DNA of 64,000 bases. It comes from Hymenobacter sp. HSC-4F20. GTDB lineage: Bacteria; Bacteroidota; Bacteroidia; Cytophagales; Hymenobacteraceae. Under the pieces are notes generated by a model. It searched no databases and had not been told where the DNA came from. It saw nothing but the letters and a program-made list of their open reading frames with translations. The stretch spans positions 496,001 through 560,000 of the forward strand of contig NZ_JAHZTD010000003.1 of the NCBI RefSeq assembly GCF_019599275.1, read 5' to 3'. The position numbers and the translations under genes are program-made. How positions within the stretch are numbered: position 1 is the stretch's first letter; every line of letters starts with the position of its first letter. This document shows positions 1 through 64,000 of the stretch, in pieces.

Positions 1-526
1 TGACCTCGTCGGGGAGGGGCTGCGGGTGGCTTTGGCCCACGAAGCTGACCCCGTGCCGGGCCAAGCGCCGGAACACTTCCCCATCCCACCAGCTCGGGTG
101 CCGAAACTCCAGCACATTAAGGAATGCCGGGTCGAGGTGGTCCAGAATTCGGGTGAGGTAGTCTTCGGAGTAAGCAGATTTCGGGGGTAGCTGAAACAGT
201 ACGGGGCCCAGCTTCTCGCGCAAGCCTTCCTGCACTGTCCCGTAAAAATCGGCGAGGATGGGACCTGCTTCCGGCCCGAACTTCTTGTAGTGCGTAACCT
301 GGCGCGGCGCTTTCACGGCAAACCGAAAATCAGCGGGACTTTGCTCGTACCACTGCTCAAAGGCCGTTAGCTCGGGCATACGGTAAAAGGTTACGTTCAG
401 CTCCAGGGTGTTAAACTGGGTGCAGTAGTAGGCAAACCACTTGCGCGGGGGTAGGTCGGCGGGGTAGAACACGCCCTTCCAGTCGCGGTAGGAAAAGCCG
501 GAGCAGCCGATGTAAAGGGTGGGCAT
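1..526 (-). CDS. DUF72 (YecE-like) family protein, 3' end beyond window
   Basis: The reverse strand from the ATG at 524-526 reads without a stop to base 1 (about 175 codons), so the C-terminus lies outside the window. The product begins MPTLYIGCSGFSYRDWKGVF, the typical start of DUF72/YecE proteins, a TIM-barrel-like family of unknown biochemical role. Further family-type segments are NTLELNVTFYRMP, FRFAVKAPRQVTH and VLFQLPP. There is no signal peptide, so it is probably cytoplasmic. No Shine-Dalgarno sequence precedes the ATG. Family assignment is confident; function is unknown. Confidence 0.85.
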   Translation of the reverse strand, partial: MPTLYIGCSGFSYRDWKGVFYPADLPPRKWFAYYCTQFNTLELNVTFYRMPELTAFEQWYEQSPADFRFAVKAPRQVTHYKKFGPEAGPILADFYGTVQEGLREKLGPVLFQLPPKSAYSEDYLTRILDHLDPAFLNVLEFRHPSWWDGEVFRRLARHGVSFVGQSHPQPLPDEV

Positions 527-754
527 AAGAGGGGGAAGACAAGCCGGTTGACGGGCGCTTGAGTCTGGGCAGTACGCAACTCCGCCCGAATTCGGCCACT
601 ACCGCCCAGCTTTACAGCCACAGCCAGGACGTGTTTTCCGCTGCCCCTACCTGATAAGCAAGCAGGTACCCGCAGGTTGATGCAGCTTTCTTATCTTGCC
701 CATGACAGTTTGTCGACCTTCGAAGTCTATTCTCCTGCATATTTCCCCTTTCCT

Positions 755-2878
755 ATGAGAAACATAGTCCCGACGCTGGCGGCGCTACTGGCCGGTACGG
801 CGGCCCTGGCCCAGGCCCCCATCAAAACCCTACCCTACCCCCAGACCCGGAAGGTAGACACCGTTACCACCTACTTCGGGACCAAAGTGGCCGACCCGTA
901 CCGCTGGCTGGAAAACGACCAGGCCGCCGACACCAAAGGCTGGGTGCAGGAAGAAAACAAGGTGACGCAGGCCTATCTGAGCCAGATTCCGTACCGCGAC
1001 GCCATTCGGAAGCGCCTGGAAACGCTGTGGAACTACGAGAAATACGGCGCCCCCTTCAAGGAAGGCAAGTACACCTACTTCTCGAAGAACACGGGCCTGC
1101 AAAGCCAGTCGGTGCTGTACCGGCAGGTAGGCACCGGCACCCCGGAAGTGTTCCTCGACCCGAACCAGTTTTCCAAGGATGGCACTACCTCCCTGGCGGG
1201 CATCAACTTTACCAAGGACGGCTCCCTGGCCGCCTACCAGATTTCCGAAGGTGGCTCCGACTGGCGCAAAGTGATTGTGCTGAAAACCGCCGATAAGAGC
1301 CTCGTGGGCGATACGCTCAAGGATGTGAAGTTCTCGGGCCTGGCCTGGAAGGGCAACGACGGGTTCTACTACAGCTCCTACGACAAGCCCACGGCCGGCA
1401 GCCAACTGGCCGGTAAAACCCAGATTCACAAGCTCTACTACCATAAGCTCGGCACCAAGCAAGGCACCGACAAGCTGATTTTCGGAGGCGAGAAAATGCC
1501 GCGCCGCTACATCGGGGCTTCCCTGACCGAGGACGAGCGGTTCCTGGTGATTAGCGCCGCCAACACCACCACCGGCAACGAGCTGTATATCCAGGACCTG
1601 AGCAAGCCCGGCAGCGCCATTGTGCAGGTCATTGACCACGAGAAAAACGAGGTGAACGTGGTAGATAACGTAGGCAGCAAGCTCTACATCGTTACTAACC
1701 TCAGTGCGCCCAACAACCGCGTGGTTACCGTGGATGCGGCCAACCCTACCCCCGCCAACTGGAAAAACCTGATTCCGGAAACGCAGAACGTGCTGCACGT
1801 AAGCACCAGCGGCGGCAAGCTGTTCGCCAACTACCTCAAGGACGCTACCTCCCTCATTGAGCAGTACGACATGAACGGCAAGAAGGAGCGCGCCATTACG
1901 CTGCCTTCGGTGGGCACGGCCGGCGGCTTCTACGGCAAGAAAGAGGAAAAGGAAACCTACTACACCTTTACTTCTTACATCTACCCGCCCACTATCTTCA
2001 AGTACGACATTGCCACCGGCAAATCCACGGTGTACAAGAAAGCCGGCGTGCAGTTCGACCCCACCAAGTACGAGTCGAAGCAGGTGTTTTACACTTCCAA
2101 GGACGGCACTAAGGTTCCGATGATCATCACCCACAAAAAAGGCCTGGTGATGAACGGCAAGAACCCGACCCTGCTTTACGCCTACGGCGGCTTCAACTCC
2201 AGCGTAACGCCCGGTTTCAGCACCAGCAACATCATTTTGCTGGAAAATGGCGGCATCTACGCCGTGCCCAACATCCGGGGCGGCGGCGAGTACGGCGAGA
2301 AGTGGCACCTGGCCGGCACCAAGCTGCAGAAGCAGAACGTGTTCGACGACTTTATTGCCGCCGCTGAGTACCTGACCAAAAACAACTACACCTCCAAAGA
2401 CTACCTGGCTATTTCGGGTGCTTCGAACGGGGGTTTGCTGGTAGGCGCTACCATGGCCCAGCGCCCTGAGCTGTTCAAGGTAGCCTTCCCGGCCGTGGGC
2501 GTGATGGACATGCTGCGCTACAACCAGTTTACGGCCGGCGCCGGCTGGGCCTACGACTACGGCACGGCCCAGGACTCCAAGGAAATGTTTGAGTACCTCT
2601 ACAAATACTCGCCCTACCACGCCCTGAAGCCCGCTTCCTACCCCGCCACCCTGGTTACCACCGCCGACCACGACGACCGGGTAGTGCCCGCGCACTCCTT
2701 CAAGTTTGCCTCCAAGCTGCAGGAAAGCCAGAAGGGCAGCGCTCCGGTGCTCATCCGCATTGAAACGAAGGCCGGCCACGGCGCCGGCCGCTCTACGGCC
2801 CAGGTTATCAGTGAGCAGACCGACAAATGGGCCTTCCTGTTCCAGAATATGGGCGTGCCCTACCAGGCAGTAAACTAA
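755..2878 (+). CDS. Secreted prolyl oligopeptidase, S9A family
   Basis: Serine peptidase expected to cleave after proline in short peptides. The frame is open from 677, but the ATG at 755 is preferred because it starts directly with a signal peptide (MRNIVPTLAALLAGTAALAQ), giving 707 aa, the usual family size. An N-terminal cap and beta-propeller precede the alpha/beta-hydrolase domain. The nucleophile lies in GASNGG (Ser557), the acid in ADHDDRVV (about residues 638-641) and the histidine in AGHGAG (His675), so the triad is complete. Export to the periplasm is inferred from the signal peptide. It is a single-gene unit ended by a strong terminator at 2904. A second S9 enzyme lies at 24680-26719. 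Confidence 0.92.
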   Translation: MRNIVPTLAALLAGTAALAQAPIKTLPYPQTRKVDTVTTYFGTKVADPYRWLENDQAADTKGWVQEENKVTQAYLSQIPYRDAIRKRLETLWNYEKYGAPFKEGKYTYFSKNTGLQSQSVLYRQVGTGTPEVFLDPNQFSKDGTTSLAGINFTKDGSLAAYQISEGGSDWRKVIVLKTADKSLVGDTLKDVKFSGLAWKGNDGFYYSSYDKPTAGSQLAGKTQIHKLYYHKLGTKQGTDKLIFGGEKMPRRYIGASLTEDERFLVISAANTTTGNELYIQDLSKPGSAIVQVIDHEKNEVNVVDNVGSKLYIVTNLSAPNNRVVTVDAANPTPANWKNLIPETQNVLHVSTSGGKLFANYLKDATSLIEQYDMNGKKERAITLPSVGTAGGFYGKKEEKETYYTFTSYIYPPTIFKYDIATGKSTVYKKAGVQFDPTKYESKQVFYTSKDGTKVPMIITHKKGLVMNGKNPTLLYAYGGFNSSVTPGFSTSNIILLENGGIYAVPNIRGGGEYGEKWHLAGTKLQKQNVFDDFIAAAEYLTKNNYTSKDYLAISGASNGGLLVGATMAQRPELFKVAFPAVGVMDMLRYNQFTAGAGWAYDYGTAQDSKEMFEYLYKYSPYHALKPASYPATLVTTADHDDRVVPAHSFKFASKLQESQKGSAPVLIRIETKAGHGAGRSTAQVISEQTDKWAFLFQNMGVPYQAVN

Positions 2879-2903
2879 GCCGCCCTGGTTTCCTACCCTT
2901 GCC

Positions 2904-2940
2904 AACCGGCCGAACCCTCATAGGTTCGGCCGGTTTATTT
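2904..2940 (+). terminator. Intrinsic terminator after prolyl oligopeptidase
   Basis: A perfect 13-bp stem (AACCGGCCGAACC at 2904-2916 with its complement at 2923-2935) with a 6-nt loop is followed by a T-rich stretch. It lies 25 bp after the stop codon. Confidence 0.85.
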
Positions 2941-2976
2941 ACGTAGCGTATGTGTCTTGCGTAGCCTGTAGTCTGT

Positions 2977-3792
2977 ATGATTGTCCGCGAAACGCCCGCC
3001 AGCTTTATCTACCTTACCCAGCACGACCACGCCCAGGTAGCTGCGGTACTGGCCCAGCACTGGCGGGCTGAGTATTTTGAGGATGCGGGCCGCCGGCCGG
3101 AGGTGGAACTGGCTGTACGCCAGCATGACCGGGCCTGGATTCCGCTGGATGCCGCGCCCATCTGGAATGAGACGGCGCATCGTCCGCACTCCTTTCTCGA
3201 CTACCCCGCCCCGCCCAAAGTGCAGCACTACCAGCAAGGCCTTGATGAAACCGAGCAGCTGAGCCCGTATGCCGCCCTGCTGTGCAGCCTGCACTACACC
3301 TCCTTCCCCGATGTAGCCAAGCACGAAGCCGGCCGCCATTTTCTGGCTTATGAAGCGCAGCGCCAGCAACGCCTACGACACCAGCTAAGCCTCACCACCC
3401 TGGCTGCGGAAGCCACACTGACGTTTCATCTGCACCTGCTCAAATTCTGCGACAACCTTTCGCTTTACCTCTGCCTGAATGAGCCGGGCGTCAGCAAAGC
3501 CCGCGAGTATCCGTGGTTTACAAACGGCATTCCACTTTCTGACTTCTTTGCTTTCACCCAAGGTACGCTAGTACAAGCTTCCTGGGCCACCAAAAACCGC
3601 GTGCAGATTACTCCTTCGCCCTTTGCGCGTAACTTTCCCGTGACACTGCGCTACCGGGAGCTACCCAAAGACCACGTATCCGGTGGCAGCTTGGCTGCAG
3701 GCTTAGAGCGCGCCTCCTGGCAGAAGCTGGACATTTGGATAGCAACAGAACCCGATTCCACTACCCCCACCCTGGCCCATGAGCTTCATTGA
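2977..3792 (+). CDS. DUF3891 family protein
   Basis: A 271-aa soluble protein without signal peptide or membrane segment. It starts MIVRETPASFIYLTQHDHA; the MIVRE start and the QHDHA motif near residue 15 are typical of DUF3891, an uncharacterised family with conserved His/Asp residues that suggest metal binding or hydrolase-type chemistry (inference). Other His-containing segments are HYTSFPDVAKHEAGRHF and LHLLKFCDNLSLYLCLN. The last 14 bases overlap the NUDIX gene that begins at 3779, so the two are probably co-transcribed and translationally coupled. Function is not known. Confidence 0.8.
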   Translation: MIVRETPASFIYLTQHDHAQVAAVLAQHWRAEYFEDAGRRPEVELAVRQHDRAWIPLDAAPIWNETAHRPHSFLDYPAPPKVQHYQQGLDETEQLSPYAALLCSLHYTSFPDVAKHEAGRHFLAYEAQRQQRLRHQLSLTTLAAEATLTFHLHLLKFCDNLSLYLCLNEPGVSKAREYPWFTNGIPLSDFFAFTQGTLVQASWATKNRVQITPSPFARNFPVTLRYRELPKDHVSGGSLAAGLERASWQKLDIWIATEPDSTTPTLAHELH

Positions 3793-4180
3793 TAAAATTG
3801 CCTGGCTGCACCTGCGTGAAGGCCGCGTGCTGAGTACCCGCAGCCGGGGCAAAGACCGGTACTACTTCCCCGGCGGCAAGCGCGAGCCCGGCGAAACCGA
3901 CGCCCAAACCCTCATTCGGGAAATCAAGGAAGAGCTAACCGTGGACTTGGCCCCCGCTACCCTGCTCCACGCCGGCACCTTCACGGCCCCCGCCCACGGC
4001 CACCCGACGGGCGTGCTGGTGCAGATGACGTGCTACTACGGCGCGTACTCCGGCCACCTGCAACCCGCCGCCGAAATTGAGGAAGTAGCGTGGCTGACGT
4101 ACAACGACCGGCCCCGGGTTTCGGCGGTAGACCAACTGATTTTCGATTGGCTGAAAGAACAGCAGCTTCTAGCTGAGTAG
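3779..4180 (+). CDS. NUDIX hydrolase
   Basis: A 133-aa single-domain NUDIX protein. The Nudix box GX5EX7REUXEEXGU is seen from Gly33, with R47-E48 and E51-E52 as the metal-binding core; the glycine usually near its end is replaced (ELTVDL). Such enzymes hydrolyse nucleoside diphosphates linked to another group; the substrate cannot be read from the sequence. The ATG at 3779 overlaps the end of the DUF3891 gene in another frame, suggesting coupled translation. No terminator is obvious downstream; the next gene is convergent and ends at 4285. Confidence 0.9.
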   Translation: MSFIDKIAWLHLREGRVLSTRSRGKDRYYFPGGKREPGETDAQTLIREIKEELTVDLAPATLLHAGTFTAPAHGHPTGVLVQMTCYYGAYSGHLQPAAEIEEVAWLTYNDRPRVSAVDQLIFDWLKEQQLLAE

Positions 4181-4284
4181 CCCGTAGCGCCAGGCCCGGA
4201 CCTCACGTAGCGTTGCTAATGCTGCGCTACCCGTAGCAAACTTGCTTACTGATACGCCAAGCCGGGGCTGTGCGCTACCAGCGA

Positions 4285-4671
4285 CTACTCTACCAATTGG
4301 GCGTATAGGCGCGCCAGCGTGTCCATAGGGTCTTCGCAGAGGCCGGGGTGCACGGGGGACGTTTGCACAATGGTGCTGCGCGTAGCCGTAAGCCAGCGAA
4401 AGCGCGAGGCCAGCGGCAGCTGCCCAATGGGGCCGCCCTCCTTCCTACCCTTGCAAATCCGCTCGAAGGAGCGCAGCCGCTCGGTTAGCTCCGGTAGGTC
4501 GAGCTGGTCGCCGGCGAAGGCCCGCAGCCGGGCTTCGGGCACCTCGAAGCGGGCCTGCAAAAACCCCTGCGACGAGCAGTACAAAATCACGCCGACGTTC
4601 AGAAACTCTTCGCGCTCCACGCGGGGCACCACGCGCAGCACGGCATACTCAAACAAGTGCTTTTCGGGCAT
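4285..4671 (-). CDS. DUF3037 family protein
   Basis: A 128-aa protein starting MPEKHLFEYAVLRVVPRVER, with EEFLNVGVILYC, typical of DUF3037. The frame is open further upstream to 4884, but that part reads through the HipA-like gene. The ATG at 4669-4671 gives the usual family length and overlaps the 3' end of the HipA-like gene by 23 bp, pointing to a coupled two-gene operon. DUF3037 genes commonly occur beside HipA-like kinase genes (established association as I know it). The function of the pair is unknown. Confidence 0.82.
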   Translation of the reverse strand: MPEKHLFEYAVLRVVPRVEREEFLNVGVILYCSSQGFLQARFEVPEARLRAFAGDQLDLPELTERLRSFERICKGRKEGGPIGQLPLASRFRWLTATRSTIVQTSPVHPGLCEDPMDTLARLYAQLVE

Positions 4672-5440
4672 TTTCGGCTTCCTGAACAAAGGTTTCTGAT
4701 GCGGCAAGGCGGGCCGTGAGAAAGCGCACGTAGTTCTCGCGCTGCTCCTCCGCCGATACTCCTGATTCCGCCAGCCAGTCGGCCGGCACCAGCTCCACAA
4801 TGGCGCGGATGCGCTCCGGGGTGAGGCGGGCGCGGCCTTCGGCATCGGCAAGGGGTAGCTCCTTGGCCTGCGGTAGCAGTACATGGTCTTTCACCTGAGG
4901 AAAAGGACGAGGCTTGGGCTCGGCCCACCCAGGGCCGGCGTGGTGCACATAGAGGGCCGCGCCGTGGTCAATCAGCCACAGCTCTTTGTGCCACATCAGC
5001 AGGTTGGTGTTGCGGGCGGTGCGGTCCACATTCATGGTCAGGCAGTCGAGCCACACAATGCGGGAAGCCAAGCCGGGCTCAATGGTGTTTACCAGCGGGT
5101 CGTAAGTGCTGGCGCCGGAGAGGTAGTGCAGGGCTAGGTTCAGGCCGGTGCTGAAGCGCAGCAGGTCCTGAATTTCCTCGTCGGGCTCGGTGCGGCCAAA
5201 GGCTTCATCCAGCTGGCAGAACACCAGCTCCGGTACCCGCAGGCCCAGGGCCCGTGCCATTTCGCCCACAATCAACTCGGCAATCAGCGCCTTTACGCCC
5301 TGGCCTGCTCCCCGGAATTTCACCACGTACATGAAACCGTCGTTGGCTTCTACGAGGGCAGGCAGCGAGCCGCCTTCGCGCAATGGAGTGACGTAGCGCG
5401 TCACGTCAACGGTCCTCAGAGAAAGGTTGGTGGCCTGCAT
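4649..5440 (-). CDS. HipA-like protein kinase family protein
   Basis: A 263-aa stand-alone kinase-like protein. VKFRGAGQGVKALIAELIVGEMA resembles the ATP-binding lysine and following helix of HipA/PI3K-like kinases. MNVDRTARNTNLL is the catalytic-loop equivalent and LIDHGAAL the metal-binding Asp segment. Compared with classical HipA (about 440 aa) it is short and has no HipB-type HTH partner. Instead it overlaps the DUF3037 gene downstream by 23 bp. Soluble, no signal peptide. Kinase-fold assignment is fairly strong; substrate and any toxin role are unknown. Confidence 0.75.
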   Translation of the reverse strand: MQATNLSLRTVDVTRYVTPLREGGSLPALVEANDGFMYVVKFRGAGQGVKALIAELIVGEMARALGLRVPELVFCQLDEAFGRTEPDEEIQDLLRFSTGLNLALHYLSGASTYDPLVNTIEPGLASRIVWLDCLTMNVDRTARNTNLLMWHKELWLIDHGAALYVHHAGPGWAEPKPRPFPQVKDHVLLPQAKELPLADAEGRARLTPERIRAIVELVPADWLAESGVSAEEQRENYVRFLTARLAASETFVQEAENARKALV

Positions 5441-5655
5441 AGAGCACGGGAAAGGTGAAATAGGCCCGGCAAAGGACGAACAATTCCGCCAGTTTGGGAA
5501 GAATTGCGGGCCGCGGGTCTGCTGCGTAGCTCAGCCGTGGCCCGCACCGAGTGGCTGTGGCATGCAACCAAGCGGCCAACTACCAGTACACTGCACTACT
5601 ACCTGCCCGGCCTCTGCGAAGGCACCGGGCCTGTTCACCTGCCACTTCTGCGCTT

Positions 5656-6609
5656 ATGAAGCCTATTGTCACGCTGACCTTGAACCCTACCGTGGACAAG
5701 AGTACCACGGCCGACCAAATTATTCCCGACCAAAAACTACGCTGCGCGGCTCCCAAATTTGAGCCCGGAGGCGGAGGCATCAACGTTTCCCGGGCCCTGA
5801 AGCGCCTCGGCGCCGAGTCAGTGGCCGTCTTTCCGGTTGGGGGCCCCACCGGTACGCTGTTGCGGGAATTGTTGGAGCAGGAGCACATTCAGCAGCAGCC
5901 TGTGGAAACCGTGAGCCGCACCCGCGAGAATTTCATCGTGGTAGATGCCTCTACCGGGCAGCAGTACCGCTTCGGCATGCCCGGCACCCCGCTCTCCGCG
6001 GAGGAACAGCAACAAATTCTGACTACCCTGAAAAGCCTGGCCAACCTCCCTGAGTTTTTGGTTATCAGTGGCAGCTTGCCCCCTGGTGTAGAGCCCGAGT
6101 TTCTGGTGCGGATTGTGCGCGCTGCCAAAGGGTTGGGCATCAAGGTAGTCATCGATACCTCGGGGCCGGCTTTGCACCGCGTGCTGGAAGAAGGCGTGTA
6201 CTTGGCTAAGCCCAACGTAGGCGAGCTAAGCAAAATGGCGGGCGTGGACGAGCTAGACAGCGCAGCCGTAGCCGAGGCCGCCCGCGCCCTGGTGCGCGAC
6301 AATAAGTGCGAAATTGTGGTAACCTCCCTCGGCCCACAGGGCGCCTGCGTTGTAACCGACGACTTCGTAGACCACGTACCAGCTCCTTCCGTGAAAAAGC
6401 GCAGCACCGTGGGCGCGGGCGACAGTATGGTGGCCGGCTTGGTGTACGGACTGGCCACCGGCCTCTCGGTACGGGAAACCGTGCGCCTGGGCGTGGCTTG
6501 CGGCACGGCGGCTACCATGAACCCCGGCACCGAGCTATTCCGAAAAGACGACGTGGACAAGCTCTACCAGTGGCTCTTGCAACAAACCCTGCCCGCGGCG
6601 GCGGCCTAG
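5656..6609 (+). CDS. pfkB: 6-phosphofructokinase II, PfkB family
   Basis: A 317-aa ribokinase-family sugar kinase expected to phosphorylate fructose 6-phosphate (or a related sugar phosphate) with ATP in glycolysis. The ATG at 5656 starts MKPIVTLTLNPTVDK, matching the E. coli PfkB start; the frame is open from 5551 but that extension has no family similarity. PfkB signature 1 is GGGGINVSRALKRLG, followed by VISGSLPPGV. Signature 2 is STVGAGDSMVAG with the catalytic base at Asp256, the same number as in E. coli PfkB. EPGGGGIN, QYRFGMPG and LGPQGA also match PfkB rather than FruK, though 1-phosphofructokinase activity cannot be excluded. A strong terminator follows. Confidence 0.88.
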   Translation: MKPIVTLTLNPTVDKSTTADQIIPDQKLRCAAPKFEPGGGGINVSRALKRLGAESVAVFPVGGPTGTLLRELLEQEHIQQQPVETVSRTRENFIVVDASTGQQYRFGMPGTPLSAEEQQQILTTLKSLANLPEFLVISGSLPPGVEPEFLVRIVRAAKGLGIKVVIDTSGPALHRVLEEGVYLAKPNVGELSKMAGVDELDSAAVAEAARALVRDNKCEIVVTSLGPQGACVVTDDFVDHVPAPSVKKRSTVGAGDSMVAGLVYGLATGLSVRETVRLGVACGTAATMNPGTELFRKDDVDKLYQWLLQQTLPAAAA

Positions 6610-6642
6610 TCTGCCGCGTTAGTACTACGTCAGAAACGTAAC

Positions 6643-6683
6643 ACGACGGGCCCGGTACATGCTGTACCGGGCCCGTCGTTGTT
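6643..6683 (+). terminator. Intrinsic terminator after pfkB
   Basis: A perfect 17-bp stem (6643-6659 with 6663-6679) with a 3-nt loop is followed by TGTTAG and a T-rich stretch, 33 bp after the pfkB stop. Confidence 0.85.
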
Positions 6684-6735
6684 AGTTACTTTTTTCCTGT
6701 CCGAGGACTCAGCCCACCGCAGGCACCCCAGCGGG

Positions 6736-7194
6736 CTACGCCGCCGACCAGTAATCGCGCAACAAGGATTGCAGGTGCGAGAGTGTCAGGAGGGAAGAAC
6801 GAAAGTGCAGCAGCGGAGAATGAACCGGGCCCACCAAAACTTCAATTTCAGAAGAGTCGGAATACCACAGCACGCTGATCAGGGCTTTGTCGAAGTGCCG
6901 GCATACCACGCGCCCTTTGTCCTGCCAGGCGGGCGGGCACTCCGAGGAATCACGAAAGCCTAATTCCAGTAAATCAGCGAGCAACATGAGCAAAAACGGT
7001 ACAGAATAAGAGAATGCGGACACAAATTTATCGGCTGGCGCGCTGTAGTCCAAAGAAATAAGTGTCAGCCGGCGGTCTATTCCCAGGCACCGGGCGCACG
7101 TGCGTAGCTCAGCTATAACTAGCTTCTCAAAGCCGGCTCCGTGCAAGCACTCGTCTCTATCGTGTACACGCTGGAAATACGCTGCCCTGAGCAC
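6736..7194 (-). CDS. Hypothetical protein
   Basis: An open frame of 152 codons with a GTG start at 7192-7194. I recognise no family. The middle contains a hydrophobic run (YSVPFLLMLLADLLELGF) and the C-terminus is LSHLQSLLRDYWSAA. Codon pattern and composition look plausible for a gene, but the upstream boundary is uncertain and the flanking 7.2-9.1 kb is visibly decayed, so this too may be a relic. No clear promoter or start-site signal was found. Confidence 0.45.
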   Translation of the reverse strand: MLRAAYFQRVHDRDECLHGAGFEKLVIAELRTCARCLGIDRRLTLISLDYSAPADKFVSAFSYSVPFLLMLLADLLELGFRDSSECPPAWQDKGRVVCRHFDKALISVLWYSDSSEIEVLVGPVHSPLLHFRSSLLTLSHLQSLLRDYWSAA

Positions 7195-7217
7195 TGGTAG
7201 CCTCCGGTAAGCCCAAC

Positions 7218-7225
7218 TACTTTTG
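7218..7225 (+). promoter_or_regulatory. Candidate Bacteroidota -7 element TACTTTTG
   Basis: TACTTTTG matches the TANNTTTG -7 consensus and lies about 100 bp before the broken secreted-protein gene at 7323. No TTTG is seen at the expected -33 position. Confidence 0.35.
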
Positions 7226-7322
7226 CCCGCTGACTCCTTTAATTTGGTTCTGTCTTTCGTCCCCGTGCCACTGGATCAGGCAAGCGTCTGTTGTGTATCC
7301 CCGGGCACTATTCTCGCTTTGC

Positions 7323-7658
7323 ATGCTTCCTTCTCGTCTGGTTGCTTGATGCGCGCTGGCAACTGTTGCCGCGCTGCTGCCTACCCTATCCTTCGCCCAA
7401 GGTCGTATCTACAACCAACCGGGCTACCTTGTGAGGGCTACCGAAGGCACTTTACAGGGCCAGCTGACAATACCACAGTTCGCTACCGATAACGGCCTCG
7501 TATTCCGGACCGATGCGCAAGTGTCTGGCCGCAAGTATGAGGTAGCTAAGCTACGGGCCCTGCGCCTGCACGATGGCCGCTACTCCGTACGGCACAAGCT
7601 GGCAGCCGCTCGCAACCCGAAAACGGGAGCCGTTGATTCGGCCACGGTTCTACCCGGA
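7323..7658 (+). pseudogene. Broken gene for a secreted protein
   Basis: From the ATG at 7323 the frame reads MLPSRLVA, then a TGA at 7347. It continues in the same frame as a convincing signal peptide (ALATVAALLPTLSFAQ) and mature segment (GRIYNQPGYLVRATEGTLQG, later FRTDAQVSGRKYEVAKLRAL). The stop therefore interrupts the signal peptide. Rescue from the GTG at 7431 would lose export. The frame then runs into the 3' end of the convergent GAF gene at about 7659, where similarity to a secreted protein is lost, so the gene appears nonsense-mutated and truncated. The family is not recognised. A sequencing error at 7347 would not explain the truncated 3' end. Confidence 0.55.
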
Positions 7659-8156
7659 CTACACTGCCTGAGTCGGGCGCAGATACTGGTACAACAAACC
7701 AGCAGCAGCTTGCAGCAGCGGCAGGTCGGAAGTACGCTCCTCACAGCGCTGCATGTCGTAATGGCACAGGGTGCCGAAGGGTCTGCTCACCGCGTCCCGG
7801 ATGAGCACACCGCAGTACGAAACAACTGGGGTGACTATCAAGCCTTTCACGTGGGCATCAACCTGAGCATCTTTAATTTCCAGCGGAGCTTGCTGCTGAC
7901 CTACTAGGGAGCAGAAAGTGGCTTCCATGGGCGTATCCCCACCTTTTTCTACCGTGGGGTGGTAGCGGTCAAACAAAACCTCATTGCGCAGCATATCGCC
8001 ATCGAACCGAAAAACCCCCGTGTACTGGTGCGGCGTACGGCTGTTAAGGTACTTAAGCGCCGCGTGTACTCCCTGCTGCTGCAAAATGCCGGAAAACTCA
8101 CCGATTTCGCGCTGCATTGACATATCCTGCGCCTGGGATGAAGTAGTCATAGCCAC
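7659..8156 (-). CDS. GAF domain-containing protein
   Basis: A 165-aa soluble protein covering little more than one GAF domain. The core includes HQYTGVFRFDGDMLRNEVLFD, ATFCSLVGQQQAPLEI, VVSYCGVLIRDAVSRPFGTL and a C-terminal helix ending LLYQYLRP, the usual order of bacterial GAF sensors. There is no attached kinase, cyclase or DNA-binding domain. Translation could start at the GTG at 8156 or the ATG at 8150. It appears intact although both neighbours on the plus strand are decayed. Ligand and partner are unknown; a free-standing GAF may act on a separate signalling protein (inference). Confidence 0.7.
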   Translation of the reverse strand: MAMTTSSQAQDMSMQREIGEFSGILQQQGVHAALKYLNSRTPHQYTGVFRFDGDMLRNEVLFDRYHPTVEKGGDTPMEATFCSLVGQQQAPLEIKDAQVDAHVKGLIVTPVVSYCGVLIRDAVSRPFGTLCHYDMQRCEERTSDLPLLQAAAGLLYQYLRPTQAV

Positions 8157-8499
8157 AAATAAAAAGAGAGTCGCTTCACATCAGGCAACCAGCAAGTGGC
8201 GTCCTGCACCCTACTGGAGGCTAGAGGAGAAACCCAAAAAATACGTTGCAAGATACCATATCCGCACCTGACAACCGAATGAAAGTCGGCGAGCCGTAGT
8301 GCGCAGGACCCTGGCGGAGCAGTTGTGCGGTTTAGCTCCCGGGCGTACTTCCGTATTTCGGCCGCTGCAGCAGCTTCGGTATCAGGGCACTCGCATTCCG
8401 GCAAAAACGCGTTGTTTACCCAACTGGACGCGGTAGTTACCTCACCCAAAAAAGCTTGCCCTGGTGGGGCAGCGGCGTACGTGTGAGCCGCGACGGGAA

Positions 8500-9126
8500 G
8501 TATCCGGTACCGATGACTTCGGTCAGTCCAGCCTGCCCGCAAGGCAAGATTCTGGTTTCGGCCCCCGGCCTGAAGTACAGCTACGGCCCTACGTGTTGTG
8601 GTCCGCATCCCTGACCTTCCAGATTCGAAGCAGGGAGCAACTGAGGCTGCGTGGACCGGAAAGCTCGCGCAACAGCACGTTAAGCAGGCTCTTGCTGGAC
8701 AAGCTGGAGTCTACGCACCACATGCCGGCTTGGGCCGTGAATAAGGCAGTATCCAGTGATTCGGAGTGTTCCCTTCTCCACTTCCAAGATCAGCTTCCGG
8801 TGCACGAAAAAGCCCAGCTACTTACTACTGTTGGGCTCCAGGAGCACGAAGTAACTAGGTGGCTGCCCCGCTTCCTGTTTACCAAAGCGTACTGAGCCAA
8901 ATGCCGCAACACGTTGAGCAGAGCCAAGAAAATGCAGTTGCTGCTGTGCTACCTGCTGGTCGGCCCCCAAGCCCCCTACCTCTTCTTGCCTGATAAGCTC
9001 ACCGACAACCCGGACATTCGGGAGCTGGAAATCCTGACGGCTACCCTCCATCACTACCCTAGCCCCTTGCTGGTAGCATCCCACAACGCGTACTTCTTAG
9101 GGCAACTACCTGAGCCGATAGGCTAA
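8500..9126 (+). pseudogene. Degraded ABC-F ATPase, C-terminal half
   Basis: Translation shows the second ABC module of an ABC-F protein with broken motifs. QLRLRGPESSRNSTLSRLLL stands where Walker A should read GPNGSGKSTL. AVNKAVSSDSECSLL and GLQEHEVTRWLPRFLFTKAY follow in the right order. After an in-frame TGA at 8893-8895 come TLSRAKKMQLLLCYLL (signature LSGGE altered), PYLFLPDKLTDNPDIRELEIL (Walker B LDEPTNNLDI altered) and LLVASHNAYFLGQL (H-loop SHD altered). Just upstream, GKILVSAPGLKYSYGP fits the start of the module but sits in another frame, so there is also a frameshift near 8590-8600. The first ATPase half is not recognisable. Intact relatives act on the ribosome; this copy cannot. 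Confidence 0.75.
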
Positions 9127-9150
9127 AGAAACAAAATTCGTCTGCTTAGC

Positions 9151-9181
9151 TTTGTAAACTTTGAAAAACAAAGTACTTTTG
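9151..9181 (+). promoter_or_regulatory. Promoter for the metallo-beta-lactamase-fold gene
   Basis: TTTG at 9151-9154, exactly 19 bases, then TACTTTTG at 9174-9181 match the Bacteroidota -33/-7 consensus (TTTG-N19-TANNTTTG). Transcription would begin near 9188, about 48 bases before the ATG at 9236. This argues against the upstream TTG start at 9161. Confidence 0.7.
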
Positions 9182-9235
9182 GTGGCGTACTTAAGGCAAC
9201 AAGCTGACCTGGCAGAATCCGCCCTATTGTTTCTC

Positions 9236-10165
9236 ATGACGAGCCTCAAGATAAAAAGCGGCAGGAGCCAACAGCGCCAAGTACTGGCAGGCATTGCCGT
9301 TCTGCTTACCGTGGCGGCCATGCTGATTATTCCGAAGTGGAAGGCCGCCATTAACAACGGCGGACAGCTGCCCCGGGAACCGTTTTGCATTGCCGGCAAC
9401 CTTTACTACGTAGGCACCCGCGACGTAACGTCCTTTTTGCTCACCGGCCCCGCGGGCCACGTGCTGATCGACGGCGGTTACCCCGGCACTGCCCCAATGA
9501 TTCTGAAGAATATTGCAACGCTTGGCTTTCGCATCACCGACGTAAAAATCCTGCTCAACTCGCACGCCCACTTTGACCATGCCGGCGGCCTGGCAGCGCT
9601 GCAGCAAGCATCCGGGGCGCAGCTGTGGGCAAGTGAGGGAGATGCCGATATACTTTTGTCGGGAGGGGCCAGCGACCGAAACATGGCGCCGGTGAACTGG
9701 CTGGTCTACCTCGGGCTGATGAAATATCCGGCACCCCGCGTAGACCACCGGTTCCGGGATGGCGCGCAGATCAGGCTGGGATCTATCCGCCTTACGGCAC
9801 ACGTTACGGCGGGCCACACGCCGGGCTGTACTACGTGGGAGTTTCCCGTCCGCGACGGCAACCGGGAGCTGCTAGCAGTTAGCATCGGGAGTCTCTCGTT
9901 ACCCATGCCCACCTCCTTGTTTGATTGGACATACGATGCGGCGCTGCGGCAAGAGCTGGAACGCAGCTTTGTCACACTCCGGAGCCTTCCGGCCGACATC
10001 TACCTTTCCTCCCATGCACGCTCGTTTAGCTTGAAGCGCAAGGGAGAGGAACGCACCACGGCCCCCGATCCGGTGGTGCCATTTATTGACCGGGGCGGGT
10101 ACTTGGCGGACATTACCAAGGCGGAAGCAGCTTTTCGCAGAGCGCTTAAAGAACAGCAGATGTAG
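9236..10165 (+). CDS. Metallo-beta-lactamase-fold hydrolase, subclass B3-like
   Basis: A 309-aa product with an N-terminal hydrophobic segment (about residues 17-33, VLAGIAVLLTVAAMLII) acting as signal or membrane anchor, then an MBL domain. VLIDGGYPGTAPMI and ILNSHAHFDHAGG-type sequence (LLNSHAHFDHAGG here) give zinc ligands HxHxDH. GHTPGCTTW gives the His196 equivalent and SSHARSF the His263 equivalent, so all B3 ligands are present. GFRITDVKILLNSHAHFDHA is very like subclass B3 beta-lactamases and their relatives, but B3-like folds also include lactonases and other hydrolases, so beta-lactam hydrolysis is only a possibility. The ATG at 9236 is supported by the promoter at 9151-9181. Confidence 0.8.
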   Translation: MTSLKIKSGRSQQRQVLAGIAVLLTVAAMLIIPKWKAAINNGGQLPREPFCIAGNLYYVGTRDVTSFLLTGPAGHVLIDGGYPGTAPMILKNIATLGFRITDVKILLNSHAHFDHAGGLAALQQASGAQLWASEGDADILLSGGASDRNMAPVNWLVYLGLMKYPAPRVDHRFRDGAQIRLGSIRLTAHVTAGHTPGCTTWEFPVRDGNRELLAVSIGSLSLPMPTSLFDWTYDAALRQELERSFVTLRSLPADIYLSSHARSFSLKRKGEERTTAPDPVVPFIDRGGYLADITKAEAAFRRALKEQQM

Positions 10166-10249
10166 CTGTTACCCTTCTAAAGGCAAAGAATACCTACCAG
10201 CAACAAAAGTGTTTTCCCAGCTCATGTTACACCTCAATTAATTCCTGTC

Positions 10250-10825
10250 ATGACACTCAGCAAAAGTATTCTTCGCGTTGCCCTGGCTACTGGCCTCCTG
10301 TTGCTTGTTCCTCTGGCTGGTAAGCTGTTTCTTCCGGGCATGGCCTGGAGCGGCGGCGACTTCATAGCCGCTGGTATCTTGCTGTTCGGAGCAGGGCTCA
10401 CCTTTGTTCTGATTTCCAGGATGGGCAACAACACTGCCTACAAACTGGCCGCCGGCGTGGGGGTAGCCGCCGGACTTCTGCTCGTGTGGGCAAATCTGGC
10501 GGTGGGGCTTGTGGGAAGTGAAGAAAACCCGGCTAATCTGCTGTATCTCGGAGTACTGGCCGTTGCGCTCATTGGGGCCTTTGCAGCCCGTTTTCGCCCC
10601 CTGGGCATGTCCAATGCTATGTTCGCGGCGGCAGTAACCTATGTGGCGGTTACGGCTGTAGCCCTGTTTATCTGGACGCCCACGGGCGCCGCTGCCGAGC
10701 CCCAAGTACGGCTGGTGAATGTGCTGGTAGCCAATGGAGCCTTCGCCGCTATATGGGCCGTTTCGGGCTGGCTGTTCCGGCGCGCCAGCGCCACCAGCTC
10801 GGGCTCGACCCGGCAGTTGGCCTAG
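10250..10825 (+). CDS. Multi-pass membrane protein, paralogue of next gene
   Basis: A 191-aa protein with about six hydrophobic helices: near residues 8-25, 37-56, 64-86, 95-110, 121-140 and 155-177. The segment VWANLAVGLVGSEENPANLLYLGVLAV is almost repeated in the next gene, as is the C-terminal GWLFRRAS, so the two arose by duplication. This copy has an extra N-terminal helix (LATGLLLLVPLAGKLFLPG). It lies 84 bp after the MBL gene and 45 bp before its paralogue on the same strand, so an operon is possible. Inner-membrane location is inferred; function is unknown. Confidence 0.75.
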   Translation: MTLSKSILRVALATGLLLLVPLAGKLFLPGMAWSGGDFIAAGILLFGAGLTFVLISRMGNNTAYKLAAGVGVAAGLLLVWANLAVGLVGSEENPANLLYLGVLAVALIGAFAARFRPLGMSNAMFAAAVTYVAVTAVALFIWTPTGAAAEPQVRLVNVLVANGAFAAIWAVSGWLFRRASATSSGSTRQLA

Positions 10826-10870
10826 AGGTGTATAGTACCATACCATCCCTGAACCTTACATACTATTCAC

Positions 10871-11335
10871 ATGACCACATCCCACTTGGTAATGGCTGGC
10901 ATCCTGCTGCTTGTCGCAGGGCTTTTGTATCTGTTGATAGCAAGCCGGGGACGCAATGGTGCGTATAAACTGGCTGCGGGCGTAGCAGTAGCCGCTTCCC
11001 TCCTGCTCGTGTGGGGCAACCTGGCCGTAGGATTTATTGGTAGCGAAGATAACCCGGCCAACCTACTATATGCTGGCGTGCTGGCCGTCGGCTTCATTGG
11101 GGCCATTGTGGCGAAACTCCAGCCGCAGGGCATGGCCAAGGCCATGTTCGCTGCCGCGCTTACGCAGTTTGCGGTTCCGTTCGTGGCCATGGCTATCTGG
11201 CGGCCTGAGCTGAACCTGGGGGTACTGTGGGTGATTGTGCTGAACACCGTCTTCGCCGGGCTGTGGGTAGTAGCAGGGTGGCTGTTTCGGCGGGCCAGCG
11301 TTAATGGTTTGGGCTCGAAACAGCAGGTAGCTTAG
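10871..11335 (+). CDS. Multi-pass membrane protein, paralogue of previous gene
   Basis: A 154-aa protein with about five hydrophobic helices. It shares GSEDNPANLLYAGVLAVGFIGA, YKLAAGVAVAASLLLVWGNLAVG and GWLFRRASVNGLGSKQQVA with the upstream gene but lacks the first helix, starting directly at the second (MTTSHLVMAGILLLVAGLLYLL). The acidic GSE[ED]NPANL loop is the most conserved soluble element. Location, orientation and 45-bp spacing suggest tandem duplication. No catalytic motif is seen and function is unknown. Confidence 0.75.
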   Translation: MTTSHLVMAGILLLVAGLLYLLIASRGRNGAYKLAAGVAVAASLLLVWGNLAVGFIGSEDNPANLLYAGVLAVGFIGAIVAKLQPQGMAKAMFAAALTQFAVPFVAMAIWRPELNLGVLWVIVLNTVFAGLWVVAGWLFRRASVNGLGSKQQVA

Positions 11336-11686
11336 TGGCGAAAGGTCGGTGGTTCAAGCCTGAACATATCAACTTAGGACTCAGAAGGGAATACCCTTCA
11401 TCACTCAGGCTCTGAGGCATTCCTTTCACTATTTTAGCCACTACTGCACTCACGCTCATTATGACTACGTTGAGGTTGTCAGTTGCCGGATTAGGCGAAG
11501 GGTAAGCCCTGAATTATGACAACTTGCTTTATATGAGCAGGCCTTTCATATGCAATTATGACACATTCAATTTAGCTGATTTACAATTTTTCAGACAAAA
11601 CGTCAGCATAAGCTCTTCTGCACCCCGTTTGCTAAGCATCTCGTAGAACTTCCTAACCCGAAGCACCTACCTAGACCCTAGCAACC
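11336..11686. other. Intergenic region upstream of clpB
   Basis: A 351-bp gap more AT-rich than its surroundings. It contains a short dyad GAAGGG-aata-CCCTTC (11384-11399) and a CTCAG/CTGAG dyad just after, possibly a weak terminator for the preceding membrane genes. I found no convincing TTTG/TANNTTTG promoter or heat-shock operator, although the clpB promoter presumably lies here. Confidence 0.4.
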
Positions 11687-14302
11687 ATGAACTTTAATAA
11701 CTATACCATCAAGGCACAGGAGGCCGTGCAGAAGGCCACTGAAATTGCCGGGGGCAACCAGCAGCAGGCCATTGAAACCGGCCACCTGCTGAAGGGCCTC
11801 TTCCAGAGCGACGAGAACGTTCTGTCGTTTCTGGCTAAGAAGCTGGGCGTGAACCTGAACATCCTCACGCCCCGCCTCGATGCACTAGTAGCGGGCTACC
11901 CCAAAGTAAGCGGAGGCTCACCTTACCTCTCCAACGAAGCCGCCGCCGCTCTGCAGCGCGCTACCGGCTTCCTGAAGGAGTTCGATGATGAGTACGTGTC
12001 GGTGGAGCACCTGCTGCTGGGGCTGCTGGGCGGCAAAGACGCTGTAGCTACCCTGATGAAGGACGCCGGCTTCAACGAGAAAGACCTGAAAGCGGCCATC
12101 AAGGAGCTGCGCGGGGGCCGCAAGGTGACCTCACAGACCGCCGAAGACCAATACCAGAGCCTCAACCGCTACGCCCGCAACCTCAACGAGCAGGTACGAA
12201 CCGGCAAGATGGACCCGGTTATCGGCCGCGACGAGGAAATCCGCCGCGTCCTCCAGATCCTGAGCCGCCGCACCAAGAACAACCCCGTCCTGCTGGGCGA
12301 GCCGGGCGTCGGTAAAACTGCCATTGTGGAGGGCCTGGCCCAGCGCATTGTGGCCGGCGACGTACCTGAGAACCTAAAGGATAAAGTCATTATGTCCCTG
12401 GACATGGGCCTGCTTATTGCCGGCGCCAAGTACAAGGGTGAGTTTGAGGAGCGCCTCAAGTCCGTTATCAAAGAAGTAACCGACTCCGAAGGCCAGATCA
12501 TCCTGTTCATCGACGAGATGCACACGCTGATTGGCGCCGGTGCCGGCGGCGAGGGTGCCATGGATGCGGCCAACCTGCTCAAGCCGGCTCTGGCGCGCGG
12601 TGAGCTGCACTCCATCGGGGCCACTACCCTTAAGGAGTACCAGAAGTATATCGAGAAGGATAAGGCTCTGGAGCGCCGTTTCCAGGCCGTGATGGTGGAT
12701 GAGCCGACCGTAGAGGACGCCATCAGCATCATGCGCGGCATCAAGGAAAAGTACGAGCTGCACCACGGGGTGCGGATTACGGACGACGCCGTTATTGCCG
12801 CCGTAGAGCTATCGAGCCGCTACATCACCGACCGGTTCCTGCCCGACAAGGCCATCGACCTGATGGACGAAGCTGCGGCTAAACTGCGCATTGAGCTGAA
12901 CTCCATGCCAGTGGAGCTGGATGAGGTGCAGCGCCGCATTATGCAGCTGGAAATTGAGCGCGAAGCCATCCGCCGGGAAGAAAACCACGACCGGGAGAAC
13001 GTGCTCAACAAGGAAATTGCCGACCTCTCCAGCCAGCGCGACGCCCTGAAGGCGCAGTGGGAAAATGAGAAATCGGTGCTGACCAACATCCAGGAGCAGA
13101 AGGAAGCCATTGAACGCTACAAGCTGGAAGCCGAGCAAGCCGAGCGCCAGGGCGACTACGGCCGCGTGGCCGAGCTGCGCTACGGTAAAATCCAGGAAGC
13201 CGAAGCCAAGCTCAAAACCCTGCAGGATGAAGCCAACGCCAACAAAGACGGCGGCCATATGCTGCAGGAAGTGGTAACCCACGAGGACATTGCCGAAGTG
13301 GTAGCCAAGTGGACGGGCATTCCGGTAAGCAAGATGTTACAGTCGGACCGCGAGAAGCTCCTGAACCTCGAAACTGAGCTGGGCAAGCGGGTAGCGGGTC
13401 AGTCGGAAGCCATTGCGGCTATTTCGGATGCCGTGCGTCGTTCGCGGGCTGGCCTCCAGGACCCCAAGCGGCCGATTGGCTCGTTTATCTTCCTGGGTAC
13501 AACAGGGGTAGGGAAAACCGAGCTGGCGAAGGCGTTGGCCGAGTACCTGTTCAACGATGAGAACAGCATGGTTCGCATCGATATGAGTGAGTACCAGGAG
13601 CGTCATGCCGTGTCGCGCCTGATTGGGGCGCCTCCCGGCTACGTAGGCTACGACGAAGGTGGGCAGCTAACGGAGGCCGTGCGCCGCAAGCCGTACTCGG
13701 TAATTCTGCTCGACGAAATCGAGAAGGCCCACCCCGACGTGTTCAACATCCTGCTGCAAGTGCTGGATGATGGCCGCCTCACCGACAACAAAGGCCGGGT
13801 GGCGAACTTCAAGAACACCATCATCATTATGACCTCCAACACGGGTGCCGACATCATTCAGCGCAATTTCAAGGAGCTGAACGAGTACAACCATGACGAA
13901 GTGGTAGACCGCACCCGCGAGGAAGTGGTGGAGCGCCTAAAAGGTCACATGCGCCCCGAGTTCCTGAACCGCATTGATGAAATTGTGATGTTCCAGCCCC
14001 TGAAGCGTCGCGAAATCCGCCGCATCGTGGACATTCAGTTCCGTCAGATTCAGCAGCGCCTGGAAGAAGCGGGCATCCGTCTGGAAGCTACCGACGAGGT
14101 GCTGGACTACCTCGGCGAGCAAGGCTTCGACCCGCAGTTCGGGGCTCGCCCCTTGAAGCGGGTGCTGCAGCGCCTGGTGCTCAACGAACTGTCGAAAGAC
14201 ATCCTGTCCGGCCGCGTAAGCAAGGATGCCGTAGTAGAAGCCACTCTGGAAGACGACCAGATTCGCTTCGTGAATGTGGACGTGGAAATACCGGGCGTGT
14301 AA
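11687..14302 (+). CDS. clpB: ATP-dependent disaggregase ClpB
   Basis: An 871-aa AAA+ chaperone that, with DnaK/DnaJ/GrpE, threads aggregated proteins through a hexameric pore. Order: Clp N domain (about 1-150, starting [18 protein letters not shown]), NBD1 with Walker [10 protein letters not shown] (from Gly204) and Walker [11 protein letters not shown], a long charged coiled-coil middle domain (about 410-530, rich in E/K/Q) that marks ClpB rather than ClpA/C, then NBD2 with Walker [10 protein letters not shown] (from Gly604), Walker [12 protein letters not shown] and the C-terminal small domain with GARPLKR. Length is normal. It is a single-gene unit closed by the terminator at 14325. Confidence 0.97.
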
Positions 14303-14324
14303 GCGCCGTTCGACTACGCTACGG

Positions 14325-14360
14325 AAAAGCCCCGCTGGCAGTGCGCCGGCGGGGCTTTTT
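14325..14360 (+). terminator. Intrinsic terminator after clpB
   Basis: A 15-bp stem with one wobble pair (AAAAGCCCCGCTGGC at 14325-14339 with 14345-14359) is followed by a T run, 22 bp after the clpB stop. Confidence 0.9.
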
Positions 14361-14451
14361 GTTGGTATGGCGGCGCACATTCCGTACGAGAAATCTGGTA
14401 AATCCACCGCCTCAGCAGTATCTAGCGGCTTATACCTACCCTCTACTCCCC

Positions 14452-14781
14452 ATGAAAACCTTTCTCAGCGCCCTGGCCCTATGCGTGGGCCTCAGCTTTT
14501 TGCCCGCCGCCAGCCGGGCGCAAACCCCCAGCCCTACCGTTGTGGTGCGCGTATATGAGATTATCAATCATCGGAACCTGGTAATCAGCTACGGCAACGG
14601 CAAAACCGAAACGGTCAAAACACCGGGAGCAGTAGGAGATAAAGACCAGCAGGAAAGTGCTGCCCAGATTCAGCAGGTTGTCGACCGCCTCTACCAGGAA
14701 GGCTACCACATCGTAAGCACGGCTGGGGGTGGTACCCAGGGTGGCCCTGTTACTACCTATATCTTCCGCCGCAATCAATAA
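14452..14781 (+). CDS. Small secreted hypothetical protein
   Basis: A 109-aa product from the ATG at 14452. The frame is open from 14341, but the ATG at 14452 starts a clean signal peptide MKTFLSALALCVGLSFLPAA with likely cleavage after SRAQ. The mature part of about 85 residues begins TPSPTVVVRVYEIINHRNLV and ends GGGTQGGPVTTYIFRRNQ, with no cysteines and no recognised domain. QVVDRLYQEGYHIVSTAGGG suggests a small alpha/beta fold. Periplasmic or surface location is inferred; function is unknown. The strong hairpin terminator at 14842 lies downstream. Confidence 0.7.
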   Translation: MKTFLSALALCVGLSFLPAASRAQTPSPTVVVRVYEIINHRNLVISYGNGKTETVKTPGAVGDKDQQESAAQIQQVVDRLYQEGYHIVSTAGGGTQGGPVTTYIFRRNQ

Positions 14782-14841
14782 CGTGGGGTGCTACCCGTAT
14801 AAGGTCAGGCATCTTATCCACTGTAGCCTCCTGGTCTTAGC

Positions 14842-14887
14842 GCCATTAAAAAACCTGTCAGCACTGGCTGACAGGTTTTTTAATGGC
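14842..14887. terminator. Perfect 21-bp hairpin, probable bidirectional terminator
   Basis: Bases 14842-14862 and 14867-14887 are perfect inverted complements with a 4-nt ACTG loop. The core CCTGTCAGC/GCTGACAGG is flanked by A6 and T6 runs, so it can terminate in either direction. The stem is unusually long and perfect. Confidence 0.85.
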
Positions 14888-14896
14888 ATATTAATA

Positions 14897-14925
14897 TTTG
14901 CAACAATGTTTCATATATACATTTG
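14897..14925 (+). promoter_or_regulatory. Candidate promoter for AztD-like lipoprotein gene
   Basis: TTTG at 14897-14900 and TACATTTG at 14918-14925 with a 17-bp spacer approximate the Bacteroidota consensus. The ATG at 14957 follows about 32 bp later, and the hairpin at 14842-14887 insulates it from upstream. Confidence 0.5.
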
Positions 14926-14956
14926 CGCATTATTCATCTTACTCCTTTCCGCTTCT

Positions 14957-16168
14957 ATGAAGACCTTGACCCGCACGGTTATTTACTCGTCCTTTCTCCT
15001 GGCCGGCTCCCTTTCTTCGTGCGATAAAAACGACACGGAAAGCGCCGCACCTGAGCCAGCCCGAACAGAAAGCCAGCACGTACGCCTGCTGGTGACTGAC
15101 CAAACGAGCCGGGCCGTTACCCTGCTCACGCCCAGCAAGCAGACGCAGGAAAGCTTTCAGGCCAGCTTTGGCGGCGCTACCATGTACCCCACGGGCAGCG
15201 GCCGCTTTGCCGCTTTTGTATCGGGGGCGAACAATTCGGTCGAGTTTTTCGACAGTGGCATTGAAGCTCACGGCGACCACGCTCACGTGAAGGGCACGCC
15301 CAAATGGGCTCTCACCAAATCGGGGGCCGTGAAGCCGGCTCACTTTAGCGTGCAGGGCAGCAGCATTGCTATTTTCGGGGATGGGGACGGCCACCTGCAT
15401 CTAACTGATGAAGCCAGCTTGCACACGGCGGCTTCTACTACTCCTGTTCCGGTGGGCGCAGCGCACCACGGTGCCGTTGTCACGTTCAGCAACAACACGT
15501 TTGCCGTTTCCGATAAGGCAGCCACCGGCGCGACGCCTTGGCGGGTGAAAATCGTCAATACGCAGGGCCAGGAAGTGGGCGGCGCTGCTACTATTGCGGT
15601 TACCAACATCCATGGCAACGCTACCAATGGTACGCTGGCCCTGTTCGGCACACCGCAGGGTATTCTTAAGGTACGGGACGGGGGCCAGCAGGAGCTGTTG
15701 CCCTACCCCGCGGCTTTTGGCTCCAACTGGCTGTCCAGCCTTAGTTACGGCGCATCTGCCAAAGCTTTCCTGGGGATGAGTGCCACGGCGGGGCTGCACC
15801 TAGTTAACCCAACGACCAACACCTTCACGAGCGTAGGCGGCATCACGCACTATACCCGGGCATTGTATGACGCGGCAGGCCAGGATATTCTGGTGCTGCA
15901 GGCTGACGGCAAGCTGCTGGTTTTTGACGGGACTACGGGGGCGAAGAAAGTGGAGAAGTCGGTTTCCACCCTTATTCCGGACGTAACGGCCACCGCCCCT
16001 TTCCTGACAGCCTCCAAAACCAACGTGTACCTGACCAACCCCACTCAGGGCAAGGTGCACATGCTGGACAAAGCCACCCTCCAGGAAAAGCACACCTTCA
16101 GCGTAGGGGGCGCCCCTTCCCGCATCGTCATGATTGGGGCGGACCTAAGCGGCGAGGGCGACCATTAA
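14957..16168 (+). CDS. AztD-like beta-propeller lipoprotein, putative zinc binder
   Basis: A 403-aa lipoprotein from the ATG at 14957, with signal MKTLTRTVIYSSFLLAGSLSSC (lipobox cysteine at residue 22). The rest is beta-rich with a propeller-like repeat pattern. The segment FDSGIEAHGDHAHVKG is very like the His-rich HGDH loop of AztD, a periplasmic zinc chaperone of the AztABCD importer, and further histidines occur in DGDGHLHL and GAAHHGA. No AztABC genes are nearby, so it may act alone or with a transporter elsewhere. The fold assignment is moderately supported; zinc delivery is inference. A terminator lies at 16204. Confidence 0.55.
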   Translation: MKTLTRTVIYSSFLLAGSLSSCDKNDTESAAPEPARTESQHVRLLVTDQTSRAVTLLTPSKQTQESFQASFGGATMYPTGSGRFAAFVSGANNSVEFFDSGIEAHGDHAHVKGTPKWALTKSGAVKPAHFSVQGSSIAIFGDGDGHLHLTDEASLHTAASTTPVPVGAAHHGAVVTFSNNTFAVSDKAATGATPWRVKIVNTQGQEVGGAATIAVTNIHGNATNGTLALFGTPQGILKVRDGGQQELLPYPAAFGSNWLSSLSYGASAKAFLGMSATAGLHLVNPTTNTFTSVGGITHYTRALYDAAGQDILVLQADGKLLVFDGTTGAKKVEKSVSTLIPDVTATAPFLTASKTNVYLTNPTQGKVHMLDKATLQEKHTFSVGGAPSRIVMIGADLSGEGDH

Positions 16169-16203
16169 ACGGATTGTGCACTACCCAGGCAGGGTGCGAC
16201 TAC

Positions 16204-16242
16204 GCCCCGCCGGCCCCACTGCCGGCGGGGCTTTGCGTTTTT
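16204..16242 (+). terminator. Intrinsic terminator after AztD-like gene
   Basis: An 11-bp perfect stem (GCCCCGCCGGC at 16204-16214 with 16221-16231) with a 6-nt loop is followed by TTTGCGTTTTTT. Confidence 0.88.
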
Positions 16243-16594
16243 TATCCGACTACCCGCAGTCTTGACAATACATTCTTCCGGTAGCGGACCGTCTGCTCCT
16301 TCTTCGGAACACACAACAGCAACTAGGTCCATCTTTTCGGGTGGCATATTTGTACATACCGGCCGGCTTCGCTTGGCCGGCGTTTGCTTAGCCGGGGGAG
16401 CGTAGGTAACAGAGAGCAAGCAGGAAGTCGAAAATTATTTTTAATTCAATATAATCACAGTAAAGTATCATACTATATTTTTCGGAGCTTAGCAGCCAGC
16501 CAAAACGTAGGGCTATCCGTTATAGGCTCGGCTTCGGCCAGTATTTTCCAGACTCTTTCCTTTCTCTATCGTTCCCACCCTTACTTCCATCACC
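16243..16594. other. Intergenic region upstream of T9SS cargo gene
   Basis: A 352-bp gap. Its last 160 bp are AT-rich (around 16430-16485). A GCCGGC/GCCGGC hairpin lies near 16360-16384. No clean TANNTTTG element was found; TATATTTTTC at about 16475 is the closest. The regulatory region of the large secreted protein presumably lies here. Confidence 0.35.
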
Positions 16595-19500
16595 ATGATG
16601 CGAACCATTACTATGACCAGCCTTGGCCGGCCACTTGCCGTGGCGTTGCTGGGGCTGTTGTCTTTTTCCGGAGCCGTAGCACAAAAGCGGCCTGTGTCGG
16701 CGGCTACTAGTGTACGGCAAGGCGCGCGTGCTCCGCAGGCCGCTATCAGCTCCACCGCTACGGGCGGCAACTGGAGCGACGCCACTACCTGGGTTGGGGG
16801 CGTAGTGCCCACAGCCAACGACGAGGTAACCATTGCGAGTGGCGCTACGGTTACGCTGGACGTGAATGCCACCTGCGGCAACCTGACCGTTGCCGGCGGC
16901 GCTTCCCTGCTGACCTCGGCCAGCACGGCGTACCAGCTGCAGGTAGCCGGCAGCCTGCTCAACAACGGCACCCTGGACCTGAGTAACACCACCGGCACGG
17001 CTACCGTGGGCTCGGAGCTGCGGTTTACGGGCGCGGGAAATGCCAGCTTTAGCGGCACGGGTACCACGGATCTGCAAAGCCTCTCATTGGGCAAAGCCGC
17101 CGCGACGGATGTGGTAAGCCTGGATTTGCCGAATCTGGCGGTGCAGGGCGCGGCGGGCACGCCTAGCACCGGCACGGGCTTCCTGATAACACGCGCCGGC
17201 TCGCCGGCGGCCGATTACATGACCGGCATTTTGCGGCTGGCGGGTACAGCTACGCTCACCAATAAAGTGGTGCAGTCGGCTTCCTACATCATCCCGGCCA
17301 CAGGAGGCATCTGGCTGAGTAACCCAAATTTTACGGTAGTAGGCCAGAATGGCTCCGTGACCAACAACGGACTGCTGCGCGTGTCGGCGGGCACGTACAC
17401 CATTGGTAGCAGCTCGGGCAACTCGTTGGGCTTTGGCAGCGGGGCCGCTCTGACGGTGGAAGGTGGGGCCCTGAACGTGGCTGGCCGCCTGAATGCGGCA
17501 TCCACAGCGCCCATTACCTTTACTCAGAGCGGAGGCACTATCAGCGTACTGACGCAGGCGCCCTCCACCAGCGCATTTGCTTCCTTTGGGCTGCTGAGCA
17601 ACGACCCGGCCAACGTGCAGAACATCTCGGGCGGTACCATCGTGCTGGTGAACCGCAACGGGGCGGTTACGCCGGGCAACGACTACAACGTGCTGGGTAC
17701 CATGAACTACACGGGCGGGACGCTGCAAGTCGGCTCGGGGGCCACGGCCACCAATTTTAACTTCAGAATCGGGGGTAACGTACCGGGCCTGGTCATTGAC
17801 AATACCACCAACGCCAAAACGGTAGCCCTCGGCGCTCCTACCACTATCTACGGCCCGGTTACCATTAACTCAGGTACGTCTCTGGACGTGGGGGTACTGG
17901 AGCTAACCTACCGTGGCCCGGGCATTACCAACAATGGCACGCTCACGGCCACCAGCGGCCGGCTGGCCTTTACCGGCACTACTGCCCAGACGCTGGGTGG
18001 CACGGGCACCTTTTCGGCAGTGGGCACGCTCACGCTTAACAACGCCGCCGGCCTGACGCTGGGCACTCCGCTGACCGTGGCCGATAACCTGGTACTTACC
18101 AGCGGCAAGCTGGCTACTACAGCCACCAACCTGCTGACGCTGCAAACAGCCAGCCCACCCACCGGCTCGGCTGCCAGCTACGTACAAGGGCCCCTGGCTA
18201 TTCAGATCAATAGCTCATCAGTGGCGGCGCGCACGTTTGCCGTGGGGGACGCCACCGCTTGGCGTCCCATCGTAGTAAGCGGCCTGACTACTACCGGCAT
18301 GCAAACCTTTACGGCTACCGTACTCAGCGGCACGCCCGCAGCCACGCGTACTGCCCCGCTAACGGTAATTAACACTACCCGCTACGCCCGGGTACAGGGG
18401 CCGCTCCCGGCCTCGGCCACCGTGCAACTCAGCTACGGCTCGGACGACGTGGTAGGCAATGTTTCCTCGGCGGTAGTGGCGCAGGCCGCCGCCCCGACCG
18501 GGCCCTACACGTCGGTGGGTGGTGCCCCAACCAGCACGCCCACCACGGGCTTGTTTTCCACCGCCAGCCTGACTAGCGGCCAGGAGTACTTCGTGCTGGC
18601 CAATACGCAGCAGGAAGGTGGGGTACTGAGCAGCAGCATTGCGGGCGGCTGCCCCGGCATTGGCGGCACGCTCACGCTCACCAACTACAGCGGTACCATT
18701 GTGGGTTACCAGGTAGATACGGGCGCGGGCTTCCAAGACGTGGCCGGCACTACTACTTCCCCTACGCTGACCTTCAGCAACCTCACGCAGACGTCCACTT
18801 TCCGGGCCGTGCTGCGCACTGTAGATGGCCGTACCGTGTTTTCCCAGCCTGTTACCGTTACCGTAACGCCGGCCCCGGTGGCTACCCTCACGGCTACCTC
18901 CGCCACTACCTTCTGCGGCTCGGGTACGCTCACGCTCACGGCTCCGGCCAGCACGGGCACTGTGTTTTACCAGTTTTTGCGCAACGGCCAGCCCATTGCT
19001 GGCGCTACTGCCGCTACGTATACCACCACCGTTACGGCCAGCGCGTCGTACGCGGTAACGGTAAGCAATACCAGCGGCTGCTCAACCACCTCAACTCCTG
19101 TTGAGGTAACGGTAAACCCCGCTACCACGGCGGGCTTCAGCTACGCGGCCAGCAGCTTCTGCACCTCCGGCACGGCTAACCCCACCCCAACCCTGGCTAC
19201 TGGAGCTACGGCCGGCACGTTTAGCAGCACCACGGGGTTGGTGCTGGACGCTGCTACCGGAACCATTGATTTGTCTGTCAGTAAGCCGGGCACGTACACC
19301 ATTACCAACTCGGTAGGCGGCAGCTGCCCCTCCAGCGCCACGTTCCAGGTGACCATTACGGCCCCGGCTGCGGCGGGCTTCAGCTACGCCAGCACCAGCT
19401 TCTGCACTTCCGCCAGCGGCGCGGTAGCTCCCACACTGGCCACGGACGCCACGGCCGGCACTTTCAGCAGCACGGCTGGCCTGACCCTGAACCCGACTAC

Positions 19501-20359
19501 CGGCGCCATCACGCCGAGCACCAGCACGCCGGGCACCTACACCATTACCAACACCGTAGCTGCTGCCGGAGGCTGCGCCGCTGCTACGGCTACGGCCACG
19601 GTAACCATTACGGCTCCGGCCACCGCCGGCTTTAGCTATGCCAGCGCCAGCTTCTGCTCGGGTGACGCCGCCACTCCCACCCCTGCCCTGGCAACGGGAG
19701 CTACGGCTGGCACCTTCAGCAGCACTACCGGCCTGACGATAAATGCGGCCACTGGCGCCATTACGCTGGCCTCCAGCACTCCCGGCACGTACACGGTCAC
19801 CAATAGCGTGGCCGCTTCGGGAGGCTGCGCGGCGGTAACAGCTACGACTACTGTCACGATTAACGCTACCCCGGCCCGGCCCACGGTTACGGCCACCTAC
19901 AGCGGCAGCACCACTACCCTGACCAGCAGCGCGGCTACCGGCAACCAGTGGTACCTGAACGGCACGGCTATTCCCGGCGCTACCAATTCTACCTACGTGG
20001 TTAGCGCTGCCGCGCAGTATGGTACCTACACCGTAGTCACTACCTCGGCGCAGGGCTGCGCCTCGCCAGCTTCGCAGCCGCTGGTAGTCACTACCAGCGT
20101 GAAGCCTCTGGCTGGCTCCTCGCTCATGATTTATCCTAACCCTACCTCCGATGGTCGCCTGACCCTGAAGCTGCAGGGCTACTCGAAAGCGGTGGAGCTG
20201 ACGGTGTATAACAGCGTGGGCCAACCCGTGCGCACACTAACCGTACCAGCCGGCCGCCTCGACCAGCCCCTGGACCTGAGCCAGTTACCCAGCGGCGTAT
20301 ATCTGCTACGCGCCCGCACAGAGGGGGGCCTGGATGTTCGCCGCATCGTGAAGCAGTAA
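16595..20359 (+). CDS. Large T9SS-secreted cell-surface protein
   Basis: A 1254-aa product with signal peptide (about residues 5-29; either ATG, 16595 or 16613, would work). The N-terminal part starts TGGNWSDATTWVGGVVPTAN and continues as a Thr/Ser/Gly/Asn-rich beta-helix-like region (NNGTLDLSN, ITNNGTLTA and similar). Ig-like modules with paired cysteines follow (about 690-840), then three near-identical 80-84-residue repeats at 19121-19864. A T9SS type A sorting domain closes it: MIYPNPTSDGRLTLKLQG, ELTVYNSVGQPV, LSQLPSGVYLLRA and a basic C-terminus. It is expected to cross the outer membrane through the type IX system and be surface-attached or released. Adhesin-type function is only a guess. 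Confidence 0.85.
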   Translation: MMRTITMTSLGRPLAVALLGLLSFSGAVAQKRPVSAATSVRQGARAPQAAISSTATGGNWSDATTWVGGVVPTANDEVTIASGATVTLDVNATCGNLTVAGGASLLTSASTAYQLQVAGSLLNNGTLDLSNTTGTATVGSELRFTGAGNASFSGTGTTDLQSLSLGKAAATDVVSLDLPNLAVQGAAGTPSTGTGFLITRAGSPAADYMTGILRLAGTATLTNKVVQSASYIIPATGGIWLSNPNFTVVGQNGSVTNNGLLRVSAGTYTIGSSSGNSLGFGSGAALTVEGGALNVAGRLNAASTAPITFTQSGGTISVLTQAPSTSAFASFGLLSNDPANVQNISGGTIVLVNRNGAVTPGNDYNVLGTMNYTGGTLQVGSGATATNFNFRIGGNVPGLVIDNTTNAKTVALGAPTTIYGPVTINSGTSLDVGVLELTYRGPGITNNGTLTATSGRLAFTGTTAQTLGGTGTFSAVGTLTLNNAAGLTLGTPLTVADNLVLTSGKLATTATNLLTLQTASPPTGSAASYVQGPLAIQINSSSVAARTFAVGDATAWRPIVVSGLTTTGMQTFTATVLSGTPAATRTAPLTVINTTRYARVQGPLPASATVQLSYGSDDVVGNVSSAVVAQAAAPTGPYTSVGGAPTSTPTTGLFSTASLTSGQEYFVLANTQQEGGVLSSSIAGGCPGIGGTLTLTNYSGTIVGYQVDTGAGFQDVAGTTTSPTLTFSNLTQTSTFRAVLRTVDGRTVFSQPVTVTVTPAPVATLTATSATTFCGSGTLTLTAPASTGTVFYQFLRNGQPIAGATAATYTTTVTASASYAVTVSNTSGCSTTSTPVEVTVNPATTAGFSYAASSFCTSGTANPTPTLATGATAGTFSSTTGLVLDAATGTIDLSVSKPGTYTITNSVGGSCPSSATFQVTITAPAAAGFSYASTSFCTSASGAVAPTLATDATAGTFSSTAGLTLNPTTGAITPSTSTPGTYTITNTVAAAGGCAAATATATVTITAPATAGFSYASASFCSGDAATPTPALATGATAGTFSSTTGLTINAATGAITLASSTPGTYTVTNSVAASGGCAAVTATTTVTINATPARPTVTATYSGSTTTLTSSAATGNQWYLNGTAIPGATNSTYVVSAAAQYGTYTVVTTSAQGCASPASQPLVVTTSVKPLAGSSLMIYPNPTSDGRLTLKLQGYSKAVELTVYNSVGQPVRTLTVPAGRLDQPLDLSQLPSGVYLLRARTEGGLDVRRIVKQ
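19121..19864 (+). repeat. Three tandem protein-coding repeats in T9SS protein
   Basis: Units at about 19121-19360 (240 bp), 19361-19612 (252 bp) and 19613-19864 (252 bp). Each encodes GFSYAxxSFC, then TLATGATAGTFSSTTGL, a TGxI turn, PGTYTITN and, except in unit 1, a GGCAA segment. Each unit has paired cysteines. The first unit lacks four residues near its end. Confidence 0.85.
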
Positions 20360-20383
20360 GCAGCTTCTTGGCTTACTCAAGGC

Positions 20384-20416
20384 AATGCCCCGTCGGCTTT
20401 CCGGCGGGGCATTTTT
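20384..20416 (+). terminator. Intrinsic terminator after T9SS cargo gene
   Basis: A 13-bp stem with one wobble pair (20384-20396 with 20401-20413) and a 4-nt loop is followed by a T run. Confidence 0.88.
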
Positions 20417-20550
20417 GCTGCCGATGGCCCTCGTTAGTCGCGGACAAGGGCGCGCACCCGGCGGGCTTGGCGGTTGGCAACGGCGGGCAGACTGGCGGCC
20501 GGTGCTAGGCCAGGCAGCGGCAGGTGAATACGCATCTGGCGGGTAGGCCG

Positions 20551-20558
20551 TAGCTTTG
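20551..20558 (+). promoter_or_regulatory. Candidate -7 element TAGCTTTG, possibly leaderless transcript
   Basis: TAGCTTTG matches TANNTTTG and ends only 5 bases before the ATG at 20564. Transcription would start at or next to the start codon. No TTTG is visible 19 bases upstream. Confidence 0.45.
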
Positions 20559-20563
20559 CTCTG

Positions 20564-21169
20564 ATGTCGCCTTCCGTTTTCACCACCTATCTGCAGCTTG
20601 GGTTTCACCACATCTTCAACCTGCAGGCCTACGACCACCTCGTGTTTCTGCTGGCGCTGTGCGCGCCCTACGTGCTGCAAGACTGGCGGCGGGTAGTAGC
20701 GCTGGTTACCAGCTTTACCGTGGGCCACTCTATTACGCTGGCCCTGGCCACTCTCGACGTGGTCAGCTACTCGCCGGACCTGATCGAAACCCTGATTCCG
20801 ATAACTATTGTTCTCACCTGCCTGCTGAACCTGGCGCGGGCTGGCCGGCCGGCCAGCCGGCCCGGGGAACGGCCCGAGGCATCCGGCCTCGTCCTGACCT
20901 TACCCAACCTGCTGGCTGCGGTGTTCGGGCTGATTCATGGGCTGGGTTTTTCCAGCTACCTGCGCCAGCTGCTGGGCCGACAGAGCCGGCCAGTGCTGGA
21001 GCTGCTCAGCTTCAACCTGGGCGTCGAGCTAGGCCAGCTGCTGATTGTGGGACTCATCTTGCTGATTGGCTTCGTGTTACTGCGTATCTTTACCGTAACC
21101 CGCCGCGACTGGCTCCTGGTAACCACCGGCGCTGCGTTAGGTATTGCCCTCACTCTTTTGGTGGGCTAA
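20564..21169 (+). CDS. HupE/UreJ-like membrane protein
   Basis: A 201-aa multi-pass membrane protein. It shows the HupE/UreJ family motifs GFHHIFNLQAYDHLVFLLAL near the N-terminus, SFTVGHSITLALA near residue 52 and FGLIHGLGFSSYL near residue 125, whose conserved His/Asp residues are thought to handle nickel or cobalt in this family. About six helices; the C-terminus ends in a hydrophobic segment. The urease locus lies 6 kb away, so nickel handling is conceivable, but the gene is not in that operon. The start at 20564 sits directly after a TAGCTTTG promoter element. Confidence 0.75.
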   Translation: MSPSVFTTYLQLGFHHIFNLQAYDHLVFLLALCAPYVLQDWRRVVALVTSFTVGHSITLALATLDVVSYSPDLIETLIPITIVLTCLLNLARAGRPASRPGERPEASGLVLTLPNLLAAVFGLIHGLGFSSYLRQLLGRQSRPVLELLSFNLGVELGQLLIVGLILLIGFVLLRIFTVTRRDWLLVTTGAALGIALTLLVG

Positions 21170-21297
21170 GTGGTACCGTAGTGAACTTGATTTGCAACCC
21201 GCCGCGGGCGGGTGTGTCTTTCGCCGCACGCGGCGGGTAGCAGTTGCCGCCGCCTGCGTTTCAACCCAATTCTGCCTTTTTCTCCCCTTTTACCTAT

Positions 21298-23661
21298 ATG
21301 CTGAAACCTACTCTGCTGGCCGCCGGGCTGGCGGCGCTGCTGGCCTTGCCGGCGGCGGCGCAGAACACTAACTCCGGCACCGATAAATTCGCCCAGCTGG
21401 AAACTCTGCTGCCGACCCCTAACTCCTACCGGACGGCCTCGGGCGCGCCCGGCAGCGAGTACTGGCAGCAGCGCGCCGACTACAACATCCGGGTAAAGCT
21501 GGACGACGCGAAACAGTCGATTTCCGGCGACGAGGACATTACCTACACCAACCTCTCGCCCGACGTGCTGACCTACCTGTGGGTGCAGCTCGACCAGAAC
21601 ATCCTCGACAAAAACTCGATTACTACCGCTACCGAAGTAGGCCAGATTCAGCCGCGCATGTCGTTTCAGGCGCTGGATTACCTGCAGCGCAGCGAGTTTG
21701 ATGGGGGCTTCAAGATTGCGGAAGTGAAGATGAAGGGCGGCAAGGCCCTGCCCTACGTCATCAACCACACCATGATGCGCATTGACCTGCCGACGCCGCT
21801 GCGGCCCAAGCAGGCCGTCACGTTCAGCATTAAGTGGGCCTACAATATCAACGACCAAACCAAAATTAACCAACGCTCGGGCTACGAGTATTTCCCGGAG
21901 GACAAAAACTACCTCTACGAAATTGCGCAGTTCTACCCCCGCATGGCGGTGTACTCCGACAACCAGGGCTGGCAGCACAAGCAGTTCCTGGGCAACGGCG
22001 AGTTTGCCCTGCCCTTCGGCGACTACCGCGTAAGCATCACGGCCCCCGCCGACCACGTAGTGGGGGCTACCGGCACCCTGCAGAACGCTTCGGAAGTGCT
22101 AACCTCGACCCAGCGCCAGCGCCTGGAGCAGGCCAAAAACGCCAAGAAGCCCGTTCTGATTGTCTCGCCCCTGGAGGCGGAGCAGGCGGAGCTAAAGCGC
22201 GCCAAAGGCACCAAAACCTGGACTTTCGCCGCCAAAAACGTGCGCGACTTTGCCTGGGCTTCTTCGCGGAAGTTTATCTGGGATGCCATGGGCATCAAGC
22301 AGAACGGCACGCCCGTGATGTGCATGAGCTACTACCCCAAGGAAGGCAACCCGCTGTGGGGCAAGTACTCCACGGAAGTAGTGGCGCACACCATCAAAAC
22401 CTACTCGAAGTTCACCATCCCCTACCAGTACCCGGTGGCCATTTCGGTGCACGGTCCGGTGGGCGGCATGGAGTACCCCATGATCTGCTTTAACGGCGGC
22501 CGCCCCGAGAAGGACGGTACCTACTCGGCCGACCGGAAGTATGGCATGATTTCGGTGATTATCCACGAGGTAGGCCACAACTTCTTCCCCATGATTGTGA
22601 ACTCCGATGAGCGCCAGTGGACGTGGATGGACGAGGGCCTGAACACCTTTGTGCAGTACCTCACGGAGCAAGAGTGGGAGCGGAACTACCCCTCCAAGCG
22701 CGGCGAGCCGGCCAACATCGTCGCCTACATGCAGACGGACAAGAGCCTGCAGACGCCCATCATGACCAACTCGGAATCGGTGCTGCAGTTTGGCAACAAT
22801 GCGTACGGCAAGCCTGCTACCGGCCTGAACATCCTGCGCGAAACCATCATGGGCCGCCAGCTCTTCGACTACGCCTTCAAGGAGTATGCCGAGCGTTGGG
22901 CCTACAAGCACCCTACCCCCGCCGACTTCTTCCGCACTATGGAAGATGCCTCGGGCGTAGACCTCGACTGGTTCTGGCGCGGCTGGTTCTATTCCGTGGA
23001 TAAGACCGACCTGGCCATCGACGGCGTGAAATGGTACACGGTGGATTCCAAGAACCCCGAAATTGAAAATGCCCGCAAGCGCGAAATGATCAATAAGGCG
23101 CCCCAGAGCATTTCGCAGCAGCGCAACCTCCAGGACATTCAGAAGACGCTGGTAGATGAGAAGCCCGACCTAAAGGACTTCTATAACAACTACGACCCGC
23201 TGGCCACCACCGAAGCCGACAAGCAGCGCTACCAGCAGTTGATAAAAGGCATGAGCCCTGAGCAGCAGCAGCGCCTGAGCAACGGCCTGAACTTCTACGA
23301 GGTAAGCCTGAAAAACAAAGGCGGCCTTACCATGCCCGTGATTGTGCAAATGACTTATGAGGATGGCAAGCAGGAAATCATGAACATTCCGGCTGAAATC
23401 TGGCGGAAGAATAACGCCGAGGTAACCAAGGTGTTTATCACCGAAAAGCCAGTGGTAAGCTTCGTGCTGGACCCCTTCCAGCAAACTGCCGACACCGACC
23501 TCTCGAACAATGCCTGGCCCCAGAAAGCCGCACCTTCGCGTTTCGAGCTGTTCGAGTACCAGCAGCGCGCCCAGCCCAACCCCATGCAACAACAGTCGGC
23601 CCTGCAACAGAAGGAGCAGAAGCCGGTGAACGGCACTACCTCCCCGGGCGGCACCAACTAA
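21298..23661 (+). CDS. Secreted M1 family metallopeptidase
   Basis: A 787-aa zinc aminopeptidase-like enzyme. The ATG at 21298 starts the signal peptide MLKPTLLAAGLAALLALPAA, so the longer frame from 21244 is rejected. The M1 zinc site is complete: HEVGH (His423, His427) and Glu446 in WMDEGLN, with 18 residues between HEXXH and the Glu. GPVGGMEYP supplies the exopeptidase-type motif (GGMEN in classical members). The C-terminal region is long and ends in a Gln/Pro-rich tail (about 755-787). Probable periplasmic location. A REP-like hairpin and terminator follow. Confidence 0.93.
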   Translation: MLKPTLLAAGLAALLALPAAAQNTNSGTDKFAQLETLLPTPNSYRTASGAPGSEYWQQRADYNIRVKLDDAKQSISGDEDITYTNLSPDVLTYLWVQLDQNILDKNSITTATEVGQIQPRMSFQALDYLQRSEFDGGFKIAEVKMKGGKALPYVINHTMMRIDLPTPLRPKQAVTFSIKWAYNINDQTKINQRSGYEYFPEDKNYLYEIAQFYPRMAVYSDNQGWQHKQFLGNGEFALPFGDYRVSITAPADHVVGATGTLQNASEVLTSTQRQRLEQAKNAKKPVLIVSPLEAEQAELKRAKGTKTWTFAAKNVRDFAWASSRKFIWDAMGIKQNGTPVMCMSYYPKEGNPLWGKYSTEVVAHTIKTYSKFTIPYQYPVAISVHGPVGGMEYPMICFNGGRPEKDGTYSADRKYGMISVIIHEVGHNFFPMIVNSDERQWTWMDEGLNTFVQYLTEQEWERNYPSKRGEPANIVAYMQTDKSLQTPIMTNSESVLQFGNNAYGKPATGLNILRETIMGRQLFDYAFKEYAERWAYKHPTPADFFRTMEDASGVDLDWFWRGWFYSVDKTDLAIDGVKWYTVDSKNPEIENARKREMINKAPQSISQQRNLQDIQKTLVDEKPDLKDFYNNYDPLATTEADKQRYQQLIKGMSPEQQQRLSNGLNFYEVSLKNKGGLTMPVIVQMTYEDGKQEIMNIPAEIWRKNNAEVTKVFITEKPVVSFVLDPFQQTADTDLSNNAWPQKAAPSRFELFEYQQRAQPNPMQQQSALQQKEQKPVNGTTSPGGTN

Positions 23662-23662
23662 C

Positions 23663-23691
23663 TGTCATTCCTCGCTTGGCTCGGAATGACA
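23663..23691. repeat. REP-like palindrome
   Basis: TGTCATTCC (23663-23671) and GGAATGACA (23683-23691) are perfect arms around an 11-bp loop. The same sequence type reappears in fragments at about 31703-31735, suggesting a dispersed intergenic repeat. Confidence 0.6.
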
Positions 23692-23705
23692 CCGCCTTTT
23701 AAGCG

Positions 23706-23745
23706 AAAAGCGCCGGATTACTCTGTAGTCCGGCGCTTTTGTTTT
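23706..23745 (+). terminator. Intrinsic terminator after M1 peptidase
   Basis: A 15-bp stem with one wobble pair (AAAAGCGCCGGATTA at 23706-23720 with 23726-23740), a 5-nt loop and a following T-rich run. Confidence 0.88.
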
Positions 23746-23782
23746 AGCTTCCTCTCCATCTTTCCACCTCACCCTTACCTCT

Positions 23783-24157
23783 ATGGGACTCCTTGATGCC
23801 CTCCTCGGCAACGCCGCCGAAACCGACGCCCAGGAAATTCAACTCGAACTCAGCCAGCTCCTGGCTCCGGGCGAAACCGTGCGCGCGGCCTACGCCGTAG
23901 TGCGCGACCTGCTGGTATTCACTACCAAGCGCCTGATTTTGGTGGATAAGCAGGGCGTGACGGGTAAGAAGCGCGAGTACCTAAGCCTACCCTATCGCAG
24001 CATCGAGCGGTTTTCCATGGAAACCACCGGCCACTTCGACCTAGATGCGGAAATTAAAATCTGGGTGCGCGGCCAAACGGAGCCCATCAGCAAGACCTTC
24101 CGCAACGACAAGAACATTCACGACGTGTACCGGGCCCTGAGCGAGTTTGCGCTGTAG
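23783..24157 (+). CDS. Bacterial PH domain protein
   Basis: A 124-aa cytosolic protein that is almost entirely a bacterial Pleckstrin-homology-like domain. Family-typical segments are LLAPGETVRAAYAVVRDLLV, FTTKRLILVDKQGVTGKKRE, LPYRSIERFSMETTGHFDLD and the C-terminal helix IHDVYRALSEF. Usual length for single-domain members. No signal peptide or membrane helix. Such domains form homo-oligomers; the biological role is not known. Confidence 0.85.
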   Translation: MGLLDALLGNAAETDAQEIQLELSQLLAPGETVRAAYAVVRDLLVFTTKRLILVDKQGVTGKKREYLSLPYRSIERFSMETTGHFDLDAEIKIWVRGQTEPISKTFRNDKNIHDVYRALSEFAL

Positions 24158-24228
24158 CGCGGAGGTAGTGACGTGCAACCATCTGGCCAGTAGGCAGCTC
24201 TTGGTAGTAACCTCTACTTCCTTCCCCT

Positions 24229-24612
24229 ATGATGCGTTCGTTACTCTCCATAACCTTGGGCAGCCTGTTTCTGCTAGGCCTGCTAGTTAGCTGCCAGACT
24301 GAGGAAGAGGCGCAGGAGCCCGATCTGAGCTGTGTTTCCGTGCGGGTGCTCGGGCTCAGTTGCAACGGCATGCTCCTGCAGCTGGATGAGAATGTAAACT
24401 TCGGCAATACCATCATGTACCGCGACACTTTACGTACGCACGTAGTTGGTACGTACTCTGAGCTGCCGACCGGGGCCGAGCCAGGCCGGAAGATTACCTT
24501 TGCGCTGCGCAACCCCACGGCTCAGGAAGCCGCTTCGCGCCCGTGCCTGGCCATCTACCAGAGGTTCGACGTGCCCCAGATGGTAGTAGAGTCCCCGCGT
24601 TGCAGCAAATAG
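24229..24612 (+). CDS. Small lipoprotein of unknown function
   Basis: A 127-aa product with a lipoprotein signal (MMRSLLSITLGSLFLLGLLVSC; lipobox LLVSC). The mature part has four further cysteines (in SCVSV, LSCNGM, RPCLAI and SPRCSK), probably two disulfides. RKITFALRNPT and CLAIYQRFDVPQMVVES suggest a compact beta fold. No family recognised. It is convergent with the S9 peptidase gene and they share a bidirectional terminator. Confidence 0.7.
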   Translation: MMRSLLSITLGSLFLLGLLVSCQTEEEAQEPDLSCVSVRVLGLSCNGMLLQLDENVNFGNTIMYRDTLRTHVVGTYSELPTGAEPGRKITFALRNPTAQEAASRPCLAIYQRFDVPQMVVESPRCSK

Positions 24613-24625
24613 ATTGTTAGCCAGT

Positions 24626-24661
24626 AAAAAAGCCCGGGGCATATACGCCACGGGCTTTTTT
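24626..24661. terminator. Bidirectional terminator between lipoprotein and S9 peptidase genes
   Basis: AAAAAAGCCCG (24626-24636) pairs with CGGGCTTTTTT (24651-24661); the A and T runs serve both convergent genes. Confidence 0.85.
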
Positions 24662-24679
24662 TGTTGATCATAACGGCTC

Positions 24680-26719
24680 TTACTGGCCGCCAGCGCTGGT
24701 GCTTCCGGCTTTCAGGTACTTGTCGTACCAGGCCAGGTACCGGTCGTAGCGGTCCTTCACGTAGCTGGGCTTGCTGATGCCGTGGAACTGGCCCGGGTAG
24801 ATGATCAGCTGGGTGGGCACCTTCCGACTTTGCAAGGCCTGGTACATCTGCTCGGTGTTAAGCAGGGGCACGTTGAAGTCCTTTTCCCCGCAGAGAAACA
24901 GCGTGGGCGTGTTGATCTGGCCGGCGTGGAAGAAGGGGTAGGAAATGCGCATCCACACGTCGGTATGGTCCCAGGGGGTGCCCAACTCAGTTTCGTAGTC
25001 GCGGATGTACTGGTCGGTGCCGTAGCCGGCCAGCACGTTGGCAATGCCCGCGCCGCTGGTGGCAGCCTTGAAGCGCTTGTCGCGGGCAATGAGGTGGTCG
25101 GTGAGGATGCCGCCGTAGCTCCAGCCGCCCACGCCCAGCCGGCCTGGGTCGGCTACCCCCTGCTGCACGGCGTAGTCCACCACGGCCAGGGCGTCGTCGG
25201 AGTCCTTGTTGCCCCAGTCGGCGTAGATGGCGCGGCAGTATTCCAGGCCCCGGCCCGAGCTACCGCGCGGGTTGCTGGCTACCACCGCGTAGCCGCGGGC
25301 CGCCAGCACCTGCCACTCCGGCGAGAAGCTGTACGCAAACTGAGACACGGGCCCGCCGTGAATCCGCAGTACCGTAGGGTACTTCTGGCCGGCCTGGTAG
25401 CCCACCGGCTTCACCACAAACCCACTGACCAGGGTACCGTCCTTGCTTTTGGCCTGAATGGGCTCCACGGCCCCCAGCTGCACGGTTTTCAGCCAGGCGT
25501 CATTCTGCTTGGAGAGCGGGCGCAGGCCTTTCTTCTCGAAAGCAAACACCTCGTCGGGCAGCAGCGGCTCGCTGTTCACAACCACTACCTGGCCTTTCGG
25601 CCCCAGCTCAAACTCCGTGATTTCGCGCTGGCCATCGAGCACCCGCTCCACCTTGCCGCCGGTGGCCGACACCCGGGCCAGCACCTGGGCGCGGTCGTCT
25701 TCTAGCAGGAAGTACAGGCTCTTGCCATCTTTGGACCATTGCGGTTTCAGGGTGTTGCGGTCAAGGCCCTGGGTGAGCAGCCGGGGCGTGCCACCCGTAG
25801 CCGGAATAACGGCCAGCTGGTGCAGGCCATAGACTAACTGCTCTTTAGGTCCGCCTTCCACGAAGGCAATCTGTTTGCCATCGGGGCTCCAGGCGGGGCG
25901 GCCGCTCCAGTTGCTGGGGGCGCTGTCGGCTACGTCGGTAGTGGTGAGCTGGCGCGGCTGGGCGCCGGGGGTAGCGTCTATAGCGTACAAGTCGAAGTTG
26001 TCGTGGCGGTCAGGGTCTTCGCCGCGCTTGCTCACGAACACCAGCTGCTTGCTGTCGGGGCTCCAGGCGGGAGCGTGCTCATCGTAGCGGCCGGGCGTGA
26101 GGTTCACCAGCTTGCGCGTGGCCACATCGAACACGTACAGGTGTTGGCGCTGCTTGTTGAGGTAGCCATCCACGTCCTGCTTGAACTGAAACCGGTCAAT
26201 GACAATAACCGGCGGGGTTTTCTTTTTGGCCCGCTGCACCTGGGTAAGTGAGTCGGGGTCAGCGTCGCGGATGATGAGGGCCAGGCGCTTGCCATCGGGG
26301 GCCCACACGTAGTCCTGCACGCTGCCTTTCAGCTTGGTGACTTTCTCGGCCTCGCCCCCGTTGCGGTTCAGCAGCCAAAGCTGGGCGTGGCCTTCCTCGC
26401 CCTCGCCCCTACTCGACAAAAAGCTGAGGTACGTACCGTCGGGCGAGAAGCGGGGGCTGGTTTCGTTGTCGGGGCTGGTGGTTACGCGCAGGTTGCGGCT
26501 GCCGTCGTAGCGGGCCATCCACACGTCGGCGTTGTTTTTATCGGCGGCCGTATCGGCTTGGCTGACTACGTAGGTAACCCACTGCCCATCGGGCGAGAAG
26601 TGGGCGTCTTTTACGTCGCGCAGCTGCTGCAGGTCGCGGGCCGTGAGCGGGTGCGGGGCCGATTGTGCCCACGCCGCCGCCGGGGCCAGCACTCCCAGCA
26701 GAAGTAGTAGCTTTTTCAT
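24680..26719 (-). CDS. Secreted S9 family peptidase (acylaminoacyl/dipeptidyl type)
   Basis: A 679-aa protein with signal peptide MKKLLLLLGVLAPAAAWA. It has an N-terminal beta-propeller with TolB-like SPDG repeats (HFSPDGQWV, RFSPDGTYL, WSPDSKQLV, WSPDGKQIA) and a C-terminal hydrolase domain. The triad is Ser534 (GGWSYGG), Asp614 (GEKDFNVP) and His646 (GQFHG). It resembles S9C acylaminoacyl peptidases; exact specificity is unknown. Distinct from the S9A enzyme at 755. It is divergent from ureD with about 110 bp between them. Confidence 0.92.
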   Translation of the reverse strand: MKKLLLLLGVLAPAAAWAQSAPHPLTARDLQQLRDVKDAHFSPDGQWVTYVVSQADTAADKNNADVWMARYDGSRNLRVTTSPDNETSPRFSPDGTYLSFLSSRGEGEEGHAQLWLLNRNGGEAEKVTKLKGSVQDYVWAPDGKRLALIIRDADPDSLTQVQRAKKKTPPVIVIDRFQFKQDVDGYLNKQRQHLYVFDVATRKLVNLTPGRYDEHAPAWSPDSKQLVFVSKRGEDPDRHDNFDLYAIDATPGAQPRQLTTTDVADSAPSNWSGRPAWSPDGKQIAFVEGGPKEQLVYGLHQLAVIPATGGTPRLLTQGLDRNTLKPQWSKDGKSLYFLLEDDRAQVLARVSATGGKVERVLDGQREITEFELGPKGQVVVVNSEPLLPDEVFAFEKKGLRPLSKQNDAWLKTVQLGAVEPIQAKSKDGTLVSGFVVKPVGYQAGQKYPTVLRIHGGPVSQFAYSFSPEWQVLAARGYAVVASNPRGSSGRGLEYCRAIYADWGNKDSDDALAVVDYAVQQGVADPGRLGVGGWSYGGILTDHLIARDKRFKAATSGAGIANVLAGYGTDQYIRDYETELGTPWDHTDVWMRISYPFFHAGQINTPTLFLCGEKDFNVPLLNTEQMYQALQSRKVPTQLIIYPGQFHGISKPSYVKDRYDRYLAWYDKYLKAGSTSAGGQ

Positions 26720-26830
26720 GTAGTCAGAGGAGAAACGAGGAAAGGGAACAAGGACGGCGCTCGAGAAGTGAAGTTGCGCCCGCCTGCTTACTGAAGATAG
26801 TAGCCAGCCGAATAAGATTTAGGGGTTACT

Positions 26831-27766
26831 TTGCTCAGAGCCCGGAATCAGTCCTGCTTATCGTCTTTTCTCTCTGCCTTGGAACCTGCGTCAGCCTTTC
26901 TTCCTACTCCCCCTACCCCTTCCCAGTGGAGCAAGCTGGAAATAAGCTGCGTCCGGGACTACTCGGTACTGACGATGAGCCGCAGTGTGCAGCCGCTGAA
27001 GCTGCTGAACCCACGGGCCGCCGGCGGCAGCTGCCACATAGTGCTTTCCAGCTACGGGGGCGGCCTGCTGGCCGGCGACGTAATCCGGCTGCAGGTTGTA
27101 GGGCGCATGGGCGCGCGTTTCTTGCTGGGCACCCAGGCCAACACCCGCATTTACCGCTCGCCGGAGGGTAGCGTAGCCGAACAACTTACCGAAGCTGCCC
27201 TGGAGCCGGGTAGCCTGGCGGCCGTGCTGCCCGACCCCGTGGTGCTGCAGGCCCAGAGCCGCTACCGTCAGCACCAGCATTGGCACTTGGCCCCCGGGGC
27301 CCTGCTGCTGCTGGCCGACTGGTTCCACTCGGGCCGCATGGATAGTGGCGAGCAATTCGCGTTTACGTCCTACGAGTCGGAGTTGCGGGTAAGTGTGGGG
27401 GGTAGGCTGCTGGTCCTGGATCGGTTTGCTTTTCGCCCCGCCGAGCATATTGCTACCTCCCCCGCTCACTTCGACCGGTACCAAACTTCCTTGGCCGTGT
27501 ACCTGGTTGGCAGCCCAACGGACGCCCGGTTCCACCGGCTTCGGCAGACGCTGGAAACCCAGCAGCCCCACTCCCGCGACGGACTTTCGCCCGAGCTTTT
27601 TACCCAGGAGTGCGTGGTAGCGGTTACCGCCGTCCGGCCGGGGGTGCACCTGCTGCGCGCCTTTGGCACCAGCCGCCACGCATTGCAGCCCATCTACGCA
27701 GCCTTGCACGAGGCCTTAGCAGCCCCGGACCTGTTGGGGTATCATCCGGGCCTCCGGAAATACTAG
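26831..27766 (+). CDS. ureD: Urease accessory protein UreD
   Basis: UreD (UreH) is the scaffold that binds apo-urease and joins UreF/UreG for nickel loading. Family segments are SVQPLKLLNPRAAGGSCHIV, SSYGGGLLAGDVIRLQV, FLLGTQANTRIYRS and LLLADWFHSGRM. The first internal in-frame ATG (26975) lies inside conserved sequence (after LEISCVRDYSVLT), so the true start must be earlier and non-ATG. Candidates are the TTG at 26831 or the TTG at 26879. TTACTTTG at about 26826-26833 resembles a promoter -7 element and would favour 26879. The gene is convergent to the rest of the urease operon and ends 25 bp from ureG. Confidence 0.85.
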   Translation: MLRARNQSCLSSFLSALEPASAFLPTPPTPSQWSKLEISCVRDYSVLTMSRSVQPLKLLNPRAAGGSCHIVLSSYGGGLLAGDVIRLQVVGRMGARFLLGTQANTRIYRSPEGSVAEQLTEAALEPGSLAAVLPDPVVLQAQSRYRQHQHWHLAPGALLLLADWFHSGRMDSGEQFAFTSYESELRVSVGGRLLVLDRFAFRPAEHIATSPAHFDRYQTSLAVYLVGSPTDARFHRLRQTLETQQPHSRDGLSPELFTQECVVAVTAVRPGVHLLRAFGTSRHALQPIYAALHEALAAPDLLGYHPGLRKY

Positions 27767-27791
27767 GGGGCTCTTTCTATACTGGCGCTGC

Positions 27792-28544
27792 TTACCTTCT
27801 ATCCTCGCGCACCGATTCCAGGGCGCGGGCTTTGGCGGCGTGAATATGCTGAATGATGTCGTCGAGGCCATGGCCGTGCAGAGCGCGGGCAAACAGAAAC
27901 GGCCCCTCGCCGCGCATGCGCCGGGCGTCCAGGTCCATCACGCCCAGGTCGGCCCTCACTAGCTCGGCCAGGTCGGTTTTGTTGATGACCAGCAGGTCTG
28001 ACTGGGTGATGCCGGGGCCGCCCTTGCGCGGCACCTTGTCGCCGCCCGATACGTCAATGACATAGATGGAGTAATCGACCAGCTCACGGCTGAAGTGGGC
28101 CGCCAGGTTGTCGCCGCCGCTTTCCACAAACAGGTAGTCAAGCTGGTGGTCGAAGCGCGTCATGAGGCCTTCCAGCGCATCCATATTCAAGGAAATATCC
28201 TCGCGGATGGCGGCGTGGGGGCAGCCGCCGGTTTCCACGCCCACAATGCGGTCTTCGCTGAGGGCGCTATGCCGGATAAGAAACTCGGCGTCTTCGCGGG
28301 TGAAGATGTCGTTGGTTACTACCCCCAGCTCAAACTCATGGCGCAGCCGCTCGCACAGGGCTTTCAGCAGGGCCGTTTTGCCCGTGCCCACCGGCCCACC
28401 AATGCCCACGGTGAAAGCCCGCTGCCGAAAGTTGCGGTGCGAAGGCAGCCGCCGCGTTTCACGTTGCGCATAGTCGCCCGGCGACTCGTAGTACTCGTGG
28501 GTGTGGCCATGAAGCAGCAGGGCGAGTTTATCGATGAAGGCCAT
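27792..28544 (-). CDS. ureG: Urease accessory GTPase UreG
   Basis: A 250-aa SIMIBI-class GTPase that delivers nickel to urease. P-loop GGPVGTGKT (residues 49-57), the invariant CPH nickel site in [21 protein letters not shown] and the guanine-specificity NKTDLA are all present. It has an N-terminal extension of about 40 residues with [11 protein letters not shown], i.e. a His-rich stretch of the kind found in UreG proteins that store nickel. This is relevant because no ureE is seen. It is the last gene of the minus-strand urease operon, 72 bp after ureF. Confidence 0.96.
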
Positions 28545-28616
28545 GGTGCGAAGTGAAGGATAAGAGAGTGTTAGAAACAGAAACGGACAAGCAATAGCGC
28601 TACCGCCGCATCCTGG

Positions 28617-29300
28617 TCAGTTTTGAAAAAGACGCGAATAGACCTGCTCATGCAGCATCTGGGCGGCGTCGAGCAGGCTGGCAGACCGGGTGGCCGCGCG
28701 GTAATCCAGGGCTTGGGCACCGGCCAGCAGGTCATCGAAAATGGCGTAGAACTCATGCTGCAGCCGGTGCCCTTCCATGGGCCCCACGCACCCCAGGCGA
28801 ATGGCCGCACTAATTTGGTCGCGCAGGGCCAGGTGCAGGTAGAGGGTATGAACTTCGGGCAGTGCGTATCCCAGCCGGGCCAGGCTCAGGGCCAGCACCG
28901 GCACGAAATGCAGCGGTACTTCTTCCTGGGCAAACCACTCAGCCAGCGCTGCTACCCCTGCTTCCGGCTGAAACGAGTGTAGTACCCGCAGCCAGGTTTT
29001 GCCCTGGGTGAGGCTGCCCTTGTGCAGGGCCGGAACCAACAGCTGCGCGTCGTATTCGCTTACCACGAGCGTCAGCAGCTCCGCATCAGCGGGCAGGCTT
29101 ATCTGGAAGCAGGAGTTCAGAAATGGAATTTCCAGCCCTACTACCTGCTGCAAATACGAGTACAGGTAGTTGCGCAAGCCGCTTTGGCTGCGCACCAGCC
29201 CAAACGTGCGGCTACTTTCCAACCCGTAGGAATACGCAAAGCCGCCCGTCGGCAGGGCCGAATCGGCGAGGTGAAGCAGGCGGGCCAAACGGGTAGACAC
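28617..29300 (-). CDS. ureF: Urease accessory protein UreF
   Basis: A 227-aa all-helical protein that bridges UreD and UreG during urease maturation. LHLADSALPTGGFAYSYGLE near the N-terminus is the family hallmark; AATRSASLLDAAQMLHEQVY near the C-terminus also fits. Length is normal. It is separated from ureC by about 200 bp without a recognised promoter or terminator, and from ureG by 72 bp. Confidence 0.93.
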   Translation of the reverse strand: MSTRLARLLHLADSALPTGGFAYSYGLESSRTFGLVRSQSGLRNYLYSYLQQVVGLEIPFLNSCFQISLPADAELLTLVVSEYDAQLLVPALHKGSLTQGKTWLRVLHSFQPEAGVAALAEWFAQEEVPLHFVPVLALSLARLGYALPEVHTLYLHLALRDQISAAIRLGCVGPMEGHRLQHEFYAIFDDLLAGAQALDYRAATRSASLLDAAQMLHEQVYSRLFQN

Positions 29301-29503
29301 GGGAAGAAAACAATTTGAGAGGGGTAGGTAATCTGCTTGTCGTCGCCTCTTTATCAGGCTGAAGGGTGGGCTCTTACTGCTTAATTAGGGTAGCCCTTAT
29401 ATTCGGCAGAGGGCCCTGGCCCTACCCCACCGGATAACCAGAAGATTCTAGCCAATTGCTTTATTGCAGCCAGCCAACCAGCCAGTTAACCTATCAGGCG
29501 GCG

Positions 29504-31219
29504 CTAAAACAGATTGTACAACTGCGCCAGCGGGAGCTTCTCTACCGGCTCACAGGTGAGGTGCACGCCATCCACGGTGACGCGGTAGGTTTCGGGGTCC
29601 ACGGCAATGTTGGGCAGGTAGTCGTTCAGGGCCATGTCCTTTTTGGTCACGGTGCGGCAGCCTTTCACGGCTACTACCTTCTTCTGCAGTCCATACGTGC
29701 CGCGCACATGCTGCACTGAGGCGGCTGAGACAAAGGCCAAGGAAGTTGGACCGGTAGCGCCGCCAAAGGCGCCAAACATAGGTCGCGAGAAGGAAGGCTG
29801 CGGCGTGGGAATAGAGGCGTTGGCGTCGCCCATCTGGCTGCGCACAATTACCCCGCCCTTAATCACCATTTCGGGCCGGGAGCCGAAGAAAGCGGGCTTC
29901 CAGAGTACCAAATCCGCCAGCTTGCCCAGCTCCACCGAGCCGATTTCCTCGGCGAAACCGTGGGCGCGGGCGGGGTTGATGGTGTATTTGGCCACGTAGC
30001 GGCGGGCCCGGAAGTTGTCGGTGCCGCGGGTGGCATCTTCGGGGAGCAGGCCGCGCTGCTCGCGCATTTTGTGGGCCGTTTGCCAGGTGCGCGTCACTAC
30101 CTCCCCCACCCGGCCCATGGCCTGGGAGTCGGAGGAAATGATGCTCAGGGCACCCAGGTCGTGCAGGATGTCTTCGGCGGCAATTGTCTCGCCCCGGATG
30201 CGGCTTTCCGCAAAGGCCACGTCCTCGGGAATGTTCTTATCGAGGTGGTGGCAGACCATCAGCATGTCGAGGTGCTCATCAATGGTGTTGCGGGTAAAGG
30301 GCCGGGTAGGGTTGGTGGAGGACGGAATCACGTTGGGCTCCCCGCAGATTTTAATGATGTCGGGGGCGTGGCCGCCGCCGGCGCCTTCGGTGTGGTAGGA
30401 GTGAATGGTGCGCCCCTTGAACGCGCCCACCGAGTTTTCCACGAAACCGCTTTCGTTCAGCGTATCGGTGTGGATGCACACCTGCACATCGTACTCCTCG
30501 GCCACTTGCAGGCAGGTATCAATGGTAGCGGGGGTAGTGCCCCAATCTTCGTGCAGCTTGAAGCCCAGGGCACCCGCTTCCAGCTGCTCGCGCAGCCCTT
30601 CGGGCCGGGACGTATTGCCCTTGCCCAGGAAGCCAAAGTTGAGCGGAAACGCATCGGTAGCCTTCAGCATCATTTCAATGTAGAATGCACCCGGCGTGCA
30701 GGTAGTGGCGCTGGTACCCGCCGAAGGCCCGGTGCCGCCCCCCAGCATCGTTGTCAGGCCCGATGCCAGCGCCTCGTCAATCTGTTGAGGACAGATGAAG
30801 TGAATATGACAGTCGATGCCGCCCGCGGTCAAAATTAGCCCCTCGCCCGCTATTACCTCGGTGGTTACACCGACCGTCATACCGGGCGTGACGCCCGGCA
30901 TAATGTGCGGATTTCCCGCCTTTCCGATGCCGCTGATGCGCCCGTTTTTCACTCCAATATCGGCCTTGTAAATGCCGGTATAATCGAGCACCAGGGCGTT
31001 GGTGATGAGCAAATCCAGGGCCTCGGATTGCGGAATACCGGCGGCCTGGCCCATGCCGTCGCGCAGCACCTTTCCCCCGCCGAATTTGCATTCTTCGCCG
31101 TAGGTGCAGAAGTCTTTCTCCACCTCAATCACGAGGCTGGTATCACCCAACCGCACCCGGTCGCCGGTGGTGGGGCCGTACATATCGGCGTACGCGCGCC
31201 GGTCAAGGGAAAGGGACAT
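29504..31219 (-). CDS. ureC: Urease subunit alpha
   Basis: A 571-aa catalytic subunit that hydrolyses urea to ammonia and carbamate at a di-nickel site. Nickel ligands His138/His140 (DCHIHF), the carbamylated Lys221 (GFKLHEDWG), [22 protein letters not shown], the flap MVCHHLDK (mobile Cys/His) and the Asp of SSDSQAMGR are all present, so it should be active. The ATG at 31219 lies only 11 bp after the stop of an AT-rich orphan gene that separates it from ureAB. Confidence 0.98.
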
Positions 31220-31230
31220 GGGGAGAAGAA

Positions 31231-31656
31231 CTAATCTTGGCCTAAATAAAAAAACGCACCATTTTTCTTATTCACATACCCAAACTGAGTGTTATTATAA
31301 GTTATAGATATAACCTCTTCATTTTTATCAAACCCTTCAATTTTCTTTTTTAAAATATTACAATATATACAACGCTCAAAATTAAAGCTCACTATTATTG
31401 GCCTCACAACTCTATACATCTGTGTTTTACTTTGTTTATGTGGATCCGTTTTCCATTTTACTTTCCCATTACTACCAATTGCGGTTATATATACTCTAGT
31501 TGAGTCCAGAATATACTTTGTTCCATCTTTTTTGTCAATTAGAAATAACTGCTTTGGTTTGCCATTTAGTGTGGCATGCGCGACATATTGTCTACTTTGC
31601 GCTTTGCAAATATTTACATATATTAAGTATATCAATAGCAAGAGCAGCCTTTTCAT
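31231..31656 (-). CDS. AT-rich secreted orphan protein inside the urease operon
   Basis: A 141-aa product from the ATG at 31654-31656 with a signal peptide ([20 protein letters not shown]). An ATG-less extension to 31677 is less likely. The mature part is Lys/Asn/Ile/Tyr-rich, contains a CIYC motif ([13 protein letters not shown]) and shows no recognised domain. By eye the gene is only about one third G+C, far below its neighbours. It lies between ureAB and ureC in the same direction and stops 11 bp before the ureC start. Recent acquisition is inferred from composition; function is unknown. Confidence 0.75.
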
Positions 31657-31757
31657 TCTTGTTGTTTTTTCAGGCAATAATCTGATTACACTTCGACGTC
31701 AGCACGCAAGATTCCTCGACTTTGCTCCGCTACGCTCGGAATACCTTCGTAAAAATC

Positions 31758-32447
31758 TTAATCCACCTTCCCATTAATCCGGGCGTTGCCGCCGTACACG
31801 ATTCTCTCCCCAGCCAAGGCTACCAATTGTACTCGTTTCCGCTCGCCGGGCTCGAAGCGGACGGCGGTGCCGGCCGGGATGTTGAGGCGGAAGCCGCGGG
31901 CCGCGGCACGGTCGAAGTCGAGGGCGGCGTTGGTTTCGAAGAAGGGGTAGTGCGAGCCCACCTGGATGGGCCGGTCGCCGCGGTTGAGGACTTCCACGGT
32001 GAGGGTTTCGCGGCCTTCGTTCAGGGTCAGGTCGCCGGGTAGCAGGTGGTACTCGCCGGGGGTAGGCGCAACCGGCGCGGCAGCGGCGGGCTGGGTTCGG
32101 GTGAGGCCGGAGCCGTAGAGGGCCAACTCCGGGGAGCCTTGTTCCCGGCAAATGGGGTGGTGCACCGTTACCAGCTTGGTACCATCGGGGAAAGTGCCTT
32201 CTACCTGCACTTCGGCCACCAGCTCGGCCACGCCGGGCAGCACGTCCTGGAGGCCCAGAATCTGCTTGCCCTTGTCCATGAGCACGGCCACGGTTTCGCC
32301 GTCGCGGATAAACTCCAGCAACTGGGTAGCCAGCAGGGCCACGGCTTCGGGGTAATTCAGGGCCAGGCCGCGGGCGTAGCGTTTCTGAGCTACCACGCCG
32401 GCTTGGTGCAACACCAGCTTATCGAGGTCTTTGGGCGACAGGTGCAT
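31758..32447 (-). CDS. ureAB: Fused urease gamma/beta subunit
   Basis: A 229-aa fusion. The gamma-type domain (1-100, starting [20 protein letters not shown], with [21 protein letters not shown]) joins through an Ala/Pro-rich linker (about 110-128, [17 protein letters not shown]) to a beta-type domain (129-229, with [46 protein letters not shown]). Fused structural subunits are known, as in Helicobacter UreA. It assembles with UreC. It is the first structural gene of the operon, 19 bp downstream of the nickel permease. Confidence 0.95.
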
Positions 32448-32466
32448 TCTTGTGAGAGCTGAGAGC

Positions 32467-33156
32467 TTAGATTCGAGAGATTAGGCTACCTAAGCCACTC
32501 CGATTTTCTGGCGGTGGCGTTGACCGGGTTTGAGTTCTTGGCTCCTGTTTCGGAGCCCCGAACAGATTGCCGTACACCATCCAACCGCCATAGCCGATGC
32601 TAAGCAGGGCCGAGGCTACTACCATACCAGCGCGCAGGTTGCGGCTAAAGCGCATGCGTTGGGTAAAAGGAATGCTCATCAGGCCGGTGGCGCCCAGCAT
32701 GCCCAGTACCGAGCCTAGCCCGAAGAGCAGCAGGTAGGCCACCCCCAGCCAGGGATTTTTCAGGCTTCCCATCAAGAGCAAGACCAAGGCCCCACTACCC
32801 GCCAAGCCGTGCACTAGCCCCACGGCGTAGGCCGTGCCGCGGCGGTAACGCGGCGGCGCCGTTTGGTAGTAGCTTTTGTCGGTCAGGCGGCTTAGGCCCA
32901 TCACCAACAGCATCAGGCCCACGGCCGCCTCGAAGTAATTGGAGTGGCTGATGAGTGCCCGGCTCAGTAGCAGTGCCCCGCCGAACACTACCAGCGTAGT
33001 GGTGTGCCCTAGCCCCCAGAACAGTCCTTCCTGCACGGCCCGTAGGCGGCTGTCGTGGCGGGCTACCAGCGTACTAACGGCAATCAGGTGGTCGGCCTCG
33101 AAAGCATGCCCCATGCCGGCCAGAAAGGCAAACGCAATGGGAAGCAAGTCGTGCAT
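32467..33156 (-). CDS. UreH-like nickel permease
   Basis: A 229-aa membrane protein with about six helices. The HX4DH signature of nickel/cobalt permeases is [13 protein letters not shown] (near residues 17-25), followed by a second conserved motif [17 protein letters not shown] (near 46-62). [18 protein letters not shown] also fits UreH-type transporters. The C-terminal 35 residues are polar. It probably imports nickel for urease, as its position 19 bp upstream of ureAB suggests; it heads the minus-strand operon. Confidence 0.85.
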
Positions 33157-33236
33157 GCCAGGTTAGGTATTGGTTGATTCGGGTCTTAATCTAGGGGCTT
33201 CTAGCGGAATACTAGCTATTTTCTTTGCTTAGCACC

Positions 33237-33271
33237 CTAAAAAAATACCCCACCTTCTCAGGCGGGGTATT
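33237..33271 (-). terminator. Intrinsic terminator downstream of ndh
   Basis: On the minus strand an 11-bp stem (33261-33271 with 33244-33254, one mismatch) and a 6-nt loop are followed by a run of seven T. It lies 26 bp after the ndh stop. Confidence 0.85.
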
Positions 33272-33297
33272 GTTCTGACTCAGGAAGCCCTTTCATA

Positions 33298-34680
33298 CTA
33301 CCCTCCTAGTACAGCTGCATTAGGTACCGGCACAGAGGGGTTATACTCGGAGGTAGAGGCGTTGTGCTGAGCCGAGTTCTTGCCTTTATCGTCCTTGAAA
33401 TCGTGGCGCTTGTAAGGCCGGATGATAAGGCGCAGTGCCTTATCGGAGCTGAAGTAGCTGATGGCCCAGCTTACCAGCGTCACGGCCTTGTTGCGGAAGC
33501 CAACCAGCGTCATCAGGTGCACAAACAACCAAGTGAGCCAGCCCAGGAAGCCTCCGAAGTGCCGGTCGCCGGGCAAATCCACTACGGCGCGGTTGCGGCC
33601 TACAATAGCCATGCTACCCTTGTTGAAGTACTTGAAGGGCTGCAAGGCTTCGCCCTGCAGCAGGCGCTTAAAGTTTTTGGCCAGCTGCTCGGCCTGCTGA
33701 ATAGCTACGGGGGCCAGCATGGGGTAGCCGCGCGGCATTTCCTCGGTGGCCATGTTGGCTACGTCGCCGATGGCGTACACGTTTTTGCTGCCCAACAAGC
33801 GGTTTACGGTGTCTACGTTGAGCCGCTTATTTTTAGCCACTACCTCCGCCGGAAAGCCTTCCACCGCGGCACCGTTCACGCCGGCCGCCCAAATCAGGTT
33901 TTCCGTGCGCAGAAACTCGGTATCGGAATAATAGAGCTTGCCGTCCTCGAAGCGGGTAGCCTTGGTGTTGAGTCGAATATGGATGCCCATTTCCTCCAGG
34001 TACTGCTTGGCCTGCACCTGTGAGTCGACAGACATGGGCCCGAGCACTTCCCCACCCGACTCTACCAGGTAGATTTCCATCTGTTTCAGGTCCAGCTCGG
34101 GGTAGTCCTGGGGTAGTACATCTTTACGCATTTCGGCCAGGGAGCCGCAGATTTCTACGCCGGTGGGGCCGCCGCCTACCACTACCACGTTCATCAGAGC
34201 CTGCCGCTGCATGGGGTCTTCGGTGAGCAACGCCTTTTCGAAGTTCTGGAATAGGTAGCTGCGCAGGTTCAGGGCATTGGGAATGCTCTTGATTTGCATG
34301 GCATTGCGCTCAATGCTTTCCAGCCCGAAGTAGTTGGTGAGCGAGCCGGTAGCTACCACCAGGTGGTCGTAGCGGATTTCGCCGATGTTGGTAACGACGG
34401 TGTTGCGGGCCGGATCTACCCGCTGCACATCGGCCAGGCGGAAAAAGAAATTCGGCTGGCCCACAAATATCTTACGGATGGGGTAGGCAATGCTATCCGC
34501 CTCCAGGGCGCCGGTAGCTACCTGATAAAGCAGGGGCTGGAAATTATGATAGTTATTCCGGTCGATGACGACTACCTGCACGGGCGCGTCGGCAAGGTCC
34601 TTGGCCAGCCGCAGCCCAGCAAAGCCACAGCCAATAATTACAATACGCGGCTGAGTGGTAGCCGGGAGGTTGGTATCCAT
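33298..34680 (-). CDS. ndh: Type II NADH:quinone oxidoreductase
   Basis: A 460-aa NAD(P)/FAD flavoprotein that passes electrons from NADH to quinone without proton pumping. The first Rossmann motif RIVIIGCGFAGLRLAKDL binds FAD, the second VVVVGGGPTGVEICGSL binds NADH, and VYAIGDVANMATEEMP is the conserved second FAD segment. A C-terminal amphipathic/hydrophobic region (about 380-430, FLGWLTWLFVHLMTLVGFRN) is the membrane anchor. The ATG at 34680 gives the family length; the frame is open to 34737. It would work in parallel with complex I encoded 8 kb away. Single-gene unit. Confidence 0.92.
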   Translation of the reverse strand: MDTNLPATTQPRIVIIGCGFAGLRLAKDLADAPVQVVVIDRNNYHNFQPLLYQVATGALEADSIAYPIRKIFVGQPNFFFRLADVQRVDPARNTVVTNIGEIRYDHLVVATGSLTNYFGLESIERNAMQIKSIPNALNLRSYLFQNFEKALLTEDPMQRQALMNVVVVGGGPTGVEICGSLAEMRKDVLPQDYPELDLKQMEIYLVESGGEVLGPMSVDSQVQAKQYLEEMGIHIRLNTKATRFEDGKLYYSDTEFLRTENLIWAAGVNGAAVEGFPAEVVAKNKRLNVDTVNRLLGSKNVYAIGDVANMATEEMPRGYPMLAPVAIQQAEQLAKNFKRLLQGEALQPFKYFNKGSMAIVGRNRAVVDLPGDRHFGGFLGWLTWLFVHLMTLVGFRNKAVTLVSWAISYFSSDKALRLIIRPYKRHDFKDDKGKNSAQHNASTSEYNPSVPVPNAAVLGG

Positions 34681-34853
34681 ATCTGATACAGCTGAATGTC
34701 GGCGTAAGAGTACGACAAACTGCGGCAAAAGCGCCAAAATCCTGTACCGAAAATCGGAAGTATAGGTTGTGCTACCTGTTTAGCTTACCCGGAGGAAAGA
34801 CTAGCACGCTGCCCGGCAAGTATTTGCTACCTAACCCCTACCCTCTCGCAAAT

Positions 34854-34895
34854 GCGCAAGCCCTTGCTGCGAGGATACACAGCAAGGGCTTGCGC
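34854..34895. repeat. Perfect 16-bp inverted repeat
   Basis: GCGCAAGCCCTTGCTG (34854-34869) and its exact complement (34880-34895) flank a 10-nt loop; outer sequences CCCCTACCC and GGGGTAGGG extend the pairing imperfectly. It lies downstream of the minus-strand gene at 34955 and could be its terminator, though no clear T run follows on either strand. Confidence 0.6.
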
Positions 34896-34954
34896 GTGGA
34901 GGAGGGGTAGGGTTCGAGACGAAAAACTGTGCGGCTTGCCCGAACCACACTGGC

Positions 34955-35623
34955 TTAGTAGTCTACCCCTTCTTTCTTTTTAAACTCCCCATCCTTCACC
35001 TGCTTGATAAGCTGCAGCCAGCTGAATGGGTTGAGCAAGGGGTTGTTGGTAGCGGGCGTAGGAGCCATGCCCATGCGCCGCTGCTGGTCGTACTGCTGGT
35101 TTTGCATGGTTTGGCGGTAGTTGCCCATGCTCGTGACGGGCAGCGTGTTAAACATGCGGCGCATTGTCTGCTCGTTGAGCTTCTCGGCGGCCGTCCGGTC
35201 GCTTTCCGCCGGGGCTTTCATGGCCAGAAAGGCTTCCTTGAAAGCCTTTTCGGTAGCATAAGGAAAAATACGAACCTCCGGCAGCACCGTGGCATCTTCC
35301 CGAAGCTGCACAATCACGGAATAGCTCTGGCGGGGGTAGTTAGGCGGAATGACAACGTACTGATTGCGGTAGCCCAGGCTCCGAATCACGATACTGTCGC
35401 CGGCCAGCACCGGGATAGAGAAGTAGCCGTAGGGGTTGGTGGTGGTGCCACGCCCGGCCTTGGGCACAAACACGGCCGCGCCCGGCACCCCCAGCAGGGA
35501 GTCGCCGGAGGCCACAATGCCGGTGAACTGCACCACCTGGCGCTGGCCCTGCGCCCGCGCATGGCCGGGGGCCAGCAGCAAAGCCACCAGCAGCAACCCG
35601 AACAGAACGGGTAGAAAAGACAT
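34955..35623 (-). CDS. Carboxypeptidase-like regulatory domain protein
   Basis: A 222-aa secreted protein from the ATG at 35621-35623 (signal peptide MSFLPVLFGLLLVALLLAPG; the frame extends to 35668). A CarboxypepD_reg-like beta sandwich follows: VVQFTGIVASGDSLLGVPGA, KAGRGTTTNPYGYFSIPVLA, DSIVIRSLGYRNQYVVIP. The C-terminal half is helical and polar (YRQTMQNQQYDQQRR). Many such proteins are envelope-associated in Bacteroidota. No TonB barrel follows. A candidate promoter is just upstream. Confidence 0.8.
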   Translation of the reverse strand: MSFLPVLFGLLLVALLLAPGHARAQGQRQVVQFTGIVASGDSLLGVPGAAVFVPKAGRGTTTNPYGYFSIPVLAGDSIVIRSLGYRNQYVVIPPNYPRQSYSVIVQLREDATVLPEVRIFPYATEKAFKEAFLAMKAPAESDRTAAEKLNEQTMRRMFNTLPVTSMGNYRQTMQNQQYDQQRRMGMAPTPATNNPLLNPFSWLQLIKQVKDGEFKKKEGVDY

Positions 35624-35640
35624 TCGAATTCGGGCCACAG

Positions 35641-35673
35641 CAAACATACAAGGCATTACAAGCGACAAAGATA
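35641..35673 (-). promoter_or_regulatory. Candidate promoter for CarboxypepD_reg-like gene
   Basis: On the minus strand TTTG (35666-35669), 17 bases, then TATGTTTG (35641-35648) precede the ATG at 35623. A second TANNTTTG match, TATCTTTG, lies at 35666-35673, so either could be the -7 element. Confidence 0.5.
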
Positions 35674-35763
35674 CGGCACTTTCGGGGGCCGCTGGCGGGT
35701 TTAAGGTAAATTCGGGCCCGCCCGATTTGGTTCAGGGTTCTATTTTCCTGCTTTCGACTAAAG

Positions 35764-36162
35764 ATGCGCCTCAAACACTTTACCGTTGCATTCGGCCAGC
35801 AACTATTCAAAGCCCTCGGCGACGAGAGCCGGGTGCGCATCTTGCATTTGCTCTGGCGCAACCAGGAAATGTGCATCTCCGACCTGGAGCAGGTCTTGGA
35901 TTTCACCCAGACCAAAACCTCCAGGCAACTAGCGTACCTGAAAAATGCGGGCCTCGTCAACTTCCGCCGCCTCGACAATTGGGTGTTCTACTTCATTAAG
36001 GATGAAGCCCAGGATTTTCTGCACCAGCTGCTGAGCTACATGGAGCGCGACCCCCAGCTACTCCGCGACCAGAAGATTTACCAAACGCTCTGGTCGAACC
36101 GGGAGCTGGCCGCGTATAAGCTGCAAAACCGTCGCTGGACCGGAGTTTCCGACGCTCATTGA
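35764..36162 (+). CDS. ArsR/SmtB family transcriptional regulator
   Basis: A 132-aa winged-helix repressor-type protein. FKALGDESRVRILHLLWRN is the N-terminal helix-turn region, and ISDLEQVLDFTQTKTSRQLA plus YLKNAGLVNFRR form the recognition helix and wing. The classical metal motif ELCVCDL is reduced to EMCISDL, with a single cysteine, so arsenic or zinc sensing of the ArsR type is doubtful. The C-terminal 40 residues are a helical extension. It heads a plus-strand group with the 2Fe-2S protein 57 bp downstream. Target unknown. Confidence 0.88.
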   Translation: MRLKHFTVAFGQQLFKALGDESRVRILHLLWRNQEMCISDLEQVLDFTQTKTSRQLAYLKNAGLVNFRRLDNWVFYFIKDEAQDFLHQLLSYMERDPQLLRDQKIYQTLWSNRELAAYKLQNRRWTGVSDAH

Positions 36163-36218
36163 GGTGGGAACTTCTGCCGACTGCCGGCGGCTTTTCTGCC
36201 TTTTAACCGTTGCTACCT

Positions 36219-36545
36219 GTGAAATCTGCCGCCGCTGTTACCCGATTGTTTGTTTGCACTGCCCAGAAAGATGAAGTTGGGAAGGACGTGGCCAGGGCGC
36301 TGAAAATAGAGCTGAAGAAGCAGGGCCTGAAAACCCTCTTGAGCGGGGGCGAAAAGCGCAAAACCCGGGTGCAAACCTGCAACTGCCTCGACCTGTGTAA
36401 GCACTGCAAGAAAGGACCCGGCGCCGCCCTCATCGTGTATCCCGAAGGCACGGTATACGGCGACGTGAAGCCCAAAGACGCTCCTGATATTGTGCGGGAA
36501 CACTTAAGCGAGGGCCGGGTTGTAAAGAGGCTGCGGGTGGAGTAA
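36219..36545 (+). CDS. Thioredoxin-like 2Fe-2S ferredoxin domain protein
   Basis: A 108-aa soluble protein with four clustered cysteines (TCNCLDLCKHCKKGPG) plus one near the N-terminus (LFVCTAQKDEVGKDVARALK). ALIVYPEGTVYGDVKPKDA is typical of the (2Fe-2S) ferredoxin domain family. I prefer the GTG at 36219 (then KSAAAVTRLFVC) over the TTG at 36210. It probably binds one 2Fe-2S cluster for electron transfer or metal handling; partner unknown. It follows the ArsR gene on the same strand. Confidence 0.75.
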   Translation: MKSAAAVTRLFVCTAQKDEVGKDVARALKIELKKQGLKTLLSGGEKRKTRVQTCNCLDLCKHCKKGPGAALIVYPEGTVYGDVKPKDAPDIVREHLSEGRVVKRLRVE

Positions 36546-36668
36546 ACGCCTTTATAGCATCAACCTCTGCCAGGCAAGGCCGCGCCGTGCTACGGTGCTG
36601 GTGCGTACGTTTACTTTTTGCTACCCCCTCTTCTGTCCTGTACCTTCTTCACCTGCTACTTCTGCCCC

Positions 36669-37364
36669 TTGAAATACCGTCATATTTTCTTCGACCTCGA
36701 CCATACGCTCTGGGACTTCGAAACCAATGCCAATGAAACCCTGCGTCATTTGTTTGCGCAGCACGAGTTGGGGCGCTACGGTTCCTTTACAGTTGAGGAG
36801 TTTATTCGGGTGTATTCCGATATCAACCATGGGCTCTGGCGCCTGTACCAGGGGGGCAAAATCACGCAGCAGCAGCTGCGGGCCACCCGTTTCCCGCGCA
36901 CCTTCGTGAAGCTGGGCCTGACGGAAGCCGACGCGCCGGCCGATATGTCGTCGGAGTTTACGGATCTGCTACCCCACAAAACGGCCGTATTCCCTTACAC
37001 CTACGAGGTGCTCGACTACCTCCGCGACAAAGGGTATGTGCTCCACCTTATTACCAACGGCTTCAAGGAGATTCAGCACGTAAAGCTCAGCGCCTCCCGC
37101 CTGACGGACTACTTCCAGGAAATTGTAACCTCGGAGTGCTGCGGCCATCTCAAGCCCGATGCCCGTATTTTCCAGCATGCGCTCGAACGCAGTGGCGCTA
37201 CCGCGGCGGAAAGCCTCATGATTGGCGACAACCTGGAGTGCGACGTGCTGGGGGCCTACAACGCCGGCATCGACCAAGTGTACTTCAACCCCGAAAAGCG
37301 CCGCCACCTTGCCCACACTACCTACGAAATCAGCTGCCTAAGCGAGCTGAAGGACATTTTGTAG
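36669..37364 (+). CDS. HAD-family pyrimidine nucleotidase, YjjG type
   Basis: A 231-aa HAD hydrolase that dephosphorylates (non-canonical) pyrimidine nucleotides. The TTG at 36669 gives MKYRHIFFDLDHTLWDFETN, which fits YjjG starts; a longer frame from a TTG at 36618 adds only an unrelated Cys-rich stretch. HAD motif I is FFDLDHTLW (Asp9, Asp11), motif II LITNG, motif III the Lys in HLKPDARIF and motif IV GDNLECDVLGA. Cap domain about residues 16-100. TACTTTTTG at 36612-36620 resembles a promoter -7 element with a 3-base gap. Confidence 0.85.
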   Translation: MKYRHIFFDLDHTLWDFETNANETLRHLFAQHELGRYGSFTVEEFIRVYSDINHGLWRLYQGGKITQQQLRATRFPRTFVKLGLTEADAPADMSSEFTDLLPHKTAVFPYTYEVLDYLRDKGYVLHLITNGFKEIQHVKLSASRLTDYFQEIVTSECCGHLKPDARIFQHALERSGATAAESLMIGDNLECDVLGAYNAGIDQVYFNPEKRRHLAHTTYEISCLSELKDIL

Positions 37365-37429
37365 GTAGCTTGGAGGGCGTAGCGCCGCGGCGTAAGCTCG
37401 CCCAGACGGCACCTCCGGACGCAGGTACT

Positions 37430-37437
37430 TACCTTTG
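37430..37437 (+). promoter_or_regulatory. Candidate -7 element TACCTTTG, possibly leaderless transcript
   Basis: TACCTTTG matches TANNTTTG and ends 5 bases before the ATG at 37443, so transcription would begin at about the start codon. No TTTG at the -33 position. Confidence 0.45.
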
Positions 37438-37442
37438 CGGCC

Positions 37443-37991
37443 ATGATCAGACTGATTGGCCTCTCGGGACGCCGTGGCAGCGGCAAAGACACTATTGCCC
37501 GCATGCTGCAACAACTTCAGCCAGAGCGGCGCTGGCACATTCGCTCCGTAGGCGAGCCCATTAAGGCCGTGTGCGCCGCCCTGGCCGGCGAAGGGGTTAC
37601 CCCCTACTTCTCCCAGGCTGGCAAGGCGGAGCGGCTGCCGGCGTTCGGGCGCACCCGGGGCGAACTGCTGCAGCAAGTGGGGTTAGCCCTGCGCCAATGG
37701 GAGCCCGATATCTGGGTACAGGCCTTTTTCTCTCGCCTTCCCACCGACCAGTGCACGGTCATTCCTGATGTGCGCTTCCCCAACGAGGCCGACCTGATCC
37801 GGAGCCGGGGCGGCCTGATGCTGCGCGTTGAAGGCGACCCGCTTCGCCAGCGCGGCGACGGCACCCGCGACGACAACCACCCCAGCGAAACCGCCCTCGA
37901 CACCTACCCCCACTTCGACCTCCTACTCCGCAACGAAGGCTCGGTGGCAGAACTAGAGCAGCAGGTACGGGAGCTATTAGAGCGGGTGTAG
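37443..37991 (+). CDS. Deoxynucleoside monophosphate kinase-like protein
   Basis: A 182-aa P-loop kinase-like protein. IGLSGRRGSGKDTIARML is a Walker A of the nucleoside-monophosphate kinase type (GxxGxGKDT). VIPDVRFPNEADLIRSRGG is a segment shared with phage T4-type dNMP kinase relatives, and HPSETALD is also typical. Cytosolic. It may phosphorylate dNMPs, although chromosomal homologues are mostly uncharacterised. It is convergent with GH43 only 4 bp away, with no terminator between them. Confidence 0.75.
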   Translation: MIRLIGLSGRRGSGKDTIARMLQQLQPERRWHIRSVGEPIKAVCAALAGEGVTPYFSQAGKAERLPAFGRTRGELLQQVGLALRQWEPDIWVQAFFSRLPTDQCTVIPDVRFPNEADLIRSRGGLMLRVEGDPLRQRGDGTRDDNHPSETALDTYPHFDLLLRNEGSVAELEQQVRELLERV

Positions 37992-37995
37992 AATG

Positions 37996-39075
37996 CTAGG
38001 CTGGCGCCGCCTGGTCTTCCCACGAAGGGGTTCCGCCCGAAAGCAGCCGGGGCCAGCCAGCTACATATTCCAGCCGGTCTAGCAGCATCACGCGGCGCGA
38101 GAAGCCTTGTTCATCATCAATAGCATCGAAGGTTGGCTGCCACGGGTCAATAGCATGGTAGGCCAGCCAGTCCTGCCCGGCCACGTCCGTAACCACGCAG
38201 TTGTGGCCGGGGGCGTGCCAGTGGTCGTTGCCTTCCAGCAGCATGGCGTAGGGGTTGCCGGTGGCTTCAGCCAGAGTTTCGAAGGGGCCGGTAGCCGCGC
38301 GGGACCGGGCTACCAGCACGCCGTAGTGGGCATCGGGGCCGCAGCAGTTGTTGCCGGAGTAAAATAGGTAGTACCAGCCGTGGCGTAGCACCACCCAGCT
38401 ACCTTCCAGCAGCTGGTCGTAGCGCCGCGGGTCGCCGGCCCCGGCGGGCTCCAGCAGCGTTATTTCCTCACTGCCTGGTGCAAAGGAAAGTCGGTCTTCG
38501 GCTAGCTCCCGTACCCGCAGTGCCCCGAAGCCCGAGCCCCAGTACAGCAGCCGCTTGCCCGTGGCGGGGTCATCAAACGCCATGGGGTCGATTTCCAGGA
38601 AGCCTGTGCCGCATTGCAAGGGTGCGCCTATATCCTGGAACGGTCCGGCGGGGGTAGTAGAGGTAGCCACGGCCAGGCAAAGCCCGGCGCCCGAATCGGG
38701 TTTGGCCGAGTAATAGAGGTAGTACATGCCGTTATGCTCACTTACGTGCGGGGCCCAAAACTTTTGCGTAGTACTCGCCCAAATCGGTTTCTGCGGCAGG
38801 CCTTCGCCCAGGTATTCCCAGTGCACCAAATCCGGGGAACGAGCTACCTGCAGGTTGATGATGAGGTTACCGGGCCGCTTGGTCTGGGTACCGTAGGCGT
38901 AGTAATAGCCATCCGCCGCCCGAATGAGGGTAGGATCCGGAAAGTCGAAGTCCCAGATGGGGTTGCGGTAGGTAGCGGCGGGGTTGGGCATAACAGCGGG
39001 GGTAGTCGATACACCCGTATGCAAACGAATTTCAACTGGCTTGGATACTGGCTCTACATTTTGGGCCGGGAACAT
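37996..39075 (-). CDS. Glycoside hydrolase family 43 protein
   Basis: A 359-aa five-bladed-propeller glycosidase, probably acting on arabinan or xylan side chains. The three GH43 acids are visible: Asp47 in FDFPDPTLI (base), Asp163 in LEIDPMAFDD (pKa modulator) and Glu224 in QLLEGSWVV (acid). HAPGHNCVV supplies a conserved His. No signal peptide is seen with either start (ATG 39075, or ATG 38991 just before the catalytic domain), so it may be cytoplasmic and act on imported oligosaccharides. No sus-type genes are adjacent. Confidence 0.88.
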   Translation of the reverse strand: MFPAQNVEPVSKPVEIRLHTGVSTTPAVMPNPAATYRNPIWDFDFPDPTLIRAADGYYYAYGTQTKRPGNLIINLQVARSPDLVHWEYLGEGLPQKPIWASTTQKFWAPHVSEHNGMYYLYYSAKPDSGAGLCLAVATSTTPAGPFQDIGAPLQCGTGFLEIDPMAFDDPATGKRLLYWGSGFGALRVRELAEDRLSFAPGSEEITLLEPAGAGDPRRYDQLLEGSWVVLRHGWYYLFYSGNNCCGPDAHYGVLVARSRAATGPFETLAEATGNPYAMLLEGNDHWHAPGHNCVVTDVAGQDWLAYHAIDPWQPTFDAIDDEQGFSRRVMLLDRLEYVAGWPRLLSGGTPSWEDQAAPA

Positions 39076-39219
39076 AGCCCCTGGTAGTAGCTTTACTACG
39101 CGCTCCTGGCATAGCAGTACGCCTACCCTTTTACTTATGTAAGGTGTGCTTATTGGCTCTATTGATCTGGTATTCTGTTTCTATTTCAACCACGCTCTTT
39201 CTACTTATCTCAACCTGAT

Positions 39220-40140
39220 ATGACAACTGACAGCCGCCTGAGAAAACTAGTAGTTGTTGGAGGCTGGGTGGTTGCTGCACTCTTTGTGTGCTACCAATTT
39301 TATGAGGAGAAGCAGTTAGACACCGCCTCTGTGGCCTTGGCCCGGGTACAGCGTTTCGGTAAAAACACGGGCAAGACCACTTCCTATTTTGCTCAGGTGG
39401 CTTTTCACCCCCCGAATGATACATCACGGCTTGTCCTTACTGAGGTGCCAGTAGATATGCGCCTGTATGACCGCCGACATCTCTGCGATACGCTAGCCAT
39501 CCGCTATTTGCCTTCTCACCCGGAAACAGCTGCCTATCTCTCTTCCAATACAAGCATAGTCTGGGTTACTGTTATGGTGGGTTTTGCGCTGCTGGCAGTT
39601 GGCAGTGCGTATTGGCCGGCGCACTGGTTAGCTAAGCTACAGAGCTGGCAGTGGTTTCAACTCAGCAAGCATAGCAGTCTGGCGCTGCTGGGGGCAGGTG
39701 TGTTAACGGCCGGACTACGAGGGTGCATTGAATGGTCGGGGCGGGATGGGCAGTTGGGACCCTATTACCAAGGCCCGCATGTACTGGGCCGGGTAGTAGG
39801 GGCCAGCACGCCTGGTACAGCACCTGGCGTGTATGTTTCTTTCCGGCCCCCGGATGAACCCGCCTCTTTCGAGGCGCGCCTACGCCTGCTACCCCTGCCA
39901 GCAGTGTACCACTACACCTTCGGGCAAGCACTGGCACTAGGCTGGCACCCTCAGGTAGAGGTGTGGTATCCTGAGCACCATCTGGAACAGGCGCAGCTGC
40001 TGCTCCAGCTTCAGCCTACCGCCACAGAGCGGAAAGGCGGTTCTGACGGTCTTCTGGTAGTAATGGGCTTCGTCCTGCTCATGACGCAGATCAGGCTGCT
40101 TGAGGAGTGGCGTTACCGCAGGCACTCGGAGCCAGACTGA
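39220..40140 (+). CDS. Membrane protein with two DUF3592-like modules
   Basis: A 306-aa protein with hydrophobic helices near residues 9-27, 108-128, 145-165 and 275-292. Between them lie two extracytoplasmic-looking beta segments: VALARVQRFGKNTGKTTSYF with FHPPNDTSRLVLTEVPVD, and VLGRVVGASTPGTAPGVYVS with FRPPDEPASFEARLRLLPLP. The two halves resemble each other and DUF3592-type proteins, suggesting internal duplication (weak evidence). G+C is lower than in neighbours. Function unknown. Confidence 0.6.
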   Translation: MTTDSRLRKLVVVGGWVVAALFVCYQFYEEKQLDTASVALARVQRFGKNTGKTTSYFAQVAFHPPNDTSRLVLTEVPVDMRLYDRRHLCDTLAIRYLPSHPETAAYLSSNTSIVWVTVMVGFALLAVGSAYWPAHWLAKLQSWQWFQLSKHSSLALLGAGVLTAGLRGCIEWSGRDGQLGPYYQGPHVLGRVVGASTPGTAPGVYVSFRPPDEPASFEARLRLLPLPAVYHYTFGQALALGWHPQVEVWYPEHHLEQAQLLLQLQPTATERKGGSDGLLVVMGFVLLMTQIRLLEEWRYRRHSEPD

Positions 40141-40191
40141 GCCCATTAGCTGCCGTATGCTTCTCCCGGCAGGTATTAGCCCTGGCCTCTT

Positions 40192-40199
40192 TACCTTTG
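40192..40199 (+). promoter_or_regulatory. Candidate -7 element TACCTTTG for pruA
   Basis: TACCTTTG matches TANNTTTG; the ATG at 40244 follows after 44 bases. A -33 TTTG is not obvious. It argues against starting the gene in the open frame from 40100. Confidence 0.5.
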
Positions 40200-40243
40200 C
40201 CCTCCCCCTCCACCATCTAAGTACCCAAAACCCAGTAAGGACT

Positions 40244-41914
40244 ATGGCCAACGCCTTTTTTAACGTTCCCGCTCCGGTCAACGAACCCGTGAAAGGGTAC
40301 GCTCCCAACTCGCCCGAACGCACCGAGTTGCTCAAGACTCTGAAAGAGCTGAAGCAGCAGGAGCGCGACATTCCTATGCACATCGGCGGCCAGGAAGTAC
40401 GCACCGGCAACACCCAGCGCATCTTCCCGCCCCACGACCACCAGCACACCCTTGGCTACTTCCACGAGGGCGACGCCTCCCACGTACAGCAGGCCATTGA
40501 CGCCGCCCTGGCTGCCCGCCCCCTGTGGGCTGAGCTGCCCTGGGAGCAGCGCGCGGCCATCTTCCTGAAGGCCGCCGAGCTGCTGGCCGGCCCCTACCGC
40601 GCCCGCCTCAACGCGGCCACTATGCTGGGCCAGAGCAAAAACGCCTTCCAGGCCGAAATCGACGCGGCCTGCGAGCTGATCGACTTTTTCCGCTTCAACG
40701 TGCACTTCATGCAGGAGCTGTACCACCAGCAGCCCCAGAGCCAGCCCGGCATGTGGAACCGCCTGGAGCACCGCCCCCTGGAAGGCTTCGTGTTTGCTCT
40801 CACGCCTTTCAACTTCACTTCTATTGCCGGTAACCTGCCTACCTCTGCCGCCCTGATGGGCAACGTGGTGGTATGGAAGCCCGCCTACACCCAGATCTAC
40901 TCGGCGCAGGTGCTGATGGAGCTGTTCAAGGAGGCCGGTCTGCCCGACGGCGTTATCAACCTGATTTACGTGGATGGCCCCATTGCTGGCGACGTTATTT
41001 TCCAGCACCGCGACTTCGCCGGTATCCACTTCACCGGCTCTACGGGCGTATTCCAGAACATCTGGCAGACGATTGGCCAGAACATCAAGCGCTACCGCTC
41101 CTACCCCCGCATCGTGGGCGAAACCGGCGGTAAGGACTTCATTGTCGCCCACCCCTCGGCCCACGCCAAAGCAGTGGCTACGGCTATTACCCGCGGCGCC
41201 TTTGAGTACCAGGGCCAGAAGTGCTCGGCTGCCTCGCGCATTTACCTACCCAGCAACCTCGCCGACGAAATTCTGGGCTACGTGAAGCAGGACCTCGCCT
41301 CGTTCAAGATGGGCGACGTAGAAGACTTCTCGAACTTCATCAACGCCGTTATCAGCGAAACTTCCTTCGATAAGCTGGCCAAGTACATTGATGGAGCCAA
41401 AGCCGATGGCAACGCCGAAATTGTGGCGGGTGGCGGCTACGATAAGTCGAAGGGCTACTTCATTGAGCCCACGGTTATCGTGACCAAGGACCCCAAGTAC
41501 ACCACCATGTGCGACGAGCTGTTCGGCCCCGTAGTAACGGTGTACATCTACGACGAAGCCGAGTTCGAGCAGACCCTGGAGGTAGTAGATTCCACTTCGC
41601 CCTACGCCCTCACCGGCGCCATCTTCTCCCAGGACCGCTACGCCATTGAACTGGCCTCGAAGAAGCTGGTACAGGCCGCCGGCAACTTCTACATCAACGA
41701 CAAGCCCACCGGTGCCGTGGTAGGTCAGCAGCCCTTCGGCGGGGCCCGCGCTTCCGGTACCAACGACAAGGCCGGCTCCCTGCTGAACCTGCTGCGCTGG
41801 GTGTCGCCGCGTGCCATCAAGGAAACCTTCGTACCCGTAACCGATTACCGCTACCCCTTCCTGGGCGTGGAAACCGGCGAAAACCTGAACGTAACCGGTC
41901 AGGGAGGTTTCTAA
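40244..41914 (+). CDS. pruA: L-glutamate gamma-semialdehyde dehydrogenase
   Basis: A 556-aa NAD-dependent aldehyde dehydrogenase that oxidises glutamate semialdehyde (from proline or ornithine) to glutamate. The ATG at 40244 (MANAFFNVPAPVNEPVKGYA) matches the family start. Catalytic Cys327 is in GQKCSAASR and general-base Glu293 in VGETGGKDF. PFNFTSIAGNLPTSAALMGN and the C-terminal FGGARASGTNDKAG are characteristic of the 1-pyrroline-5-carboxylate dehydrogenase subgroup. It is monofunctional; the proline dehydrogenase domain of PutA is absent. A terminator at 41935 insulates it from nuoA. Confidence 0.95.
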   Translation: MANAFFNVPAPVNEPVKGYAPNSPERTELLKTLKELKQQERDIPMHIGGQEVRTGNTQRIFPPHDHQHTLGYFHEGDASHVQQAIDAALAARPLWAELPWEQRAAIFLKAAELLAGPYRARLNAATMLGQSKNAFQAEIDAACELIDFFRFNVHFMQELYHQQPQSQPGMWNRLEHRPLEGFVFALTPFNFTSIAGNLPTSAALMGNVVVWKPAYTQIYSAQVLMELFKEAGLPDGVINLIYVDGPIAGDVIFQHRDFAGIHFTGSTGVFQNIWQTIGQNIKRYRSYPRIVGETGGKDFIVAHPSAHAKAVATAITRGAFEYQGQKCSAASRIYLPSNLADEILGYVKQDLASFKMGDVEDFSNFINAVISETSFDKLAKYIDGAKADGNAEIVAGGGYDKSKGYFIEPTVIVTKDPKYTTMCDELFGPVVTVYIYDEAEFEQTLEVVDSTSPYALTGAIFSQDRYAIELASKKLVQAAGNFYINDKPTGAVVGQQPFGGARASGTNDKAGSLLNLLRWVSPRAIKETFVPVTDYRYPFLGVETGENLNVTGQGGF

Positions 41915-41934
41915 GGTAGTTTGAGGATTTACCA

Positions 41935-41976
41935 GATAAGGCCGCTTCGGGATTCCGGAGCGGCCTTATCCTTTTG
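41935..41976 (+). terminator. Intrinsic terminator after pruA
   Basis: A 16-bp stem with one wobble pair (GATAAGGCCGCTTCGG at 41935-41950 with 41955-41970), a 4-nt loop and a following CTTTTG. Confidence 0.88.
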
Positions 41977-42012
41977 TAAGGATCCACCTTTCCCCTACCC
42001 TCCCATTTCGCG

Positions 42013-42043
42013 TTTGTTCCGCCCGCATTTCGTGGTACCTTTG
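42013..42043 (+). promoter_or_regulatory. Promoter of the nuoA-J operon
   Basis: TTTG (42013-42016), exactly 19 bases, then TACCTTTG (42036-42043): a perfect match to the Bacteroidota consensus. Transcription should start near 42050, which makes the ATG at 42050 an unlikely translation start and supports 42086. Confidence 0.75.
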
Positions 42044-42085
42044 CCTTCCATGCCGTTTCTGAGCGGCCTCACGCTGTCGATATCT

Positions 42086-42478
42086 ATGCTTCTCGCTGTT
42101 CCAACCCAATATCAACCCTCTGACTTTCTGCCGATTATTGTGCAGTTTGTGCTGGCCATAGCCTTCGTTGCGTTTTCCATGGTAGCCTCGCACTTGCTGG
42201 GGCCGCGCCGGAAGAGCGTAGTAAAGGACGAAGCCTTTGAGTGCGGTATCGAATCGGTGGGCAATGCCCGCACCCCCATTTCGGTAAAGTACTTCCTCAC
42301 GGCCATCTTGTTTGTACTCTTCGATGTGGAGGTAATCTTCATGTATCCCTGGGCCGTGAACTTCCGGGCTTTGGGTACTACTGGCTTCATTCAGATGATC
42401 GTGTTCCTGGCCCTGCTGATGGCGGGTTTTGCCTACGTGATTAAAAAGGGCGTTTTGCGCTGGAACGAGTCGCGCTAA
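42086..42478 (+). CDS. nuoA: NADH-quinone oxidoreductase subunit A
   Basis: A 130-aa membrane subunit of complex I with three helices. FECGIESVGNARTPISVKYF is the conserved loop and FLTAILFVLFDVEVIFMYPW the second helix with its acidic pair. The ATG at 42086 (MLLAVPTQYQPSDF) is chosen because the promoter at 42013-42043 would start transcription about at 42050, leaving the upstream in-frame ATG (42050) with no leader; 42050 cannot be fully excluded as a leaderless start. First gene of the operon. Confidence 0.93.
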   Translation: MLLAVPTQYQPSDFLPIIVQFVLAIAFVAFSMVASHLLGPRRKSVVKDEAFECGIESVGNARTPISVKYFLTAILFVLFDVEVIFMYPWAVNFRALGTTGFIQMIVFLALLMAGFAYVIKKGVLRWNESR

Positions 42479-42549
42479 GGGCAACCTTTGCGCGCCCGCT
42501 TGTGTTGCCTGACTGAAGCCTTTCGCTTCCCCCAAACTGACTGACCATC

Positions 42550-43104
42550 ATGGAAAATAGAGCTCCTGAAATCAAAATGGTAGACGCGCCGGAAGGCATG
42601 GAAGGCGCGGGCTTTTTTGCCACTTCCCTAGAGAAGGTAGTGGGTATTGCCCGCGCTAACTCGCTCTGGCCCCTGCCCTTTGCTACCTCCTGCTGCGGCA
42701 TCGAGTTCATGGCCACCATGGGTGCCCGCTACGATATTTCCCGCTTCGGCTCCGAGCGCCCCTCGTTCTCACCTCGTCAGGCCGACCTGCTGATGGTAAT
42801 GGGCACCATTGCCAAGAAGATGGCCCCTATTGTAAAGCAGGTGTACGAACAAATGGCGGAGCCCCGCTGGGTGCTGGCCATGGGTGCCTGCGCCTGCTCG
42901 GGTGGCATCTTCGATACGTACTCCGTGCTGCAGGGTATCGACCGGATCATCCCGGTGGACGTGTACATTCCCGGCTGCCCGCCCCGCCCCGAACAAGTGC
43001 TTGACGGCCTGATGCGCATTCAGGACCTGGCCAAAAACGAATCCCTCCGCCGCCGCAACTCGCCCGAGTACCAGGCTCTGCTGGCGTCTTACAACATTAA
43101 GTAA
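42550..43104 (+). CDS. nuoB: NADH-quinone oxidoreductase subunit B
   Basis: A 184-aa peripheral subunit carrying cluster N2, the last iron-sulfur centre before quinone. Cluster ligands are visible as the vicinal pair in SCCGIEFMA, a Cys in GACACSGG and one in [31 protein letters not shown] and [14 protein letters not shown] are family-typical. Length is normal. It lies 71 bp after nuoA; the junction to nuoC carries a TACTCAATAC-type repeat. Confidence 0.96.
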
Positions 43105-43109
43105 GTAGT

Positions 43110-43182
43110 GAGTAGTGGGTATTGAGTAGTTAGACTTTTTATGGTCGGCCTCTCAATACTCAATACCGAATACCCAATACTC
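43110..43182. repeat. Intergenic inverted repeat between nuoB and nuoC
   Basis: GAGTAGTGGGTATTGAGTA (43110-43128) pairs imperfectly with the TACTCAATACC / TACCCAATACTC stretch at 43157-43182, which itself contains a short direct repeat. It is non-coding and lies within the operon. Confidence 0.6.
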
Positions 43183-43186
43183 AGAA

Positions 43187-43750
43187 ATGGCTGATCAGAA
43201 CGAATCCATCCCGGCCCAGGAAGTGGCCGCTGCTCAGGACCCGGCAACGCAGAAAAACGCGCAGTTGCTGGCTCTACTGCACCGCTTGTTCGGCGAGGAC
43301 ACTTTCACCGATGTGGAAGAGCCCTACGGTCTGCTGACCGCTACGACCACGCGGGAACGGATTCACGATATCATTGCCGGCCTGCAGCAGGATCAGGAAC
43401 TGCAAGTGAACTTCCTGACCACCATGTGCGGCATGCACTTCCCCGACAAGGAAGGGCAGGAGTTGGGCATGGTGTACCATCTGCACAGCCTCGTGCACAA
43501 CGTACGCCTGCGCCTGAAAATCTTCTTCCCCATCTCGGACCCAGTAGTGCCCACGATGACGGACCTCTACTCCACCGCCAACTGGATGGAGCGTGAGGCT
43601 TACGACTTCTTCGGCATTCAGTTTCCGGGGCACCCCAACCTCATTCGCATCCTCAATGTGGAGGATATGGATTACCACCCGATGCGCAAGGAATACGCGC
43701 TGGAAGATGGTACCCGCGAAGATAAAACCGACCTTTTCTTCGGCCGCTAG
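43187..43750 (+). CDS. nuoC: NADH-quinone oxidoreductase subunit C
   Basis: A 187-aa 30-kDa-type hydrophilic subunit. NWMEREAYDFFGIQFPGHPN is the family signature, followed by LIRILNVEDMDYHPMRKEY. The N-terminus has an acidic and Ala/Gln-rich extension (about 25 residues). It is a separate gene, not fused to nuoD as in enterobacteria. nuoD follows after 18 bp. Confidence 0.95.
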   Translation: MADQNESIPAQEVAAAQDPATQKNAQLLALLHRLFGEDTFTDVEEPYGLLTATTTRERIHDIIAGLQQDQELQVNFLTTMCGMHFPDKEGQELGMVYHLHSLVHNVRLRLKIFFPISDPVVPTMTDLYSTANWMEREAYDFFGIQFPGHPNLIRILNVEDMDYHPMRKEYALEDGTREDKTDLFFGR

Positions 43751-43768
43751 GCCCCTGATACCTTTATC

Positions 43769-45037
43769 ATGGCAGTAAACGATACGCTGGAAGGCACCCG
43801 CAAAATTGTGGAAGAGGCCGAGGCGCAGAGACCCAATCTGCACCCACTGGCGCCTTCCGTCAACGACTTTAACCAGGAGCTGACCACGCTCAACCTGGGC
43901 CCTACTCACCCCGCTACCCACGGCATCTTCCAGAACATTCTGCAGATGGATGGCGAGCGGATCGTGACGGGCGTACCCACTATTGGCTATATCCACCGCG
44001 CTTTCGAGAAGATTGCCGAGCGCCGGCCTTTCTACCAGATTACGCCCCTGACGGACCGCATGAACTACTGTTCGTCGCCCATCAACAACATAGGCTGGCA
44101 CATGACGGTAGAGAAGCTGCTGGGCGTGGAAGTGCCCAAGCGCGCTCAGTACATGCGCGTGATTCTGATGGAACTGGCCCGTATTTCGGACCACCTCATC
44201 TGCAACGGCATTCTGGGGGTAGATACTGGGGCTTTCACTGGCTTCCTCTACCTGATGGATGAACGGGAGAAGATTTACGAAATCTACGAGGAAGTAAGCG
44301 GCGCCCGCCTGACCACCAACATGGGCCGGGTAGGCGGTATGGAGCGCGACTTCACCGACGTAGCCATCCAAAAGCTGCGCGCCTGGCTGAAAACCTTCCC
44401 GGCCGTGATGAGCGAGTTCGAGAAGATGTTCAACCGCAACCGCATCTTCATGGACCGCGTGGTAGACGTAGGTGCTATTTCCGCCGAACGGGCGCTGAAT
44501 TATGGGTTCACCGGCCCCAACCTGCGAGCTGCGGGTGTCGACTACGACGTGCGGGTGATGAACCCCTACTCTAGCTACCAGGATTTCGAGTTTGAAATTC
44601 CGGTGGGCACGAAGGGCGACACCTACGACCGGTTCATGGTGCGCAACGAGGAAATCTGGCAGAGCCTGCGCATCATCAACCAGGCGCTGGAAAACCTGCC
44701 CGAAGGTCCTTACCACGCCGATGCGCCGCACTACTACCTGCCGCCCAAGCAGGCCGTGTACAAGAATATGGAAGCCCTCATTTATCACTTCAAGATTGTG
44801 ATGGGCGAGATTGAGGCTCCCGTGGGCGAGGTGTATCACTCGGTAGAAGGAGGCAACGGGGAACTGGGCTTCTACTTGGTTTCCGATGGTGGCCGTACCC
44901 CTTACCGTCTACACTTCCGCCGCCCTTGCTTCATCTACTACCAGGCTTACACCGAAATGGTAACGGGCCAGACGCTCTCCGACGCCATCGTGACCTTGTC
45001 GTCGATGAACGTAATTGCCGGCGAGCTGGACGCGTAG
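43769..45037 (+). CDS. nuoD: NADH-quinone oxidoreductase subunit D
   Basis: A 422-aa 49-kDa-type subunit that, with NuoB, forms the quinone-reduction site. LGPTHPATHGIFQNILQMDG, TPLTDRMNYCSSPINNIGWH, TNMGRVGGMERDFTD and the C-terminal DAIVTLSSMNVIAGELDA (ending near the GExDR-type terminus) identify it. The N-terminus carries about 30 extra residues before the conserved core. It ends 22 bp before nuoE. Confidence 0.96.
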   Translation: MAVNDTLEGTRKIVEEAEAQRPNLHPLAPSVNDFNQELTTLNLGPTHPATHGIFQNILQMDGERIVTGVPTIGYIHRAFEKIAERRPFYQITPLTDRMNYCSSPINNIGWHMTVEKLLGVEVPKRAQYMRVILMELARISDHLICNGILGVDTGAFTGFLYLMDEREKIYEIYEEVSGARLTTNMGRVGGMERDFTDVAIQKLRAWLKTFPAVMSEFEKMFNRNRIFMDRVVDVGAISAERALNYGFTGPNLRAAGVDYDVRVMNPYSSYQDFEFEIPVGTKGDTYDRFMVRNEEIWQSLRIINQALENLPEGPYHADAPHYYLPPKQAVYKNMEALIYHFKIVMGEIEAPVGEVYHSVEGGNGELGFYLVSDGGRTPYRLHFRRPCFIYYQAYTEMVTGQTLSDAIVTLSSMNVIAGELDA

Positions 45038-45059
45038 TTTTTTGCTGAATTTGACTTTT

Positions 45060-45629
45060 ATGGAGACGACTGCCGTCAAGCCGCAATTTTCTGAAGCCGC
45101 CCAGGCTGAAATCAAGCGTCTGCTCACCCACTACCCCGACGACCGCCGGAAGTCGGCTCTGCTACCGGTGCTGCACATTGCCCAGGCCGAGTTCGGTGGT
45201 TGGGTAAGCCCCGAGGTACAGGACCTGGTGGCCGAGGTGTTGGATATCAAGCCCATTGAGGTGTATGAGGTGGCTACCTTCTATACCATGTTCAACCTGA
45301 AGCCGGTAGGCAAGCACGTGCTGGAAATCTGCCGGACGGGCCCCTGCATGCTGCGCGGCTCCGATGAGCTTACGGCTCACTTGGAGCGCATTACCGGCGC
45401 CAAAGTGGGCGGCCCGGCTTCGGCTGATGGTTTGTTCACGTTGAAGGAGGTAGAGTGTCTGGCGGCTTGCGGCTTCGCTCCTATTGTGCAGGTACGCGAG
45501 AAGTACTACGAGCAGCTGGACACCCCGGAAGCCGTGGATGCCATGCTCACGGAGCTGCGCAACCAGGTGCACCGCCCGGCCCTGCCGTGGGAAGAAACCG
45601 GCCTCCCGAATGCGCTGGCTAACAATTAA
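45060..45629 (+). CDS. nuoE: NADH-quinone oxidoreductase subunit E
   Basis: A 189-aa 24-kDa-type thioredoxin-fold subunit with a 2Fe-2S cluster (N1a) near FMN. Ligand cysteines are in EICRTGPCMLRG and VECLAACGFAPIVQV. IKPIEVYEVATFYTMFNLKP is typical. The ATG at 45060 (METTAVKPQFSEAAQAEI) is preferred over the open frame from 45015, which overlaps nuoD. An orphan gene of lower G+C follows after 12 bp. Confidence 0.95.
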   Translation: METTAVKPQFSEAAQAEIKRLLTHYPDDRRKSALLPVLHIAQAEFGGWVSPEVQDLVAEVLDIKPIEVYEVATFYTMFNLKPVGKHVLEICRTGPCMLRGSDELTAHLERITGAKVGGPASADGLFTLKEVECLAACGFAPIVQVREKYYEQLDTPEAVDAMLTELRNQVHRPALPWEETGLPNALANN

Positions 45630-45641
45630 TTGTTTGCGGCC

Positions 45642-45998
45642 ATGGACGAACGAAATAAAGACCTACCGCTGATTGTCTCGGAAATTCTCATTGAGATGCA
45701 CGAGATGAAAGAAGCTCTTAACCGAGTAGCGTCTGTTGTTGTGAAGCAACAGGAGCATATGAATTCTATGTTCAATGTGTTGCTCGATGAGAATAAAAAG
45801 AACGTGTCGTTCATGGCTTCAATAATGGCTGACGCGCGACAGGAAAATATTTCGCTCATTAATGAGGTTCGGCGCGAAGGCGAAGAAGGTCGTCAGTTCA
45901 TGACCTATTCCATCAATAAAGCATTGGGGCAACAGCAGCAGATAAACGCCGCTTTCGAGCAACGTCTGGCTGTGCTAGAAGCGAAATACAACGGCTAA
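45642..45998 (+). CDS. Orphan coiled-coil protein between nuoE and nuoF
   Basis: A 118-aa, highly polar protein from the ATG at 45642. Almost the whole length is predicted helical by eye, rich in E/K/Q/N/M and without Pro or Cys. Heptad-like stretches are ILIEMHEMKEALNRVASVVV and INAAFEQRLAVLEAKYNG, so a coiled coil is likely. No homology to a complex I subunit is recognised. By eye G+C is about 45%, well below flanking nuo genes. It sits 12 bp after nuoE and 12 bp before nuoF, so it must be co-transcribed. It may be an acquired passenger or an accessory factor. Confidence 0.75.
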   Translation: MDERNKDLPLIVSEILIEMHEMKEALNRVASVVVKQQEHMNSMFNVLLDENKKNVSFMASIMADARQENISLINEVRREGEEGRQFMTYSINKALGQQQQINAAFEQRLAVLEAKYNG

Positions 45999-46010
45999 CT
46001 GCCTACTACT

Positions 46011-47351
46011 ATGGGACGCAAACTGCTGACCGAACATATTAACGTTGAAGGCATTAACACCTTTGAGGTATACCGCAAACACGGCGGCTACCGCTCGGTG
46101 GAGAAGGCCCTCAAGACAATGACTCCCGACGAGGTGGTGGAAGAAGTGAAGAAGTCGGGCCTGCGGGGCCGCGGCGGCGCTGGCTTCCCTACTGGTATGA
46201 AGTGGAGCTTCCTGGCCAAGCCCGAAGGGGTGCCGCGCTACCTCGTTTGCAACGCCGACGAATCGGAGCCGGGCACCTTCAAGGACCGGCAGTTGATGTC
46301 GAAGCTGCCCCACCTGCTCATCGAGGGCATGATTACGAGCTCGTACGCGCTGGGCGCCAACACCTCGTACATCTACATCCGCGGGGAGCTGTTGTATGTG
46401 CTGCGCATCCTGGAAAAAGCCATTGCCGAAGCTTACGCGGCCGGTTTCCTGGGTAAGAACATCCTGGGCTCGGGCTACGACCTGGACCTGCACGTGCATC
46501 CTGGTGGTGGTGCCTACATCTGCGGTGAGGAAACGGCTCTGCTGGAATCGTTGGAAGGCAAGCGCGGCAACCCGCGCAACAAGCCGCCGTTCCCGGCTGT
46601 GCAGGGCTTGTACGCCCGCCCCACGGTAGTAAACAACGTGGAGTCTATTGCGGCGGTACCGGTTATCGTGAATGAGGGTGGCGACGAGTACGCCAAGCTT
46701 GGCGTGGGGCGGAGCACTGGCACCAAGCTGATTTCGGCATGCGGCCACCTCAACAAACCCGGCATCTACGAAATTGAGTTGGGCCTTCCCGTCGAAGAAT
46801 TCATCTACTCCGATGAGTACTGCGGCGGCATTTGGAAGGGCCGGGAGCTAAAGGCCGTAGTAGCCGGTGGTTCTTCGGTGCCGATTCTACCCAAGGAGCT
46901 TATCCTAAAAACAGCTGCCGGCGAAAACCGCCTCATGACCTATGAGTCGCTGTCGGATGGTGGTTTCGTAACGGGTACCATGCTGGGCTCGGGTGGCTTT
47001 ATCGCCATGGACGAGACGACCTGCATTGTGCGAAACACCTGGAACTTCTCCCGCTTCTATCACCACGAGTCGTGCGGGCAATGCTCGCCCTGCCGCGAGG
47101 GTACGGGCTGGATGGAAAAGGTGCTGCACCGCCTGGAGCACGGCCACGGCCACATGGAAGATATCGACCTGCTGGTAAGCGTTGCCAAGCAAATCGAGGG
47201 TAACACCATTTGCCCGCTCGGTGAAGCGGCCGCTTGGCCCGTTGCCGCCGCTGTACGTCACTTCCGCCACGAGTTTGAGTGGCACGTGACCCACGCCAAG
47301 GAAGCGGCCCAGCCCGGCGCCGTGTACCGGGCTAATGCCGTGCTGGTTTAA
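46011..47351 (+). CDS. nuoF: NADH-quinone oxidoreductase subunit F
   Basis: A 446-aa 51-kDa-type subunit that binds NADH, FMN and a 4Fe-4S cluster (N3). The nucleotide-binding region is GLRGRGGAGFPTGMKWSF (about residues 53-70), FMN contacts lie in GGGAYICGEETALLESLEG, and the cluster ligands are in HHESCGQCSPCREGTGWM plus the Cys of NTICPLGEAA. Length is normal. It is separated from nuoE by the orphan coiled-coil gene. Confidence 0.97.
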   Translation: MGRKLLTEHINVEGINTFEVYRKHGGYRSVEKALKTMTPDEVVEEVKKSGLRGRGGAGFPTGMKWSFLAKPEGVPRYLVCNADESEPGTFKDRQLMSKLPHLLIEGMITSSYALGANTSYIYIRGELLYVLRILEKAIAEAYAAGFLGKNILGSGYDLDLHVHPGGGAYICGEETALLESLEGKRGNPRNKPPFPAVQGLYARPTVVNNVESIAAVPVIVNEGGDEYAKLGVGRSTGTKLISACGHLNKPGIYEIELGLPVEEFIYSDEYCGGIWKGRELKAVVAGGSSVPILPKELILKTAAGENRLMTYESLSDGGFVTGTMLGSGGFIAMDETTCIVRNTWNFSRFYHHESCGQCSPCREGTGWMEKVLHRLEHGHGHMEDIDLLVSVAKQIEGNTICPLGEAAAWPVAAAVRHFRHEFEWHVTHAKEAAQPGAVYRANAVLV

Positions 47352-47396
47352 TTTCTAGTAACTGACTTTCTCTTCCCGATCAGGAAGCTTTGAATA

Positions 47397-48398
47397 ATGG
47401 CTAAAATAACTTTCGACGGCGTTGAGGTAGAAGTTCCGGACGGAACCACTATCCTGAATGCTGCCCGCCAAATTGGGGGTAGCATTGTGCCCCCGGCCAT
47501 GTGCTACTACACCCCGCTGAAAGGCTCGGGAGGCAAGTGCCGCGCCTGCCTCGTACGGGTAGCAGCCGGCTCGGCCAAGGACCCGCGCCCTATGCCTAAG
47601 CTGGTGGCCTCGTGCGTAACTCCTGTGCAAGACGGAATGGTAGTGGAAAACACTACCTCTGAGCAGGTGCTGAACGTGCGCAAGGGCATTGTGGAAATGC
47701 TGCTCATCAACCACCCGCTGGATTGCCCCGTGTGCGACCAGGCCGGGGAGTGCGACCTGCAGAACTTTGCCTTCGAGCACGGTGTAAGCACCACCCGCTA
47801 CCAGGAAGAGCGCCGCACCTTCGAGAAAATCGACATTGGGCCGCTGATTCAGCTGCACATGACGCGCTGCATCCTGTGCTACCGTTGCGTGTACACGGCC
47901 AATCAGATTACCGATAACCGGGTGCACGGCGTGCTGGGCCGCGGCGATGCGGCAGAAATCGGCACGTACATCGAGAACATCATCGACAACGACTTTTCTG
48001 GCAACGTCATCGACGTGTGTCCGGTAGGCGCCCTCACCGACAAAACGTTCCGCTTTAAGCAGCGCGTGTGGTTCACGAAGCCCGTGAATGCCCACCGCGA
48101 CTGTCCGAAGTGCTCCGGCAACGTGGTGCTCTGGTACAAGGGTAAAGAAGTGCTCCGCACGACAGCCCGCAAGGATCAGTACGGCGAGGTGAAGGAGTGG
48201 ATCTGCAACGAGTGCCGCTTCGAGAAGAAGGAAACGTCGGACTGGACCATCGAAGGCCCCGCCCACATCGACCGTTCTTCGGTAATTTCGGCTAACCACT
48301 ACGAGCTACCCGTGCTGAACCAGTCGGTAATAGCCGACCTGCCCGAAAGCACCCAGCGCGACCTGGAAAAGAACCCTCCTCTGAAACTGGGCAGCTAA
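47397..48398 (+). CDS. nuoG: NADH-quinone oxidoreductase subunit G, short form
   Basis: A 333-aa iron-sulfur subunit, far shorter than the roughly 900-aa enterobacterial NuoG. The 2Fe-2S domain shows MCYYTPLKGSGGKCRACLV, then LDCPVCDQAGECDLQNFAFE (His-Cys cluster region) and TRCILCYRCV with the later VIDVCPVGALTDK (4Fe-4S). DCPKCSGNVV and EWICNECRFEKKE add a zinc-ribbon-like pair. The molybdopterin-oxidoreductase-like C-terminal domain is absent. Short NuoG proteins are, to my knowledge, usual in this phylum, so this is probably not a truncation. Confidence 0.92.
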   Translation: MAKITFDGVEVEVPDGTTILNAARQIGGSIVPPAMCYYTPLKGSGGKCRACLVRVAAGSAKDPRPMPKLVASCVTPVQDGMVVENTTSEQVLNVRKGIVEMLLINHPLDCPVCDQAGECDLQNFAFEHGVSTTRYQEERRTFEKIDIGPLIQLHMTRCILCYRCVYTANQITDNRVHGVLGRGDAAEIGTYIENIIDNDFSGNVIDVCPVGALTDKTFRFKQRVWFTKPVNAHRDCPKCSGNVVLWYKGKEVLRTTARKDQYGEVKEWICNECRFEKKETSDWTIEGPAHIDRSSVISANHYELPVLNQSVIADLPESTQRDLEKNPPLKLGS

Positions 48399-48448
48399 CA
48401 AACAGAACGTCATGCTTCCTTCGTTAGCATGGCAAACGTGAAAAACTA

Positions 48449-49531
48449 ATGATTGAACTACCCGCTCTAGGCTGGCAATCCATTGTCATCTTCGTCGTTT
48501 TTGCGCTTTCGCTGCTGATTGCGACCTACTGCACCTACGCTGAGCGCGTTATTGCAGCCTTCCTGCAAGACCGCGTGGGTCCGGACCGTGCTGGTCCCTA
48601 CGGCCTGTTGCAGCCCCTGGCCGACGCCGTGAAGATGTTCACCAAAGAGGAATTCTTCCCCGGCGGCGCCAACAAGGCCCTGTTCATTTTCGGCCCCTGC
48701 CTGGCGATGATTACGGCCCTGATGTCGTCGGCGGTGATTCCGTTCGGCAACAATGTGAGCTTCGGCAACAACGCCTTCTTCCTGCAGGGTATCGAGGTGA
48801 ACGTGGGTATGCTGTGGGTGTTCGGGGTAGTATCTCTGGGGGTGTATGGTGTGATGATTGGCGGCTGGGCCTCCAACAACAAGTTCTCCCTGCTCGGCGC
48901 GGTGCGCGCAGCTTCTCAGAACATCAGCTATGAACTCGCCATGGGCATGGCTCTGATTGCGGTGCTGATGATGTCGGGCACGTTGAGCCTGCGCGAAATT
49001 ACCCTGCAGCAGTCGGTGGCTGGTGAGTGGCATTTCTGGAACATCGTGAAGCAGCCCCTGGGCTTTATCATCTTCTGTGTGTGCGCCTTCGCTGAAACCA
49101 ACCGCACACCCTTCGACCTGCCAGAGTGCGAAACGGAGTTGGTGGGTGGTTATCACACGGAATACTCCTCGATGAAGCTGGGCTTGTACCTGTTTGCCGA
49201 ATACATCAACATCTTCGTGGCTTCAGCCGTGATGAGCGTACTGTACTTCGGTGGCTTCAACTTCCCCTTCCAGTACGAGCTGCGCGACTGGCTGGTGAGC
49301 AACCACGGCTGGGAGCTGGCTTCGGCTCAAAACCTGATTACGGTACTCGGAACCGTGGGTCTGTTCGCCAAGATCTTTGGATTCATCTTCTTCTTCATGT
49401 GGGTGCGCTGGACTCTGCCACGCTTCCGCTACGACCAACTGATGCGCCTGGGCTGGACCATCCTCATTCCGCTGGCCGTCCTTAACATCCTCATCACCGG
49501 CGGGCTCATCCTGTTCGGGGTGATTCAGTAA
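48449..49531 (+). CDS. nuoH: NADH-quinone oxidoreductase subunit H
   Basis: A 360-aa membrane subunit with about eight helices that contacts the quinone tunnel. The conserved loop segments RVIAAFLQDRVGPDRAGPYG, AETNRTPFDLPECETELVGG (with the charged E-rich motif) and FFFMWVRWTLPRFRYDQLM are all present. Length fits the family. It lies 50 bp after nuoG. Confidence 0.96.
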   Translation: MIELPALGWQSIVIFVVFALSLLIATYCTYAERVIAAFLQDRVGPDRAGPYGLLQPLADAVKMFTKEEFFPGGANKALFIFGPCLAMITALMSSAVIPFGNNVSFGNNAFFLQGIEVNVGMLWVFGVVSLGVYGVMIGGWASNNKFSLLGAVRAASQNISYELAMGMALIAVLMMSGTLSLREITLQQSVAGEWHFWNIVKQPLGFIIFCVCAFAETNRTPFDLPECETELVGGYHTEYSSMKLGLYLFAEYINIFVASAVMSVLYFGGFNFPFQYELRDWLVSNHGWELASAQNLITVLGTVGLFAKIFGFIFFFMWVRWTLPRFRYDQLMRLGWTILIPLAVLNILITGGLILFGVIQ

Positions 49532-49592
49532 CTTTCCATCCCTACCTCGTTGCGCCCGCTCAAGCCGGGCGTAACACCTGGTCTGACGATAT

Positions 49593-50168
49593 ATGCAACT
49601 CACGAATAGAGCCAAGAAACTAGAGAAGAAGCCGATGACTTTGGCGGAGCGGGCCTACTTGCCTGCCATCTTCCAAGGTTTGAGCATCACGATGCGCCAC
49701 TTCTTTATGAAGAAGGCCACCGTGCGCTACCCCGAAGAGGTACGCCCCTTCTCCCCCGTGTTCCGCGGCCTGCACGTACTCAAGCGCGACGAGCAGGGCC
49801 GGGAGCGGTGCACGGCTTGCGGCCTGTGCGCCGTGGCCTGCCCCGCCGAAGCCATTACCATGGTAGCCGGTGAGCGAAAAAAAGGCGAAGAGCACCTCTA
49901 CCGCGAGGAAAAGTACGCCATCAGCTACGAGGTAAACATGCTGCGCTGTATCTTCTGCGGCCTCTGCGAAGAAGCCTGCCCGAAGGCCGCCGTGTACCTG
50001 CAACCCGATAAGATTGCGCCCCCACGCTACGAGCGGGACGAGTTTATCTACGGCAAAGACCGTCTGGTCGAGCCAGTATCACCAGATGCGCGCTCGGTCC
50101 GCGGCATTCAGCTCACGCCGGAACAGGCAGACTCCCTTCGCAACAAGTTGGCGCAACAGCCCGCCTAG
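49593..50168 (+). CDS. nuoI: NADH-quinone oxidoreductase subunit I
   Basis: A 191-aa ferredoxin-like subunit with two 4Fe-4S clusters (N6a, N6b): CTACGLCAVACPAEAI and CIFCGLCEEACPKAAV. An N-terminal amphipathic helix (ITMRHFFMKKATVRYPEEV) anchors it on the membrane arm. Starts at 49593 or 49635 are both possible; the longer one keeps a basic N-terminus. The C-terminal 40 residues extend beyond the core. Confidence 0.95.
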   Translation: MQLTNRAKKLEKKPMTLAERAYLPAIFQGLSITMRHFFMKKATVRYPEEVRPFSPVFRGLHVLKRDEQGRERCTACGLCAVACPAEAITMVAGERKKGEEHLYREEKYAISYEVNMLRCIFCGLCEEACPKAAVYLQPDKIAPPRYERDEFIYGKDRLVEPVSPDARSVRGIQLTPEQADSLRNKLAQQPA

Positions 50169-50226
50169 CGCATTCCTCCTACCCCTTGCCAGGGCTGCAC
50201 CAGGCAACGCGGTTAAATCATCCGAT

Positions 50227-50739
50227 ATGTCTCCTCTTTTTCTCTTTCTGGCTTTTGTGGCGCTGCTGAGCGCACTAGGGGTAGTATTCGCTAAAAACCC
50301 GGTGCACAGCGTGCTGTTTCTGATTCTGACGTTCTTTGCTTTGTCGGGCCACTACTTGCTGCTGAACGCGCAGTTCCTGGCCGCCGTGAACATCATCGTG
50401 TACGCCGGTGCTATTATGGTGCTGTTCCTGTTCGTGATTATGTTCCTCAATCTGAATGTGGACACGGAGCCGCATAAGCCAGCCTTGGCCAAAATTGCCG
50501 CAGCTGTTGCCGGCGGCTCCTTACTGCTTATCCTGGTTGCGGCCCTCAAGGATGTACGACCCACCGGCGCTGCTCTGGATGCCAGCTTCGACTCGCAGAT
50601 TGGCATGGTAGACCGCCTGGGGTTGGTACTCTATCAGCAGTATTTGCTGCCCTTCGAGCTGGCCTCGGTGCTGTTTCTGGTAGCCATGGTGGGTGCCGTG
50701 ATGCTGGGCAAGCGGGAAGCCGGAGAACGAAACTTTTAG
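50227..50739 (+). CDS. nuoJ: NADH-quinone oxidoreductase subunit J
   Basis: A 170-aa membrane subunit with five helices. The ATG at 50227 (MSPLFLFLAFVALLSALGVV) is chosen; the frame is open from 50014 but overlaps nuoI. The third helix NIIVYAGAIMVLFLFVIMFL contains the conserved tyrosine/pi-bulge region. ELASVLFLVAMVGAVMLGKR is the last helix. The next base run is a strong terminator, and the expected neighbour nuoK is 4.4 kb away. Confidence 0.94.
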   Translation: MSPLFLFLAFVALLSALGVVFAKNPVHSVLFLILTFFALSGHYLLLNAQFLAAVNIIVYAGAIMVLFLFVIMFLNLNVDTEPHKPALAKIAAAVAGGSLLLILVAALKDVRPTGAALDASFDSQIGMVDRLGLVLYQQYLLPFELASVLFLVAMVGAVMLGKREAGERNF

Positions 50740-50758
50740 TAGCCTCTAAAGCACTTGG

Positions 50759-50792
50759 AAAAAGGCCGCTGAATCTTCAGTGGCCTTTTTTA
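50759..50792 (+). terminator. Intrinsic terminator after nuoJ
   Basis: AAAAAGGCCGCTGAA (50759-50773) pairs with TTCAGTGGCCTTTTT (50776-50790) with one wobble pair, followed by further T. It closes the first part of the complex I operon 20 bp after nuoJ. Confidence 0.85.
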
Positions 50793-50808
50793 TTGGGTAC
50801 CTATCAGC

Positions 50809-51123
50809 ATGAAAGATCCTACCCTCACTCCTACTCTCTACGCGGCTTTCACCCAGATAAGCAAATTCGAGCTTATGTGCTTGTTCAAGCATCATGGCTG
50901 GCTTGTTAGGAAATCATCATGGACAGACTACGAGTTGGAAAATGAATGGTCAGCGTTAGAGTTGGATGGGCCAGACAGCGCGCCTCTCCTGCACGGCCTT
51001 ATTCTTTACACTGAGCCGCATTGGATATTCCTAACAGAACTACTCGTACGCCTTGTCTGCCCTTGTCAGGTAGAAGTATACCGGGAAGATGGTATGCTGC
51101 TGTGCGAATACCAACGGGGCTGA
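50809..51123 (+). CDS. Hypothetical protein
   Basis: A 104-aa protein with no signal peptide and no recognised family. YAAFTQISKFELMCLFKHHG suggests a helical N-terminus, and GLILYTEPHWIFLTELLVRL a mixed core. Three cysteines, two as CPC near the C-terminus (LVCPCQVEVY). G+C looks below that of the nuo genes. It is the first gene after the nuoJ terminator and is followed by about 220 bp of AT-rich sequence without a gene. Probably real but unassigned. Confidence 0.5.
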   Translation: MKDPTLTPTLYAAFTQISKFELMCLFKHHGWLVRKSSWTDYELENEWSALELDGPDSAPLLHGLILYTEPHWIFLTELLVRLVCPCQVEVYREDGMLLCEYQRG

Positions 51124-51347
51124 ACAAAGCCCGTGCTTAGTAAATAATAGAACTATCCTTATTTCCTTGCTTCTTAAGTTACCAGTAACGCTGTAAGTTA
51201 TCAGCTGAATTTTATTAATATAATTCAAATTTATACTGCAAAAGGCTAGCAATTTTATCAAAAATATCTAATAGACTTGTACGTCTGCATTCAGGCTGCG
51301 GCAGCTGGATTTAGCTGTGATAGAGACTGTTTTATTAGGTTGGTTCT

Positions 51348-53096
51348 GTGAAGAAGTTGCTTGCCCTCCTACTGGGCTTGCTTGCCTTTCCGGCATGGGC
51401 GCAAACAGGGGTATCATCGTCTGAAACAGCGCCCTGTGACGCCGTGATACAGAAGTTTATGAGCCGCTGGAAGATTCCGGGCGCTTCCGTAGCTATTAGT
51501 CGGCAGGGAAAACTGGTGTATGCCCGCGGCTTCGGTTACGCCGATTTAGCCAAGACCCAGCCCATGACGCCTGCTACCCTGCTACGGGTGGCTAGCGTCT
51601 CGAAGCCGGTAACGTCGGTGGCTATTATGAAGCTGCTGGAGGAAGGACGCCTGAACCTGCAACACAAAGTATTCGGGGCGGACGGCTACCTCAATGATGC
51701 CTACTACACGAGTGTCATCACCGACCCGCGCATTTACGGCATCACGGTGCGGCAACTGCTGGAACACACGGCGGGTTGGAACCGGGACGCCGGGGTAGAC
51801 GGGTTCAGCAGTTCCGACCCCATTGATTTCCCGCTGCATGTGGCGCAGGTAATGCAAGTACCTAATCCGGTGGGCGACTCCACGCTGGTGCGCTACCTGC
51901 TAAGCCGGGGACTAAACTTTACCCCGGGCACCCGCTTTGCCTACTCCAACGTTGGCTACCTGGTGCTCGGCAAGATAATCGAGAAGATAACCGGGCAGCG
52001 CTACGAGGCCTGGGTCCGCCACAGCATTCTGGAGCCGGCGGGCATTCGGGAGGCTCACTTGGGGCACAACCTGCGCACGGCCAAACTGGAAAACGAGGCG
52101 GAGTACTTCTGCCCAGCTACTGGCGAGTCGTGCTACGGTACGGGTAAGAAGGTACCGTATGCGTATGGCGGGGCTAACCTGGAGGCCATGAATGCTCACG
52201 GCGGCTGGCTGTTTACAGCCCGCGACTTGGTGCGCCTGCTACTGGCCGTCGATGGCTCGCCTACCCGCCCCGATATTCTGCTACCAGCAACCCTGGACAC
52301 GATGACGGCGCCGTCGGCTGAGGCCCGGCGCTACGCCAAGGGCTGGATGGTCAGCAAGCACGGCTTATGGTGGCATACGGGCTGCCTCAACGGCTCCACC
52401 AGCCTGGTAGCCCGCACAGCCGAGGGTTACACCTGGGCCATTTTGTTTAATGCCTGCCCCAACACGACCCGCTTCTGGAACGACGTGGAAGAATTGGGCG
52501 GGAACTGCGTGAAGAGCAGTACCATGTGGCCCTCCTACGACCTGTTTCCACCCGAGCAACATGCTACCCGCCTGCGGGTGGCCCACACCAACGCCAAATC
52601 TGCTACGCTTACCTGGGCCAACGGCAACGGCACCCACCGGTTGGTAGTGCTGCGCGAGGGTGCCCCGGTGAATGCATTTCCACTGGAAGGTCAGTTGTAC
52701 GCCGGCGGCCGCACCTTCGGGCACGGCGCTAGCCTGGGGCAGGGAAATTACGTGGTAGCCGCCGGCCCAGACAGCAGCGTGCAGGTAACGGGGCTGCTGC
52801 CGGGCCGCACCTATTACGCCCGCGTGATGGAATACCGACTGAACGAGGAAGCCCGGATGCAGCCGGTCTACTCGTTCGATGGTAACCCCGAACTGCACTT
52901 TCGCCTGTCCGAGGCCGCGCCGGTGGCTAAGTCACGGCTGACCAACCGCAGCAAGGCAGTGGCCAGTAAAACCCGCCTGAAAAAGCCTGCTGCTCCCGCG
53001 GCCACCAATCCGGCCTTTCCGCCTGCACCGGCTACCGCAACACAGGCTTCTTATCTGGGCCGCTTACGCTCCTTTCTAAGCTGGCGGAAAGGGTAG
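51348..53096 (+). CDS. Secreted serine hydrolase, class C beta-lactamase-like
   Basis: A 582-aa protein with signal peptide (MKKLLALLLGLLAFPAWA, from the GTG at 51348). The penicillin-binding/beta-lactamase fold domain shows WKIPGASVAISRQGKLVYAR, the nucleophile motif SxxK in ASVSKPVT and YxN in YSNVGYLVLG. The third motif is less clear, with GLWWHTGCLNG as the probable equivalent (HTG). A C-terminal FN3-like module (about 395-530, ATLTWANGNGTHRLVVLREG, GLLPGRTYYARVMEY) and an Ala/Pro/Lys-rich tail follow. Likely a periplasmic esterase, D-peptidase or similar; true beta-lactamase activity is not implied. Confidence 0.85.
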   Translation: MKKLLALLLGLLAFPAWAQTGVSSSETAPCDAVIQKFMSRWKIPGASVAISRQGKLVYARGFGYADLAKTQPMTPATLLRVASVSKPVTSVAIMKLLEEGRLNLQHKVFGADGYLNDAYYTSVITDPRIYGITVRQLLEHTAGWNRDAGVDGFSSSDPIDFPLHVAQVMQVPNPVGDSTLVRYLLSRGLNFTPGTRFAYSNVGYLVLGKIIEKITGQRYEAWVRHSILEPAGIREAHLGHNLRTAKLENEAEYFCPATGESCYGTGKKVPYAYGGANLEAMNAHGGWLFTARDLVRLLLAVDGSPTRPDILLPATLDTMTAPSAEARRYAKGWMVSKHGLWWHTGCLNGSTSLVARTAEGYTWAILFNACPNTTRFWNDVEELGGNCVKSSTMWPSYDLFPPEQHATRLRVAHTNAKSATLTWANGNGTHRLVVLREGAPVNAFPLEGQLYAGGRTFGHGASLGQGNYVVAAGPDSSVQVTGLLPGRTYYARVMEYRLNEEARMQPVYSFDGNPELHFRLSEAAPVAKSRLTNRSKAVASKTRLKKPAAPAATNPAFPPAPATATQASYLGRLRSFLSWRKG

Positions 53097-53116
53097 CACC
53101 GTACCCAATACCGGCA

Positions 53117-53149
53117 GCAAAAAGCCCCGGCACTGCCGGGGCTTTTTGC
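53117..53149. terminator. Bidirectional terminator
   Basis: GCAAAAAGCCCCGGC (53117-53131) and its exact complement (53135-53149) around a 3-nt loop; A5 and T5 runs serve the convergent genes on both sides. Confidence 0.9.
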
Positions 53150-53162
53150 TGCACTAGCAGGA

Positions 53163-53528
53163 CTAGCTTACGTCTTCGGTCGTGCGGCGCCGCATCCAGG
53201 CGGGGCCACAGGCACCCTGCATTTTCTGGCGGAAGCGCTCCTGCTCCTCCGGCGTCAGGCCGGCCATGCGGGACTCCATCTTCTGCTTCCAGATGCGCCG
53301 CCGCCGGGCCCAGGCTCCACTGCGGCCACCACGGCCCCAGCCACCAAACAAAATACGGGAAAGCACCAGCAACCCAATGGTTTGCCAGAATGTGATAAAA
53401 GGGCCGTGAAACAGTTCAGGCACCAGCCAGTTCCACAGATTCATGGTGAGGTAGCCGGCCGCGGCCACGAACAGGCTGGCGAAGAGAATAAATTTAAGGC
53501 CGCCAAGCAGCCAGAAGGAGCGGTTCAT
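53163..53528 (-). CDS. Small membrane protein next to ECF sigma factor
   Basis: A 121-aa protein from the ATG at 53526-53528 with two hydrophobic helices (about residues 7-30 and 42-62). A Gly/Arg-rich stretch (GGWGRGGRSGAWARRRR) and a charged tail with MESRMAGLTPEEQERFRQKM follow, the latter reminiscent of CpxP/heavy-metal-sensor type helices. It lies 67 bp after the sigma-factor gene on the same strand and may be co-transcribed. A role in regulating the sigma factor is only suggested by position; no anti-sigma zinc motif is present. Confidence 0.65.
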   Translation of the reverse strand: MNRSFWLLGGLKFILFASLFVAAAGYLTMNLWNWLVPELFHGPFITFWQTIGLLVLSRILFGGWGRGGRSGAWARRRRIWKQKMESRMAGLTPEEQERFRQKMQGACGPAWMRRRTTEDVS

Positions 53529-53595
53529 GGGAAGTAGTAGCTTGCTGGGAAGAAGAGCACCGCCGACGGCAGCCAGGCTTCTTTCTATCAAATGA

Positions 53596-54198
53596 TTAAT
53601 CGGTAAACAGCTCGGTGTAGAGCGTTTGCAGGCGTTTGCGCAGGTGCTGCACGGCGTAGTGCTTGCGCGAAATCAGGGTTTTGAGCGGCGTGCCGGTTTC
53701 CTCCTCCATTTCGCGGAAGGTTTTGTCTTCCAGCTCGTGCCAGATGAATACTTGGCGCTGGGCGGCGGGTAGCTCGGCCAGCGCATCGGCTAAGGCTTCC
53801 ATCAGCGTTTCGCGGAGCAGGCGGTTTTCCGGGGCATCGTCGGCGGCAGGCAGAATGTCGGCCAGCAGCAGAGAGTTGTCCTCGTCATCATAGCCACGCA
53901 CCAACTCCTCTTCCAGCGAGGAGGGGCGCTTCCGTCGGTAGAGGTCCGTAATTTTGTTGCGCGCCACCCGAAACAGCCAGGCCGCTGCCTGCTCCACGGG
54001 CTTGAGCATACGGTAGCTCTCAACCAGTTCGGCGAAAACGTCCTGCAGTACGTCCTCCGCCTCGGTTTCATCAGGAATGCGGCGACGGATGAAGGCCAGC
54101 AGCCGGCCGCGCTGGGTGCGCACGGCTTCCTGAATTTGCAGGTCCTGGTGGCCAGCCGTCATCAGCGAAGCGTCGAGGGGTAATACGATAGGTTCCAT
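53596..54198 (-). CDS. ECF-type RNA polymerase sigma factor
   Basis: A 200-aa alternative sigma factor. Region 2 is visible as EAEDVLQDVFAELVESYR with AAAWLFRVARNKITDLYRRK (about residues 46-90). Region 4 is LPAAQRQVFIWHELEDKTFR and EMEEETGTPLKTLISRKHYA (about 140-185), with an acidic linker between. It would redirect RNA polymerase to a small regulon. The neighbouring membrane protein may be its partner. No classical anti-sigma gene is seen. Confidence 0.9.
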   Translation of the reverse strand: MEPIVLPLDASLMTAGHQDLQIQEAVRTQRGRLLAFIRRRIPDETEAEDVLQDVFAELVESYRMLKPVEQAAAWLFRVARNKITDLYRRKRPSSLEEELVRGYDDEDNSLLLADILPAADDAPENRLLRETLMEALADALAELPAAQRQVFIWHELEDKTFREMEEETGTPLKTLISRKHYAVQHLRKRLQTLYTELFTD

Positions 54199-54420
54199 TC
54201 TGCTCCGACAGACGCGGGAGCAGGTAAAATACTTTAGGCTAGGTAGAAATTATTTCGGAACCGGCTCCCTACCTGTCATCCCGATTGGAGGCGAAGCATC
54301 CTATGCGAATGCTCCCCAGGGCCCGAGGCAGATTCCAGCTGGCACCTCAGGGGTTACCCACCTTATATGCAGGGGTCTGTCCTCTCGCCCGGAAGCATAA
54401 GGAAACCGCCAGCAGCAGGA

Positions 54421-54882
54421 TTATACGAAATGGTACAGGAAGGTGATGACGCCCGTGTAGGCGGGCTTGCGGCTGCCTTCTACTTCTAGGGTTACCTCAA
54501 TGCGCGCCTTGGCAATGCCGCGTAGGTCCTTCACCGATAACAGCTTAGCCCGGAGCCGCACCTGGCTGTCGACGGTCACAGCTTGGTTGAAGCGCAGGCT
54601 TTCAATTTCGTAGTTCACCTGCATCTTCAGATTCTCAATGGTTATAATCTGGCTCCACAGGTAGGGCAGCAGCGACACGGTGAGGTAGCCGTGGGCAATG
54701 GTAGCTCCGAAGGGCGACTCCGTACCGGCCCGCTCTGCGTCGAGGTGAATCCACTGGAAATCGAGGGTAGCGGCCGCGAACTGGTTGATTTGCTCCTGCG
54801 TGATAATGTGGTAGGCCGAAACGCCCAGTTCCTGGGCTTCGTACTGTTGCAGGTCGGTGAGGCTGCTGATGGTGAGGCTCAT
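54421..54882 (-). CDS. MaoC-like enoyl-CoA hydratase
   Basis: A 153-aa hot-dog-fold protein of the (R)-specific enoyl-CoA hydratase type. The catalytic Asp/His pair is in LDFQWIHLD (DxxxxH), followed by SPFGATIAHGYLTVSLLPYL with the conserved Gly-rich hydratase motif. Usual family length. Predicted to hydrate trans-2-enoyl-CoA in fatty-acid metabolism. On the minus strand upstream, TACCTTCG at 54911-54918 is one base off a TANNTTTG promoter element. Confidence 0.88.
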   Translation of the reverse strand: MSLTISSLTDLQQYEAQELGVSAYHIITQEQINQFAAATLDFQWIHLDAERAGTESPFGATIAHGYLTVSLLPYLWSQIITIENLKMQVNYEIESLRFNQAVTVDSQVRLRAKLLSVKDLRGIAKARIEVTLEVEGSRKPAYTGVITFLYHFV

Positions 54883-55082
54883 GGCGGAGGTAAGAGTGAG
54901 AGTTGGTGGGCGAAGGTACGGCGACTAGGCCGATACGGGTACTGTGGCCTCTGCCCGGCTGGGCCACCGCCGCGCGGTCGGCGTTTTCCTACCTACCTGC
55001 CTTGCCCCGCCTGAGCGAATCATCGTCTTACCGCCCGCGGGAAACGGGTGCATTTTGCCGTGGCGTTTTCCGATTTTCAGGA

Positions 55083-55090
55083 TACCTTTG
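55083..55090 (+). promoter_or_regulatory. Candidate -7 element TACCTTTG for nuoKLMN
   Basis: TACCTTTG, the same octamer as at the nuoA promoter, lies 64 bases before nuoK. The -33 element is not clear (a TTTG lies 25 bases upstream instead of 19). It suggests independent transcription of nuoKLMN. Confidence 0.5.
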
Positions 55091-55153
55091 CCGGCTAGTG
55101 TCCCGGACCTCCTCCGTGAGGAAGGGCATTCTTTTCGCCGTCAGCTCTACCGC

Positions 55154-55486
55154 ATGGACCAGAACATACCGCAGGTTATCCAAACGGTTCCTCTCCAGTA
55201 TTACGTTTTCTTCGCCGCTGCCCTCTTCAGCATTGGCGTGCTCGGAGTTCTTACCCGACGTAATGCCATCATTATCTTTATGTGCGTGGAGCTGATGCTC
55301 AACGCCGTAAACGTCCTACTGACGGCTTTCTCCGCCTACCGCGCCGACGCGAACGGACAGATATTCGTGTTTTTCATCATGGCTGTTGCCGCCGCCGAAG
55401 TGGCCGTGGGCTTGGCCATTATCGTGATGATCTACCGCAACCTGCAGAACACCGACGTCAATCTGTTGAACCGCCTGAAGTTCTAG
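55154..55486 (+). CDS. nuoK: NADH-quinone oxidoreductase subunit K
   Basis: A 110-aa membrane subunit with three helices. MCVELMLNAVNVLLTAFSAY contains the conserved Glu of the proton path, and FFIMAVAAAEVAVGLAIIVM the second one. The ATG at 55154 (MDQNIPQVIQTVPLQYYVFF) is chosen over the long open frame from 54944, which has no similarity. It starts the second block of the complex I genes, downstream of divergent maoC. Confidence 0.95.
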   Translation: MDQNIPQVIQTVPLQYYVFFAAALFSIGVLGVLTRRNAIIIFMCVELMLNAVNVLLTAFSAYRADANGQIFVFFIMAVAAAEVAVGLAIIVMIYRNLQNTDVNLLNRLKF

Positions 55487-55498
55487 TTTTTCCTGTCC

Positions 55499-55579
55499 TC
55501 CGGAGCGCAGCGAAGGACCTCTACCGCGTAGCTAGGGGTAGTCATTACCCTCGGCAGAGGTCCTTCGCTGCGCTCCGGA
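55499..55579. repeat. Perfect 24-bp inverted repeat between nuoK and nuoL
   Basis: TCCGGAGCGCAGCGAAGGAC plus CTCT (55499-55522) and the exact complement at 55556-55579 are separated by 33 bp. Outer TGTC..GACA extends it partly. It is a REP/MITE-like palindrome within the operon; a related TGTCATCC-type fragment lies at about 54277. Confidence 0.8.
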
Positions 55580-55608
55580 TGACAAACGCGCTTCTGCATC
55601 CCTGATTT

Positions 55609-57555
55609 ATGCAAGAACAAGTAATACCCGCTGCCGGCGCCCCGTACCCCACGCTGCTGTACGTACTGATTCCGCTGTTGCCGTTTCTGGGCTTTCTGAT
55701 CAACGGGCTGCTGAACCGGCGCCTATCGGGTACGGTAGCCGGCCTGATTGGCTCGGCCGCGGTGCTGGGCTCGTTTCTGATTTCGGCCACGCTGTTCGCC
55801 ACCTTCCAGTACCCCTACACGGTCACCCTGTTCGAGTGGATTCGCGTAGGCTCCCTGCAGATTCCCTTCTCCTACCAGATTGACCAGCTAAGCCTGATTA
55901 TGCTGCTGCTGGTAACGGGTGTGGGTTTCCTGATTCATGTCTACAGCATCGGGTACATGCACCACGACGAGAACGTGGGCAAGTTTTTTAGCTTCCTGAA
56001 CCTGTTCGTGTTCAGCATGCTGGTGCTGGTGCTAGGGGCCAATTTCGTGATTCTGTTTATTGGCTGGGAAGGCGTGGGCCTGTGCTCCTACCTGCTCATC
56101 GGCTTCTGGAACAAGAATACCAGCTACAACAACGCCGCCAAGAAAGCCTTCATTATTAACCGCGTTGGCGACCTGGGCTTCCTGCTCGGCATCTTCCTGA
56201 TTTACCTCACTTTCGACTCGGTGCAGTACGCCGAGGTGTTTCAAAAGGCCAGCACCTTGCAGATTGGAACGGGGGTAGTAACGGCCATTACCCTGCTGCT
56301 CTTCGTGGGCGCCACCGGTAAATCGGCCCAGCTGCCGCTTTACACTTGGCTGCCCGACGCCATGGCCGGTCCTACCCCGGTTTCGGCCCTGATTCACGCC
56401 GCCACCATGGTAACAGCGGGCATCTACATGATACTCCGCGCCAACGTACTGTTCACCCTAGCCCCCGATACACTGGAGGTTATTGCCATCATCGGTGGCG
56501 CTACGGCTTTGTTTGCCGCTACCATTGGCCTGGCCCAAAACGATATTAAGAAGGTGCTGGCTTACTCTACCGTTTCGCAGCTGGGCTATATGTTCCTGGC
56601 CCTGGGCGTGATGGGTTACAGCACTTCCCTGTTCCACGTGCTGACCCACGCCTTCTTTAAGGCCCTGATGTTCCTGGGTGCGGGCTCCGTGATTCACGCC
56701 ATGAGCAACGAGCAGGACATGCGCCGCATGGGCGGCCTGCGCAAAGCCCTGCCCATCACGTTCATCACCTTCCTGGTGGGCTGCCTGGCCATTGCCGGCA
56801 TCCCACCCTTCGCGGGCTTTTTCTCTAAAGATGAAATCCTGCTGCACGTGTACCAGCACAGCAAAGTGCTGTACGCGGTAGGGTTGTTCACGGCTTTCCT
56901 GACGGCCTTCTACATGTTCCGTCTGCTGTTCCTAACCTTCTTCGGCGAGTTCCGGGGCACCGAGGAGCAGAAGCATCATCTGCACGAGTCGCCCGCTTCC
57001 ATGACTCTGCCCCTCATTGTGCTGGCCATCTTGGCCGCCGTGGGTGGCTTCATGAACGCGCCCTTTTTCCTGGGCGAAGAAAACGCCTTCCTCTCCAACT
57101 ACCTCGCGCCCCTGTTCACCTACTCCCGGAAGCTGAACCCCGAAGCATTTGGCCTGGAGGTTGACCACGCTACCGAACTCATGCTCATCGGCCTGTCAGT
57201 AGGCGCGGGTGTACTGGGTATTGTGTTTGCCTACGTGCAGTACGTGAGCCGCGGCGTACGCCCGGCCGAGGACGAAGCGCACCGTTCGGCTCCCGAGAAC
57301 CTGGTGTACCACAAGTACTACGTTGATGAGCTGTACAACGCCCTGTTCGTGCGTCCCATCATGGGCCTTTCGCGTGGCCTCTACCGCTTCGTGGAAAACG
57401 GCATCATCGACCCGGTAGTAAATGGCCTCGGCCGCCTGACCATGGGTGGCGGGCAGCTGCTACGCTACGTGCAAACCGGCTCCGTGGAGACCTACCTGAT
57501 TCTGATGGTAGTGGGCATCGTGCTGGTGCTGGCCCTGAATTACTTTCGCTTCTAA
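55609..57555 (+). CDS. nuoL: NADH-quinone oxidoreductase subunit L
   Basis: A 648-aa antiporter-like subunit, the distal proton pump of complex I, with about 16 helices. Typical segments: FSYQIDQLSLIMLLLVTGVG, LFIGWEGVGLCSYLLIGFW, TGKSAQLPLYTWLPDAMAGP (Lys of helix 7), STVSQLGYMFLALGVMGY and FFSKDEILLHVYQHSK. The C-terminal lateral helix and final anchor helix (VETYLILMVVGIVLVLALNY) are present. It lies 122 bp after nuoK because of the inverted repeat. Confidence 0.97.
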   Translation: MQEQVIPAAGAPYPTLLYVLIPLLPFLGFLINGLLNRRLSGTVAGLIGSAAVLGSFLISATLFATFQYPYTVTLFEWIRVGSLQIPFSYQIDQLSLIMLLLVTGVGFLIHVYSIGYMHHDENVGKFFSFLNLFVFSMLVLVLGANFVILFIGWEGVGLCSYLLIGFWNKNTSYNNAAKKAFIINRVGDLGFLLGIFLIYLTFDSVQYAEVFQKASTLQIGTGVVTAITLLLFVGATGKSAQLPLYTWLPDAMAGPTPVSALIHAATMVTAGIYMILRANVLFTLAPDTLEVIAIIGGATALFAATIGLAQNDIKKVLAYSTVSQLGYMFLALGVMGYSTSLFHVLTHAFFKALMFLGAGSVIHAMSNEQDMRRMGGLRKALPITFITFLVGCLAIAGIPPFAGFFSKDEILLHVYQHSKVLYAVGLFTAFLTAFYMFRLLFLTFFGEFRGTEEQKHHLHESPASMTLPLIVLAILAAVGGFMNAPFFLGEENAFLSNYLAPLFTYSRKLNPEAFGLEVDHATELMLIGLSVGAGVLGIVFAYVQYVSRGVRPAEDEAHRSAPENLVYHKYYVDELYNALFVRPIMGLSRGLYRFVENGIIDPVVNGLGRLTMGGGQLLRYVQTGSVETYLILMVVGIVLVLALNYFRF

Positions 57556-57614
57556 TTCTCTCTGACGGGTGAGGCCGGCGTTTTGCCGTGGCTTCACCTG
57601 CACCCAGATAACGT

Positions 57615-59084
57615 ATGCTAACTGTCTTACTGCTTCTCTGGCCCGTGGCGGCCGCCCTGCTGCTGCACTTCTTCAAAGGCGGCGCTGCCCGGGTGGCAGC
57701 GTTTGGCGCGGCGCTGGTTGAACTTGTGCTGGCGGCCTACGCGGCCTTCGCCTTCAACCCCAACAACGCCGGGCAATTCTCCCTGAACCTGCCCTGGATT
57801 TCCTCCGCCGGTATCAGTTTCCACGTGGGCATGGATGGCCTGAGCCTGCTGCTGGTGCTACTGACAGCTTTCCTGGTGCCCATCATTCTGCTGGCCGCGT
57901 TCCGCCGCAACTTCGAGAACGAAGGCGTTTTCTACGCCCTGGTGCTGTTCATGGAAACCGGCCTGATTGGCGTGTTCACCGCCCAAGATGCCTTCCTGTT
58001 CTACTTCATGTGGGAGGTGGCCCTAATTCCGATTTACTTCCTGGCCGGCGTGTGGGGCGGCGTAAATCGGGCGAAAGTCACGTTCAAGTTTTTCCTCTAC
58101 ACCATCGTCGGCTCACTGTTCATGCTGGCCGGCTTTGTGTACCTCTACTTCCAGACTGGGGCTTCGGCCGATGGTCTGGCAGCGCACAACTCCAGCCTGG
58201 CCGCCTTTTACAACCTAAACCTGCCGGCCGAAACGCAGATGTGGTTGTTCTGGCTGATTTTTGCGGCTTTTGCCGTGAAGATGCCCATCTTCCCTTTCCA
58301 CACCTGGCAGCCCGACACCTACACCGAGGCTCCGGCCCCGGCAACCATGCTGCTCTCAGGCATCATGCTGAAAATGGGCATCTATGGCTGCATGCGCTGG
58401 CTGCTGCCGGTAGTGCCCCTGGGCGTGGACCGGTGGCAGAATCTGGTGCTGATTCTGGCTGTTATTGGCATCATCTACGGGGCCATTATTGCCATCCGTC
58501 AGCAAGACGTGAAGCGGCTGATTGCTTATTCCTCCCTCTCCCACGTAGGCCTGATGATTGCCGGCGTGTTCTCCCTAACCCAAATTGGCTTGCAGGGAGC
58601 CAGCATTCAGATGCTGGCTCACGGGGTGAACGTGGTGGGTATGTTCTTCATCGCCGACGCCATTGAGCGCCGCACCGGTACCCGCACTATTGCTGACCTA
58701 GGCGGCCTCACCCGCCAGGCACCGGTACTGACCGTGTGCTTCCTGGTGCTGCTGCTGGGTACAGTAGCCCTGCCGCTCACTAACGGGTTCGTGGGCGAAT
58801 TCCTGCTGCTGGAAGGCGTATTCGAGTATAACGCCTGGATGGGTGCCGTAGCCGGCGTAACCATCATTCTGGGCGCGGTGTACTTGCTGCGTATGTTTCA
58901 GCGCGTAATGCTGGGCCCGGATTCATCGTTTACCGCCACGTTCACCGACCTAACCGGCGCTGAGCTGGCCTTGCTAGTACCGCTTCTCGTGCTGGTCTTC
59001 TGGATTGGCTTGTTCCCAAACACCTTCCTGCAGTTGTCGGAAGGTAGCGTGTTAAATATTCTCAGCGAGGTAGTAAAGCGCTAA
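57615..59084 (+). CDS. nuoM: NADH-quinone oxidoreductase subunit M
   Basis: A 489-aa antiporter-like proton-pumping subunit with about 14 helices. Landmarks: SFHVGMDGLSLLLVLLTAFL, FMWEVALIPIYFLAGVWGG (with the conserved helix-5 Glu), FAVKMPIFPFHTWQPDTYTE (helix-7 Lys) and VKRLIAYSSLSHVGLMIAGV. Starts 60 bp after nuoL. The following junction to nuoN has an imperfect 29-bp inverted repeat. Confidence 0.97.
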   Translation: MLTVLLLLWPVAAALLLHFFKGGAARVAAFGAALVELVLAAYAAFAFNPNNAGQFSLNLPWISSAGISFHVGMDGLSLLLVLLTAFLVPIILLAAFRRNFENEGVFYALVLFMETGLIGVFTAQDAFLFYFMWEVALIPIYFLAGVWGGVNRAKVTFKFFLYTIVGSLFMLAGFVYLYFQTGASADGLAAHNSSLAAFYNLNLPAETQMWLFWLIFAAFAVKMPIFPFHTWQPDTYTEAPAPATMLLSGIMLKMGIYGCMRWLLPVVPLGVDRWQNLVLILAVIGIIYGAIIAIRQQDVKRLIAYSSLSHVGLMIAGVFSLTQIGLQGASIQMLAHGVNVVGMFFIADAIERRTGTRTIADLGGLTRQAPVLTVCFLVLLLGTVALPLTNGFVGEFLLLEGVFEYNAWMGAVAGVTIILGAVYLLRMFQRVMLGPDSSFTATFTDLTGAELALLVPLLVLVFWIGLFPNTFLQLSEGSVLNILSEVVKR

Positions 59085-59088
59085 CCTA

Positions 59089-59186
59089 TAGCGCGGAGCT
59101 CCAGCCTCGCGCATCGTCTGCACCGTCATAACGATTATCGTTCGACGACTTCGTTCAACGATACGCGAAGCTGGAGCTTCGCGCTA
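59089..59186. repeat. Imperfect 29-bp inverted repeat between nuoM and nuoN
   Basis: Arms at 59089-59117 and 59158-59186 match in 26 of 29 positions. Between them lie smaller palindromes, for example ACGATTATCGT. It fills almost all of the 115-bp nuoM-nuoN gap. Confidence 0.7.
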
Positions 59187-59199
59187 CCATCAGCCGACA

Positions 59200-60609
59200 A
59201 TGAATTCCATCATTCTACTTTCCGTTCTGGGCCTTGGCAACCTGTTCCTCGGGTTCCGCCGCTCCAACCGGCTCCTGCTGCCCGCGGCCATGCTTATGCT
59301 GGTTGTGGTGCTCGGAGTAAACTTTCTTGATTGGGGCACGTCGCAGTCGTTTTTCAACGATATGCTGGTCATCGACAACTTCTCGGTGGCTTTCACGGCC
59401 ATTGTGGTCCTGACAGCGCTGCTGCTGCTGCCCTTCTCGCAGAAATACGTGCAGGACGGCGAGGCCAATCTGGCTGAGTACTACTCTCTGCTGCTGTTCT
59501 CGCTGGTAGGCGCTATTATGATTGTAGCCTACAACCACCTGCTAATGCTGTTTTTGGGAATTGAGACGCTGAGCATTGCCATGTACGTGCTGGCCGGCTC
59601 CGAGAAGCGCAGCCTACGCTCCAACGAAGCGGCCCTGAAATACTTCCTGATGGGCTCCTTTACTACGGGCATCCTGCTCTTCGGGATGGCGCTGGTGTAC
59701 GGGGCCACCGGCACCTTCGTACTGCGCGACATCAGCTTTGCGGTGCAGAACCCGGTGAATGCCTCCCTGATACCCATGCTCTACATCGGCATGCTGCTGA
59801 TGCTCATTGGCATGGGCTTTAAAGTATCCGCGGCGCCTTTCCATTTCTGGACGCCCGATGTGTACGAAGGCACGCCCACGTTCTTCACGGCATTTATGAG
59901 CACGGTAGTGAAAGCCGCCGGCTTCGCTGCTTTCCTGAAACTGCTGGTACAAGCCTTTCCGGCGGCTTCGGCTCAGGGGCTGTGGCTGCCTACTCTCACG
60001 GCCATGTGCGCCCTTACGCTGCTGGTCGGGAACGTAGGTGCCGTAACGCAAACCAGCGCGAAGCGCATGCTGGCTTACTCCAGCGTATCGCACGCGGGCT
60101 ACCTGCTGATTGGCTTGGTGGCTTTCAACGGGCAGCTGGAAGGCGCCTCGGCCAACGGTATCTTCTTTTACTCGTTGGCTTACTCCATAGCCACGGTAGC
60201 GGCCTTCGGCGTGCTGAAGCTGGTTTCCGATGCCCGCTCGCGCGAGGATTACAACGGTCTGAACGGCCTGGCCAAAACCAACCCACTGCTGGCCTTCGTG
60301 CTGACGGTAGCCATGCTGTCATTGGCCGGAATTCCGCTCACGGGAGGCTTCTTCGGTAAGTTCTTTGTTTTCTCGGCGGCTGTAGAGAAGGGCTATATTG
60401 GGCTGGTCATATTTGCCGTGGTCATGTCAATGGTGAGCATCTACTACTACCTGCGCCCCATTATCGCCATGTACATGCGCGACGCCGACGACGAAGCAAC
60501 GGCTACGGCGGTACCGGTTTCGGGCTTCCAATCGGGCGCGTTACTGGTGCTGGCTTTGCTGACGGTCGTGCTGGGTGTGCTGCCAGGCCTGCTAGCCGGC
60601 ATTCTGTAA
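59200..60609 (+). CDS. nuoN: NADH-quinone oxidoreductase subunit N
   Basis: A 469-aa antiporter-like subunit with about 14 helices. FLGIETLSIAMYVLAGSEKR carries the helix-5 Glu, MGFKVSAAPFHFWTPDVYEG the helix-7 Lys, and TSAKRMLAYSSVSHAGYLLI the helix-8 region. GGFFGKFFVFSAAVEKGYIG also fits. Last gene of the nuoKLMN block, followed 27 bp later by a strong terminator. Confidence 0.97.
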   Translation: MNSIILLSVLGLGNLFLGFRRSNRLLLPAAMLMLVVVLGVNFLDWGTSQSFFNDMLVIDNFSVAFTAIVVLTALLLLPFSQKYVQDGEANLAEYYSLLLFSLVGAIMIVAYNHLLMLFLGIETLSIAMYVLAGSEKRSLRSNEAALKYFLMGSFTTGILLFGMALVYGATGTFVLRDISFAVQNPVNASLIPMLYIGMLLMLIGMGFKVSAAPFHFWTPDVYEGTPTFFTAFMSTVVKAAGFAAFLKLLVQAFPAASAQGLWLPTLTAMCALTLLVGNVGAVTQTSAKRMLAYSSVSHAGYLLIGLVAFNGQLEGASANGIFFYSLAYSIATVAAFGVLKLVSDARSREDYNGLNGLAKTNPLLAFVLTVAMLSLAGIPLTGGFFGKFFVFSAAVEKGYIGLVIFAVVMSMVSIYYYLRPIIAMYMRDADDEATATAVPVSGFQSGALLVLALLTVVLGVLPGLLAGIL

Positions 60610-60636
60610 TTACGAGAATCACCTTTGCGGTTAAAC

Positions 60637-60666
60637 AAAAAGAGCGGCGCTTGCGCCGCTCTTTTT
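60637..60666. terminator. Bidirectional terminator after nuoN
   Basis: AAAAAGAGCGGCGC (60637-60650) and its exact complement (60653-60666) with a TT loop; A5/T5 runs serve nuoN and the convergent OmpA-like gene. Confidence 0.9.
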
Positions 60667-60684
60667 GCTGTAGTACTACCCCCT

Positions 60685-62037
60685 CTACTTTTTGATAACC
60701 CGAATACTGATGCGGCGGTTGAGGGCCCGGCCTTCGGGCGTAATATTAGAGGTGACGAAATACTTGCCTCCATATCCCTTGGCCTGCAGCCGGTTCATGT
60801 CGACCCCCAGGCTGGCCAGTACCAGCATCGCCGTTTTGGCCCGGTCTTCACTGATCTGAAAGTTTTTCACAGCGTTGCCAGTACTATCGGTGTACCCTCC
60901 AATTTTAACTACGGAACGCGGGAAAGTCTTGAGGATGCTGGCTACGTTGCGCAACTGCTGAAACGACTCATCCGTGAGGGTACTTTGCCCGGTTTCGAAA
61001 TACACCCGGTCGAAGTTTATCCAACCCTTGGTCCGGTTAACAGAATCCACTTGCATAGTGGGGTCGGCCAGAAACGTGTACAGCCGGTTTTCCGTGGAGG
61101 TGGCCCCCACTTTCTGCGTAGTGCCGTCAGCCAAACGCAGAATCAGCGGTTGCCCCGTGTCGTAAATGTACGTGTCATTGACGGGGTCGTAGTGGCCTGC
61201 TGTAGCAGCCGCTGCCGAAGTAGCTGCGGTGGGCGTGGCCGGGGTCATGGCTGCATTACTGGTTGCCACCAGCCCAGAGCCAGCGCTTTCTTTGCCGTCG
61301 CCCGAGTCATGGCCGAAAAAATAGCCCAAGCCTACCGCCGTCAGCAGCAGCACGCCCCAGGCCCAGGGCTGGCTGGCAATGGGCGTAGCCGGGGTTGCCG
61401 CTGGCGGAGGGGGCGTGTAGGTGCGGCCACCACCAACCGTAGCCCAGGCACCATTTCCACTCGAGGTCGTGGCCAAACCGCTACTACCACTACCCAAGGT
61501 TACTTGGGGTACTGGAGTAGATGGACGTTCAGCAGGTGCGTTACCGGCCAGCAACAGCCGGCAGATACCTTCTTCATCCTGCTGAAACCAGCGAGCAAGC
61601 GCCCCGGCATCGAAGGTATGCTCCTGACTGTACTCGCCAGCCACGCCGAGCGCGGCCACGGCCGTTACGCTCAGTAAATGCGTGACCGTTGGGGAACTGA
61701 TGCCGGCGGCCGCCGCTACCTGCAGACTGGTAAAATGATAGGCTTCTCCTAGCAGCCCCCGCATCAGCGCCTCACCCCGCTGCAGCCAATTTTCCTGCCC
61801 CGGCTCCACAATGGTTTCCAGTACGCTGGCTCCGTACGCTTCCCGGCTAAGCTTCCAGATGGCCTCCGGCCCATCGGGGCCGCTGGCCCGGCCAGCCAGC
61901 GAATGCACTACCAACGGCACCAACTGGCTTAGGGCACCCCAGATTCCCGTTTGGCTCTCATGCGTTTGTTCGGCCAAGCGGCCTACTACTTCGTGTGTAA
62001 AAAATACCTGTGCAGTGTGCGTTACAGTTTGTTCCAT
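60685..62037 (-). CDS. DUF937 and OmpA-domain protein
   Basis: A 450-aa protein from the ATG at 62035-62037. The N-terminal 170 residues resemble DUF937 (two helical repeats, for example WGALSQLVPLVVHSLAGRAS and LLGEAYHFTSLQVAAAAGIS). A Pro/Thr/Ser-rich linker, one membrane helix (WGVLLLTAVGLGYFFG) and a second linker follow, then an OmpA C-terminal peptidoglycan-binding domain (FDRVYFETGQSTLTDESF, IGGYTDSTGNAVKNFQISED, GYGGKYFVTSN, RRISIRVIKK). No signal peptide precedes DUF937. The topology implies a cytoplasmic DUF937 part tethered to the cell wall, an inference. Confidence 0.8.
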   Translation of the reverse strand: MEQTVTHTAQVFFTHEVVGRLAEQTHESQTGIWGALSQLVPLVVHSLAGRASGPDGPEAIWKLSREAYGASVLETIVEPGQENWLQRGEALMRGLLGEAYHFTSLQVAAAAGISSPTVTHLLSVTAVAALGVAGEYSQEHTFDAGALARWFQQDEEGICRLLLAGNAPAERPSTPVPQVTLGSGSSGLATTSSGNGAWATVGGGRTYTPPPPAATPATPIASQPWAWGVLLLTAVGLGYFFGHDSGDGKESAGSGLVATSNAAMTPATPTAATSAAAATAGHYDPVNDTYIYDTGQPLILRLADGTTQKVGATSTENRLYTFLADPTMQVDSVNRTKGWINFDRVYFETGQSTLTDESFQQLRNVASILKTFPRSVVKIGGYTDSTGNAVKNFQISEDRAKTAMLVLASLGVDMNRLQAKGYGGKYFVTSNITPEGRALNRRISIRVIKK

Positions 62038-62279
62038 GACTATGCATTCCCTATCAATCCAACATACCACAAAGTACAATTATTTATTGCAATAATTACG
62101 TTATAGAGCCTCTATTTTTATTTCTTTCGGTCTGTTGTTCTGCTTTTTAGCGCGGCGGGTGGCCCTTTTCGGCGCGCACTCCGCGCCCCACCAGATAGTT
62201 CAACCACCTGTATGGCCCCAGGCGGAGGTGCTTTCTTACCCCGTGCAACAGCTAGGTTTTTTTTGCTCTGCCGAAATGG

Positions 62280-62609
62280 CTACGCGCGTCGTGGCACAGT
62301 TTCCTCGGTGGACTCGGCGTAGATACCGCCCTGCTCGAACAGTGCGGCGTGCAGGGTATCGGGCAGAGGCGCACCGTGGTCGTAATGGGAAATCCAGCCT
62401 TTTTCGCGGCGCAGGGCATGGCATTTACGCTCCCACAGCTCCTTCAACATCTTCTTCAGGTCGTTGTGGCAACCCACGCAGGGTATGGGTTCAATATCCG
62501 GTACGAATACCTCGTCGAGTTTCAGGCCGCGGAACAGGCGCACACAGGCACGGGCAGGAAGCGAGGAGAGAAACAGGATAGATAGAAGAAGCCGCCAGCA
62601 TAGAACCAT
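62280..62609 (-). CDS. Small secreted protein with CxxCH motif
   Basis: A 109-aa product with a signal peptide (MVLCWRLLLSILFLSSLPAR). The mature part has PIPCVGCHNDLKKMLKELWE; CxxCH is the covalent haem-binding motif, and another Cys lies in ERKCHALRRE. It is too short and lacks an obvious distal Met motif for a typical cytochrome c, so haem binding is uncertain. The C-terminal third is low in recognisable features. It may be an unassigned gene; moderate confidence that it is real. Confidence 0.45.
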   Translation of the reverse strand: MVLCWRLLLSILFLSSLPARACVRLFRGLKLDEVFVPDIEPIPCVGCHNDLKKMLKELWERKCHALRREKGWISHYDHGAPLPDTLHAALFEQGGIYAESTEETVPRRA

Positions 62610-62648
62610 ACGCTGGCTTTATTACTACCCCAGGCCATTCGGCATGAT

Positions 62649-63311
62649 CTACTTCACTCCTTTTGCTGCCGCCATTTCCTGCTGATACAACCAATAAGAA
62701 TATGCGTACACGGCTACCGTTGTCCCGAGCACACCTGTCAGCAGTACGCTCATGCCTACCTCCCCCGACCAAACTAAAGCCAGAAACGCGCTCAGCACGC
62801 CGGTAGCAAAGAACAGCCACCCGCCCAGCCGGTGTGTGCGCGCCCAAATCAGGGGAAACTCCAGGGCCCAAGGCGTTTTGAACCCGACAAAGTAGTTGGG
62901 CTGCACAGTAGTTAGGTAGTTGCCCATGAGGGCAAAGAACACACCCATGACAACCGCCAGCCCCCGACCCGGCTGCACGGAAGGGTGCAGGGCCGCGTAC
63001 AGACTGAATAGGCTGAGGCCACTCATTAGGGCCACCAGTAGCAGTTGCAGCTTCTGGTAGTTCGTGGTGTTGGCATCCAGCCGCCTTTTAGGGTCGAGGC
63101 GGGGCAGGAAAGTTAGCAGTAGATAAGTACCTGCCGGCAAGCCCAGGCAAAGCAGCCACATATTCTCTTTGGCCGTGAAGCCATCGGCAGTGCCGGCCGC
63201 ATTGAAGTGGGTAGGAATCTGGGTCGGTAGCGCGGGCCAGGTATACGCCAGATACGCGGCCGGCAACACCAGCACTAGCAGCGTCAATAGTTTCCAGCTA
63301 ATAGTCTTCAT
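62649..63311 (-). CDS. SdpI-family membrane protein
   Basis: A 220-aa six-helix membrane protein. The DUF1648 segment LPTQIPTHFNAAGTADGFTA near the N-terminus and the SdpI segment NYFVGFKTPWALEFPLIWAR near the middle identify it as SdpI-like. In Bacillus, SdpI is the immunity protein and signal receptor for toxin SdpC and sequesters SdpR. Its start overlaps the end of the ArsR-type regulator by 4 bp (ATGA), preserving the sdpRI arrangement. No SdpC-like toxin is visible here. Confidence 0.88.
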   Translation of the reverse strand: MKTISWKLLTLLVLVLPAAYLAYTWPALPTQIPTHFNAAGTADGFTAKENMWLLCLGLPAGTYLLLTFLPRLDPKRRLDANTTNYQKLQLLLVALMSGLSLFSLYAALHPSVQPGRGLAVVMGVFFALMGNYLTTVQPNYFVGFKTPWALEFPLIWARTHRLGGWLFFATGVLSAFLALVWSGEVGMSVLLTGVLGTTVAVYAYSYWLYQQEMAAAKGVK

Positions 63312-63586
63312 GGATTTGTATCAGTAGTGTTAGTGGGCTTGAATTGCAGGAGCCAGCTCAACAGCTCGTCCATCACGGTCATGTTCAGGGTGTAAGTCAC
63401 AAACTGTCCCTGTTTATCACTCGTCACCAGCTCAGCCTGGCGAAGCAGATCGAGGTGGTGGCTGATGGTAGGCTTCGAGAACTGAAAGTGTTCGGCTATT
63501 TCGCCGGCCGTGCGCGGCTGCTGACGCAACAGTTCCAGAATGGCACGGCGCGTGGGGTCGTTGAGGGCTTTAAAGAGAGCGTTCAA
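63308..63586 (-). CDS. SdpR-like ArsR-family repressor
   Basis: A 92-aa winged-helix protein. FKALNDPTRRAILELLRQQP is the typical N-terminal region, FSKPTISHHLDLLRQAELVT the recognition helix and DKQGQFVTYTLN the wing. No metal-binding cysteines. It overlaps the sdpI-like gene by 4 bp, as in autorepressor pairs. A dyad TTAGA-N6-TCTAA lies 15 bp upstream of its start and may be its operator. Confidence 0.88.
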   Translation of the reverse strand: MNALFKALNDPTRRAILELLRQQPRTAGEIAEHFQFSKPTISHHLDLLRQAELVTSDKQGQFVTYTLNMTVMDELLSWLLQFKPTNTTDTNP

Positions 63587-63600
63587 GATTGGTTAGGTAT

Positions 63601-63616
63601 TTAGACAAATATCTAA
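63601..63616. promoter_or_regulatory. Candidate operator of the SdpR-like repressor
   Basis: The perfect dyad TTAGA (63601-63605), CAAATA, TCTAA (63612-63616) lies in the AT-rich divergent region between sdpR (-) and the DUF2314 gene (+). Position and symmetry fit autoregulation; no experimental support. Confidence 0.4.
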
Positions 63617-63678
63617 TTATTTTAATAGGAAGCAACATTTCCCTATCTATATTTGAACGCTACCTCTTCCCCACCTCT

Positions 63679-64000
63679 ATGAGAATCAGTATCCTTCTGC
63701 TACCCGGTCTTTTACTTCTTTTTGCCAGCTGTACTTCTTCAGCTGACAAAGTGGAGCGACCGGGCGAGCCTGCTATTTATAACGTAACGGCTGAGGATGC
63801 GGAAATGAACCACGCCATGAAACAGGGTAAAGCTACCTTGCCTCAGTTTCTGACCACTATCAGCAAACCTGATTCGACTATCTCCAACCCAGCTGTCAAG
63901 GTTCATTACGACGATGGTGAGCAGAAGGAATTCCTGTGGATTAGTGACCCAGTCTTGGAAAATGGTCAGTGGTATGGCACCGTAGCCAATACGCCGGAGT
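63679..64000 (+). CDS. DUF2314 domain lipoprotein, 3' end beyond window
   Basis: An open frame from the ATG at 63679 to the window end (107 codons). A lipoprotein signal (MRISILLLPGLLLLFASC, lipobox LFASC) is followed by a DUF2314-like domain: VTAEDAEMNHAMKQGKATLP, KVHYDDGEQKEFLWISDP and ENGQWYGTVANTPE. DUF2314 is found in bacterial proteins of unknown role. It is divergent from the sdpRI-like pair and may share their regulatory region. Confidence 0.8.
   Translation, partial: MRISILLLPGLLLLFASCTSSADKVERPGEPAIYNVTAEDAEMNHAMKQGKATLPQFLTTISKPDSTISNPAVKVHYDDGEQKEFLWISDPVLENGQWYGTVANTPE

Follow-up and report, generated by a model that had tools for sequence, protein, structure and literature searches.

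What is a 118-codon gene doing between nuoE and nuoF, inside the NADH-input module of complex I, in Hymenobacter sp. HSC-4F20? We examined this locus in a 64,000-nucleotide stretch of DNA, here called the window, from a genome labelled G000 (genus Hymenobacter, order Cytophagales). The open reading frame (ORF) is genuine, starts with ATG, occupies positions 45642–45998 of the forward strand and encodes a 118-aa coiled-coil protein whose family is dispersed and unnamed. As the original prediction had it, 12-bp gaps lie on both sides: a leader (45630–45641) follows the nuoE stop at 45629 and a spacer (45999–46010) precedes the nuoF ATG at 46011. Both flanking genes, nuoE (45060–45629) and nuoF (46011–47351), are on the forward strand and exceed the cut-offs of the NCBIfam nuoE and nuoF models TIGR01958 and TIGR01959, and the upstream neighbour nuoD (43769–45037, forward strand) is separated from nuoE by 22 bp. 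The prediction offered two readings, an acquired passenger or a lineage-specific assembly or regulatory factor, and our analysis leads to the first: the ORF is probably an accessory coiled-coil gene that rides core operons and acts in trans, rather than a complex I gene.

The lower G+C content reported for the ORF was reproduced, with a GC of 0.455 and a GC3 of 0.534 that place it second lowest of 59 called window ORFs (mean 0.587). The lowest is a 141-aa ORF at 31231–31656 on the reverse strand (GC 0.31). We rejected recent arrival as the source of the low GC: every one of the 28 carriers has an ORF below its nuoE and nuoF in both GC and GC3, which makes low GC a lasting feature of the gene. 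Judged from spacing alone, the ORF would be co-expressed with nuoE and nuoF. A sigma-70 promoter scan of positions 45000–46400 found none, a result of little weight because Bacteroidota promoters differ from that type. The claim of an intact operon stands in part, as nuoA to nuoJ resemble one operon but nuoJ and nuoK are about 4.4 kb apart. Named by eye, the nuoJ–nuoK gap (50739–55154) contains a 104-aa low-GC ORF and a serine-hydrolase-like gene together with reverse-strand genes resembling a sigma factor and a dehydratase, and the sigma-factor-like gene is present in seven of eight relatives examined and missing in G070.

An AlphaFold2 monomer model built with 20 sequences predicts a single helix over residues 8–117 (mean pLDDT 93.2, pTM 0.42), in line with the all-helical product first proposed. 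The ORF product carries 14 lysine and arginine residues and 18 aspartic and glutamic acid residues, and is free of cysteine as described; it is not free of proline, since Pro9 is present and is invariant in a 30-row family alignment. Hydrophobicity peaks at a period of 3.54–3.60 in all seven copies tested; in each case no more than 2 of 500 shuffles did as well. Two parts can be told apart along the helix. The conserved head motif DLPLIVSEILIEMH spans codons 7–20 (45660–45701, forward strand) and covers the helix cap and first turns; in the form DLPLxxSEIxIE it is near-invariant in nuo-linked copies and largely common to genus paralogues at other loci. The coiled-coil tail (codons 21–118, 45702–45995, forward strand) is variable, and its length changes in steps that are mostly in phase with the helix: indels between similar copies are mostly of 3–4, 7, 11, 14–15, 18, 21–22, 28–29 or 40 residues, and 145 of 160 gaps of at least 3 residues fall into the helix-phase classes in a tally grouped post hoc from non-independent pairs. 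Such indel lengths would mostly be those expected where helix phase is maintained.

None of the libraries searched gives the family a name. The best Pfam match of the window ORF reached 15.1 bits against a cut-off of 27, the best NCBIfam match 19.2 bits against 253 and the best PHROGs match an E value of 0.038, and PADLOC returned no match for the window ORF at 0.01 and weak matches for five relatives (best E 2.9e-4). A literature search over titles and abstract openings, which gave a partial view of the longer lists, returned nothing on the gene or family. Generic Pfam coiled-coil models such as DUF7310, Tropomyosin and Laminin_II resemble the ORF in describing a long single helix, and among the matches listed family copies fall below the curated cut-offs except for one to an ISL3 transposase (24.0 versus 23 bits, from a copy at the typA site), which we took as spurious. 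We likewise took as generic coiled-coil similarity the 17 PDB matches at E 0.1, mostly to viral fusion protein stalks, and the Pfam, NCBIfam, PHROGs and PADLOC matches, of which the strongest were PHROG 5975 (function unknown), hit by the tail of the copy in G065 (E 5.4e-7), and Exonuc_VII_L, hit by a repeat-rich copy (30.5 bits, under its cut-off of 35.9). A viral, phage or plasmid home was set aside, as profile-derived patterns found no relatives in viral contigs and tblastn with the window protein found none in plasmids and phages at E 0.01, both with limited queries.

We read the nuoE–nuoF junction in 118 of 120 sampled genus genomes, leaving out G154 (no nuoF match) and G156 (contig end). 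The family ORF occupies it in 28 of the 118 and is missing in the other 90, a distribution that favours the acquired passenger of the original prediction. Empty sites have spacers of 1–50 bp (76 genomes), 74–75 bp (4) or 100–126 bp (10), and they occur among very close relatives, as in G072 and G055, which share 99.6% identical NuoF and 20-bp spacers. By eye, the 74–75 bp spacers of G010, G063, G145 and G152 retain a 3′ remnant, the last ORF codons, which counts as one loss because the four genomes form one clade. Three of the 28 copies are damaged: G138 stops after 46 codons, G143 stops after 76, and G051 is without the motif. In G031 and G066, sequence resembling the spacer of related empty sites sits immediately right of the ORF stop, so the ORF lies directly after nuoE, an arrangement that fits a clean insertion or a clean deletion. 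On a FastTree host tree built from nuoE and a portion of nuoF alone, in which 37 of the 119 inner branches have support under 80, and with three empty outgroups, presence of the ORF requires 23 Fitch changes, or 36 losses if it is ancestral. Carriers of the nuoE–nuoF copy occur all over the genus tree, so that the copy is either old with frequent losses or has been regained many times. Among public genomes, 21 named relatives were found, all in Hymenobacter; 20 of them occupy the nuoE–nuoF junction and one is an additional H. caeli copy; the closest is that of H. latericoloratus (94% over the ORF). As a separate observation, the 100–126 bp spacers (G027, G016, G008, G041, G130, G119, G146, G162, G157 and G158) hold repeats like AGCTAACAGCTAACAGC and no ORF.

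Patchy presence, the truncated G138 and G143 copies, the motif deletion in G051 and the one-clade remnant are what a neutral, decaying passenger without function could leave behind, but most comparable pairs have a dN/dS far below 1 and the head is near-invariant over the genus, and we regard that explanation as extremely unlikely. In unsaturated pairs with similar tails, dN/dS of the ORF is 0.014 (G038/G025), 0.050 (G030/G134) and 0.105 (G057/G161), compared with 0.005, 0.035 and 0.006 for nuoF of the same pairs. A higher value, 0.41, comes from G000/G131, a pair with very few synonymous changes; where tails are unlike, alignments are saturated and values reach 0.51. Intact copies thus appear mostly to be kept as protein by purifying selection, and the gene may be one that is often lost and mostly kept as protein while present. 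A family ORF at one place in 28 of 118 genomes, with mostly low dN/dS, is more than chance.

The ORF had been called an orphan, a description overturned by relatives within the genus and beyond. The window ORF has a head like DLPxVVxEIxIE, the feature by which we recognise the family; a head profile of 28 rows, the window copy among them, matches that copy at E 2.3e-17 and, at an E value of 0.01, has matches in 54 of the 120 genus genomes. In G000 the nuo copy alone is convincing, three further matches having E values of 0.9–1.7. Copy counts from genome searches are lower bounds throughout: genus members included, at least 31 of 341 genomes of the order match the head profile at E 0.05 and at least 29 of 291 match a fuller profile at 1e-6, and at least 3 of 395 genomes of the class, the window genome included, match at 1e-8, with up to 15 candidates per genome scored in the fuller-profile search and up to 11 in that of the class. 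Of 14 non-nuo loci listed, 10 adjoin mfd, 2 follow typA and 1 adjoins an rRNA methyltransferase gene, and at the last the downstream neighbour of the mfd site alone is visible; a further 11 listed loci, three of them repeats, again fall at the mfd, typA and rRNA methyltransferase sites. Within the genus, movement between sites looks rare, because genus sites hold their own subfamilies. Outside the genus, copies lie at leuD|leuB (G196, head profile E 1.2e-11), nuoE|nuoF (G088), nuoH|nuoI (G285) and crtY|metK (G184), and less firmly at atpA|atpG (G279) and cysD|cysN (G218). Neighbour assignments for leuD, leuB, nuoH, nuoI, atpA, atpG, metK, typA and mfd each rest on one example above cut-off; the rRNA methyltransferase neighbour is below its cut-off (117 versus 160 bits), and cysD, cysN, pnuC, nadR, kdsA, murD, crtY and the S23-like and RelBE-like neighbours were judged by eye.

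Family members at unrelated loci stand above the decoy background. In a held-out test we scored 14 distant candidates against a control profile, built from 30 Hymenobacter sequences plus 3 of a second genus in the order, with 9,261 reversed ORFs, 14 reversed candidates and 280 shuffles as decoys. Seven of the 14 (G184, G222, G088, G174, G623, G285 and G106) exceeded all decoys, the atpA|atpG copy of G279 was marginal (24.2 versus 23.9 bits), and six did not exceed them: G218, G199, G070, G096, G059 and a coil gene across mfd. On the far side of mfd, L111 (3698–4141) and similar ORFs form a second variable coiled-coil gene ending RLKRLEDEVFRAAS, and this RLKRLEDEVFRAAS-ending gene near mfd was not above decoys in the family test. 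In G199, locus L235 (1–1002) holds a short coiled-coil gene, similar to the one in G174, repeated four times in tandem, with the first copy truncated at the contig end; each repeat unit extends from one stop codon to the next and includes a 33-nt leader.

These placements bear on whether the ORF could be a lineage-specific factor for the assembly, stability or regulation of complex I, its coiled-coil rod docking on the NuoE–NuoF input module. The case for such a factor lies in the nuoE|nuoF position kept in 28 Hymenobacter genomes, in the nuo-operon relatives of G088 and G285, both above decoys, and in low dN/dS in most comparable pairs. Three nuo placements (Hymenobacter, G088 and G285) among about a dozen sites exceed random expectation, and because they do, a nuo link may be real; the outcome of the refuting check proposed at the outset is split, with homologues at unrelated loci (mfd, typA and rRNA methyltransferase) and a nuo association as well, the nuoE|nuoF position being kept over the genus. 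However, the complex I reading is weakened by absence from the junction in 90 of 118 genomes, close relatives among them, where a subunit or factor would be present throughout the lineage, and by genes with the same head beside mfd and typA and a related gene at leuD|leuB; in the cases tested below, moreover, the tail is inherited separately from nuoE and nuoF. We find the assembly or regulatory factor of the original prediction unsupported and consider it improbable. Proteobacterial nuo/nqo operons contain unidentified reading frames, which resemble the ORF as extra genes without an assigned function in a complex I operon, but the present family also occurs in operons unrelated to complex I. 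Operon position is often taken as function, and neighbourhood annotation would mislead for this ORF, which appears to be an independent passenger inside the NADH-input module.

For the favoured reading of an accessory gene acting in trans, the following picture can be proposed. The family consists of short proteins predicted to be all-helical, so far mainly from Cytophagales, each with a conserved N-terminal head of about 20 residues followed by a coiled-coil tail that varies in length; its genes lie in core-operon spacers or beside core genes and are probably expressed with them. Because the head is conserved over unrelated sites while the tail varies, we infer that the copies share a partner to which the head binds, and that the tail self-associates into a rod; the protein would then work in trans, independently of NuoE and NuoF. 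The family may also mark core-operon spacers as landing places for small genes. Operon-borne passenger genes are known; the conserved head combined with exchanged tails is the new part.

Evidence for tail exchange comes from comparisons within the genus. G123 and G029/G148 are sisters in the host tree (support 98/97), and between G123 and G029 the nuoE end is 97% and nuoF 93–95% identical. Across the ORF, the first 20 codons of this pair are 90% identical, and equally close in G123/G037 and G123/G038; identity is 35% over codons 21–40 and 55% over the rest. The tail type of G123 is common to G037 (89%, last part) and that of G029 to G124 (83% and 71%), and G037 and G124, which fall within one clade supported at 100/99, have the same kind of tail break. 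In AU tests of groups picked after tree inspection, with a tail tree that has long branches, host data reject G123+G037 (p-AU 1.4e-50) and G029+G148+G124 (3e-242), and tail data reject G123+G029+G148 (1e-7) and G037+G124 (2e-5). In G000 and G131, the ORF shows differences at 5 of 74 synonymous sites, compared with a dS of 0.39 for nuoE and nuoF (Fisher p 8e-6); the similar stretch enters the first 50 nuoF codons (3/34) and does not extend into the last 35 nuoE codons (12/25.5). The stretch looks like a recombination tract, and by synonymous divergence the tail common to G000 and G131 is more recent than most of the sequence flanking it. The tails of G038/G025, G057/G161 and G030/G134 agree with the host tree. 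Taking these patterns together, swapping of tails between Hymenobacter lineages appears to be the best explanation.

A more specific proposal is that a constant head docks a shared cellular partner and the tail is an exchangeable recognition rod selected for between-strain diversity, which we put forward tentatively and at a low probability. Operons such as nuo would then be safe harbours that maintain expression, and tails would be exchanged through recombination with its anchors in the essential genes on either side. Stated as an account of the gene itself, the tail would determine which copies recognise one another, in self recognition, conflict or defence, and selection would favour tail exchange between strains. 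The unlike tails of the sisters G123/G029 and likewise of G037/G124, the AU rejection of crosswise groupings on host and tail data, and the youth of the G000/G131 tail relative to its flanks all speak for such a specificity gene. Against it, dN/dS is below 1 within tail types with no sign of positive selection, PADLOC matches are absent for the window ORF and weak for the five relatives, the nuo site has no partner gene, and the three pairs with concordant tails fit the host tree, so that on balance we hold it to be rather unlikely. Since the tails of sister species disagree, a recognition role can be tested directly.

Other small genes occupy the same operon. At nuoD|nuoE, an insert of 637–659 bp reading as an MNT-HEPN pair is present in 8 of 117 genomes, and the other 109 have 19–30 bp at this position. 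The carriers are G031, G020, G036, G001, G149, G159, G164 and G157 (loci L002, L009, L022, L073, L156, L167, L190 and L191); Pfam was checked for the pair in two of the eight, G031 and G159, and in some pairs one of the two frames looks broken. MNT-HEPN (MntA-HepT) modules resemble the family ORF as small, patchy genes within the nuo operon, with short spacers elsewhere, but they are two-gene modules with Pfam NTP_transf_2 and HepT-like domains, whereas the ORF is a single gene without an enzyme domain. Because modules of this other kind also use it, the nuo operon may be a good landing place for small modules.

These pairs also raise the idea that the ORF is a small toxin-antitoxin-related or addiction element riding in the operon, for which the G222 family copy, adjoining a protein that matches Pfam Zeta_toxin above cut-off, could likewise be cited. 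At nuo, however, the ORF stands alone between nuoE and nuoF, a single gene without a toxin partner or adjacent toxin and antitoxin genes; co-occurrence with MNT-HEPN is not significant (4/8 versus 24/110, p 0.09), and the other listed loci have mainly housekeeping neighbours. We judge such an element very unlikely, and return to the accessory gene riding core operons as the preferred account.

Similar sites in other genomes of the order carry further small genes. In G113, from another family of the order, two ORFs of 124 and 156 aa lie between nuoE and nuoF (L091, 1101–1935); neither has a Pfam match at E 0.001, and the second looks PIN-like by eye. Four-helix-bundle genes of the S23/IVP type are also short helical genes found in core operons, and differ from the family ORF in sequence; one apparently lies between leuC and leuD in G196. 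The leu operon of that genome (L275, 1243–5981) seems by eye to carry several passengers: a RelBE-like pair ahead of leuC, the four-helix-bundle-like ORF between leuC and leuD, which we take to be of the S23/IVP type, and the coiled-coil family gene between leuD and leuB.
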